This document shows, piece after piece, positions 1-36,732 of a stretch of DNA of 36,732 bases (the stretch's first letter is position 1; each line of letters begins with the position of its first letter). The stretch comes from a virus: positions 1 through 36,732 of the IMG/VR virus record IMGVR_UViG_3300043436_000460. One strand, given 5' to 3'. A model generated the notes under the pieces. That model did not search any database, was not told where the DNA came from, and worked only from the letters and a program-made list of their open reading frames with translations. The translations under genes and the position numbers were made by a program.

Positions 1-127
1 CGATAGCCAGCTACCTAGCTCGTAGCGATCTGAACTCAGTAATCCCTGACTTCATCCGTCTGGCTGAGGAACGGTTGCGTCGTGACCTGAGAATCCGTCA
101 GATGCTGGTGGTGGCTACGGCTAACAC
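1..127. repeat. Terminal direct repeat, left copy (circular overlap)
   Basis: Bases 1-127 are identical to 36606-36732. The adaptor reading frame runs unbroken through the join, so the contig is a closed circle of 36,605 bp. A length of 127 equals a common maximum assembler k-mer, so this is most likely an assembly overlap rather than a physical terminal repeat. Confidence 0.95.
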
Positions 128-587
128 GACTGGCGGTGATCCCACGGTGGGACTGCCTACCGACTTCCTTGAAATGCGGGACATCCACTTTAATACGACT
201 CCGATTAGCTCGGTATCGTATGAGTCCCCTAATACTTTCTATCAAAGCACACGGGCTACTGAAGCAGGTATCCCACGGACTTACACGGTCTTGGCTTCAG
301 AGATTCAGTTCGCGCCTATCCCTGATACGGCTTATCAGGCTCAGATGCTGTACTACGCCAAGCCTCCTCTGCTGAGTGACTCCAATGCAAGTAATGTCTT
401 CTTGGCTAACTGCCCTGATGCGCTGCTGTATGGGGCGCTAGGAGAGGCTGAACCGTATCTGATGAATGACGCTAGGTTGCAGGTCTGGGGCGCATTGTAT
501 GACCGTTCTATCACTTCTATATCTAATGCTGACCAAGCTAGTGAGTACAGCGGTCAGCCTATGGCAATGTCTTATAACGTGAGGTAA
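1..587 (+). CDS. Head-tail adaptor protein (SU10-type), 3' part
   Basis: This is the C-terminal part of a 206-residue protein whose ATG is at 36572 on the far side of the circular join. In frame (codons begin at position 3) it reads through to a stop at 585-587. The composite N-terminus (MALTSYSELKTTIASYLARS, then an acidic and arginine-rich helix) is typical of the phage adaptor family modelled on SU10, which sits under the portal and connects head to tail. Its place after capsid, small head protein and glycosyltransferase, and before fibre genes, fits that role. The family call is from recognition of the sequence style and gene order. The protein only looks truncated because of where the circle was cut. 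Confidence 0.75.
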   Translation, partial: IASYLARSDLNSVIPDFIRLAEERLRRDLRIRQMLVVATANTTGGDPTVGLPTDFLEMRDIHFNTTPISSVSYESPNTFYQSTRATEAGIPRTYTVLASEIQFAPIPDTAYQAQMLYYAKPPLLSDSNASNVFLANCPDALLYGALGEAEPYLMNDARLQVWGALYDRSITSISNADQASEYSGQPMAMSYNVR

Positions 588-590
588 ATC

Positions 591-977
591 ATGGCAGAAA
601 TGTCGAATTATCTGGAAAACGCTCTGATTAACGGTACTTTGCGGGGTACGACTTACACTGCACCTACTACTGTTTATGTCGGTCTTTATACGTCTAATCC
701 TACTGATGCTGATACCGGCACAGAAGTCTCTGGCGGCTCTTATGCTCGTCAGTCTGTTACTTTTGGCGCTCCCAGTAATGGCGTTAGTACAAACAGTGCT
801 GCCATTGAGTTCCCACAAGCTACAGCCTCATGGGGGACTGTAGGCTGGATCGGTATTGAAGATGCGCTAACCAGTGGCAACTTGCTTTATCACACTGCTC
901 TGGATACATCTAAGACGATTGATACTGGAGACATCTTTAAGATTGCTATTGGTTCGCTGTCTGTGACTTTGGCATAA
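591..977 (+). CDS. Small tail-fibre family protein (Gp80-like)
   Basis: 128 residues, starting at ATG 591 just after the adaptor, with GAGG upstream. The pattern SNYLENALING followed by TTVYVGLYTSNPTDADTGTE, then GGSYARQSVTFGAP and FPQATASWGTVGW, is the signature of a widespread small phage protein family annotated as tail fibre or Gp80-like. The fold is predicted all-beta, with no signal peptide or membrane segment. It lies immediately ahead of the first long fibre gene and is probably a virion component or a fibre-attachment piece. The family recognition is good, but its exact place in the particle is unknown. Confidence 0.65.
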   Translation: MAEMSNYLENALINGTLRGTTYTAPTTVYVGLYTSNPTDADTGTEVSGGSYARQSVTFGAPSNGVSTNSAAIEFPQATASWGTVGWIGIEDALTSGNLLYHTALDTSKTIDTGDIFKIAIGSLSVTLA

Positions 978-987
978 GGAATTGTAA

Positions 988-2694
988 ATGTCCACTATCG
1001 TAACAAGGGCTGGTAAAGGTAGTGCGCTAACCCACAATGAGGTGGACGCAAACTTTACGAACCTAAACACAGATAAGCTGCAATCAGGAAACACTGCTGC
1101 TGCCTTAACTATTACAACAGCAACCTTTGGTGCGGGTACTGCTGCTGCCCCAGCAATTACAACATCAGGCGATACCAACACAGGTGTCTTCTTCCCTGCT
1201 GCGGATACGATTGCGTTCTCCGAGGGTGGTGTTGAGTCTATGCGACTAAGCTCCTCAGGAAATCTTGGGATTGGTACGAGTTCGCCCGCAGCATTGCTAC
1301 ACGCTGCTAAAAGTTATGTGACCCCAACTGGCGGCATTAGTGCAGACACCGTTGGCATATTTTCAAAGAACGATACGGCTAACGGCAATGCAAACTTAAG
1401 CATTTTGTCGAGAAGCTCTGGCTATCAAAGAATTTATTTTGGTAATCAAATTGTCGAAAACGGCCAATATATTGAGGCGTACACCCAAGGCGGTACAGCG
1501 GCATATTTAGCATTTGGTACTGGCACTGGCGGTGTTGCTGGTACTGAACGCATGCGTATCGACTCCTCCGGCAACGTGGGGATTGGTACAAGTTCGCCGG
1601 GCGCGCGATTAAACATTGTTGATGCGACTTCGCAAGATGCACTCCGCATCACGCAGACTGGCACAGGCAATGCGCTGGTGGTTGAGGACAGCACGAACCC
1701 AGACAGTACGCCGTTTGTGGTTGATGCAAATGGCAGAATAATTGACGGATATACCGTTGCATTGTCTAATTATTATGACTTTGGTGGAACAGCAAGAACT
1801 CCGCAAATTCAATTACAAGGTGCATCACTTTCAACCGCAGGATTTGCACAGACAAATTGGGCATCAGCTAACAGCCCTCCAGCAATATATCTTTCAAAAT
1901 CAAGATCGGGAACAATAGGAACGCAAGGTGTTGTCCTAAGTGGTGACAGTCTTGGGGCAATTCAATTTAATGGTGATGATGCGACAAATTTCATTCCCGG
2001 CGCAGCAATATTTGGTCAGGTAGACGGAACTCCCGGCACGAACGATATGCCCGGTCGTTTGGTATTTAGTACAACGGCTGATGGTGCAAGTACGCCTACG
2101 GAGCAGATGCGCCTTACATCCACAGGTGATTTGCGCTTTAACTCCGGCTACGGCTCTGTTGCTACTGCCTACGGTTGTCGTGCATGGGTGAACTTTAATG
2201 GTACCGCTACCAGCAACTTGACTGGTACATATTCACAAACCGGCACAGTCGTTACTGTTACCGCTACAGCACATGGGTTAATTACTGGAAATAGCGTCTA
2301 TTTAGACATTACTTCTGGCACTGCGGTTGATGGTACTTATGAAGTGACAGTCACTGGAGTAAATACATTTACCGTTACTCAGGCATCAAGAACAACAAGT
2401 GGTAACGTAACTTTGGTACGCAGTACCATTAGAGCCAGCGGGAACGTATCAAGTGTTGCGGATAATGCTGCGGGCGACTACACGGTGAACTTTGCGACTG
2501 CGATGCCGGATGCAAATTATTCAATCAGCGGTCTTTCTGGCGCAGGCACTAGTGGTTCTACAAGCATAAGCGGCGTTAATAATAGCGGCAGCGACTTCGA
2601 ATTTGCCACCGGATCCGTCAGGATACGCGCCGTAGACGCTAGCGGGAATACGGCGGTTGATTGCACTTATGTTAGTTTGTCTATTTTCCGCTAA
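988..2694 (+). CDS. Tail fibre protein 1
   Basis: 568 residues. The N-terminus (STIVTRAGKGSALTHNEVDANF) is a common phage fibre anchor. The shaft contains two copies of a GIGTSSP module, near residues 94-100 and again about 100 residues later, each preceded by MR[LI]xSSGN; this module is typical of trimeric phage fibres. A later beta-sandwich-like module (TATAHGLITGNSVYLD then GTYEVTVTGVNTFTV) recurs in many phage surface proteins. There is no intramolecular chaperone (peptidase S74) domain at the C-terminus. Likely role: receptor binding. It shares a stalk module with fibre 2 at 10885-12003. Confidence 0.8.
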   Translation: MSTIVTRAGKGSALTHNEVDANFTNLNTDKLQSGNTAAALTITTATFGAGTAAAPAITTSGDTNTGVFFPAADTIAFSEGGVESMRLSSSGNLGIGTSSPAALLHAAKSYVTPTGGISADTVGIFSKNDTANGNANLSILSRSSGYQRIYFGNQIVENGQYIEAYTQGGTAAYLAFGTGTGGVAGTERMRIDSSGNVGIGTSSPGARLNIVDATSQDALRITQTGTGNALVVEDSTNPDSTPFVVDANGRIIDGYTVALSNYYDFGGTARTPQIQLQGASLSTAGFAQTNWASANSPPAIYLSKSRSGTIGTQGVVLSGDSLGAIQFNGDDATNFIPGAAIFGQVDGTPGTNDMPGRLVFSTTADGASTPTEQMRLTSTGDLRFNSGYGSVATAYGCRAWVNFNGTATSNLTGTYSQTGTVVTVTATAHGLITGNSVYLDITSGTAVDGTYEVTVTGVNTFTVTQASRTTSGNVTLVRSTIRASGNVSSVADNAAGDYTVNFATAMPDANYSISGLSGAGTSGSTSISGVNNSGSDFEFATGSVRIRAVDASGNTAVDCTYVSLSIFR

Positions 2695-2703
2695 AGGTTA
2701 ATC

Positions 2704-2952
2704 ATGAAACTAATAATTTACCCTAACGACAACGGCGGTATCTGCATATTAACCCCAGCGCCTGAGTGTCTTGCCATGCGCCCCATCGAAGAAATTGCAG
2801 CCAAGGACGTACCTGCTGGAGTGCCGTACAAGATTATCAATGCTAGTGATATGCCAACAGACCGCACCTTCCGTAACGCATGGGAAGCAGACATTACAGA
2901 GCCTGATGGTGTTGGTGCTGAGAGCAATGAATTCTCAGAGGTCGTGCAATGA
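2704..2952 (+). CDS. Conserved small phage protein next to fibre (possible fibre chaperone)
   Basis: 82 residues, no signal or membrane segment. It carries a DRTFRNAWEAD motif near residues 53-63 that recurs in small proteins encoded beside phage fibre genes. The stop overlaps the next start (ATGA at 2949-2952), so the two are translationally coupled. Position suggests a fibre assembly or attachment role, but this is inference; no catalytic residues are visible. Confidence 0.55.
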   Translation: MKLIIYPNDNGGICILTPAPECLAMRPIEEIAAKDVPAGVPYKIINASDMPTDRTFRNAWEADITEPDGVGAESNEFSEVVQ

Positions 2953-3182
2953 TTATCGTAAATATTGATAAAGCCAAAGCTATCGGACATGAGATTCGTC
3001 GGGCTAATCGTGAGAAAGAATTTGCTCCGCTGGATACAGTGATTATGAAGCAGATACCCGGCAAGGACGCGCAAGCCGCAGAAGCCGAACGCCAAGTAAT
3101 TCGTGATAAGTATGCCGCTATTCAGGCAGAGATTGACGCAGCCGCAACACCTGATGAGATTAAAGCAGCACTAGGGGTTTGA
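2949..3182 (+). CDS. Small helical protein coupled to fibre-region gene
   Basis: 77 residues beginning at the overlapping ATGA. It is charged and predicted largely alpha-helical: a lysine/arginine-rich helix (IGHEIRRANREKEF), then a long helix rich in Ala, Glu and Arg, ending in TPDEIKAALGV. Similar short helical proteins commonly follow the FRNAWE protein in podovirus-like tail regions. Function unknown; a structural or assembly partner of the preceding protein is the simplest reading. Confidence 0.55.
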   Translation: MIIVNIDKAKAIGHEIRRANREKEFAPLDTVIMKQIPGKDAQAAEAERQVIRDKYAAIQAEIDAAATPDEIKAALGV

Positions 3183-3189
3183 TTAAATA

Positions 3190-3789
3190 ATGAGCCTTCA
3201 ATACGTTGTCTATGACTATTGGGAATACGGCTACGCTGAAGGCGATGCAATCCTTGAGTTTGGAAGTGCATCAGTAACGGCAAATGCTAGTGTTTCCGCT
3301 GCGGCATCGGTATTAAAAGGCTCTGCTGCATCTATTACTTGTTTTGCAACTGTAACTGGTGTGCCGATAAGGATTAGAACGTCATCTGGCGCTATATCTG
3401 GTTCGGCTGCTGTTGCATCTGATGCTATTAGGATTAGGACTAGCTCAGGAAGCATAAATGGTCAGGCTACAGTCACAGCAATCGGAGGAGTGCTTTATAG
3501 CGATTCTGGGTCTATTAATTGTTCTGCTAATGTATCGGCCTACCCAACTGCGATATGGGCTGGAAACGGCTCTATTAACGTCGTAACGGTATGTGCTGCT
3601 ACAGGCCAGATTATTGGTGAGGAATGGTCTGATTTAGTTCCTGACGCTACGAACTGGACGGGTGTTACTACGGGTGAGGACACATGGACTGCGGTGGTTG
3701 CTGGATCTGGTGAATGGACTCCAGTTACAGAAGTACCGAACACATGGACTACGCAATCTAGCGGGTCTAATACTTGGACGAGGCAGTAA
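3190..3789 (+). CDS. Repeat-rich virion protein with exact 10-residue tryptophan repeats
   Basis: 199 residues with two repeat regions. Residues about 25-135 hold roughly six ~20-residue units built on SGSINxxAxV, low in charge and rich in Ser, Ala and Gly. The C-terminus has tryptophans at residues 146, 156, 166, 176, 186 and 196, exactly ten apart, mostly followed by Thr. Both look like beta-solenoid or stacked-hairpin repeats used in phage surface proteins. Its stop overlaps the next start (TAATG at 3787-3791). Probably an exposed tail protein; the function is not recognisable. Confidence 0.6.
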   Translation: MSLQYVVYDYWEYGYAEGDAILEFGSASVTANASVSAAASVLKGSAASITCFATVTGVPIRIRTSSGAISGSAAVASDAIRIRTSSGSINGQATVTAIGGVLYSDSGSINCSANVSAYPTAIWAGNGSINVVTVCAATGQIIGEEWSDLVPDATNWTGVTTGEDTWTAVVAGSGEWTPVTEVPNTWTTQSSGSNTWTRQ

Positions 3790-5207
3790 TGCAAAAGATT
3801 CTATTCGGTGAGTGGTTGCCAGATCAGCCGGGTGTTACTGGGGCTGTAACGGATGCAAAGAACTGTTATCCAGTTGCTAATGGTTATGCGCCGGTTAAGA
3901 GTGAGGCTGATTACTCTGACGCTGCTGGAGCTAATCTACTGATTACTTTTGCGGGTAAGTTCGATGGGGTTAGTTCACTGTTTGCGGCTAGTGCGACTCA
4001 GATCTATAAGTTTGATAGCAGTGATGCTGGTTTAGATGCGGCTACGACTACAGGTTACACGGCAGTAGATGGTTGGGATGTGACGCAATTTGGCCCGGTG
4101 ATGGTCTTAGCTAATGGTATAAATAAGCTGCAAGCATGGACGCTTAATTCATCGACTAACTTTGCTGATCTAGCTGCTGCTGCTCCTGTTGCTAAATACG
4201 TAACTGTTGTGCGTGACTTTGTGGTGGCTGCTAACGACGGTAGTGACACAAGCAAGGTTTACTGGTCAGACTTGAATGACGAGACAGACTGGACTCCCGG
4301 TGCTGCTTCTCAGGCTGATAGTCAGATATTGCCAGAAGGCGGTGATATTACTGGATTGGCAGGTGGTGAGTACGGGCTGATCTTCTTGGAACGTGCTATC
4401 TACCGTATGAGCTATGTTGGTTCGCCGTTCTTCTTTCAGTTTGATGCTATTAGCCGGTCTTTGGGCTGTATTTCTAACGGATCAATTGCTCAGTACGGTA
4501 ACTTGACCTATTTCCTTGCAGACGATGGCTTCTATGTTTGCGACGGTCAAACTACAAAAAATATAGGCTCTGAGAAGGTAAACCGCTGGTTCTTTGATAA
4601 TGTAGTGCCGAGCGAAATATCTACCGGCATGAGTGCTACGGTTGATCCTGTTACTAAATTAGTAATATGGAAATTTAACAATACCTTTGGCGGTAAGTCT
4701 TTGTTGATGTTTTCGATTGACCTAAACAAATGGTCTTACGCTGATACCACAGCTAATTCTATTGCTTACATATTAACACCATCCGCGACACTAGAGCAGG
4801 TGGATAACTACAATTCAAGCATTGATGCGCTTGAGATTTCCTTGGATTCTCGTGTTTTCGCCGGTGGTCAGTTGCTGTTTGCTGGGGTAAGTGGCGAGAA
4901 AATCATATCTTTCTCAGGCCAGCCTAAGACTGCCAATATATCAACGGGTGATATTGATATAGGCCGGTCTACAATAATGCTGGCAAAGCCTATTGTAGAT
5001 AATGGCAGTGGTTCGATAGCTGTTTCTAGCCGCGATAATCTTGCTGAGACGGTGGAATTTGGCTCGGATGTGTCTCCAGACGCAGAAAACCGTGTGAGCT
5101 TGCGGTCTAACGGTGAATATCACAGGCTGAGACTGACTCCAACTGGGACTAGCTGGAAGACAGCCGTAGGTTTAGAGTTTGACGTTGTTAAACAGGGTGA
5201 CAGATGA
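3789..5207 (+). CDS. Beta-propeller tail protein (nozzle/stabilisation type)
   Basis: 472 residues from ATG 3789, which overlaps the upstream stop and has GAGG nearby; a TTG five codons earlier is less likely. Repeated blade-like strands recur (VYWSDLNDETDWTPG, then GLIFLERAIYRMSY, YFLADDGFYVCDGQ and WSYADTT). This recalls the beta-propeller tail proteins of podoviruses, such as P22 gp10-like stabilisation or nozzle proteins. No signal peptide is present. It is followed by an ATGA-coupled gene. Its probable role is building the tail hub below the adaptor. The fold class is inferred from the pattern rather than a database match. Confidence 0.6.
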   Translation: MQKILFGEWLPDQPGVTGAVTDAKNCYPVANGYAPVKSEADYSDAAGANLLITFAGKFDGVSSLFAASATQIYKFDSSDAGLDAATTTGYTAVDGWDVTQFGPVMVLANGINKLQAWTLNSSTNFADLAAAAPVAKYVTVVRDFVVAANDGSDTSKVYWSDLNDETDWTPGAASQADSQILPEGGDITGLAGGEYGLIFLERAIYRMSYVGSPFFFQFDAISRSLGCISNGSIAQYGNLTYFLADDGFYVCDGQTTKNIGSEKVNRWFFDNVVPSEISTGMSATVDPVTKLVIWKFNNTFGGKSLLMFSIDLNKWSYADTTANSIAYILTPSATLEQVDNYNSSIDALEISLDSRVFAGGQLLFAGVSGEKIISFSGQPKTANISTGDIDIGRSTIMLAKPIVDNGSGSIAVSSRDNLAETVEFGSDVSPDAENRVSLRSNGEYHRLRLTPTGTSWKTAVGLEFDVVKQGDR

Positions 5208-5992
5208 CCCAGTTCCGTACTTTACCGCCATTTGGTAGCGATCCTCGGGGTGTTGCTGAGATCGTTCGTGGGATTATGGACGGGAAGACCAATAATACTG
5301 GTCTGATTACCCTAGCCACTGGTAATGCGACTACAACCACCCTTAACGACGAGCGTATAGGCTACGACAGCCTGATATTCTTTGTCCCGGTATCTGATGC
5401 TGCTGAGGCTGATGCGGCTCCATATGGGGCTTTCCAAGACTCTACAGATCAAGTAGCTGCCAATACGACAACAGCCTATACTATTACATTAAATACAACA
5501 GATTATAGTAGTGGCGTATACGTTTCTAGTTCCTCCAGAATAAATGTCAGAAACTACGGTGTTTATAACATCCAGTTTTCTATTCAATTCAAGAATACGA
5601 CAAACGACACTCAGGACGTAGATATATGGTTCCGTAAAAACGGTACTAATATTGCGGATTCTAATAGCAGGTTTTCTTTGCCAGCTAGAAAAAGCTCCGG
5701 CGATCCTTCTCACCTGATTGCTGCACTTAATTTCTTCTTAGAATTAAATGCTAACGATTATATTGAGATTATGTGGCGCACCACTGATGTCGGGGTTTCT
5801 ATTGAGCATTTTGACACTAGCGCAAGCCCTACCAGACCGGCAGTTCCATCGGCTATCGTAACTGCGTCTTATGTTGCTCCTAGTGCAACAACCAATGTAT
5901 ATGTTTCCGCTAAACAGCAAGGTAGTGCTACCCTTACGCACTGGGCTAACGATACGGCTAATAAAACTTATGGATACATTGTGGTGGGCTAA
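5204..5992 (+). CDS. Tail protein with C1q/TNF-like jelly-roll domain
   Basis: 262 residues, start overlapping the previous stop (ATGA at 5204). The N-terminal third (FRTLPPFGSDPRGVAEIVRG) looks like an attachment region. From about residue 85 onward a jelly-roll domain is suggested by INVRNYGVYNIQFSIQF, then VDIWFRKNGTNIADSN, LNANDYIEIMW and a terminal beta strand, a common receptor-facing phage domain. TAATG couples it to the next gene. Probably a surface-exposed tail component. Confidence 0.6.
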   Translation: MTQFRTLPPFGSDPRGVAEIVRGIMDGKTNNTGLITLATGNATTTTLNDERIGYDSLIFFVPVSDAAEADAAPYGAFQDSTDQVAANTTTAYTITLNTTDYSSGVYVSSSSRINVRNYGVYNIQFSIQFKNTTNDTQDVDIWFRKNGTNIADSNSRFSLPARKSSGDPSHLIAALNFFLELNANDYIEIMWRTTDVGVSIEHFDTSASPTRPAVPSAIVTASYVAPSATTNVYVSAKQQGSATLTHWANDTANKTYGYIVVG

Positions 5993-6390
5993 TGGAGTTT
6001 AGATATATCCCTGTAGATCAACTGCGTAACTGGTGGCCTAGTGTGCGCCCCGGTTTGGACAAAATAAAAATACGCAGTCCAGAAAATTGGATAACGGAGG
6101 ATGTGTACACAGACTGCTTTAACCAGAAGGCAATGCTGTGGGTAGGACTGGAGAATAACCACTTTAATAGCTTCTTTATCCTGCAACCTATGGGCGATAC
6201 GATGCACCTATGGGCGGCTTGGACGTTAGAAAATAATTATCAAATTGTGGAATCTGGATTAAAATACATAAAAGACATCTGTAGTCAAGGAAATGTCAAA
6301 TACTTAACTTTCTCTAGCCATCGACAGGGATGGCAGCGCAGGGCAAAACAATTTGGTTTTCGTCCTAGACAATGGATTTGCGAGGTGTAA
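5992..6390 (+). CDS. GNAT-like virion protein (T7 gp13-like)
   Basis: 132 residues from ATG 5992, overlapping the upstream stop. The layout is that of a GNAT acetyltransferase fold: an N-terminal FRYIPVDQLRNWWPSV, strands around MLWVGLENN, and a C-terminal FSSHRQGWQRRAKQFGFRP. Podoviruses encode such proteins beside internal virion proteins (T7 gp13 is the known parallel). The canonical acetyl-CoA loop (Q/RxxGxG/A) is not clear, so it may be structural rather than catalytic. Confidence 0.55.
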   Translation: MEFRYIPVDQLRNWWPSVRPGLDKIKIRSPENWITEDVYTDCFNQKAMLWVGLENNHFNSFFILQPMGDTMHLWAAWTLENNYQIVESGLKYIKDICSQGNVKYLTFSSHRQGWQRRAKQFGFRPRQWICEV

Positions 6391-6391
6391 T

Positions 6392-7126
6392 ATGGGTGGT
6401 GGCGGCGGTACTCAAAAGAGCACAACGACTACGAGCATTGATCCAACAATCAAGCCGTATGTTACCTACGGACTTGAAGAAGGCAAGCGTCTTTACGAGT
6501 CTGGAACACCTAGCTTCTTCCCCGGTCAGACCTACGTCTCCCCTTCTCAGGCTACGCAATCAGCTCTGCAAATGGCTCAGGAAAGGGCTATGGCTGGTTC
6601 TCCGCTGGTTCGGGCTGCACAGCAAGAGCAACTAGCTACGATTCAAGGACGGGGCGTTAATCCATTCCTAGAGGGTGCTTTGGCTGGTGTAAATCGTCAG
6701 GCCCGTGAGACATTCACAGAGGGTGTCCAAGGTCTTCAGTCTAAGGCTTCATCAATGGGTCGTTATGGCTCTGCTGCTCAGGCTGAACAAGAAGGCCGGG
6801 CGCAAGACGTATTCGCTAGGGCTTTGGCAGAGCAAGGTGGTCAACTGGCTTACGGATCGGCTGAGGCTGAACGTGCCCGTCAAATGGCTGCTGGACAAGC
6901 TGCTCCTGCAATGGCTGCTGCTGACTATGCTGATATTCAAAAGCTGCTGACAGCGGGTCAGGCTGGCGAACAATACGATTCTGCTGCACTGCAAGATGCT
7001 ATCAATCGCTTTAACTTTGAGCAAAACTTGCCACAGATGAAACTTAGTCAATTCGCTAACTTGTTTAGCAGTGTTCCACAAGGGACTCAGACTGTTCAAC
7101 AAGCTACGCCTCAAGGGGGTAAATAA
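6392..7126 (+). CDS. Probable internal virion/DNA-ejection protein 1
   Basis: 244 residues from ATG 6392 (GAGGTG upstream); earlier in-frame starts overlap the GNAT-like gene. It opens with a glycine run (MGGGGGTQ) and a threonine run, then YGLEEGKRLYESGTPSFFPG and YVSPSQATQ, a pattern I associate with conserved podovirus proteins encoded between tail hub and ejection proteins. The central part is an Ala/Gln-rich helical region (residues about 70-200). The stop overlaps the next ATG (TAATG). Likely packaged in the virion; the exact role is inferred from position. Confidence 0.55.
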   Translation: MGGGGGTQKSTTTTSIDPTIKPYVTYGLEEGKRLYESGTPSFFPGQTYVSPSQATQSALQMAQERAMAGSPLVRAAQQEQLATIQGRGVNPFLEGALAGVNRQARETFTEGVQGLQSKASSMGRYGSAAQAEQEGRAQDVFARALAEQGGQLAYGSAEAERARQMAAGQAAPAMAAADYADIQKLLTAGQAGEQYDSAALQDAINRFNFEQNLPQMKLSQFANLFSSVPQGTQTVQQATPQGGK

Positions 7127-7710
7127 TGGGCGGTTCTCTATTTCCATCAATTACTGGCGCTTTAATTAACGGCATAGGAACAAATATTCTTGCTGGCGGC
7201 GATACCAAAAAAGGTTTGCTAATGAACGCAGCACTTTTAGCTGGTTCACAAGGTTTAAATCCTGCTATGGGTTCTGGTGGGAGTGTGGCAAATGCTTCAG
7301 CAATGGCTAATTCTCAATTACCTACTGCTGTATTTACAAATACACCAGTAGTTCCTGCTATAAATACTGCTCCATTTGCTATGAATCCTTATGGAACTCC
7401 TGCTATTGGCGGTAGCTCAGTAGGCGGCGGCCCTAGTACTGGAATGATTCCATCGTCATTAGATCAAACTAGCTTTATGGATACTGCATTAGGTGGGCTT
7501 AAAAGTGTTGGTCAGTATGCCCAGCAAAACCAGACACTTACTAATCAAGCATTAAAGTCTGCACAACAAATGATGCAGCAGCCTGAAGCGCAATTTGCTC
7601 CTGCTGGTAAAGTTAAGAGTGGTCAGGTTCAAGCCGGTGATTTCATGAGTCTGCTAAACCCACAGCAAGGCACTGTACTTAGACCGCAACCGATTTCCCT
7701 CTTAGGGTGA
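7126..7710 (+). CDS. Gly/Ala-rich internal virion protein 2
   Basis: 194 residues, coupled to the upstream gene. An N-terminal amphipathic, glycine-rich segment (GALINGIGTNILAGGDTKKG) could insert in membrane. The middle is low-complexity Ser/Pro/Gly. The C-terminus carries a Gln-rich helix (AQQNQTLTNQALKSAQQMMQ). No enzyme motif is seen. Position between two larger ejection-type proteins suggests an internal or tail-channel component. Confidence 0.5.
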   Translation: MGGSLFPSITGALINGIGTNILAGGDTKKGLLMNAALLAGSQGLNPAMGSGGSVANASAMANSQLPTAVFTNTPVVPAINTAPFAMNPYGTPAIGGSSVGGGPSTGMIPSSLDQTSFMDTALGGLKSVGQYAQQNQTLTNQALKSAQQMMQQPEAQFAPAGKVKSGQVQAGDFMSLLNPQQGTVLRPQPISLLG

Positions 7711-7713
7711 TAT

Positions 7714-9273
7714 ATGGCAATTACAGATTACATTCCTAACATCTTCGGTCAAGCGGCTCCTAGTTACATTCAGGGCTTGCTTGGCGCTGAAGAAACTAAG
7801 AACTTGCAGAACAGGGCTAATGTTCAGGGCTTGCTAGGTGCAGGTCTGGCACTGGCTCAAGGTATGAGTCGTGTTGGCCCTCGTCGCTCTGCTGCCGAGA
7901 ATGTTTTAGGCGCATTGGCTGGCGGCTTTGGTGCTGCTGGTGGCGCTTACGATCAGGGAATTAAGAACTATGTAACGCAGCAACAGATTGCCCAGACTCA
8001 GTTGGCACAGCAGGACGCATTGCTTAAGCGTCAGCAGACAATGGCACAGCAGGGCGCTATTGAGACTTTGCTGAAGTCTCCTGAGATTGCTAATGATCCG
8101 CTGAAGGTTGCTTATATACGTGCTAATCCTAATGAGGCGCTGAAAATATTTTCTGAGCAAATGCCACTGCAACAGGCTATCTCTGGTGGTCGCACTACGC
8201 CTAGTCCTGTTCCTGCCGCAGCTCCTGTTGCCTCCACTGCTGGTCAAGTGTCTCAGGCTCCTGCGGAAGATGTTATGTTGCCTCCTGTTGAAGTTGTAGC
8301 GCAACCTAGCCCTGCTTCATTGTTAAATGCTGATAAAAACAGACTCATTGACGAAAATCGCAGAATTGCTAATTTAACTAGCGAAGCAGCGCAAAAACGT
8401 AGAAAAGAGAATTTAGAACAAATTACGTCAATTGATAAGCAATTAGACAGAGATGCTGCTTCTAATTTTGACTTTGCTTCTGCTGAAAAACTGGTTCCTC
8501 CGCAATTTAAGGGAAGAATACGTAGCCTTAAGGCACGAGCCGAGACTGGTGCGCTATCAATGGCTGACTTGAGCAGGGATCTTGCTGACATTGAAAATAA
8601 ATCGATTGAGTTTGTTACTAAGAAAACAGACTTTACTAATCAAGATCGTCGTGTATTTGGTGGTATGTTCCCTAATGCTGATGGAACGCCTAGAGCTATT
8701 GAAACAGCAACTCCAGCCGAGTTAATGCAACTTGAGAATAAGTTGTATGACATGAGAGTATCTGAGAGAAAAGCTGGTGCTCCGATTACTAATGTCAATA
8801 TGCCTACTGAGTCTGAGCGTACTGCTGGCTATTTGACAACAAGACTTAAAAATTCTTTGGCCCAACTTCAAACTGCTGTTGGGGAAACACCTAGTGCCGC
8901 CTCACCTAATTTTAGAGCTGAATTAGTTAAATACGTTACTAACTCTAATTATTTGAAAAACTTGGCAAACCCAGAAGCAAGACAAAGGGTTGAAGCTGCT
9001 GAACTTGATATATTAGATGCTGCTTTGACAATGGCTACTGGTGCTGCATACACACGAGAGCAACTAGAATCCACTAGGTCAACGTATTTCCCGACATTGG
9101 GCGATAAGCCGAAAACCGTTAGGGATAAAGCAAACCGTCTTGACCAACTGTTAAGAGATGCGGCGATCACAAAAGCTGGTCGTTCTGCGCCATCTTTAAA
9201 TGCTCCTGCTTTTAGTGCCACAGATATACAAAATGCAGTAGAAGCCGAGCTTGCGCGTAGAAAGGCAAAATAA
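7714..9273 (+). CDS. Internal virion/ejection protein 3
   Basis: 519 residues. The N-terminal 80 residues are Gly/Ala-rich and hydrophobic (NVLGALAGGFGAAGGAYDQG), able to form membrane-active helices. A Gln-rich coiled-coil stretch follows, then a proline-rich linker near residues 160-200 and a long charged helical body. The C-terminal segment GAAYTREQLESTRSTYFPTL with DKPKTVRDKANRLDQ is a recurrent motif near the ends of phage ejection-type proteins. Start ATG 7714; the stop overlaps the next ATG at 9273. Likely delivered into the envelope during infection. Confidence 0.6.
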   Translation: MAITDYIPNIFGQAAPSYIQGLLGAEETKNLQNRANVQGLLGAGLALAQGMSRVGPRRSAAENVLGALAGGFGAAGGAYDQGIKNYVTQQQIAQTQLAQQDALLKRQQTMAQQGAIETLLKSPEIANDPLKVAYIRANPNEALKIFSEQMPLQQAISGGRTTPSPVPAAAPVASTAGQVSQAPAEDVMLPPVEVVAQPSPASLLNADKNRLIDENRRIANLTSEAAQKRRKENLEQITSIDKQLDRDAASNFDFASAEKLVPPQFKGRIRSLKARAETGALSMADLSRDLADIENKSIEFVTKKTDFTNQDRRVFGGMFPNADGTPRAIETATPAELMQLENKLYDMRVSERKAGAPITNVNMPTESERTAGYLTTRLKNSLAQLQTAVGETPSAASPNFRAELVKYVTNSNYLKNLANPEARQRVEAAELDILDAALTMATGAAYTREQLESTRSTYFPTLGDKPKTVRDKANRLDQLLRDAAITKAGRSAPSLNAPAFSATDIQNAVEAELARRKAK

Positions 9274-10877
9274 TGGATTTGTCTAAAATACCGACTAAAG
9301 ACCTTGAGTATATAAAAGCTAATCAAATAGATAAGGTATCTACTGCTACCTTAGAGGCGCTTTCTGCTCAAAAAGGCGCACCTGTTCCTAGTGCATCTGT
9401 TGTCGCTCCGGTTTCTTATTCTCCTCGTGCTGAAGTTCTTAGGTCTGCCGCACAAGGATTGACGTTTAATTTTGCTGATGAGATAGAGGCTGCTTTACGT
9501 ACTGGCAAGATTAGCGGTCAAGAGTATGAAACTCTTAGAAACCAGCTACGCGCACAGCAAGCCCAGTTTTCTCAAGATCGTCCGTTTGTATCTGGATCTA
9601 CCGAGTTTACGGGCGCTATGGCTGCTCCTGCGGCTGTTGTTGCGGCTCCTGTTACCCGTGGCGCTGGTATGTTTACCGATATGTTGCTAGGCACTGGTAT
9701 GGGCGCGTTGCAAGGCGCTGGTGCTGCCTCTGAGGGAGATACAGGTGAAGCTGCTCTAATGGGCGGGATGTTTGGCGGTGGTGGCGCTGGTGTTATGAGT
9801 GGGCTTGGCAGATTGCTTGCCCCTGCTGTGCGCCCTGAAGCTGCTGCACTTCGTCAAGAGGGTGTGCCATTGACACCCGGCTCTGCGTTTGGTGGACGTA
9901 TTCAGCAAATAGAGCAATCCGCTGAAAGTCTGCCTATTGCTGGCAGAATCATTACTGGCGCTCGTGAGAAGCAATTTGAAAAGTTTAACGAAGCAGCCTA
10001 TAACCGTGTTCTCAAAAACATTGACCCAAAGCTAAAAGTACCTAAAGGCTTACAAGGCCGAGATGCTTATAACTTTGTTGAAAAGTCTATTTCTGACCAG
10101 TATAACAATGTAGTTCCCAATCTTAGGGTTGCGTACACAAACAGGCTTCAATCAGGATTTGACGCAATTAAAAATAAATATTCAAAAGGCAAGTTATCTG
10201 CCGCTGATAAGGATCAATTGGATACAATGATTGATTCTTATGCTAATGATCTAAGAAACCGTCAAATAATTACTGGTCAAAGTGTACAAGCAATTAAACA
10301 AGAGCTACGTGAAAATGCTGCTACTTACTCAAGTGGGACAGGTTCACAGAAGATATTAGGCAAGGCAATGGAAGACCTTGAGGGCTTCTATATGAATGTT
10401 CTCAAGAATCAAAACCCGACTTATGCCTCAGAGCTTAAAAAGGCTGATTCTGCCTTCCGTGATTTTGTCCGAGTTCAGACAGCAATGGCTAAGACACGTG
10501 GAGATGAGGGCATCTTTACTCCTGCACAATTAGAGTCTTCTGTGCGTCAAACGGATAGATCTGCTCGTAAGGGGCAGTTTGCTCGTGGTGCTGCGCCTAT
10601 GCAAGATTTCTCTGGTACTGCTACGTCTGTTCTTGGAACTAAGGTTCCTGACAGTGGTACTGCTGGTCGAGGCCTTACTGCTGCGGCTCTTACGGGCGGT
10701 TTGTCAATGGTTGATCCAAGAATGGCAGCATTGTCGGCTATTGGTAGCTTGCCTTACTTTAATCTTGGCGAAAAATTATTGTTTTCTCCTCGTCCTGCTG
10801 CATTTAGTGAGGCGGTTCAAAGAGCAAGGTCGGCATCTCCATTTGCTGTGCCGGGGCTTTTAGGTTTAACTGAATAG
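9273..10877 (+). CDS. Internal virion/ejection protein 4
   Basis: 534 residues from ATG 9273. The N-terminus is helical, and residues about 110-190 are Ala/Gly-rich with GxxxG motifs (LLGTGMGALQGAGAAS, GGMFGGGGAGVMSGLG) typical of membrane-penetrating phage proteins. The C-terminal half is charged and helical, ending in another hydrophobic Ala/Gly segment. No lytic transglycosylase motif is seen. Together with the preceding three genes it forms an ejection-protein cluster analogous in position to those of T7-like phages; that analogy is inference. Confidence 0.6.
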   Translation: MDLSKIPTKDLEYIKANQIDKVSTATLEALSAQKGAPVPSASVVAPVSYSPRAEVLRSAAQGLTFNFADEIEAALRTGKISGQEYETLRNQLRAQQAQFSQDRPFVSGSTEFTGAMAAPAAVVAAPVTRGAGMFTDMLLGTGMGALQGAGAASEGDTGEAALMGGMFGGGGAGVMSGLGRLLAPAVRPEAAALRQEGVPLTPGSAFGGRIQQIEQSAESLPIAGRIITGAREKQFEKFNEAAYNRVLKNIDPKLKVPKGLQGRDAYNFVEKSISDQYNNVVPNLRVAYTNRLQSGFDAIKNKYSKGKLSAADKDQLDTMIDSYANDLRNRQIITGQSVQAIKQELRENAATYSSGTGSQKILGKAMEDLEGFYMNVLKNQNPTYASELKKADSAFRDFVRVQTAMAKTRGDEGIFTPAQLESSVRQTDRSARKGQFARGAAPMQDFSGTATSVLGTKVPDSGTAGRGLTAAALTGGLSMVDPRMAALSAIGSLPYFNLGEKLLFSPRPAAFSEAVQRARSASPFAVPGLLGLTE

Positions 10878-10884
10878 GTGAATT

Positions 10885-12003
10885 ATGCCAAAGAACAAGA
10901 TTAGCGAATTTAGCTCTACTGCTGCAAATAATACCGACATAGCCGGTATTAACATTGCTGAGGGTTGCGCTCCGTCTGGCATTAATAACGCTATACGTGA
11001 GCTTATGGCGCAGCTTAAAGACCAGCAAGCCGGTACAGACGGTGATGGCTTTACGGTAGGCGGTGCTTTTACATCATCTGGCGGCGCTGTGTTCTCTAGT
11101 ACCGTTGCTATTACTGGTGCTACAACCGTATCTGGCAATGCTGTACTGAGTGGAACAGTGTCAATGAGTGGCACAGTTTCAATGAACGGAACTAATAATA
11201 TTGGTAATACGACAAGTTCTACCTTGTTGAGTGGATCTGTTACGCAAACTAGCTCGTCAAAACTATATCTTGATGACTCTGTTACTACTGCTTCTGCTCC
11301 TCCGCTTTCATGGGATGGCGATACAAATACAGGTATTTATCGCCCTGCTGCTGACACGATGGCGTTGGTGACTAATGGTGTAGATCGAGTCAGAGTAAAT
11401 TCTAGCGGTGCTGTCATTATTGGCTCTGGTGAGGCTACTACGAGTGTTGCAGGTAATATTTTGCGCTCTCCTAATGCCTCTGGAACCAATATAACAGGCT
11501 CAAATTTCGAGATTAACGCTGGTAACGGTACTGGTACTGGTGGTTCTGGAAATATTATTTTAAAGACTGCTGATGTAGGTTCATCAGGATCTTCGGCTAA
11601 TACGCTTACTCAGCGTTTATTGGTAACACCTAAAGGCGGTTTTTCATTTGGATCTGGCGCAACCAGTTACGGAACATCTGGTCAAGTTCTTAAATCCAAC
11701 GGTGATGCTCCTCCTTCATTTGCTTCATTAAGCAGTTTGACTGACTTTGATAAGTCTTTATCTGCAAATGGTTATCAAAAATTTCCGGGTGGATTGATTA
11801 TTCAGTGGGGTAATTTTTCTTCAAATACTGATAGCGATCAAACAGTAACTTTCCCAATTACTTTTCCAACAGCTTGCTACGCTGTAACGTCTACTATATC
11901 TGGAATTATTGGTTCCGTTTCAACTTCTAGTTTTAGCGTAAATAGGATTAATGATATATATGGCGGTACTGCTACTGGATATTTTATTGCTATTGGCTCC
12001 TAG
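10885..12003 (+). CDS. Tail fibre protein 2 with gp53-like C-terminal domain
   Basis: 372 residues. The N-terminal anchor (KNKISEFSSTAANNTDIAGI, then AEGCAPSGINNAIRELMAQ) is very common on fibres of aquatic phages. The middle is Ser/Thr/Gly repeats. The stretch GDTNTGIYRPAADTMA (residues 145-160) repeats a module of fibre 1. The C-terminus (NGYQKFPGGLIIQWG, VTFPITFPTACYAV, ending YFIAIGS) is the putative tail-fibre gp53-like C-terminal domain. Likely a second receptor-binding fibre. AGGTG precedes the ATG. Confidence 0.8.
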   Translation: MPKNKISEFSSTAANNTDIAGINIAEGCAPSGINNAIRELMAQLKDQQAGTDGDGFTVGGAFTSSGGAVFSSTVAITGATTVSGNAVLSGTVSMSGTVSMNGTNNIGNTTSSTLLSGSVTQTSSSKLYLDDSVTTASAPPLSWDGDTNTGIYRPAADTMALVTNGVDRVRVNSSGAVIIGSGEATTSVAGNILRSPNASGTNITGSNFEINAGNGTGTGGSGNIILKTADVGSSGSSANTLTQRLLVTPKGGFSFGSGATSYGTSGQVLKSNGDAPPSFASLSSLTDFDKSLSANGYQKFPGGLIIQWGNFSSNTDSDQTVTFPITFPTACYAVTSTISGIIGSVSTSSFSVNRINDIYGGTATGYFIAIGS

Positions 12004-12034
12004 CCATATAATTAATCGTATAAATAGGTGATTT

Positions 12035-12226
12035 ATGGCGAACAAAGAACTCCCGCTTACTGACGATCAGATTGAGGCTATAGCTGAGAGAGCCGCTGAG
12101 GTCGCATTTAAGAAGATCTACGAGGAAGTAGGTCGTTCTGTCGTTAAAAAGATATTCTGGATCGTGGGCGCTGGTGCATTGGGCCTAATGTTCTGGATGG
12201 CTGGTAATGGTTCTTTGCCTAAGTGA
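12035..12226 (+). CDS. Small single-TM protein
   Basis: 63 residues with AGGTG before ATG 12035. A cytosolic-looking charged helix (residues 5-37, TDDQIEAIAERAAEVAFKKI) precedes one transmembrane helix (about 41-56, WIVGAGALGLMFWMAG). It sits at the start of the lysis region, so a holin-accessory role is possible, but nothing in the sequence proves it. The stop is followed eight bases later by the ATT-initiated gene. Confidence 0.65.
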   Translation: MANKELPLTDDQIEAIAERAAEVAFKKIYEEVGRSVVKKIFWIVGAGALGLMFWMAGNGSLPK

Positions 12227-12234
12227 GGCGCTAA

Positions 12235-12945
12235 ATTGATCCGCTAACCCTACTTGCTGCCGCTAATGCTGCGGTTGCTGCCGTTAAAAAAGGATGCCAG
12301 CTATATAAGGACATCAAGGGCGCAGCAGGTGAGGTTAAGGAAGTATTAGATGATCTGAAGTCGCAGTTCGGTAAGATTAAAGCGCCGACAAATGCTCAGA
12401 AGATACAGTACAACGAGGAAGTACAGCGGGTTCAAGAGATAGGCAGGGCTGATCCTAACGATGTTTTCCTGAATATTGGTAACGATCTTGGCGCATTGAT
12501 GGATGCCTACGATGCTATCGGCAAGGCGTTCATCCAACAAGAAGCAGAGGCTAAGGAAGTCTACTCAGGCACAGACTCTATTGGCAAACGTGCATTAAAC
12601 CGGGTCATCATACGGTCAAGGTTGGATGCAATGATTGTAGAGCTGCGTGAGACTATGGTTTACAAAGCGCCTCCAGAGCTAGGTGACTTGTGGACTAAGT
12701 ACGAGAAGATGTGGAAGCAGATCATCATTGAGCAAGACGAGGCTCATAAGCGTGAGACTGCAAAGATTAAAGCTGAGGCACTTACAAGACGCAGGGCAGC
12801 AAGAAAAAGGAAAGAAGAAGCAGTATGGGTTGGAGCAATCCTTTTCGTCGTAGCGTGGTACGTCGGCCTTCTAGTAATGCTTCGTCTGAGTCAGACGTAC
12901 CGTGGTCACTTCTCGTCGCCGTGGTGGTCTTGTGTTTTGTGCTAA
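12235..12945 (+). CDS. Helical membrane-anchored protein with apparent ATT start
   Basis: 236 residues if it starts at ATT 12235. An in-frame stop lies at 12232, and no ATG, GTG or TTG occurs in frame until 12496, yet 12235-12495 is clearly coding: it reads IDPLTLLAAANAAVAAVKKG, then LYKDIKGAAGEVKEVLDDLK, the usual N-terminus of this conserved phage family, which normally begins MIDP. GAGG sits at 12225-12228, six bases before ATT. The middle is a charged coiled-coil-like region, and the C-terminus has a basic run followed by one TM helix (VGAILFVVAWYVGLLVML). The last 121 bases overlap the next gene in another frame. Function unknown; a lysis-region membrane protein. Confidence 0.65.
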   Translation: MDPLTLLAAANAAVAAVKKGCQLYKDIKGAAGEVKEVLDDLKSQFGKIKAPTNAQKIQYNEEVQRVQEIGRADPNDVFLNIGNDLGALMDAYDAIGKAFIQQEAEAKEVYSGTDSIGKRALNRVIIRSRLDAMIVELRETMVYKAPPELGDLWTKYEKMWKQIIIEQDEAHKRETAKIKAEALTRRRAARKRKEEAVWVGAILFVVAWYVGLLVMLRLSQTYRGHFSSPWWSCVLC

Positions 12946-13076
12946 TGATTGCACTCCCTGTCATGGGTGTGATGTACATGGACATGAATAATGCGATGTA
13001 CCGGGCACAAGAAGAAACCCGCAAGATGAAAGAGCTGCGTCTAAAGGTTTTACGTGAAATGAGGGGTGAAGAATGA
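12825..13076 (+). CDS. Small single-TM protein overlapping the preceding gene
   Basis: 83 residues from ATG 12825, preceded by a purine-rich AGGAAAGAAG. A basic N-terminus (FRRSVVRRPSS) leads to one TM helix (about residues 28-48, LLVAVVVLCFVLMIALPVMG) and a charged C-terminal helix. It overlaps the previous gene for 121 bases in a different frame and is coupled by ATGA (13073-13076) to the endolysin. Possibly an antiholin, pinholin or endolysin partner; the role is inferred only from position and topology. Confidence 0.6.
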   Translation: MGWSNPFRRSVVRRPSSNASSESDVPWSLLVAVVVLCFVLMIALPVMGVMYMDMNNAMYRAQEETRKMKELRLKVLREMRGEE

Positions 13077-13699
13077 GTGTGTTGACACTTGAGCAACTCA
13101 AGAAGATGCTGCCTAAGAATCCGTATGTAGCTGACTGGCATGAAGCCTTGTCTCAGTTGCTGCCGGACTACGACATTGATACCCCAAAACGTATTGCTGC
13201 CTTTGTGGCCCAATGCGCTCATGAGTCTGGTAATTTCATGGTCTTGAAAGAGAACCTGAACTACAAGCCAGCAACCCTCCGCAAAATCTTCCCTAAGTAT
13301 TTCCCTACAGATGCAATCGCAAACGACTACGCCTCAAGACTTAACAAGCAAATGCACATTGCCAACCGAGCCTATGGGAATCGTATGGGTAATGGGGATG
13401 AGTCTAGTGGTGATGGCTGGCGTTTCTGTGGTCGCGGTCTTATCCAACTTACCGGACGTAATAACTATCAAGCATTTGCTGACAGTCTGGAGATGAACAT
13501 TAACGATGTGCCTGAGTACCTTGCGACATTTGAGGGTGCTTGCCAGTCTGCTTGCTGGTTCTGGGAGACTAATAACCTGAACCGCTTTGCTGACAGTGGT
13601 GATATTAAAGGTCTGACTAAGGCAATTAACGGTGGCTTCATAGGTCTTGAGGATCGAATCAAGCATTACAACCATGCACTGCACGTAATGGAGGGCTAA
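13073..13699 (+). CDS. Endolysin, glycoside hydrolase family 19 (chitinase-like)
   Basis: 208 residues. GH19 phage endolysins cut the glycan strands of peptidoglycan. The catalytic glutamate region AHESGNF gives E51, and the second hallmark CGRGLIQLTGRNNY lies at residues 119-132. Further typical blocks are SACWFWETNNLN and TKAINGGFIGLEDR. There is no signal peptide or SAR segment, so release depends on a holin. It is coupled by ATGA to the upstream TM gene, and the 3-TM holin follows one base after its stop. Confidence 0.9.
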   Translation: MSVLTLEQLKKMLPKNPYVADWHEALSQLLPDYDIDTPKRIAAFVAQCAHESGNFMVLKENLNYKPATLRKIFPKYFPTDAIANDYASRLNKQMHIANRAYGNRMGNGDESSGDGWRFCGRGLIQLTGRNNYQAFADSLEMNINDVPEYLATFEGACQSACWFWETNNLNRFADSGDIKGLTKAINGGFIGLEDRIKHYNHALHVMEG

Positions 13700-13700
13700 G

Positions 13701-14114
13701 ATGGCTAAGAAGACAGATAGCGAAAAAGCAAAAGATGACTGGATGAATACAAAATGGCGTCCGGCAATGGGCTGGATGTACATGGGTGTATGTATCTTTG
13801 ACTTTGTTCTAGCTCCAGTTTTATGGGCAGTGATCCAGTTCTGGGAGACACAAGCGGCTAATGATGCCTTCCGTCAATGGCAACCTATGACGCTGCAAGG
13901 TGCTGGCTTGTTCCACATGGCTATGGGCGCTGTGCTTGGTCTGGCAGCATGGGGACGTACACAGGAGAAGCTAGGCGGTGCAGCAAGTAACAACCTGCCA
14001 TCAGAAGAAGCCCCTGCAAAGCGTCGTATTGAGCCTGTTGTGACTACTGTTGAGGTAACCACAGGATTTGCTGGCAAGAAAGCGCCTCCACCTGTTCATG
14101 AACCGGAGATTTGA
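13701..14114 (+). CDS. Holin, 3-TM family
   Basis: 137 residues. After a charged N-terminus (residues 1-14) there are hydrophobic segments around residues 22-45 (MGWMYMGVCIFDFVLAPVLW) and 64-84 (LQGAGLFHMAMGAVLGLAAW), then a cytosolic Pro/Glu/Lys-rich tail. The WRPAMGWMYMGVCIFDF pattern matches the GTA-type three-TM holin family. It permeabilises the inner membrane so the GH19 endolysin can reach the cell wall. Starts one base after the endolysin stop. Confidence 0.8.
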   Translation: MAKKTDSEKAKDDWMNTKWRPAMGWMYMGVCIFDFVLAPVLWAVIQFWETQAANDAFRQWQPMTLQGAGLFHMAMGAVLGLAAWGRTQEKLGGAASNNLPSEEAPAKRRIEPVVTTVEVTTGFAGKKAPPPVHEPEI

Positions 14115-14115
14115 T

Positions 14116-14280
14116 ATGAAAAGCCTTATTGCACTTATTGCGTTTGTTCCACTTATTGCGTTTGCTGGTGGCGAGATGAAGAAGGTCTGCCATGTAGATG
14201 CCAAGACTAAGAAGGAAGTCTGCAAGACGATTAAGGTTCATAAGAAGCTAGAAGGCAAGAAAGTGCCGGGGCAGAAATGA
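14116..14280 (+). CDS. Small exported protein in the lysis cassette
   Basis: 54 residues from ATG 14116 with GGAG eight bases upstream; a more upstream in-frame TTG would disrupt the signal peptide. Residues 1-18 form a clear signal peptide (MKSLIALIAFVPLIAFAG). The mature part is strongly basic with two cysteines (KKVCHVDAKTKKEVCKTIKV) that could form a disulfide in the periplasm. The stop overlaps the Rz start (ATGA 14277-14280). Function unknown; a periplasmic helper of lysis is plausible. Confidence 0.7.
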   Translation: MKSLIALIAFVPLIAFAGGEMKKVCHVDAKTKKEVCKTIKVHKKLEGKKVPGQK

Positions 14281-14747
14281 ATCCGTGGCTGATTGTTGGT
14301 GTTGTCTTGGCTGTTGCTACTGCTGGCGGTGCTGGTATGTATCAAGGCCGTGAATTAGGCATGGCTAAGGTTCAGCAGGAATGGGATAAGGAGCGCTCTA
14401 TTCAGGAGGCTGCTTATGCACAGGCTCAATCTGAGGCTAGGGCCAAGGAACAGAAATTACAAGCCAATGCAGACGTTATAAGACAGGAGAAAGACCGTGA
14501 AATCCGCAATCTTAATGCTCGTGCTACTGCCCTTACTAACAGCTTGCGCGATAGGTCGGAGCGCCCCACCACCGAAGCCAGTGCCTTGCCCATCACCGCC
14601 AGTAATGGATCCACTCCCGCCGGATGTACTGGAAAAGAGCTTTACCGCCCGGATGGAGAGTTTCTTGCGAGGGAAGCTGCCCGAGGAGATGAACTCCGCA
14701 TCCTCCTCAAACAATGTCGAGACCAATACGAAGCCTTAACCAAATAG
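14277..14747 (+). CDS. Rz: i-spanin (Rz-like)
   Basis: 156 residues. An N-terminal TM anchor (residues 4-21, WLIVGVVLAVATAGGAGM) is followed by a long charged coiled coil (about 30-95) rich in Gln, Glu and Arg, then a Pro/Ser linker and a C-terminal helix with a cysteine (LLKQCRDQY). This is the classic inner-membrane spanin architecture, which joins the outer-membrane partner Rz1 to fuse membranes in the last step of Gram-negative lysis. The entire Rz1 frame is embedded in it at 14497-14739. Confidence 0.85.
   Translation: MNPWLIVGVVLAVATAGGAGMYQGRELGMAKVQQEWDKERSIQEAAYAQAQSEARAKEQKLQANADVIRQEKDREIRNLNARATALTNSLRDRSERPTTEASALPITASNGSTPAGCTGKELYRPDGEFLAREAARGDELRILLKQCRDQYEALTK
14497..14739 (+). 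CDS. Rz1: o-spanin lipoprotein (Rz1-like), nested in Rz
   Basis: 80 residues in the +1 frame relative to Rz, starting at GTG 14497 with AGGAGA seven bases upstream. Residues 1-16 are a lipoprotein signal with lipobox LTAC, giving lipidated Cys17. The mature protein is proline-rich (SAPPPKPVPCPSPPVMDPLP), as in known Rz1 proteins. It would sit in the inner leaflet of the outer membrane and bind Rz. Fully nested Rz1 genes are known from lambda-like phages. Confidence 0.85.
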   Translation: MKSAILMLVLLPLLTACAIGRSAPPPKPVPCPSPPVMDPLPPDVLEKSFTARMESFLRGKLPEEMNSASSSNNVETNTKP

Positions 14748-14756
14748 GGGGCTAGC

Positions 14757-15065
14757 ATGAAACGAATCGCTGCTGTTGTCTTGTCGTTAATAACTTGTTA
14801 TAGTTTTGCCGAAGAAGCAGCAGGGTTTCAGAATAATGCAGGTGGTTGGACGGTTATAACTACGAGAGATCATTACTGTGGTGTCATGGGCATGAACGAT
14901 GGTTATGCCTTTGGGACAGAATCTTACGTTAGGTTCTGTTGGACAAGGAGAGGTAATGCAATCTTAGTAGTCTTTGAGTCTGGTGAGAATAGAACTTGGC
15001 CCGCTGAGTCTTTTCATTTGTTACCTACTGAACCTGAGTACAAGAGTAACAAAATTAATGGTTAA
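14757..15065 (+). CDS. Small exported protein of unknown function
   Basis: 102 residues from ATG 14757. A signal peptide is visible (residues 1-18, KRIAAVVLSLITCYSFA). The mature part has two cysteines (HYCGVMG, VRFCWTR) and mostly beta-like sequence ending in a WPAESFHLLP segment. No lipobox. It follows Rz by nine bases and overlaps the next gene by eight, so it belongs to the late lysis operon. Could act in the periplasm, for example superinfection exclusion, but that is speculation. Confidence 0.6.
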   Translation: MKRIAAVVLSLITCYSFAEEAAGFQNNAGGWTVITTRDHYCGVMGMNDGYAFGTESYVRFCWTRRGNAILVVFESGENRTWPAESFHLLPTEPEYKSNKING

Positions 15066-15258
15066 AAAACTTCCGGCTGATTGTATGCCAGCTTGTCAGT
15101 CTTGTTCATTTTTTAAGGCCGATCCCAAAGATGAACTTGGGTTTTGCTATCGTTACCCGCCTAAAGTAATGCACTTAGGCGAAGGTGACTTTGACTCCCT
15201 GTTTCCGGTGGTAGCTCGGGATGAGTGGTGCGGGGAATTCCATCGTTTTTCCAATTAG
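15058..15258 (+). CDS. Small Cys-rich protein (probable metal or Fe-S binder)
   Basis: 66 residues from ATG 15058, overlapping the previous stop. Five cysteines occur in the order CxxxCxxC, GFCYRYPP, EWCGEF. Similar small proteins with CxxC, GxCxRxPP and WCGEF blocks occur widely in bacteria and phages; the spacing suggests zinc or iron-sulfur binding. The role is unknown. It is followed directly by the metallophosphatase. Confidence 0.6.
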   Translation: MVKKLPADCMPACQSCSFFKADPKDELGFCYRYPPKVMHLGEGDFDSLFPVVARDEWCGEFHRFSN

Positions 15259-15266
15259 AGGAAATC

Positions 15267-16301
15267 ATGACTAAGGCAGCTTGCACTGAGCAAGAATTTA
15301 TTGCTTTGTGGAATAAACACGGATCTGTTAAAGAAGTGTCACAGATTCTAGGTATTGCTGAAAGAAATGTAGCTAAACGAAGACGAGTAATTGAAGAAAA
15401 GCAGGGGATTGTTCTAGCTGGGGTTGCCAAGAATAGCCCTGACTTCCAAGTAACCTACGCTCAAAACAATGTTAGAACAAACGTAAAGTTAGAAAACGGA
15501 ATTATTGTTATAGGGTCAGACTGCCATTATTGGCCCGGTATTATCAGCACAGCACATCGTGCATTTGTAAAGATCATTAAGGACTTGAAGCCTCGGATGG
15601 TCGTTATGAATGGGGATGTATTTGACGGGGCCAGCATCTCTAGACACCCGGTTTCAGGCTGGGGATATACGCCTACCGTAAAACAAGAGCTAGAAGCCTG
15701 TCAGGGGCGCCTAGATGAGGTTGAGAAGGCCGCAAAAGGTGCTGCCCTACACTGGACATGGGGCAACCACGATACGCGCTTTAACGCCCGTTTAGCGGCT
15801 CAGGTAGGGGATACTTGGCGAGGCGTTGAGGGCATGAACTTAACTGACCATTTCCCGCTATGGAAGTTTTCTACCAGCATTATGGTCAATAATAGTGTGA
15901 TGGTGAAACATCGGTACTCAAACGGGATTCATGCAATTTACAACAATACTCTGCGGTCAGGAACCAGCATTATTACTGGTCACTTGCACTCGCTGAAGGT
16001 TACGCCTTGGACTGACTATAACGGCACTCGTTATGGTGTGGATACTGGGTCACTAGCGGATGTAAACGGTGACCAGTTTGAGTATGCTGAAGACAACCCA
16101 AAGAACCATAGATCAGGCTTTGCTGTGCTTACCTTTGTTGACGGTAAACTGCTACCACCTGAGCTATGTGAGGTCTGGGATGATGACCACGTAGTATTTA
16201 GGGGCCGAGGGGGGTCGAACGCAAAGCCATTATGCGTATTACCCATTCACATTTTTAGCTCGAATTATTTTGGGGGTTATCTACCCCTCACCAACCCCTA
16301 G
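15267..16301 (+). CDS. Metallophosphatase (calcineurin-like) with N-terminal helix-turn-helix
   Basis: 344 residues from ATG 15267 (GAGG upstream). Residues about 8-45 form a helix-turn-helix (SVKEVSQILGIAERNVAKRR). The calcineurin-like core has all main metal motifs: D85-x-H87 (GSDCHYW), GDVFD 116-120, GNHD 166-169, H215 and GHLH 238-241. Such enzymes hydrolyse phosphomono- or diesters; the DNA-binding domain suggests a nucleic-acid substrate. The last ~25 residues run through GC-rich, repeat-like sequence and may be a recent extension. It converges with the minus-strand zinc-finger gene, leaving 18 bases between. Confidence 0.8.
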   Translation: MTKAACTEQEFIALWNKHGSVKEVSQILGIAERNVAKRRRVIEEKQGIVLAGVAKNSPDFQVTYAQNNVRTNVKLENGIIVIGSDCHYWPGIISTAHRAFVKIIKDLKPRMVVMNGDVFDGASISRHPVSGWGYTPTVKQELEACQGRLDEVEKAAKGAALHWTWGNHDTRFNARLAAQVGDTWRGVEGMNLTDHFPLWKFSTSIMVNNSVMVKHRYSNGIHAIYNNTLRSGTSIITGHLHSLKVTPWTDYNGTRYGVDTGSLADVNGDQFEYAEDNPKNHRSGFAVLTFVDGKLLPPELCEVWDDDHVVFRGRGGSNAKPLCVLPIHIFSSNYFGGYLPLTNP

Positions 16302-16319
16302 AAAACGCCTAGAATCCCC

Positions 16320-16535
16320 TCAGGGACACCCTGGGAGGCTATTGACAGCCCGAGGCTTACTCACCCAGAACCCCTTAGCACTCTTAGCCATGCCCTTAGA
16401 CATCATTTGGTCAACCGTGAGACATCTGCGGGACTGGTCCTTGTACTCACCGACACGATGTTTATCGAATGCTAGGGTAGAGTTGAAGAACTGAGAGCAG
16501 GTAGGACATTGATTATGGTCACCAGAGAGAGTCAT
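16320..16535 (-). CDS. Small zinc-finger-like phage protein
   Basis: 71 residues on the minus strand. Pattern: C10-x2-C13, then FNSTLAFDKHR (H26) and RRC38, followed by LTVDQMMSKGM and GFWVSK. I recognise this as a frequent small protein of tailed phages (NQCPxC, FDKHR, RRC, GFW). It probably binds zinc through Cys/His. No Shine-Dalgarno is obvious before the ATG, so it may depend on upstream translation, a leaderless start or the structured region just upstream (16573-16761). Function unknown. Confidence 0.7.
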   Translation of the reverse strand: MTLSGDHNQCPTCSQFFNSTLAFDKHRVGEYKDQSRRCLTVDQMMSKGMAKSAKGFWVSKPRAVNSLPGCP

Positions 16536-16572
16536 AGGTCTGTATCTGTGTTAATTATCATTGATGGTAACA

Positions 16573-16761
16573 ATCCCTAGACAATGCTGGGGATATCTAA
16601 GGGTATCTATAGAATAACCTTAGTTGTCATTCTAATACCCCATGCTAGCCAACTAGGATACCTTATGCCCCTCCTTAGGTTCCCCACCGATAATCCGTGG
16701 GTATGGCTTATTGTGCCATCTAAGGAGAGTATTCGGGTACCTAGTGAGCTAGCATTGGGGT
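16573..16761. repeat. Large Y-shaped inverted-repeat element
   Basis: Outer arms 16637-16662 and 16736-16761 are near-perfect inverted complements (about 23 pairs with two single-base bulges and a 2-base internal loop), sharing the core TGCTAGC and ACTAGG. Inside, CTCCTTAG (16671-16678) pairs with CTAAGGAG (16720-16727) and encloses two hairpins: CCCAC/GTGGG (16683-16701) and ATGGC/GCCAT (16703-16719). Upstream lie ATCCC/GGGAT (16573-16594) and a 27-base imperfect palindrome (16597-16623). This fills the non-coding gap between the zinc-finger gene and the truncated mazG-like gene. Confidence 0.75.
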
Positions 16762-16920
16762 TCTATGAAATAGGGTAATGAACCGCTTAATAATGGCATC
16801 TGCTAACTCTCCCATTTCTGAGACTGCTTTCAGCAACTGCGTCTTGGAGTCTGAATTAGCTATTATGCCTCTTGCCTCAGACCAGCGTATAACTTCTAGC
16901 TCTGTTCCTGCCCAACTCAT
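16741..16920 (-). CDS. MazG-like pyrophosphohydrolase, C-terminally truncated
   Basis: 59 residues from ATG 16920, coupled by ATGA to the repressor gene. The first ~45 residues (VIRWSEARGIIANSDSK, then QLLKAVSEMGELADAIIK) match the start of MazG-like NTP pyrophosphohydrolases, including the E-x2-E-like metal-binding helix. The family normally continues ~40-60 residues with a GDxxV helix; here the frame ends in unrelated RFITLFHRTPMLAH, whose last codons lie inside the arm of the inverted-repeat element. Probably a non-functional remnant cut by that element, or a minimal domain. Confidence 0.6.
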   Translation of the reverse strand: MSWAGTELEVIRWSEARGIIANSDSKTQLLKAVSEMGELADAIIKRFITLFHRTPMLAH

Positions 16921-17111
16921 TGGCACATTCCTTTAATCTCAGCGATAGGCAGTCCGAATACTTCATGGATACGGATCATCATATCAGCTGATACGGAGCA
17001 TTTACTGTTGCGGATACGGCTTAGGACTGGTGTAGACACATCAAGTTTTGCAGCTAGTTGACGGTCATTCTTAATCTCAAAGCGGCTTTGCAGTTCGTCT
17101 AGCAGTTTCAA
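16917..17111 (-). CDS. Cro/XRE-type helix-turn-helix repressor
   Basis: 64 residues, minus strand, starting at TTG 17111 with AGGAG six bases upstream. The HTH is clear: DRQLAAKLDVSTPVLSRIRN (residues ~16-35), then VSADMMIRIHEVFGLPIAEI. Such proteins are small dimeric repressors that bind palindromic operators. The perfect palindrome CACAATAATTGTG in the divergent control region (19020-19032) is a candidate target. With no CI-like partner or integrase visible, it may be a lytic early-gene switch. Confidence 0.85.
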   Translation of the reverse strand: MKLLDELQSRFEIKNDRQLAAKLDVSTPVLSRIRNSKCSVSADMMIRIHEVFGLPIAEIKGMCQ

Positions 17112-17359
17112 AGGTTTCTCCTGTTAAATGGTGCAGGGTCACTGAGCTTTGGAGCAAAGCAAGAAAGGGTACTCAGCCCCTGCTGCCGGTGTTACGCGCC
17201 ACTACCGGCTTGGCGTATTAGGTGGGCTACTCGCTACACTGCCTTTGCATTTCAGCTAACTAGTCAGCATCCGCTTTTGCCCGTAAAGGGTGGAGATACT
17301 CACAAGAATTTAGGATGAACCGACCAAAGTCCCCGGCAGTCTTGCTTTCTCTCCGTAGA
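17112..17359. other. Non-coding structured gap with competing helices
   Basis: No reading frame is supported in these 248 bases. Long-range complementarity: AAAGCAAG (17156-17163) with CTTGCTTT (17341-17348), and CTGCCGG (17183-17189) with CCGGCAG (17333-17339), in nested order. Local helices compete with these: GCTTTG-gag-CAAAGC (17146-17160) and GCCGGT/ACCGGC (17185-17209). If transcribed leftward it is the leader of the repressor gene. Confidence 0.5.
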
Positions 17360-17602
17360 TCAGAACGGGATTGGATCGTTCATATCCTCGTCAATTTGTT
17401 TAGGCTTGGCTTTTGCCGTGTCTTTAGGCTTAACCGACAGGCTAAAGAACTTCTTACCGTCTTTGCTGGACTCTTTAATCCATGCTGAGAGCCAGTAATC
17501 TGTACCGTCTACGTTAATCGAGCCAGAGTATTCGGGATGGTTATCCGCTGTCTTATTCTGGTTCTTAGACAGGATGCCGCGATTAGTATTATCAAAAGCC
17601 AT
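17360..17602 (-). CDS. Small putative ssDNA-binding protein with SSB-like acidic tail
   Basis: 80 residues, minus strand, directly after the ERF gene. The core (NRGILSKNQNK, YSGSINVDGTDYWLSAWIKE, KKFFSLSVKPKD) is a short beta-rich fold as in DUF736-like phage proteins. The C-terminus, a basic linker followed by DEDMNDPIPF, strongly resembles the acidic tip of bacterial SSB (E. coli ends DFDDDIPF) that recruits repair proteins. Partnership with ERF annealing is inferred from adjacency. Confidence 0.6.
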   Translation of the reverse strand: MAFDNTNRGILSKNQNKTADNHPEYSGSINVDGTDYWLSAWIKESSKDGKKFFSLSVKPKDTAKAKPKQIDEDMNDPIPF

Positions 17603-17606
17603 ATAT

Positions 17607-18230
17607 TTACCTTGTAGTGTATTTTTTAATTGCTGCCCGTTGCTTACTATCCAACAGACTCCAAAGGGCGGTCTTAGAATCTGCGTCTAACTCTGATTGT
17701 TCAATATACTGAACAGCTCCCTCTACATCGTCCATTGAAAGCAGGGAGATAACTTGCACTCCAATGCTACGGATGGACTCTTGTTCATCAGCGGTCATGC
17801 TATCGAATACGTCTTTGGTAATCGGCTTGGCTGACTTAGGAGACTCTGAGCCTGTTGTTTCGTCTATGGCATCATGCTCTACGATCTCAAGGGCTGTAAC
17901 GTATAAATAACGGCGGCTATAAGTCTCTACTGCTCCGAGGTTCTGGATCGGATGAGTGCCCTTCAGGTTGGCTTCAGCCATCGGGCTAGTAAATGTAATG
18001 CTGCTACCGTTACTAGTATCGACAATGCGTAGAGTAGCCAGTTCTTTATCAAAGCTAATAACTGAGCAGAGTCCGAGTTCATGGAATATCCCATTGATTG
18101 TCGGCAGGAAATCGCCAAGTTCAAAGTAATGGTAATTAGCAAACTCATTGTGTCCTGACTTCTTTATTGGCGCTGCTTGTAGCATCATCCTAGCCGTTTG
18201 CAGCTTTGCGTAAACTTGATATTCAGACAT
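17607..18230 (-). CDS. erf: ERF-family single-strand annealing recombinase
   Basis: 207 residues. The N-terminal ERF domain is recognisable: MLQAAPIKKSGHNEFANYHY, ELGDFLPTINGIFHELGL, then ITFTSPMAEANLKG and the hallmark NLGAVETYSRRYLYVTALEI. ERF proteins anneal complementary single strands in phage recombination and replication. The C-terminal ~70 residues are acidic and helical. It lies in the leftward early operon with the SSB-tailed protein just downstream. AAGGGA is a weak ribosome site before the ATG. Confidence 0.85.
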   Translation of the reverse strand: MSEYQVYAKLQTARMMLQAAPIKKSGHNEFANYHYFELGDFLPTINGIFHELGLCSVISFDKELATLRIVDTSNGSSITFTSPMAEANLKGTHPIQNLGAVETYSRRYLYVTALEIVEHDAIDETTGSESPKSAKPITKDVFDSMTADEQESIRSIGVQVISLLSMDDVEGAVQYIEQSELDADSKTALWSLLDSKQRAAIKKYTTR

Positions 18231-18233
18231 TAT

Positions 18234-18407
18234 TTATCCCTTGAATTTTTTATACTGCATAATATTGAATTGCCGAACTTCCTGAACAGGCTGTACCGGC
18301 TTAGTCTTAGCTTGCATATCCTTACGAATCTTTGCAAACGTTTTAGCGATGTTTGTACTAGCAGAAGGAACATATTTGAATGATGGATCTAAGATTGATT
18401 TACTCAT
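18234..18407 (-). CDS. Small basic early protein
   Basis: 57 residues: MSKSILDPSFKYVPSASTNI at the start, then a basic helix (TFAKIRKDMQAKTK) and a VQEVRQFNIMQYKKF tail. Start ATG 18407 overlaps the upstream stop as ATGA (18404-18407), and the stop falls four bases before the ERF start, so it is tightly embedded in the operon. The KSILDxSFKYVPSxxT style recurs in small phage proteins near ERF genes. Function unknown; possibly nucleic-acid binding. Confidence 0.6.
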   Translation of the reverse strand: MSKSILDPSFKYVPSASTNIAKTFAKIRKDMQAKTKPVQPVQEVRQFNIMQYKKFKG

Positions 18408-18502
18408 ATCGAACAGGCCACGATGTAAAGGAAACCTATTATTGCACTGGTAAAACCGATATGTCTAGCAAACCAGTCATTCGTCGAGAGCAGCTTTTTC
18501 AT
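18404..18502 (-). CDS. 32-residue single-TM micro-protein
   Basis: Minus strand, ATG 18502 to TGA 18404. It reads KKLLSTNDWFARHIGF then a TM helix TSAIIGFLYIVACSI. GGGAG lies about ten bases upstream of the ATG. It overlaps the gene above by 26 bases and the gene below by ATGA, a packing that argues for a real gene. Too short for default gene callers. Possible inner-membrane effector of early takeover; function unknown. Confidence 0.5.
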   Translation of the reverse strand: MKKLLSTNDWFARHIGFTSAIIGFLYIVACSI

Positions 18503-18671
18503 GGCGTTCTTTCTCCCAGATAAGTTTATCAACGTGAGCAACGGCTTGTCCGTATGACTCCAGATCCTTGCCTAGCGACTTACAGAGCATCTGCCGGGCA
18601 ATCTCAAAGCCCTCTGCAATGCCTTCTTTGTAAGCAGTAGTGCGAACGTCACTGATAATTGAGTTATCCAT
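18477..18671 (-). CDS. Small helical early protein
   Basis: 64 residues from ATG 18671, coupled to the upstream stop (TAATG). Predicted alpha-helical and charged (YKEGIAEGFEIARQMLCKSL, then HVDKLIWEKERHEKAALDE). No known motif. It is the second gene of the leftward operon, presumably an early host-interaction protein; this is from position only. Confidence 0.55.
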   Translation of the reverse strand: MDNSIISDVRTTAYKEGIAEGFEIARQMLCKSLGKDLESYGQAVAHVDKLIWEKERHEKAALDE

Positions 18672-18970
18672 TAGCAACCATCCTTTTTAGCCTGATAAGC
18701 GTTGTCTTCATGCCAGTCGCGCATATCTTCTGCGGTCATAACAAAATCATCATGCGGCATTTCTTTGGTAGTCTGCTCTACTAGCTGACCGATAAACCGG
18801 CTGATTTCGCTAGATAACTTTACAGGATCTTTGCGGTTTTCTGACCAGATCCACAGCATCGCGCACAATGCTTCTTTAGCGTCTTTGGCGTTAAGGTTAT
18901 CAACGAGTTCTTCTGGGTGGCCTGTTGTAACTTCTGTAATTAGGTATTCCTGCAATTCATAAATATTCAT
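18671..18970 (-). CDS. First gene of leftward early operon, unknown
   Basis: 99 residues, minus strand, immediately downstream of the strong leftward promoter (19008-19036). Acidic and helical (IYELQEYLITEVTTGHPEEL, DAKEALCAMLWIWSENRKD, DMRDWHEDNAYQAKKDGC). No recognised domain, signal peptide or TM segment. Being first in the operon and small and acidic fits a host-takeover protein or a DNA-mimic-like inhibitor, but that is speculation. Confidence 0.6.
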   Translation of the reverse strand: MNIYELQEYLITEVTTGHPEELVDNLNAKDAKEALCAMLWIWSENRKDPVKLSSEISRFIGQLVEQTTKEMPHDDFVMTAEDMRDWHEDNAYQAKKDGC

Positions 18971-19007
18971 ATTGGTCTCCTAGTAAGCCGCTAGATGCGG
19001 TAGAGAG

Positions 19008-19036
19008 ATAATGCACCATCACAATAATTGTGTCAA
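19008..19036 (-). promoter_or_regulatory. Leftward early promoter
   Basis: On the minus strand TTGACA (19031-19036) is followed by a 17-base spacer and CATTAT (19008-19013), a good sigma70 match. It drives the leftward operon beginning at 18970. Confidence 0.65.
19020..19032. promoter_or_regulatory. Operator candidate, perfect 13-base palindrome
   Basis: CACAATAATTGTG is a perfect palindrome with one central base. It overlaps the -35 end and spacer of the leftward promoter, where a bound dimer would block RNA polymerase. The core CAATAATTG recurs at 23166-23174 ahead of another promoter. The likely ligand is the XRE protein at 16917-17111. Confidence 0.5.
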
Positions 19037-19080
19037 TGAATAATTCTTATCGTAAGCAATATTCCTATTTATAAATACTA

Positions 19081-19112
19081 TTGACAGAACTAGCGTATAG
19101 CCCCACTATATT
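19081..19112 (+). promoter_or_regulatory. Rightward early promoter (poor spacing)
   Basis: A perfect TTGACA at 19081-19086 is followed by TATATT at 19107-19112, but the spacer is 20 bases, longer than usual. It may need an activator or use a weaker hexamer nearer by. AGGAGG and the first rightward gene follow. Confidence 0.4.
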
Positions 19113-19138
19113 TCGGCAGCACAACTAAGGAGGAAACT

Positions 19139-19318
19139 ATGAAAGTTGCTGAAATTGCTATTCTGATACTCGCCTTTATATTTGGCGGGTTGTCTATTTA
19201 CTGGGGTATGAAAGCCCATAATACTGGGAAATTACCTTGTGGTTTGTCAGAAATAAGCCCTGATTTTTCTAACGCTGACAGGGAAAAGTGCCGGGCTTTA
19301 AGGAGCAATAAGCTATGA
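19139..19318 (+). CDS. Small single-TM early protein
   Basis: 59 residues from ATG 19139 with a perfect AGGAGG upstream. TM helix at residues ~4-22 (AEIAILILAFIFGGLSIYW), then a soluble tail with two cysteines (KLPCGLSEISPDFSNADREKCR) possibly disulfide-bonded if periplasmic. First gene of the rightward early operon, coupled by ATGA to the next gene. Function unknown. Confidence 0.65.
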   Translation: MKVAEIAILILAFIFGGLSIYWGMKAHNTGKLPCGLSEISPDFSNADREKCRALRSNKL

Positions 19319-19563
19319 ATAACGACAAAGAGTTATTGCAGCAGGCGCTGGATGTGATGCTTGCTGCGATTAAGGCTGGCGATTGGGAAGTAGATGGTGC
19401 TTGCGATCCAGATTATGTACTAGAAGCCATACGCACCCGACTCGAGCAGCCACCACGGGAGCCTGTAGGCTGGATATACGAGGATGACGAAGGACGGATG
19501 ATGTTTACTCAGATGCCTCACCCCGATCCGTTATGGGAACCTGTTTACAGGACGCAAAAATGA
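19315..19563 (+). CDS. Small early phage protein, unknown
   Basis: 82 residues. The first half is a helix (LLQQALDVMLAAIKAGDWEV), then LEAIRTRLEQPPREPVGWIY and a short beta part ending DPLWEPVYRTQK. Proteins with a helix, LxQPxxEPVxW and a terminal LYxxP-like strand are very common in proteobacterial phages and have no assigned function. Coupled at both ends by ATGA overlaps. Confidence 0.6.
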   Translation: MNNDKELLQQALDVMLAAIKAGDWEVDGACDPDYVLEAIRTRLEQPPREPVGWIYEDDEGRMMFTQMPHPDPLWEPVYRTQK

Positions 19564-19910
19564 CTCGTAGAGAGAAGATCCTAGAGGTATTCCATAAAAA
19601 TGGCGGCATGACTCAGGATGCGCTATTAACGAACTTCGGCTTATTTGGCTGTATCCGTAGCTATGAACTCAGGGCTGAACTCCAGACTTTAGTTAATTAC
19701 GGGAAACTTAGGATGTTTGGTAATGTATACTTTCCGACTAAGCAGCCAGCTAAAGAGGCTAAAGTCATGGAGGTAGTTGCTCCAAGGTATCAGCCAGCAT
19801 TTAAGCAGCTAAATACATTCTTACCCAAAATATCACCGAGGGGCCAAGTAATTGAAAATCGAACCTTCCACACCTGTAGCAGCAATATCCGAGAAACCGG
19901 CAAAAACTAA
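19560..19910 (+). CDS. Winged-helix-like early protein
   Basis: 116 residues from ATG 19560 (ATGA overlap). Residues ~1-60 look like a winged helix: TRREKILEVFHKNGGMTQDA, then ELRAELQTLVNYGKLRMFGN with the wing at VYFPT. The rest is basic and disordered. It could regulate early transcription, but no target is evident. Its 3' end overlaps the next small zinc-finger gene in another frame by 59 bases. Confidence 0.5.
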   Translation: MTRREKILEVFHKNGGMTQDALLTNFGLFGCIRSYELRAELQTLVNYGKLRMFGNVYFPTKQPAKEAKVMEVVAPRYQPAFKQLNTFLPKISPRGQVIENRTFHTCSSNIRETGKN

Positions 19911-20019
19911 CTATTTCGGCATGAAGATATGCCCCGGCTGTAGGAAGTCTAGAAGCGATATGCAGTTCAAAGACGCTAATGTTTGCCGGACTTGCCAGCT
20001 TAGGGGAGTTAAAGTATAG
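19852..20019 (+). CDS. Small zinc-ribbon-like protein
   Basis: 55 residues from TTG 19852 with GAGGGG about ten bases upstream (an ATG at 19921 would give a 33-residue core). Two CxxC knuckles, CPGC and CRTC, are separated by 15 residues including RKSRSDMQFKDANV, typical of a minimal zinc ribbon. Basic. The stop codon lies inside the -10 box of the promoter of the downstream RNA gene candidate. Likely nucleic-acid binding. Confidence 0.55.
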   Translation: MKIEPSTPVAAISEKPAKTNYFGMKICPGCRKSRSDMQFKDANVCRTCQLRGVKV

Positions 20020-20020
20020 T
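19992..20020 (+). promoter_or_regulatory. Promoter of the small RNA candidate
   Basis: TTGCCA (19992-19997), 17-base spacer, TATAGT (20015-20020): five of six matches in each box at ideal spacing. The predicted start is near 20027, exactly at the base of the first hairpin of the candidate RNA. Confidence 0.65.
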
Positions 20021-20025
20021 TTCAT

Positions 20026-20129
20026 CACGCTTGGCAGCGTGTTTACGAGTAAGCCTTAGATGGGACTCTGCTGGTACTCGCCAGTCTGCCAACGACCAAA
20101 AGTCGAGAGTCTCACCTAGGGCTTTTTTT
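20026..20129 (+). ncRNA. Candidate structured small RNA with kissing-loop potential
   Basis: Starting just after a good promoter, the ~104-nt RNA would fold as: 5' hairpin CACGC/GCGTG (20026-20041) with loop UUGGCA; a 19-position stem 20051-20069 with 20106-20124 (16 Watson-Crick pairs, two G-U, one mismatch) closing a three-way junction; hairpins CUGG/CCAG (20071-20084) and CGAC/GUCG (20093-20105); and a U7 tail (20123-20129). The junction strand UGCCAA (20087-20092) is exactly complementary to the 5' loop UUGGCA. No protein frame is credible here. I know of no family it matches. Confidence 0.6.
20051..20129 (+). terminator. Intrinsic terminator formed by the long RNA stem
   Basis: The 19-position stem (20051-20069 with 20106-20124) runs directly into seven thymines (20123-20129). 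It would end both the small RNA and transcripts from the 19081 promoter unless antitermination occurs. Confidence 0.7.
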
Positions 20130-20141
20130 ATTGGGAAAGCC

Positions 20142-20372
20142 ATGTTGAAATTTAGATCAACTCAAGAAACTGAAGTTTGGATTAGCAGTGTTGGCTGTCT
20201 TGTAATAAAGCAAGATTCAGCTATTGATGGTCAAGAAGTAACTGTAGTTTTGACACCAGATCAAGCAGAAGAAATAAAAATGCTTGTTATTGATTTTTAT
20301 GACGAGATGGCTTGTATGTGGAATGGTGGAATTGTCAATGGAGGCGAGGATGAGCAATCTCCTGATAAATGA
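20142..20372 (+). CDS. Small acidic protein upstream of replication genes
   Basis: 76 residues from ATG 20142, twelve bases after the terminator. Beta-like first half (KFRSTQETEVWISSVGCLVI) and helical second half (TPDQAEEIKMLVIDFYDEMA). It overlaps the replication initiator by 23 bases. No known domain. Weak ribosome site. Confidence 0.5.
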   Translation: MLKFRSTQETEVWISSVGCLVIKQDSAIDGQEVTVVLTPDQAEEIKMLVIDFYDEMACMWNGGIVNGGEDEQSPDK

Positions 20373-21000
20373 GCCGCCATTACAGGTATTGCCATCACTA
20401 GCTGTTCGGGTTGGGTTGTGCGAGGCAATAATTGTCCAGCAAATACATTATTGGCTGCAAAGAACTAAGCCGCTTGATGATGGATATTGCTGGGTTTACA
20501 ACACGGTCAAGGACTGGCAGAAACAGTTTCCTTTTTGGCATGGCAATACAATTTTTCGCCATTTGCAGTCTTTGAGGGAATCAGGGGTTTTGATAGCGGA
20601 ACAAAAATCAGCTAATGCCTTTGATAAAACGCTGTATTACAGGATTGACTACGACAAATTAGGTGTGGAATCGATTACACCAAAATGGGGTAATCGGAAG
20701 CATCAGAATGGTGAGATCACTGTAAATACAGAGACTACCATAGACTACTTTGAAGACTTCTGGAAAGCGTATCCTAAGAAGGTAGCAAAAGAGGATGCGA
20801 TTAGGGCTTGGTCAAAGATAAAGATGGATGAATCTACTTTAGCCAATATCCTGAAAGCAATTAAGGATCAAGGTCTTGCAAGCCAAGAAAAGAAGTTTGT
20901 TCCGCACCCGGCTACATGGCTCAATAAAAAACGCTGGGAAGATGAAGTAGAGCCAATTCAGCAAGCCACTGAAGACTGGCGATGGAGGCTCGTCAAATGA
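20350..21000 (+). CDS. Replication initiation protein (O/DnaD-like)
   Basis: 216 residues from ATG 20350 with GAGG just upstream. N-terminal winged helix (LPSLAVRVGLCEAIIVQQIH, YNTVKDWQKQFPFW, IFRHLQSLRESGVL) followed by a linker and a C-terminal domain typical of phage initiators (FEDFWKAYPKKVAKEDAIRA, then KFVPHPATWLNKKRWEDE). Such proteins bind the phage origin and load the helicase, here the DnaB-like protein two genes downstream. Stop overlaps the next ATG. Confidence 0.75.
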   Translation: MSNLLINEPPLQVLPSLAVRVGLCEAIIVQQIHYWLQRTKPLDDGYCWVYNTVKDWQKQFPFWHGNTIFRHLQSLRESGVLIAEQKSANAFDKTLYYRIDYDKLGVESITPKWGNRKHQNGEITVNTETTIDYFEDFWKAYPKKVAKEDAIRAWSKIKMDESTLANILKAIKDQGLASQEKKFVPHPATWLNKKRWEDEVEPIQQATEDWRWRLVK

Positions 21001-21332
21001 GAGGCCATCAAGAGATCATCAAGATGCGTCTGGAGCGCATATCCCCTAAAGCCGTGTTTGTGTACTACGGTGAGGATAAATCGAAGGGCTGGGCTAACTG
21101 GTCAAAATATCAATTAGATTTTGCTGATGTAGAAATATTACCGATAGAAAATATTAATCAACTGGATCTCAGGTTTGCAGTAGGATTACCTGTCCACATA
21201 TCAACGGATCAGCCGTACCGAAAAGTTAAGGCACTGCATAACGCTTTTCTGGCTTCTAAGGCTCTCCGTGTACATACAATGTGTGGACAAATATTAATAA
21301 ATAACCTTGAGGAATATGATGTACCTAACTGA
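20997..21332 (+). CDS. Conserved early protein between initiator and helicase
   Basis: 111 residues from ATG 20997 (ATGA overlap, GGAGG upstream). It begins MRGHQEIIKMRLERISPKAV and continues with VFVYYGEDKSKGWANWSKYQ and a C-terminal helix-rich half (KALHNAFLASKALRVHTMCG). Sandwiched between initiator and helicase, it is plausibly a helicase loader or replication accessory; there is no Walker motif, so it is not an AAA+ loader. Function unknown. Confidence 0.55.
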   Translation: MRGHQEIIKMRLERISPKAVFVYYGEDKSKGWANWSKYQLDFADVEILPIENINQLDLRFAVGLPVHISTDQPYRKVKALHNAFLASKALRVHTMCGQILINNLEEYDVPN

Positions 21333-22269
21333 CAATATTGATTTCTCTGCCTACCTACACGCTACAGACCACAAGTACCTAGTAAAAGACGCTTCAGTTT
21401 GGATTGACGAGCTTGAAGACCAGATTGATAACCCGCTGGTGGATCGGTCTGTGCCGATGGAATGGGAAGCCACTAAGTCGTTTGCCTTCAGGCCGGGTGA
21501 GGTAACGGTTTGGGCTGGATCGAACGGTGGCGGCAAGTCTCTGCTGACGGGTCAGGTTGCGCTAGGTTTAATCAAGGCTGGACAGAAATGCTGCGTTGCC
21601 AGCTTTGAGATGAAACCTAGAGTGTCGATTAAACGGCTTATAAGGCAGTTTGCTGGCGAAAATATAGACTGGGAGGCATCCAGACAAGGGGAACCCTACA
21701 AACGCGCCTTATACGCCCGATTTAAGGCTTTTGCTAAAGGCAATCTTTGGTTCTATGACCAGCAGGGAACTACGTCTGCGGAACAGATTATTTCGGTGGC
21801 GAGATATTGCGCTGTAGAACTTGGAGTTCAGCACTTCTTTGTAGACAGCCTGATGAAGGTAGTTGCCGGGGAAGATGACTACAACGGACAGAAGCGGTTT
21901 GTAGACGAGATGACAGCATTGGCTAGGGATCACGACTGCCATATCCACTTGATTCACCATATCCGTAAGTTGCAATCAGATGAGTTGATGCCGAACAAGA
22001 ATGACCTAAGAGGATCTAGTTCAATCACGGATCAGGTGGATAACGTGTTTATTGTGTGGCGCAACAAAAAGAAAGAGAACGATGTGCAGAAGGGCCAGCA
22101 GATTGATCCTCAGAGTCCGGATATGATTCTGATGAACGAGAAGCAGCGGAACGGGGAGAGTACGGACTGGTATCCGTTTTGGTTCCACCGGGATTCAAGC
22201 CAGTTTATAGAGAGATTTGAGGGTCAGCCGAGTGACTACGACAACAGGGGAAAGTTTAAGAGTGCATGA
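21319..22269 (+). CDS. DnaB/RecA-like replicative helicase (helicase domain only)
   Basis: 316 residues from ATG 21319 (TTGAGG six bases upstream; ATG 21316 is possible). Walker A AGSNGGGKS at residues 66-74, Walker B-like FFVDSL at 173-178, a HLIHHIRK motif (H2/H3-like), RGSSSITDQVDNVFIVW and the distal MNEKQRNGE arginine-finger-like element match the hexameric DnaB/Twinkle C-terminal domain. There is no primase zinc-binding domain. It unwinds the fork ahead of a presumably host polymerase. Confidence 0.85.
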   Translation: MYLTDNIDFSAYLHATDHKYLVKDASVWIDELEDQIDNPLVDRSVPMEWEATKSFAFRPGEVTVWAGSNGGGKSLLTGQVALGLIKAGQKCCVASFEMKPRVSIKRLIRQFAGENIDWEASRQGEPYKRALYARFKAFAKGNLWFYDQQGTTSAEQIISVARYCAVELGVQHFFVDSLMKVVAGEDDYNGQKRFVDEMTALARDHDCHIHLIHHIRKLQSDELMPNKNDLRGSSSITDQVDNVFIVWRNKKKENDVQKGQQIDPQSPDMILMNEKQRNGESTDWYPFWFHRDSSQFIERFEGQPSDYDNRGKFKSA

Positions 22270-22465
22270 ATTTTTCGAGGAAGAACGTCATCGATGTGAA
22301 GTCAGACAGATCCTCAGATGGAGAGCAGAAAATCGCGACAAAGCTATCAGTTATCTGCAATTAGTACGACGAAAACGGGGTGATGCGAAGGCTGACAAGC
22401 TAGAACGCGACACTAGGGAACAATGGGCTAAAGGCTCAAGGGGCATAGAGGGTGAGTGGAAATGA
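22262..22465 (+). CDS. Small basic protein downstream of helicase
   Basis: 67 residues from GTG 22262, overlapping the helicase end. Very basic and helical (EVRQILRWRAENRDKAISYL, then QLVRRKRGDAKADKLERDTR). The ending REQWAKGSRGIEGEWK is characteristic of a common small phage protein encoded near helicases. Coupled by ATGA to the VRR-NUC gene. Likely DNA associated; role unknown. Confidence 0.6.
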   Translation: MHEFFEEERHRCEVRQILRWRAENRDKAISYLQLVRRKRGDAKADKLERDTREQWAKGSRGIEGEWK

Positions 22466-22746
22466 GAGCATACCGGGTAGACAAGAACCAAAGCGAGATC
22501 GTCAAAGCCCTGCGAGCTGAGGGCTACACAGTCCAGCACTTGCATAAGGTAGGCGAAGGATGCCCTGACATTCTAATAGGTCATACAAACAAAGGCATTA
22601 AGTACAATTTCTTAATGGAAATTAAAGAGGGTGACGGGAAGCTAACACCACAGCAAATAATCTGGCACGCAGACTGGCAAGGTCAGGCGGCTATCGTTCG
22701 TAATGTAGAGGAAGCGTTAAGCGTTATCAAAAATGCCATCAAATAA
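22462..22746 (+). CDS. VRR-NUC domain nuclease
   Basis: 94 residues from ATG 22462. A stand-alone PD-(D/E)xK fold: NQSEIVKALRAEGYTVQHLH, then the catalytic GCPDILIG (D36), FLMEIK (E53, K55) and LTPQQ (Q64-Q65). Viral VRR-NUC proteins are structure-specific nucleases, some acting on Holliday junctions. It sits in the replication cluster next to the helicase and could resolve recombination or replication intermediates made by ERF. Confidence 0.85.
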   Translation: MRAYRVDKNQSEIVKALRAEGYTVQHLHKVGEGCPDILIGHTNKGIKYNFLMEIKEGDGKLTPQQIIWHADWQGQAAIVRNVEEALSVIKNAIK

Positions 22747-23158
22747 GAAACCTAGAAAACCTAAGAAATTTGTACCTAAGACACTACCACTAACAATCAG
22801 GCATAACGCAGAATCAGAAAGAGCCTTGCAACTAGCGCCCCATTCAGAGCTGATGAAGCTACGGGAAGGCTACGGGGACATTGAGAGCTGGCATACGATA
22901 GTCGCTAGGCTCAATATCGGGTTAGTGGCTGCTAACGCTGCTGGCAAGGAAGATCAGGCCAAGGATATACGGATAGGGCTAGATGCCATGCTGAAGGTAC
23001 AGGCTAGGTTTGATAAGTCCGGCAAGTGGGGCTTGTCTGGCAGTGATTTACGGGAGATAGGTGACGCTCTGGTGCTTACTGATAACTTACAGCTATCGTT
23101 GACAAGAAAGCAATTTGCACAAGCTATCGACTATGTATGGCAACACGCTGCTAAATAA
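22733..23158 (+). CDS. Conserved replication-region protein, unknown
   Basis: 141 residues from ATG 22733, overlapping the nuclease by 14 bases. A very basic N-terminus (PSNKKPRKPKKFVPKTLPLT), then a helical body (LAPHSELMKLREGYGDIESW; LNIGLVAANAAGKEDQAKDI; DLREIGDALVLTDNLQLSLT). Similar proteins occur in betaproteobacterial phages without assigned function. It ends the rightward replication run before the intergenic promoter at 23197. Confidence 0.55.
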   Translation: MPSNKKPRKPKKFVPKTLPLTIRHNAESERALQLAPHSELMKLREGYGDIESWHTIVARLNIGLVAANAAGKEDQAKDIRIGLDAMLKVQARFDKSGKWGLSGSDLREIGDALVLTDNLQLSLTRKQFAQAIDYVWQHAAK

Positions 23159-23165
23159 AATCTAT

Positions 23166-23174
23166 CAATAATTG
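23166..23174. promoter_or_regulatory. Operator-like core CAATAATTG
   Basis: Same nine-base palindromic core as in the divergent operator at 19020-19032. It lies in the loop of a TCTATC/GATAGA hairpin (23161-23186), 22 bases upstream of the -35 at 23197. Could be a second repressor site. Confidence 0.35.
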
Positions 23175-23196
23175 TTAGCCGATAGAAATATATATG

Positions 23197-23224
23197 TTGC
23201 ATCGTCAAAACATTATGGTATTAT
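23197..23224 (+). promoter_or_regulatory. Middle-region promoter
   Basis: TTGCAT (23197-23202), 16-base spacer, TATTAT (23219-23224), followed by CTCTAC. The leftward promoter carries the same ATTATCTCT at its -10 region. A good ribosome site (AGGAG) and the 23268 gene follow. Confidence 0.5.
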
Positions 23225-23267
23225 CTCTACATCGACGCAGCAAATATAAATTAACTAGGAGCTAAAA

Positions 23268-23453
23268 ATGAACCAAAACATAATCACAGAGCAGTGCGGC
23301 GCAGTCTGGGAATACAAAGAAACAGGATTATCAGGTGATCGGGCTTATTGGGTGCAGCGCACAGACTCTAAAATGTACTCTGTCGCAAAGCCGAACATTA
23401 TCGGGTTCTATGCTTCAAACCTGACAGAAGCTGCAAATAAATTAAATAACTAA
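23268..23453 (+). CDS. Small early protein with its own promoter
   Basis: 61 residues from ATG 23268 with AGGAG eight bases upstream and a promoter at 23197-23224. It reads like a small beta domain (GAVWEYKETGLSGDRAYWVQ; SVAKPNIIGFYASNLTEAAN) ending in a short helix. No recognised family. It is followed by a CCCGGC-GAAA-GCCGGG hairpin. Having a strong ribosome site and its own promoter suggests it is made in quantity early. Confidence 0.6.
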   Translation: MNQNIITEQCGAVWEYKETGLSGDRAYWVQRTDSKMYSVAKPNIIGFYASNLTEAANKLNN

Positions 23454-23461
23454 ACCAAACG

Positions 23462-23477
23462 CCCGGCGAAAGCCGGG
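23462..23477 (+). terminator. GNRA-capped hairpin between genes
   Basis: CCCGGC-GAAA-GCCGGG is a perfect 6-bp GC stem with a GNRA tetraloop, followed only by TT. The weak U-tract makes it a partial terminator or a processing/stability element; it ends eight bases before the ATG at 23486, which has no Shine-Dalgarno. Confidence 0.5.
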
Positions 23478-23485
23478 TTACCAAT

Positions 23486-23815
23486 ATGAACTCAATAGAT
23501 CCCCACGAAGCAATTAACTACATGATCCGGCACTCTGCTGAATACGCACAGGCCAAGGCTCAGGTTACCTACCTTGAAGAATTCCGCAAAAGCAAGAAAG
23601 CAATGTTGTTCTCTGTAGCAATGGGGAACACTATTGCAGATAAGGATAACTATGCCTACAGCCATCCAGAGTATTTAGCAGTGCTGGACGGGCTTAAGGA
23701 AGCCGTAGAGAAGGCAGAAACGCTTAGGTGGATGTTGGTAGCAGCACAAGCTAGGATCGACGTCTGGCGCTCACAGGAAGCATCTAATCGCGGTATAGAT
23801 CGCGCAGCCCAATAA
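23486..23815 (+). CDS. Conserved phage early protein (helical)
   Basis: 109 residues, almost entirely alpha-helical and charged. Blocks AQVTYLEEFRKSKKAMLFSV, YAYSHPEYLAVLDGLKEAVE and LVAAQARIDVWRSQEASNRG match a very widespread small phage protein of the recombination/replication region. No function is established that I know of. No Shine-Dalgarno is visible; the hairpin at 23462-23477 sits where it would be. Confidence 0.65.
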   Translation: MNSIDPHEAINYMIRHSAEYAQAKAQVTYLEEFRKSKKAMLFSVAMGNTIADKDNYAYSHPEYLAVLDGLKEAVEKAETLRWMLVAAQARIDVWRSQEASNRGIDRAAQ

Positions 23816-23824
23816 GAGGATAAT

Positions 23825-24061
23825 ATGATTAACGACAATGTAGTAGACGATAGCAATTTGGCACAATGTCGCTCTTGTGGATTTGTGGACGATTGGGATG
23901 AGATACCTAAAGGACACTGCTGGGCTTCTGGGGATTCGCTTACAGAATGTCCTGAATGTGGCGATGTAGACGGTTTTGCCGACTATGACCCAGCAAAAGC
24001 CGCTATTCGGGAACAAGGAATTAAGGATAAAGCTGCGGAAGCTAACGGATCAGGACATTGA
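23825..24061 (+). CDS. Zinc-ribbon protein
   Basis: 78 residues. Two knuckles CRSC (residues 15-18) and CPEC (42-45) flank an acidic, Trp-containing loop (GFVDDWDEIPKGHCWASG), followed by DGFADYDPAKA. This is a zinc ribbon as in many phage early proteins. Acidic overall, so perhaps protein- rather than DNA-binding. The next gene overlaps its 3' end in another frame. Confidence 0.65.
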   Translation: MINDNVVDDSNLAQCRSCGFVDDWDEIPKGHCWASGDSLTECPECGDVDGFADYDPAKAAIREQGIKDKAAEANGSGH

Positions 24062-24170
24062 AGAAATCGGGCTACAGTCTTTCGGGAACTTGTATTACTA
24101 CTATCCAGACCAGATAAAAGACTTGATAAATCTGGCTCAGAAGCGGCTAGAAGGTAAAAATCGTGCGTAA
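23985..24170 (+). CDS. Small overlapping early protein
   Basis: 61 residues from ATG 23985, overlapping the zinc-ribbon gene by 77 bases in another frame. The informative half is LTDQDIEEIGLQSFGNLYYY then PDQIKDLINLAQKRLEGK, similar in style to small phage proteins that precede HNH/Ref nucleases. The real start could be internal, but no better ATG is seen. It overlaps the Ref-like gene by eight bases. Confidence 0.45.
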   Translation: MTQQKPLFGNKELRIKLRKLTDQDIEEIGLQSFGNLYYYYPDQIKDLINLAQKRLEGKNRA

Positions 24171-24486
24171 AAGAGAAGCACAATACTTGTCAAAAGTGGC
24201 AGACATTGGCTGTATAATCTGCTATAGGGCAGGTTATCCCGGCACTCCGGCAGAGATTCATCATATCCGAGGTCTGGGTTTGGGGATTGGAGTAAGGAAT
24301 TCGCATTACAACGTCTTACCGCTTTGCCCAGAGCATCACAGAGGAAACTCAGGTTATCACGGCTTAGGCCGTAAAGCCTTTGAAAGATCCTACGGCGTTA
24401 CCGAACAGGAACTGCAATTACAACTAGGGGAATTGCTCAATGAAGAAGACCAAAGCAGCCAAGAAGGTAGCGAAAGTTATGCGTGA
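24163..24486 (+). CDS. Ref-like (RecA-dependent) HNH nuclease
   Basis: 107 residues from GTG 24163. The zinc/HNH layout of the Ref family is present: C17-x2-C20, EIHHIRG (H33, H34), LPLCPEHHRG (C55, H58, H59) and NSGYHGLGRKAFERSYG. P1 Ref is a RecA-dependent nuclease that cuts D-loops; relatives are common in phage recombination modules. With ERF, VRR-NUC and the SSB-tailed protein it completes a recombination set. The 3' end overlaps the DUF6496 gene. Confidence 0.8.
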   Translation: MRKREAQYLSKVADIGCIICYRAGYPGTPAEIHHIRGLGLGIGVRNSHYNVLPLCPEHHRGNSGYHGLGRKAFERSYGVTEQELQLQLGELLNEEDQSSQEGSESYA

Positions 24487-24607
24487 GTTTGGCAAGGGTG
24501 AACTCCATAGCGGCAAGGGTGGCCCGGTTGTTAAGTCTCAGAAACAGGCAGTTGCAATCGCACTTTCCGAAGCTGGAGTTGCTAAAAAGAAAGGCAAGAA
24601 GAAATGA
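24440..24607 (+). CDS. DUF6496-type small basic protein
   Basis: 55 residues from ATG 24440, overlapping the Ref-like gene by 47 bases in another frame. Core AKVMREFGKGELHSGKGG then VVKSQKQAVAIALSEAG is the DUF6496 signature; both ends are lysine-rich. Such histone-like small proteins are common in phages; DNA binding is likely but unproven. Stop overlaps the next start (ATGA). Confidence 0.7.
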   Translation: MKKTKAAKKVAKVMREFGKGELHSGKGGPVVKSQKQAVAIALSEAGVAKKKGKKK

Positions 24608-24786
24608 AAACAGGTCTCTACGCTGCAATTCACGCTAAACGCAAGCGCATAGCCGAGGGTTCAGGCGAGAAGATGAAGAAGCTGGGCACTAAGGGCGCAC
24701 CGACTAAGGCTGACTTTAAGCAAGCAGCTAAGACTGCGATGCCTGTACGTGGTTCTCGCACTGCCAAGAACAAAGCTAAAAAATGA
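24604..24786 (+). CDS. Small lysine-rich protein
   Basis: 60 residues, start in an ATGA overlap, stop overlapping the next ATG. Sequence MKTGLYAAIHAKRKRIAEGS then GTKGAPTKADFKQAAKTA is a recurring phage protein found beside DUF6496 proteins. Strongly basic; probably binds nucleic acid. Three such basic proteins (24440, 24604, 25219) cluster here. Confidence 0.65.
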   Translation: MKTGLYAAIHAKRKRIAEGSGEKMKKLGTKGAPTKADFKQAAKTAMPVRGSRTAKNKAKK

Positions 24787-25259
24787 AAACTTGTCCCAAA
24801 GTCTGCTCAGACATCCAGCTTAATATTGCCAATAGAAACTGGGCATTTAAGAACGTAGGCTATGGCCCGGCAAACCCAGAGGAGCCTGAAGACTTCTGGG
24901 ATAAACGTGCTGAGGAATGGGCTACTACTCCAGACAATGCACAGACAATGCGCTGCGGTAATTGTGCTGCATTTATCCAGACTCCTGAGATGATGGAATG
25001 TATTATCAAGGGTATTCAAGGTGAAGAATCAGACTCCGAGACTTACGCTAACGAGGTGGTAGCAGAGTCAGAGCTAGGTTACTGCGAGCTTTTCGAGTTC
25101 AAGTGTGCGGCTGACCGTACCTGTTCTGCATGGCTAGTAGGTGGCCCAATCACTAAGCCAATGACTGAGAAGCAGAAGAATATGCTCAAGATGGCTAAAT
25201 TGGACAGCGAGGAAGAATATGGCAGCAGCATGGACGAAGAAGACCGGGAAGAATCCTAA
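24783..25259 (+). CDS. Cys-rich protein, possible metal/Fe-S binder
   Basis: 158 residues. Cysteines occur in pairs: C4 and C8, RCGNCAAF, MECIIKG, GYCELFEFKCAADRTCSAWL. The block GYCELFEFKCAADRTCSAW followed by GGPI is conserved in many aquatic phage proteins and resembles the cysteine layout of small iron-sulfur proteins. C-terminus acidic and disordered. Function unknown. The 3' end overlaps the DUF6321 gene by 41 bases. Confidence 0.6.
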   Translation: MKTCPKVCSDIQLNIANRNWAFKNVGYGPANPEEPEDFWDKRAEEWATTPDNAQTMRCGNCAAFIQTPEMMECIIKGIQGEESDSETYANEVVAESELGYCELFEFKCAADRTCSAWLVGGPITKPMTEKQKNMLKMAKLDSEEEYGSSMDEEDREES

Positions 25260-25518
25260 AGGTGGATTAAACGAGAAGGGCAGAAAGTCTTACGAGGCTG
25301 AGAATCCCGGATCGAACCTGAAGGCTCCCGTTAAGTCAGGAGACAATCCAAGACGAGCTAGTTTCCTAGCCCGTATGGGCAATATGCCCGGCCCGGAGAA
25401 GAAACCCAATGGTGAGCCTACTCGTTTGTTACTGTCTTTACGAGCATGGGGAGCCTCCTCAAAGGCTGATGCCAAGCAGAAGGCTGCTTCTATCTCTGCT
25501 CGGAACAAGAAAAAGTAA
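25219..25518 (+). CDS. DUF6321-type protein
   Basis: 99 residues. GGLNEKGRKSYEAENPGSNL, KAPVKSGDNPRRASFLARMG and PTRLLLSLRAWGASSKADAK match DUF6321, a basic protein family frequent in aquatic phages and of unknown function. It starts within the preceding gene and its stop overlaps the acyltransferase ATG (TAATG). Confidence 0.75.
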   Translation: MAAAWTKKTGKNPKGGLNEKGRKSYEAENPGSNLKAPVKSGDNPRRASFLARMGNMPGPEKKPNGEPTRLLLSLRAWGASSKADAKQKAASISARNKKK

Positions 25519-26027
25519 TGGAATATTCCTATGGGATTAAGAATATTCGTGTCAGGGAGTGGGGTGAAGGCGCTGATGTAAAGATCGGCGCTTTTTGTTC
25601 TATTGCTGACAATGTTGAGATATTCCTTGGTGGTAATCACAGGACAGACTGGGTAACGACTTATCCGTTTGGGCATATTCATCAGGACAAATTCCCTTGG
25701 CATGGTAAAGGGCATCCAGCGACTAAGGGTGATGTTGTCATTGGCAACGATGTCTGGATAGGGTCAGGCGCTACTATATTGTCTGGTGTTAATATCGGTG
25801 ATGGCGCTGTCATATCAGCTAAGTCCGTGGTGGTTAAGGATGTCCCTGCTTACGGGGTAGTCGGAGGGAACCCGGCAAAGCTGCTAAAGATGCGGTTTAC
25901 TGAGGATCAGATAGAGAGACTACTTAATAACCCATGGTGGGACTTGCCTGAGAGCCGTATAAACGAGCTAATCCCGTTACTTTGTTCTAACGACATAGAG
26001 GCTTTAATTGCTGCCAAAGACGCTTAA
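25518..26027 (+). CDS. Hexapeptide-repeat O-acyltransferase (CatB/WbbJ-like)
   Basis: 169 residues. A left-handed beta-helix is evident: ADVKIGAFCSIADNVEIFLG, the active-site-like GNHRTDWVTTYPFG (His of GNH), then VVIGNDVWIGSGATILSGVN, IGDGAVISAKSVVVKDVPAY and VVGGNPAKLLKMRF. These trimeric enzymes transfer acetyl or related acyl groups to sugars. First gene of a three-gene sugar-modification cassette; all genes overlap. Confidence 0.85.
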   Translation: MEYSYGIKNIRVREWGEGADVKIGAFCSIADNVEIFLGGNHRTDWVTTYPFGHIHQDKFPWHGKGHPATKGDVVIGNDVWIGSGATILSGVNIGDGAVISAKSVVVKDVPAYGVVGGNPAKLLKMRFTEDQIERLLNNPWWDLPESRINELIPLLCSNDIEALIAAKDA

Positions 26028-26538
26028 TCTAGGCTCCGGCAAGGACTGGAGAGAAGATTGCCTAAACTCCGACATACAGGCAAGAGTCAATCCTGACTGG
26101 TGTTGCGACATTTCTAAGGTTAAATGGGGTGAGCTAGTAGATACCCGATTTGGAAAGATCAAGATTAAGCCAGAGATGTTTGAAAAAATCGTCGCAAATG
26201 ACGTTTTAGAGCATATTCCGGATTTAATTAGTGCCATGAGGAACTGTAAGGACTTGTTAATCACGAACGGGAAATTTGTTATTTCTGTTCCGTATGAATT
26301 AAGCCTTGGCGCATGGCAAGATCCTACTCATGTAAGAGCATTCAATGAGAACAGTTGGCTGTATTACACTGACTGGTGCTGGTATTTGGGGTGGGAGTCA
26401 GGCTTTAAGCTAGAAGAACTCCAGTTCAAGCTATCGCAATTAGGCTCAGAAATGTCAGAAGCAGGACTTCCCGATCAGGAAATATTGAGAACTCCGAGGG
26501 CAGTAGATTCCATGAAGGTAACTTTATGCAAGCTATAG
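26008..26538 (+). CDS. Class I SAM-dependent methyltransferase
   Basis: 176 residues from TTG 26008 with GAGG about seven bases upstream, overlapping the acyltransferase by 20 bases. Motif I LNLGSGKDW (residues 6-14), an acidic CLNSDIQ strand end, and motif IV-like VANDVLEHIPDL give a Rossmann-type methyltransferase. No DNA-methylase DPPY/NPPY motif is visible, so a sugar or small-molecule substrate is more likely. It lies between an acyltransferase and a glycosyltransferase. Confidence 0.75.
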   Translation: MLPKTLNLGSGKDWREDCLNSDIQARVNPDWCCDISKVKWGELVDTRFGKIKIKPEMFEKIVANDVLEHIPDLISAMRNCKDLLITNGKFVISVPYELSLGAWQDPTHVRAFNENSWLYYTDWCWYLGWESGFKLEELQFKLSQLGSEMSEAGLPDQEILRTPRAVDSMKVTLCKL

Positions 26539-27236
26539 TTATCTGCACAATCGGCAATCCCGGCGTAACGATATTACTGGAAAGCATTAAAGTTTATGCT
26601 CCACAACTACCAATTTATCTATGCTCAAATGACCTTAGACTCTGGGGAGACATCCGTTCAAGAATGTCGGGACTTAATGTTATCTTCAGGCCAAATTCTG
26701 CTACCAATTTTGGAGACGCATATAATGCGGGTATCGATTATGCCTTCAGCCAAGGACACGATTCACTGATTGTCTCTAACGATGACGTGGTATTAACGCC
26801 GACTACGTTAGATCTGTTGGCTAAGGATGCAGAGTTATTGCAGGAAAACAATATCAATGTGGGATTCTTGGGTGCTAGATCGGACTATGTATTGCCGGAT
26901 CAAAACATTAGATTCCCTGTCCACGATGATAGGCAAGAGGGATTACGGTGGGCTAATGAGGCAATGATTAAACCGACTGGGGTAATAGCGCCTATCTTTG
27001 CCACGATAACGAAAGAGGCATGGGAGGTAGCAAAATTCCCAAGCACTAATTGGTATTCCGATAATATAATATGTCATGACCTGCAAGAAGCGGGGTATAG
27101 GCATTTTGTCAGCCGGGCTTATGTTCATCATGCAGGAAGCCAGACAGTAGGCACTGACTTTAAGAAATGCCATGAGGAGCCACGAGAGTGGATAAAGGCT
27201 AACAGGCCGGATATGTACGAGGTGTTTTATGGCTGA
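26526..27236 (+). CDS. Glycosyltransferase, family 2-like (GT-A)
   Basis: 236 residues from ATG 26526. IVICTIGNPGVTILLESIKV starts a GT-A Rossmann half; NFGDAYNAGIDYA and the metal/nucleotide-sugar site LIVSNDDVVL (NDD 85-87) follow; the C-terminal half has GVIAPIFATITKEAW and YVHHAGSQTVG typical of phage and bacterial GT2 enzymes. It overlaps the methyltransferase and the next gene. Possible substrate: host surface glycan or a virion protein. Confidence 0.8.
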   Translation: MQAIVICTIGNPGVTILLESIKVYAPQLPIYLCSNDLRLWGDIRSRMSGLNVIFRPNSATNFGDAYNAGIDYAFSQGHDSLIVSNDDVVLTPTTLDLLAKDAELLQENNINVGFLGARSDYVLPDQNIRFPVHDDRQEGLRWANEAMIKPTGVIAPIFATITKEAWEVAKFPSTNWYSDNIICHDLQEAGYRHFVSRAYVHHAGSQTVGTDFKKCHEEPREWIKANRPDMYEVFYG

Positions 27237-29013
27237 GATGCCCAGACAACTGACGCAAGCTGAGATAGACCGGATTCTATTTAATCAGCGTATGGGTATG
27301 CAGCCTACGCCTCCGTCTATTGAGAATCTACGGCAAGGCACTTCCGGTACAGTAACTTCAATCCCAGACAACTTTTTCCAACGTGCTGCTACTGGTGCTA
27401 GAGCTGCTGGTCAGTTCGTTAATCAGGCTGGCACTGCTGCTGACATTGCCAAGTTGTTCCCCGGCTACACAGGCCAGAGTCAAGTAAACATTCCTACAGG
27501 ATTTAACTTTGCGCCTAAGCAAGATCCTATGGGTGGAGTAATACCCGGCGGCTTGCAAACCCAGCAGTTGAATGTTGACCAGCTTTTAAAGGCAATTAAA
27601 CCTGCTGATGTGCTTGGTCTTACGGGAGCGCAACAGGCTTATACGGATGTAGGCATGGGCAAGGCTCCTAATCCGATGGATGTGCTGGATGTAGCTGGTC
27701 TTGGTGCTGTTGGATATGGCGCTGGCAAGGGATTGCTTAAAGTTGGTAAGAATGCTCCTGTTGGTTTAAGTATTCAAGATGTAAGCAAGCCATCAGAATT
27801 TGTCCCTAATGTAAGGGCTGGTGATGAACTCATTGTTCAGCACAATCTTTCTGAGGCAAACTTGAGGGCAGCAGATAAGTTAGGTGGTCTTCCCGTTCCT
27901 TCTCTTGGTGTAGCAAAAACATCCGCTCCTTTTGATAAGTTTGGCGAAATAACGCTTATTGCGCCCAAAGAATTTGCTATTCCATCAAAAGGAAATCCAG
28001 TTTTTTCTGCTGACGCATATACAAAACGATTCCCAGCTATTGATTATCAGATTGACTATAAAAGCCAAAAAACGTTAAAAAATATATTAAATGATGTTGC
28101 TAATAAAATTCCCGGTGGAGATTATAAGGTTGATCGATTGCTTCAGAATTGGAATGATCGCGGGTACTCTGACGTTTTAGCGGCAAAGTTTCTTGATGAG
28201 CGTGGTCAATTACCTAATCCAGCAGATTTTAAGGAATCTTGGGAATTTGAAAGTGCCTTGCGTGAATCTGTTTCTAAAAATAGCGGAGAGTTTAATGATT
28301 GGCTTGAGAAATTTGATAATTCCCTTAATGACAAAGGCGTAAATATTAAAGAAAAAATATTTAAAGGTTATACATATAGCGGTAATCGACGTTATGCTGA
28401 TGCAAACCTTGCAAATATTGTAAAAGAAATGAAGGGTGGTGCTGGAGAAGAAGGCTGGAATTATGGGGTTGGAAATGTAAGGGCAGCAGTTAGTCCTAAA
28501 TTCAAAAAGCTGCAAGATATTCAAGCTAGCAGAGGTTTATTAACTGATGAGAAAACAATTTCTCAGGTAAAAGATGTTACAGATAAAGCATATTTTGATC
28601 TTTTGTCTAGATTGGGTGAAATAGATAAGAAATATGATGCAAGCGATGCTTTGCTTGAAGTTGCTCAAACGAGAAATATAGGCGCATTAGATAGGATTTA
28701 TGGAGAGGTTCCTAGTCAGTTAAAAGCCGATACAAAGGTATTTTTAGACAAATTTAAATCAATGCCAACGGAATATTTTGAAATAAAACCGCAGCGGGCA
28801 GTAGGAATTGAGGAATTTTCTGGAGCTATTATTCCTAAATCAGCATCAAAGAAAACTAAAGAAATATTAGAAAAACGTGGTATTAAAAATGTTTACGAAT
28901 ATGAAACACCTGAAGAACGCGCTAGTTTGATGCAGAAATTCGGTAAGGAAATGTTTGTAGCTGCACCAGTAGGCACAGGACTATTAAGTAGCCAGCAAGA
29001 CGAACGTAGATAG
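27229..29013 (+). CDS. Large polyvalent-type protein (LPD-like), possible injected effector
   Basis: 594 residues. Residues 1-170 are low-complexity with an Ala/Gly-rich hydrophobic stretch (VLDVAGLGAVGYGAGKGLLK). Residues 205-228 (HNLSEANLRAADKLGG, then PVPSLGV) followed by FGEITLIAPKE and SADAYTKRFPAI form a domain I recognise from phage and plasmid polyvalent proteins, which are often delivered into the new host. The remaining ~300 residues are charged, helical and noticeably more AT-rich than neighbours. No catalytic motif is certain. It lies just before TerS; candidate virion-packaged effector. Confidence 0.55.
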   Translation: MAEMPRQLTQAEIDRILFNQRMGMQPTPPSIENLRQGTSGTVTSIPDNFFQRAATGARAAGQFVNQAGTAADIAKLFPGYTGQSQVNIPTGFNFAPKQDPMGGVIPGGLQTQQLNVDQLLKAIKPADVLGLTGAQQAYTDVGMGKAPNPMDVLDVAGLGAVGYGAGKGLLKVGKNAPVGLSIQDVSKPSEFVPNVRAGDELIVQHNLSEANLRAADKLGGLPVPSLGVAKTSAPFDKFGEITLIAPKEFAIPSKGNPVFSADAYTKRFPAIDYQIDYKSQKTLKNILNDVANKIPGGDYKVDRLLQNWNDRGYSDVLAAKFLDERGQLPNPADFKESWEFESALRESVSKNSGEFNDWLEKFDNSLNDKGVNIKEKIFKGYTYSGNRRYADANLANIVKEMKGGAGEEGWNYGVGNVRAAVSPKFKKLQDIQASRGLLTDEKTISQVKDVTDKAYFDLLSRLGEIDKKYDASDALLEVAQTRNIGALDRIYGEVPSQLKADTKVFLDKFKSMPTEYFEIKPQRAVGIEEFSGAIIPKSASKKTKEILEKRGIKNVYEYETPEERASLMQKFGKEMFVAAPVGTGLLSSQQDERR

Positions 29014-29039
29014 CATGACATCCAAAGGATAATGCAAAA

Positions 29040-29351
29040 ATGGAAACAAACGAAACCAGTAAAATAGAGGAAGATGCACGAATAGCAAACCTTACTAATA
29101 TGGGTAAGGGAAGACCTAAAGGTGCTGTCAATAAGTCCACGGCTATAGTCCGAGAGGCTATTGCTAACCTACTAGAGCGCAATGCTCCGAACATGGACAG
29201 GTGGCTTAACGAGGTAGCGCAGGAAGACCCGTACAAGGCTCTAGACCTAATGAACAAGCTCAGTGAGTACCATATCCCTAAGCTGGCTAGGACTGAGGTA
29301 ACAGGACTTGATGGTGCGCCTCAAGAACACGTGGTTACATGGCAGAAGTAA
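29040..29351 (+). CDS. terS: Terminase small subunit
   Basis: 103 residues from ATG 29040. GKGRPKGAVNKSTAIVREAI is the usual N-terminal DNA-binding segment of small terminases; ANLLERNAPNMDRWLNEVAQ and KALDLMNKLSEYHIPKLART follow. It selects phage DNA for packaging and recruits TerL, whose gene overlaps it by 13 bases. Short for the family but complete. Confidence 0.75.
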   Translation: METNETSKIEEDARIANLTNMGKGRPKGAVNKSTAIVREAIANLLERNAPNMDRWLNEVAQEDPYKALDLMNKLSEYHIPKLARTEVTGLDGAPQEHVVTWQK

Positions 29352-30613
29352 TCGAGATTGCCTACAAGCCAAGGGAGCAGCAGCTAGCTATCCATGAGGC
29401 AGTAGATAACCACAGGTTTACAGTCGTAGTGGCCCATCGTCGTATGGGCAAGACTGTAAGCGCCATCAATCATCTGATTAAGGCTGCCATTGAGTGCAAG
29501 AAACCAAACCCTCGATTTGCTTATATTGCGCCTACTTATGCTCAATCTAAGCGTGTCGCTTGGGATTATCTGCTTGAGTTCACTCGTCCTCTGGGAGCAG
29601 TGGCAAACATATCTGAGCTTAGGGTGGACTTTTGGGGCAGACGGATTAGTCTTTACGGCTCTGATAACGCTGATAGTCTCCGTGGCCAGTACTTTGACGG
29701 CGTGGTGCTGGATGAGATCGGAGACCAAAACCCTAAAATCTGGAACGAGGTCATTAGGCCAGCGTTAGCAGATAGGAACTCAGACGAGGCTCCGACTTGG
29801 TGTTTGTTCATTGGTACGCCTAAAGGCCGGAACCACTTTGCTGATTTCAGGGATAGGGCACAGACAGCAGAGGGCTGGAAGCTGCTTGAGTTCAGGGCCA
29901 GCGAGACTGGTATCCTCAATGAGAAGGAACTCTGGGGCGCTCGCAAGGAGATGGGCGAGGACAAGTACCAGCAGGAGTTTGAGTGTTCCTTTAACGCAGC
30001 AGTCGAGGGTAGCTACTATGGTCAGATTATTAACGATCTCGAAGCCAAAGGCAGAATCACGACTATTGACCGGGATGACCTTTGCCGGTCTTTTGTTGCT
30101 TGGGATTTGGGCATGGGTGATTCTACTTGCCTCTGGGTTGCTTCTTTGGCTGGCAAGGAAATCAGGCTTATTGACTGCGTCGAAAACCACGGGGTCGGTC
30201 TGGACTGGTATGTATCGTGGCTGCGAGAGAATAGGTACGAAGGCTTCGGGCAGATCCTCCCGCACGACGTTGAGGTCAGAGAGCTAGGCACAGGCCGTAG
30301 CCGTAAGGAAGTGCTGCAAGAGGCTGGGCTTGAGATTACCGTGGCCCCAAGGTTGTCTGTAGCCGATGGGATACAGGCTGTCAGGCGTATCTTGCCTAGA
30401 TGCTGGTTTGACCACAAGACTAAGCCGGGCCTAGACGCTATCCGCAACTACCGTAGGGAATACAACGAAAAGCAGCAGGTGTTCTACGATAAGCCACTGC
30501 ACGACTGGTCTAGCCATTACTCAGACGCTTTCAGATACTTGGCTATTGGGCTTGACGAGAGCGACGTTTCATGGTCATCAGACTTGCCTATCAATACCAA
30601 ATGGGTTGTATAA
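29339..30613 (+). CDS. terL: Terminase large subunit
   Basis: 424 residues. Walker A AHRRMGKT at 32-39, Walker B VVLDE at 122-126, and the coupling-like FIGTPKGRNHF at 158-168 define the ATPase. The C-terminal RNase H-like nuclease begins with FVAWDLGMGD (D256) and ends near HYSDAFRYLAIG. It powers DNA packaging into the prohead and cuts the concatemer. Overlaps terS by 13 bases. Confidence 0.95.
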   Translation: MAEVIEIAYKPREQQLAIHEAVDNHRFTVVVAHRRMGKTVSAINHLIKAAIECKKPNPRFAYIAPTYAQSKRVAWDYLLEFTRPLGAVANISELRVDFWGRRISLYGSDNADSLRGQYFDGVVLDEIGDQNPKIWNEVIRPALADRNSDEAPTWCLFIGTPKGRNHFADFRDRAQTAEGWKLLEFRASETGILNEKELWGARKEMGEDKYQQEFECSFNAAVEGSYYGQIINDLEAKGRITTIDRDDLCRSFVAWDLGMGDSTCLWVASLAGKEIRLIDCVENHGVGLDWYVSWLRENRYEGFGQILPHDVEVRELGTGRSRKEVLQEAGLEITVAPRLSVADGIQAVRRILPRCWFDHKTKPGLDAIRNYRREYNEKQQVFYDKPLHDWSSHYSDAFRYLAIGLDESDVSWSSDLPINTKWVV

Positions 30614-30640
30614 TAGGCAAAATTCCTGTAAGGGTTTGCT

Positions 30641-32743
30641 ATGAAGATGGATGAAGGCACGATCAAGGGTATCCTTGAAGCTGAGATTGATAACTCAATC
30701 GGCTTCATCGAGACCGAGACTACAGAAGAACGCCGCCGGGCGCTAGATTACTATCTTCGCAATCCTTATGGGAACGAGGTAGAAGGCCGTAGCCAGATAG
30801 TTACTGGCGAGGTAGCTGAAGCCATTGATGGTGCGCTGCCACAACTTATCCGAGTCTTTACTACGACTGAGGATATTGTCTACTTTGAGCCTAAGAGTGC
30901 GGACGCTGAGGAGTCTGCCAAACAGGCTACAGACTACTGCAACTGGGTGTTCTACCGTGAGAACGAAGGTCTGCTGATCCTGCATAACTGGTTTAAGGAT
31001 GCCCTGCTCCAGAAGGTAGGCGTAGTTAAGTCCTACTGGGATGAGTCTGAAGACGTTACCAAAGAAGAATACAAGAACCTGACTGAGGATGAGGTAGCCC
31101 TGCTGCTATCGGATGAGTCTTTGGAGGTTGTCCAGCAAGAAGTCGAGTTCATTGAGGCCGGTATCGATATGATGGGCCAGCCGATTATGGCTCCTGTCTA
31201 TGAGATCGAGGTCAAGCGGGTTAAGAAGTCCGGCTCCGTAAAGATTGAGAACGTGCCTCCTGAGGAGTTCTTGATCTCCAAGGCTGCTAGAACCATTGAG
31301 GACGCTCCTTTTGTAGCTCATCGAAAGCTAATGCAGCGGTCAGAATTGATTGCGCTTGGCTACGATAAAGACATCGTAGATACGCTACCTTCTTATGATG
31401 ACCTGACGTTCAGCCCTGAGCGCGTTGCTCGTTTTGACCAAGGTGAACAGCCAGATGAGGCACAGAGCCTTGACCCTGCCATGCAGACGGTAGAGGTGTA
31501 CGAGTGCTATATACGGATTGACGAGGATGAAGACGGTATTGCCGAACTGCATCGTATTGTCTACTGCGGCTCGGAAATCCTTGAAGATGAAGAATGTGAC
31601 TACATCCCGTTCCACAGCATTTGTCCTATCCCTATTCCCCATAAGTTCTTCGGTCAGTCTCTGGCAGATCGGACTATGGACATCCAGCTTATCAAGTCCA
31701 CTATTACTCGTCAGTCTCTGGATAACCTGTATCTGACGAACAATAACCGTGTTGGTGCTGTTGATGGTCAGGTAAATCTGGATGACCTGCTGAACGCTAC
31801 GCCGGGCGGTATTGTGCGTATGAAGAACCCTAACGCTCTGGTTCCGCTATCTGTCCAGTCTACGTTCGGTCAGGCACAGCCGATGCTGGAGTACATGGAT
31901 CAGGTACAGGCCAAGCGCACTGGCGTTAATGACGCGCAACAAGGTCTCGACCCAGATGTGCTGTCGAACGTAACGGCTGCTGCTGTTGCTGCGATGATGA
32001 AGTCTAACTCTGGCAAGCTGGAGTTGATTGCCCGTATCTTTGCTGAGACTGGCGTTAAGAGCCTGTTTAAGGGGATTCTGCATCTGTTGGGCAAGTATCA
32101 GGACAAGCCTAAGATCGTCCGTATGCGTGGCAAGTACGTGCAGTTTGATCCTCGCACTTGGAACAATGAGTACGATGTGTCGGTCAATGTTGGTCTGGGT
32201 TCAGGTGACCGGGATCAGAAGCTGACGATGCTCCAGATGATTCTTGCCAAGCAGGAACAGATCATTCAGCAGTATGGCCCGTCTAATCCTCTGGTGTCGA
32301 TTGGTCAGTACCGGAACACATTGGCTAGGTTCATTGAGGCAGCAGGGTTTAAGGACGCTAATGCTTTCATGAACGAGATTAGCCCTGAGATGGATGCTCA
32401 GTTGTCGCAGCCACAGCCACCTGCTCCTGATGCTCAGGCTGAGTTGGCTAAGATGCTGGCAGACGTAGAGCGTGAGAAGACACAAGCTAAGTCGCAGATT
32501 GATGCTGCCAAGCTGGATCTGGAACGTCAGACGCTAGAGGCTGAGTTCACCCGCAAGGGCATTGAGATGCAGATGAAGAACCAGAAGGATCAGGCTGACA
32601 TTCGTATCAAGGAGGCTCAGTTAGCAGTACAGCAACTGCAAGCGGTTCTGGCAATGGATCTGGCTGATGAGGCTACACGTAACAAACAGGCTGAGATTGT
32701 ACTGAAGACGATTAAAGAACTAGGGAGCCTGACTGGTGGATAA
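30641..32743 (+). CDS. Portal protein (SU10-like)
   Basis: 700 residues. Starts with helices (MKMDEGTIKGILEAEIDNSI), then typical portal blocks GRSQIVTGEVAEAIDGALPQ, FTTTEDIVYFEPKS and SLADRTMDIQLIKSTITRQS, and a central LYLTNNNRVGAVDGQVN. The last ~130 residues are a Gln/Lys/Glu-rich coiled coil (crown/barrel). Twelve copies form the DNA channel at one capsid vertex. Length suits podovirus portals. Located directly after terL. Confidence 0.9.
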   Translation: MKMDEGTIKGILEAEIDNSIGFIETETTEERRRALDYYLRNPYGNEVEGRSQIVTGEVAEAIDGALPQLIRVFTTTEDIVYFEPKSADAEESAKQATDYCNWVFYRENEGLLILHNWFKDALLQKVGVVKSYWDESEDVTKEEYKNLTEDEVALLLSDESLEVVQQEVEFIEAGIDMMGQPIMAPVYEIEVKRVKKSGSVKIENVPPEEFLISKAARTIEDAPFVAHRKLMQRSELIALGYDKDIVDTLPSYDDLTFSPERVARFDQGEQPDEAQSLDPAMQTVEVYECYIRIDEDEDGIAELHRIVYCGSEILEDEECDYIPFHSICPIPIPHKFFGQSLADRTMDIQLIKSTITRQSLDNLYLTNNNRVGAVDGQVNLDDLLNATPGGIVRMKNPNALVPLSVQSTFGQAQPMLEYMDQVQAKRTGVNDAQQGLDPDVLSNVTAAAVAAMMKSNSGKLELIARIFAETGVKSLFKGILHLLGKYQDKPKIVRMRGKYVQFDPRTWNNEYDVSVNVGLGSGDRDQKLTMLQMILAKQEQIIQQYGPSNPLVSIGQYRNTLARFIEAAGFKDANAFMNEISPEMDAQLSQPQPPAPDAQAELAKMLADVEREKTQAKSQIDAAKLDLERQTLEAEFTRKGIEMQMKNQKDQADIRIKEAQLAVQQLQAVLAMDLADEATRNKQAEIVLKTIKELGSLTGG

Positions 32744-32966
32744 AGCACAGTGGGCTATTAACCTGTTACGGGAACCGATGTGGCAGGAGATGATGGAAGA
32801 ACTCCGAGGCACAGAGATTAACAAGTTTGCAATGAGTGATTATGCGGATATTGAGACTAGGGAACAAGCGTATATGCGCCTCCGAGTCTTGGAATCCATT
32901 GAAACCTATCTCGACGGCATCGCTGCTCAGAAGATGATCGACGAGAAAAGGATGAAGATTTTGTAA
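32736..32966 (+). CDS. Small helical protein between portal and scaffold
   Basis: 76 residues from GTG 32736 with GGGAG eight bases upstream, overlapping the portal stop. Helical: WAINLLREPMWQEMMEELRG, then IETREQAYMRLRVLESIETY. Small proteins of this style commonly sit between portal and scaffold in SU10-like gene orders. Function unknown; possibly an assembly factor. Confidence 0.6.
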   Translation: MDKAQWAINLLREPMWQEMMEELRGTEINKFAMSDYADIETREQAYMRLRVLESIETYLDGIAAQKMIDEKRMKIL

Positions 32967-33006
32967 CCCGTGTCGGGCGGTTCCCGATATAATTTAGGAA
33001 ACATAA

Positions 33007-33984
33007 ATGAGCGATACTCAAAACACGACACCTGAGGGTAGTGGTGAGTTAAGTGTAAGTGGTGCAGCTGACGCTATCTTGGGTCTTATGGGTGGTGAAG
33101 AAGGCTCCGAACAGGAACAACCGGAATCCCAACTAGAGGCCAACGATAGCGATGCCGAATCTGATGAGCCTGAGTATTCAGATGAGTCGGAGGTAGAACA
33201 AGAAGATGGCGAGGATGAGTCAGAGGAGCCTCAGAAATTCCGTGTCAAAGCCGCTGGCGAAGAACGGGAGGTAACCCTAGATGAACTCATCAAGTCTTAT
33301 CAACTTGGCACTGACTATACCAAGAAATCGCAAGCTGTAGCTGAGGAACGCAAGGCGGTTGAGGCCGAGCGCCAAGCGGTTCAAGAGGCTAAGGCTATGC
33401 GCGATCAGTACGCGCAAAGGTTGGAACTTATCGAGCAGATGATAAACCAGCCGCAACAAGCAGAGGATCTGGACTACCTGAAAGAGACTGACCCGATTGG
33501 CTATGCCGTGAAGGTCGCTGAGTTGTCTCAGAGGGAGAAGCAGTTAGCGCAGGTTCGTGCTGAACGGGAGAGAATCTCGCAACAGCAGGAATATGACAGG
33601 CAACAGCAGATGCGGCAGATGGTTGCTGCGGAGTCTGAGAAGCTAGTTGCTGCGATACCTGAGTTTGCTGACCCGTCTAAGGGCGAAGTAATCCGTAAGG
33701 ACATTCGCACATACGGTAAGCAGATGGGGTTCTCTGATGAGGAATTGGCTAATGTGTTCGATTCCCGAGCAGTTCTGACGCTGTATAAGGCTATGCAATA
33801 CGACAAGCTACAGTCAAGCAAGCCTGCTGTTAATAAGCGTGTGCAAGAGGCTCCCAAGGTGTTGAAGCCCGGTGTTTCTAAGCCACGAGACAGTAATAGC
33901 GAGGAACTGAAGAAACTTAAAGCGCGAGCGAAGTCATCCGGTCGGGTGGCAGATGCCGCAAGTGTATTTGAACGATTCTTATAG
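33007..33984 (+). CDS. Capsid scaffolding protein
   Basis: 325 residues. A very acidic N-terminus (residues ~30-75, EEGSEQEQPESQ to DGEDESEEP), then a long Gln/Glu/Arg coiled coil (about 105-200), and a basic C-terminus (KPAVNKRVQEAPKVLKPGVS, then LKKLKARAKSS). This acidic, coiled and basic layout, immediately before the major capsid gene, is the usual scaffold signature. The basic tail would contact the capsid shell. Confidence 0.8.
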   Translation: MSDTQNTTPEGSGELSVSGAADAILGLMGGEEGSEQEQPESQLEANDSDAESDEPEYSDESEVEQEDGEDESEEPQKFRVKAAGEEREVTLDELIKSYQLGTDYTKKSQAVAEERKAVEAERQAVQEAKAMRDQYAQRLELIEQMINQPQQAEDLDYLKETDPIGYAVKVAELSQREKQLAQVRAERERISQQQEYDRQQQMRQMVAAESEKLVAAIPEFADPSKGEVIRKDIRTYGKQMGFSDEELANVFDSRAVLTLYKAMQYDKLQSSKPAVNKRVQEAPKVLKPGVSKPRDSNSEELKKLKARAKSSGRVADAASVFERFL

Positions 33985-33995
33985 GAAATTAGATC

Positions 33996-34940
33996 ATGGC
34001 AACTTATACCGCACACAGCGCAATTGGTCAGCGCGAAGACCTTACCGATGTTATCTATGACATCAGCCCAACCGAGACTCCTTTCATGTCTTCGATTGGC
34101 AAGACGAAAGCTACGGCTGTTTACCACGAGTGGCAGACCGACACCCTTGCAGCCGCTACTACCGCTAACGCTGCTGTTGAAGGTGCTGACGCTTCGGACG
34201 CTACCCTGTCTCCGACTGTTCGTCTTGGTAACTACACCCAGATTCTGCAGAAGACTATCAAGGTCTCCGGCACTCTGGACACAGTGAACAAGGCTGGTCG
34301 CAAGTCTGAGAAGGCATATCAGCTGGCTAAGGCTTCGCAAGAGATCAAGCGCGATCTGGAAACCATCCTGCTGTCGAATCAGGGTCGTTCGGCTGGTGAC
34401 GGTTCTAACGCTCGTAAGATGGGCTCGCTCCTGTCGTGGATCAAGACCAACTCGTCGGCTCAGACCAACGGTGGTGACCCAACGACTATCGGCGTGTCTA
34501 CCCGTACTGACGGTAACACCCGTACCTTCACTGAAGCCCTGCTGAAAGAAGTCGTGGCAGAAGTGTTTGTTTCCGGTGGTTCGCCTAAAGTGCTGATGGT
34601 TGGTGCAACTGGTAAGCAGAAGGTTAGCTCGTTCACTGGTATCGCTGAGACTCGTTTCAACGTGACTGGTGCTGCTCCTTCGACAATTATCGGTGCTGCT
34701 GACATCTACGTCAGTGACTTCGGCAATATGTCGGTGGTTCCTAACCGCTTCATGCGTACCCGCGATGCTCTGATCCTTGATCCTGAGTACGCAGCTATCG
34801 CTTACCTGCGTCCGTTCATGACTAACGAACTGGCTAAGGCTGGCGATTCTGACAAGACTCAGATCTTGGTCGAGTGCACACTGGAAGTTAAGAATGAAGC
34901 CGCGCATGGCATAATTGCGGACTTGAACATGGCACTTTAA
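33996..34940 (+). CDS. Major capsid protein (SU10-type, HK97 fold)
   Basis: 314 residues. N-terminal blocks DLTDVIYDISPTETPFMSSI and TAVYHEWQTDTLA, then NYTQILQKTIKVSGTLDTVN, AYQLAKASQEIKRDLETILL, VFVSGGSPKVLMVGATGKQK and DIYVSDFGNMSVVPNRFM match the SU10-like major capsid family. Codon use looks optimised, as expected for the most abundant virion protein. AGGAAA precedes the ATG. It is followed by the promoter-hairpin complex of the HNH gene. Confidence 0.9.
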   Translation: MATYTAHSAIGQREDLTDVIYDISPTETPFMSSIGKTKATAVYHEWQTDTLAAATTANAAVEGADASDATLSPTVRLGNYTQILQKTIKVSGTLDTVNKAGRKSEKAYQLAKASQEIKRDLETILLSNQGRSAGDGSNARKMGSLLSWIKTNSSAQTNGGDPTTIGVSTRTDGNTRTFTEALLKEVVAEVFVSGGSPKVLMVGATGKQKVSSFTGIAETRFNVTGAAPSTIIGAADIYVSDFGNMSVVPNRFMRTRDALILDPEYAAIAYLRPFMTNELAKAGDSDKTQILVECTLEVKNEAAHGIIADLNMAL

Positions 34941-34958
34941 TGGATTAGGATATATAAT
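34929..34958 (+). promoter_or_regulatory. Promoter embedded at the MCP-HNH junction
   Basis: ATGGCA (34929-34934, inside the capsid 3' end), 18-base spacer, perfect TATAAT (34953-34958). The predicted start near 34965-34966 lies inside the following hairpin, past most of its 5' arm. Confidence 0.5.
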
Positions 34959-34984
34959 ACCTCCTGTGATTATTCATGGGAGGT
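34959..34984 (+). promoter_or_regulatory. Hairpin sequestering the HNH ribosome binding site (and/or terminator)
   Basis: An 11-bp stem (ACCUCCUGUGA 34959-34969 with UCAUGGGAGGU 34974-34984; two pairs are G-U) closes a UUAU loop. It buries the GGAGG Shine-Dalgarno and a decoy AUG (34976), then runs into UUUU. The real start is ATG 34988. In read-through capsid mRNA the gene would be silent. Confidence 0.65.
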
Positions 34985-34987
34985 TTT

Positions 34988-35581
34988 ATGAAATGCTTAG
35001 TCGATGGTTGTGATAGTTCCGTGAGGGTAATAAGTCTTGGGTTGTGCTACAAGCATTATGTAAGGCAAAAGACTCACGGAACTACCGAAATAAAAAAATA
35101 TAGTCGAGGAACATTAGAGGAAAGATTCTGGCGGTTTGTTGATAAGAAGTCTGAAGATGATTGTTGGCATTGGACTGGGCAACTTCTTCCTAATGGTTAC
35201 GGCAGAATATCTTTAGGCGCTAAGGTTGATGGATCGGATGGCGCACATAGGGTTAGTTGGCGATTGCATAATAAAAAAGATATACCTGATGGTATGTACG
35301 TTATGCACAAATGCGATAATCCTAGTTGTGTAAATCCTCATCATTTGTCTATTGGAACGCCGAAAGAAAATTCTGATGACATGATCCGAAAGGGTCGTAA
35401 AGTAGTAGTAGCACCTTTAGGTGAAGGCAACGGGAAATCGCTGCTAGATGCCGAAAAGGTAAGATTGATTAGATCAAGCACACTAAACCATGCAGCACTT
35501 GGAAGGCAACTAGGGGTTTCTCCTAACTGCATCCGAGGGGTTAGAACTGGTAGAACTTGGTCGCACATCGAGAACTTATGA
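34988..35581 (+). CDS. Free-standing HNH homing endonuclease
   Basis: 197 residues from ATG 34988. An N-terminal zinc-finger-like C3, C8, C20, H23 precedes the HNH_3 core: CWHWTGQLLPNGYGRI, HRVSWRLHNK, MYVMHKCDNPSCVNPHHLSI and GTPKENSDDMIRKG. The C-terminus (LGRQLGVSPNCIRGVRTGRTW) is a helix-turn-helix DNA-recognition unit. AT-richer than neighbours. Sits between capsid and head genes, coupled to the next gene by ATGA (35578-35581): a typical mobile endonuclease insertion. Confidence 0.9.
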   Translation: MKCLVDGCDSSVRVISLGLCYKHYVRQKTHGTTEIKKYSRGTLEERFWRFVDKKSEDDCWHWTGQLLPNGYGRISLGAKVDGSDGAHRVSWRLHNKKDIPDGMYVMHKCDNPSCVNPHHLSIGTPKENSDDMIRKGRKVVVAPLGEGNGKSLLDAEKVRLIRSSTLNHAALGRQLGVSPNCIRGVRTGRTWSHIENL

Positions 35582-35889
35582 CGGACTTTAGAGATACAAG
35601 AGTACACGCGGATGGTGATGGCGGTATCGTCATCGAGACTAAACAGGATGTATCAGAGATCATTGAGGCTAACAAGGCTCAATTAGAGTTTGATAAGCAA
35701 AGAACTGGGCATCTCAATGAAATGCACCATGTAGCCAGAATCCCGTTCACGGTCATTGATGACTTGAACAAGATGGGCATCATGAAGGGCTTTAGCATTG
35801 TGGATGACGCAGCGTTTGCCAGTTGGCTTAATAATCCTGATAATGCTGTTTGGAAGACTTATCGCGGAACTATCTCTAAGGGGAACTAA
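35578..35889 (+). CDS. Small conserved head-region protein
   Basis: 103 residues from ATG 35578 (ATGA overlap with the HNH stop); an upstream in-frame GTG lies inside the HNH gene. Blocks KQDVSEIIEANKAQLEFDK, MHHVARIPFTVIDDLNKMG, and FASWLNNPDNAVWKTY match a protein often found after the major capsid gene in podoviruses. Role unknown, perhaps head completion. Stop overlaps the next start (TAATG). Confidence 0.65.
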   Translation: MTDFRDTRVHADGDGGIVIETKQDVSEIIEANKAQLEFDKQRTGHLNEMHHVARIPFTVIDDLNKMGIMKGFSIVDDAAFASWLNNPDNAVWKTYRGTISKGN

Positions 35890-36569
35890 TGATTGTAGGC
35901 GTATGCGTACCAGCAAGGGACGAGGTTCACACCTCTTTTGCATTTGACTTTGCCAAGATGGTGGGCAGAGATTCTAAGCATAGGTGTTCTCAAGATGGTA
36001 ACGGCCTAAAGCTGTACACAATGGCAGGAACGCTGATATTCGATCAGAGGGAGAAGCTAGTAGATGCTGCTCTCAAAGAAGGATGCGATGCGGTTCTGTT
36101 CATTGACTCAGATATGCGGTTTCCTAGTGACACGATTGACATTTTGTTAAGTCGTGAGGTTCCGATTGTTGGGGTCAATGCGGTAACGAGACGTAAGCCT
36201 ACGCTACCGACTGCTTTGAACCTTGAGATTGAGAAGGATGACGAGGGCAAGATTATTCGTCACGCTTGGCACAAGGTTGATTCGATGGGCAAGGAAGGTA
36301 TAGAGCCTGTTACAGCGGTTGGTTTTGGTGTGGTGATGATTCGCAAGGAAGTGTTTGAGAAAGTGCCTAAGCCTTGGTTTGATGTGGGTTGGGGATCTAA
36401 GGGCATTATTGGCGAGGATGTGCATTTCTGCATCAAAGCCTTGGATGCCGGGTTCCAGACTCATGTAGATCACAGCCTTTCCAAGCATATCGGTCACATT
36501 GGTACATACGAGTATCGATGGGAAGATGTAGAAGAAGGCGCTATTGAGGCGCATAACAACGGGAAATAG
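35889..36569 (+). CDS. Glycosyltransferase-like protein (GT-A) in the head module
   Basis: 226 residues from ATG 35889. IVGVCVPARDEVHTSFAFDF begins a GT-A fold; LFIDSDMRFPSDT (DSD 73-75) is the metal/nucleotide-sugar motif; AVGFGVVMIRKEVFEKVPKP and GEDVHFCIKALDAGFQTHVD complete it. Found in the same place in many related phages. Might glycosylate a virion protein or be structural. It differs from the cassette enzyme at 26526. Confidence 0.75.
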   Translation: MIVGVCVPARDEVHTSFAFDFAKMVGRDSKHRCSQDGNGLKLYTMAGTLIFDQREKLVDAALKEGCDAVLFIDSDMRFPSDTIDILLSREVPIVGVNAVTRRKPTLPTALNLEIEKDDEGKIIRHAWHKVDSMGKEGIEPVTAVGFGVVMIRKEVFEKVPKPWFDVGWGSKGIIGEDVHFCIKALDAGFQTHVDHSLSKHIGHIGTYEYRWEDVEEGAIEAHNNGK

Positions 36570-36571
36570 TC

Positions 36572-36732
36572 ATGGCCTTGACGAGCTATAGTGAACTAAA
36601 GACTACGATAGCCAGCTACCTAGCTCGTAGCGATCTGAACTCAGTAATCCCTGACTTCATCCGTCTGGCTGAGGAACGGTTGCGTCGTGACCTGAGAATC
36701 CGTCAGATGCTGGTGGTGGCTACGGCTAACAC
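36572..36732 (+). CDS. Head-tail adaptor protein (SU10-type), 5' part
   Basis: ATG 36572, two bases after the glycosyltransferase-like stop; it begins MALTSYSELKTTIASYLARS and runs open off the window end, continuing at the window start to 587. Bases 36606-36732 duplicate 1-127, so the gene is counted once. The full protein is 206 residues. See the entry at 1-587 for role. Confidence 0.75.
   Translation, partial: MALTSYSELKTTIASYLARSDLNSVIPDFIRLAEERLRRDLRIRQMLVVATAN
36606..36732. repeat. Terminal direct repeat, right copy (circular overlap)
   Basis: Identical to 1-127; marks the closure of the circular assembly. See the left copy. Confidence 0.95.

Follow-up and report, generated by a model that had tools for sequence, protein, structure and literature searches.

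An uncatalogued structured RNA family preceding the replication genes of phages, with a possible role in transcription attenuation

Directly ahead of the replication genes of the viral contig IMGVR_UViG_3300043436_000460 (36,732 nt, analyzed as one whole stretch and referred to below as the window) lies a short region with the appearance of a transcription unit of its own. What is this unit, and what could it do for a phage? The initial annotation had described here an unfamiliar structured RNA and left the choice between a free-standing small RNA (sRNA) and an attenuator, both of which fit the unit. We found that it represents a real, new and widespread family of phage RNAs; as for its mechanism, transcription attenuation in cis is the most likely, and its main rival is a structured RNA that acts in trans. 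The parts of the element and its neighbors are the following.

19992-20020, plus strand: sigma70-type promoter TTGCCA-17-TATAGT (-35 TTGCCA at 19992-19997, -10 TATAGT at 20015-20020)
20026-20129, plus strand: structured RNA, one copy of the uncatalogued family (sequence, fold and covariation)
20026-20041, plus strand: hairpin P1 (stem 20026-20030/20037-20041), at the predicted transcription start
20031-20036, plus strand: loop L1, UUGGCA, 5' partner of pseudoknot a, pairing with 20087-20092
20046-20051, plus strand: linker CGAGUA, 5' partner of pseudoknot b, pairing with 20075-20080
20052-20069, plus strand: 5' strand of P2 (18 nt), the 5' half of the terminator stem
20070-20085, plus strand: hairpin P3 (stem 20070-20074/20081-20085; fold and covariation)
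20075-20080, plus strand: loop L3 of P3, UACUCG, 3' partner of pseudoknot b
20087-20092, plus strand: junction strand J, UGCCAA, 3' partner of pseudoknot a
20093-20105, plus strand: hairpin P4 (stem 20093-20096/20102-20105), with a conserved stem and a loop that varies in sequence and length
20106-20129, plus strand: intrinsic terminator, comprising the 3' strand of P2 (20106-20123) and the U-tract (20123-20129)
20142-20372, plus strand: gene for a 76-aa protein of the MLKF family, its ATG 12 nt past the U-tract
20350-21000, plus strand: replication initiation/DnaD-like helicase-loader gene, start of the replication module (PHROG 6493, E = 6.6e-36; PHROG 270, E = 2.7e-29)

The overall shape is a three-way junction of P2, P3 and P4 with two pseudoknots and a terminator. 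The 5' hairpin with its loop UUGGCA can be read directly from the DNA, as annotated earlier, and UGCCAA at 20087-20092 is the exact complement of that loop. In the window the element folds with -41.4 kcal/mol (z = -3.6), a value equalled by 1 of 200 shuffles; together with the covariation described below, this bears out the impression that promoter, fold and terminator agree beyond chance. One correction concerns the terminator stem, to which 19 positions had been assigned: the long stem and its U7 tail are real, but P2 comprises 18 positions, i.e., 17 pairs and the mismatch A20060.C20115 at position 9. The pair A20051-U20124 could be a nineteenth, but A20051 is shared with pseudoknot b. This second pseudoknot had gone unnoticed, as had the membership of the RNA in a widespread family.

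The small downstream gene led to the first three relatives that carry the same RNA. With a first DNA pattern, viral contigs yielded at least 107 verified true copies, 92 of them distinct, while 18 further hits without loop-junction complementarity and without the flanks were set aside. A second pattern, constructed to exclude the first P2 class, recovered copies whose P2 has a completely different sequence and is still paired, raising the verified distinct copies to at least 182; seven more have a re-paired P3. Most pattern hits in genome contigs (14 of 16) were chance matches lacking the fold, and two genome contigs carry the RNA, one a betaproteobacterial MAG and the other from Polynucleobacter sp. 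UK-Kesae-W10, where the RNA lies in a prophage-like region of the chromosome. In samples of about 400 genomes each, a covariance model derived from 19 representatives found two more copies in the family of UK-Kesae-W10 and one more in its order, and no further copies in the sample of the class beyond that order. In total, at least about 190 distinct copies were verified in phage contigs, along with a few in Burkholderiales genomes. There is one strong match per locus in the 70 loci considered.

Searches against catalogued sequences and families returned little. The window element alone gave nothing by blastn against annotated phages and plasmids; a blastn with concatenated diverse copies found the RNA in one public phage genome sequence, deposited under both MW202462 and MW202544. 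The earlier statement that no matching family was known agrees with Rfam 15, where the window has no match that reaches the gathering threshold and, with the cutoff relaxed to E = 10, none of relevance; fifteen other loci, the majority of which carry the RNA and among which both P2 classes are represented, returned only a tRNA. The Polynucleobacter-1 RNA motif (RF01718) resembles our family in its distribution among Burkholderiales and in freshwater (PMC2864571), and a direct search with it found no match at E <= 1 in the window and five other carrier genomes or records. The c4 antisense RNA (RF01695) of P1/P7-type phages is likewise a small structured regulatory phage RNA of the immunity/early region (PMC12197685). 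However, c4 loops are complementary to a target mRNA, whereas the loops described here pair within the RNA, and Rfam showed no c4 match.

The initial annotation had proposed to look among relatives for covarying pairs in the long stem and in the loop-junction pairing, and such covariation was found in an alignment of 19 diverse representatives, drawn from copies filtered on pseudoknot a. Across these, 94.0% of cells are paired and 30 of 44 pairs differ on both sides; the covariation score is 0.516, versus 0.183 when shuffled and 0.037-0.107 when slid. P1 shows both-sided changes in four of its five pairs, and the three-way junction with its two enclosed hairpins is supported by fold and covariation alike. 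Pseudoknot a, between L1 and J, is paired in 100% of the representatives, a figure partly selected for since this very pairing served as the filter; the hits that the filter dropped also lack the remainder of the fold. It occurs in four covariant forms (UUGGCG/CGCCAA, UUGGCA/UGCCAA, UUGACG/CGUCAA and UUGGAG/CUCCAA), and a fifth, UUGGUC/GACCAA, is present in one locus (L303). A pattern scan for a purine at the third position of J gave chance matches only. Together, these comparative data are the decisive evidence that confirms the element as a real structured RNA, one of a family that is widespread in phages and supported by covariation.

Pseudoknot b, formed by the linker directly before P2 and the loop of P3, was never used to filter copies. 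It amounts to 4-8 bp in 182 of 182 copies among the matches listed, with a mean of 6.33 contiguous bp in native copies versus 4.28 +/- 0.09 when loops are swapped between copies, and it covaries over 48 distinct loop sequences. Its spacing from P3 stays within 17-19 nt for 180 of 182 copies among the matches listed, despite unrelated P2 sequences. P2 itself occurs as 46 distinct helices in which positions 1-8 and 11-18 are nearly always paired and most of which have a mismatch at position 9 or 10, other mismatches being rare; this central mismatch splits P2 into a lower and an upper half. Its types are A.C or C.A at position 9 (20060/20115 in the window) and A.G at position 10. The P3 stem has the variants CCGG/CCGG and CAGG/CCUG. 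The conserved bases are almost all paired, C20086 being the clearest unpaired conserved column, and the unpaired spacer and the P4 loop vary between copies. We found no conserved single-stranded seed in the alignment of 19 representatives, nor did the alignments of copies show a conserved unpaired pocket of the ligand-aptamer type.

The predicted promoter, which in the window overlaps the 3' end of an upstream 55-aa ORF, is in place as annotated, and its position is conserved in 110 dereplicated copies among the matches listed. In these copies a strong -10 element falls in the expected interval in 82% of cases, versus 2-12% in other intervals, and the combined promoter score reaches 7.4, compared with 2.85 +/- 0.21 for shuffles. 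The predicted start lies near P1, and this conservation supports the notion of one unit from promoter to terminator, with its start in register with the 5' hairpin. A strong terminator, i.e., stem and U-tract, is found in nearly all phage copies among the matches listed. The features of a free-standing sRNA gene, its own promoter and an intrinsic terminator, are thus present, both predicted from sequence.

The position directly before replication genes, pointed out for the window, is the same across many phages: the RNA stands between a cro-like or small regulatory gene and a replication-initiation gene. An upstream ORF usually ends, with its stop codon, 9-28 nt ahead of the P1 loop; among the genes on this side are a zinc-ribbon-like small ORF and genes for YdaS/Cro-like proteins. 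Downstream, 136 of 152 copies among the matches listed have the next start codon 8-16 nt past the U-tract, and replication-initiation or primosomal genes, of several unrelated kinds, usually occupy the first or second place. The genes on either side are unrelated from phage to phage, having been swapped around the RNA. The variety of the downstream gene speaks against a riboswitch dedicated to one gene, which we rejected. Proteins of the MLKF family (76-84 aa), which has no PHROG or Pfam match, are common directly after the RNA; the 76-aa protein of the window is one of them.

With somewhat less than even confidence, we favor the reading in which the RNA would be an integrated transcription attenuator of the early/replication operon, acting most likely in cis. 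It is preferred because of the modeled steric exclusion, balanced energies and the logic of the guanidine-IV riboswitch, and pseudoknot b is what makes it mechanistically concrete. The linker runs directly into P2, and just five pairs separate its partner loop from the opposite end of that stem; for this reason, the full P2 and pseudoknot b would be incompatible within one molecule made of rigid A-form helices. In this coarse, phosphate-only model, where a kink at the central mismatch could relax the clash, the linker would have to bridge 35 A to the full P2 base if P3 and pseudoknot b are stacked, or 24 A if a free hinge joins the two, whereas adjacent nucleotides may be about 6.5 A apart. 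The fold is feasible in the model only after about 3-4 lower P2 pairs have opened. The exclusion of pseudoknot b and the P2 base by one another would follow from such rigid-helix modeling. The two are comparable and balanced in energy: -5.8 kcal/mol for pseudoknot b and -4.2 kcal/mol for the lowest four P2 pairs in the window. In the guanidine-IV riboswitch, a kissing loop and an elongating terminator stem exclude each other (PMC11611296). Like guanidine-IV and HMP-PP riboswitches, our RNA has paired conserved elements at the tip of the terminator stem and an upstream kissing loop that would compete with it sterically (PMC11611296; PMC8632094). As in guanidine-IV, it is located immediately upstream of a gene, on the same strand and with an intrinsic terminator, at the 8-16 nt given above. 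In contrast to both, it has two pseudoknots and a three-way junction, precedes a variable gene, occurs in phages, and is without an identifiable ligand pocket or Rfam match.

We infer both the switching and its direction, which could operate as follows. Transcription would start from the RNA's own promoter, at or within a few nt of P1, or come from an early promoter further upstream. The first parts to emerge would be P1, the linker, P3 and the junction strand, which could form the kissing pseudoknots a (L1-J) and b (linker-P3 loop). As long as pseudoknot b keeps the linker off the P2 base, the lower terminator pairs would stay unzipped and RNA polymerase would read into the gene about 12 nt further on; with pseudoknot b absent or displaced, the full 18-bp P2 would form against the U-tract and transcription would stop, leaving an RNA of about 100 nt. 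The lower P2 pairs border the U-tract, and intrinsic termination depends on such pairs. Because unrelated genes follow the same RNA, the signal would probably be a general one (a host factor, RNA polymerase or ribosome, or a metabolite) and not one phage protein. The spacing of 8-16 nt leaves little room for another promoter, which counts for attenuation, although tight spacing to the neighboring genes could reflect genome compactness instead. Against attenuation count the absent conserved unpaired pocket and two copies that have no U-tract. A bolder proposal, to which we give a somewhat lower but still appreciable chance, is a new class of phage RNA switch, in which exclusion between pseudoknot and terminator would serve as an interchangeable gate before unrelated replication modules, set by a signal of a general nature in the infected cell.

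The two copies in question, L301 and L302, come from Burkholderiaceae genomes and lack the U-tract and a clear promoter. Their RNAs are 96% identical, compared with 64-70% for their flanks. Retention of the fold without a terminator seems to point to a role beyond termination in these copies, and favors a trans-acting or protein-binding role at least there; termination may not be the sole role of the RNA. They thereby support the main rival to attenuation, a free-standing structured sRNA that would start at its own promoter, end at its terminator and act in trans as a folded RNA, e.g., by binding a host protein, and not by seed pairing. The conserved promoter with its predicted start close to P1, the strong terminator of nearly all phage copies among the matches listed, the single copy per locus and the unrelated genes on both flanks all agree with such an RNA. 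Yet neither the short, narrow start-codon spacing nor the constant orientation before the replication module is required of an RNA acting in trans, a conserved single-stranded seed is absent, and the apparent steric conflict between pseudoknot b and P2 in the monomer is not something one would expect a static sRNA to retain. On balance, we consider this rival unlikely, though worth serious attention. Its variant with a seed for base pairing is disfavored, there being no conserved unpaired stretch.

The steric conflict could also be resolved between molecules. P2 would then be a rigid rod, and the 5' plug (L1 and linker) of one RNA would dock on the socket (J and P3 loop) of another, giving dimers or chains. 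The covariation-supported pairings are hard to satisfy within one molecule with a full P2, and P1 plus pseudoknot a, as well as P3 plus pseudoknot b, come to 11 bp each, apt for side-by-side docking. RNA-only homo-oligomers are known for GOLLD, ROOL and OLE, and these are also ornate noncoding RNAs, GOLLD being lake-derived (PMC12286853); those RNAs are large, however, whereas the RNA here is about 100 nt long and ends in a terminator. A fold in cis is already feasible with about 3-4 lower P2 pairs open, and we regard self-assembly as improbable.

Still less probable is an element like put of phage HK022, where the nascent RNA would bind RNA polymerase and alter its elongation into the early operon. 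In HK022, put acts as RNA alone and takes the place of lambda nut; putR lies about 270 nt past the PR start (PMC9378689). Our RNA, too, would act as RNA in a phage early operon, where it occupies the position of lambda nut, following cro-like genes and preceding the replication genes. However, put consists of two stem-loops of about 70 nt, without a terminator of its own (PMC9378689), whereas here we observed another topology, a three-way junction with two pseudoknots, and a strong terminator. Finally, an ordinary terminator between early genes with an incidentally elaborate loop is scarcely credible: the strong stem followed by U7 suits it, but P1, P3, P4 and both pseudoknots covary, the core outlives the loss of the U-tract in L301 and L302, and a mere terminator would not retain P1, the linker or the promoter, so that as the whole story it is refuted by the covariation data.

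The family described here is uncatalogued and common in freshwater Burkholderiales phages such as those of Polynucleobacter. Should it be an attenuator, some phages would gate the entry into DNA replication by an RNA switch and not by a protein such as lambda N; should it act in trans, it would be a widespread structured phage RNA acting on some target.

Several observations concern the surroundings of individual copies. In some loci, a homing-endonuclease-like gene that starts just past the 3' end of the RNA directly separates it from the replication gene. These genes belong to several unrelated families: they are GIY-YIG-like in L129 and L234, and of HNH types in L029, L124, L224, L301 and L302, the HNH gene adjoining the RNA in the latter two. 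The RNA gene may be a hot spot for insertion or for targeting. In some copies of the second class, the RNA is preceded by a short Cys-rich, apparently secreted protein with a motif like CTTCCYGNNCNTxC (L298, about 755-898; upstream ORFs of L143 and L153). The public record of L298 (MW202462) places a hypothetical protein (UOF77143.1, 817-1059) antisense to the RNA and overlapping it, and has no annotation for the replication gene at 1027-1728.
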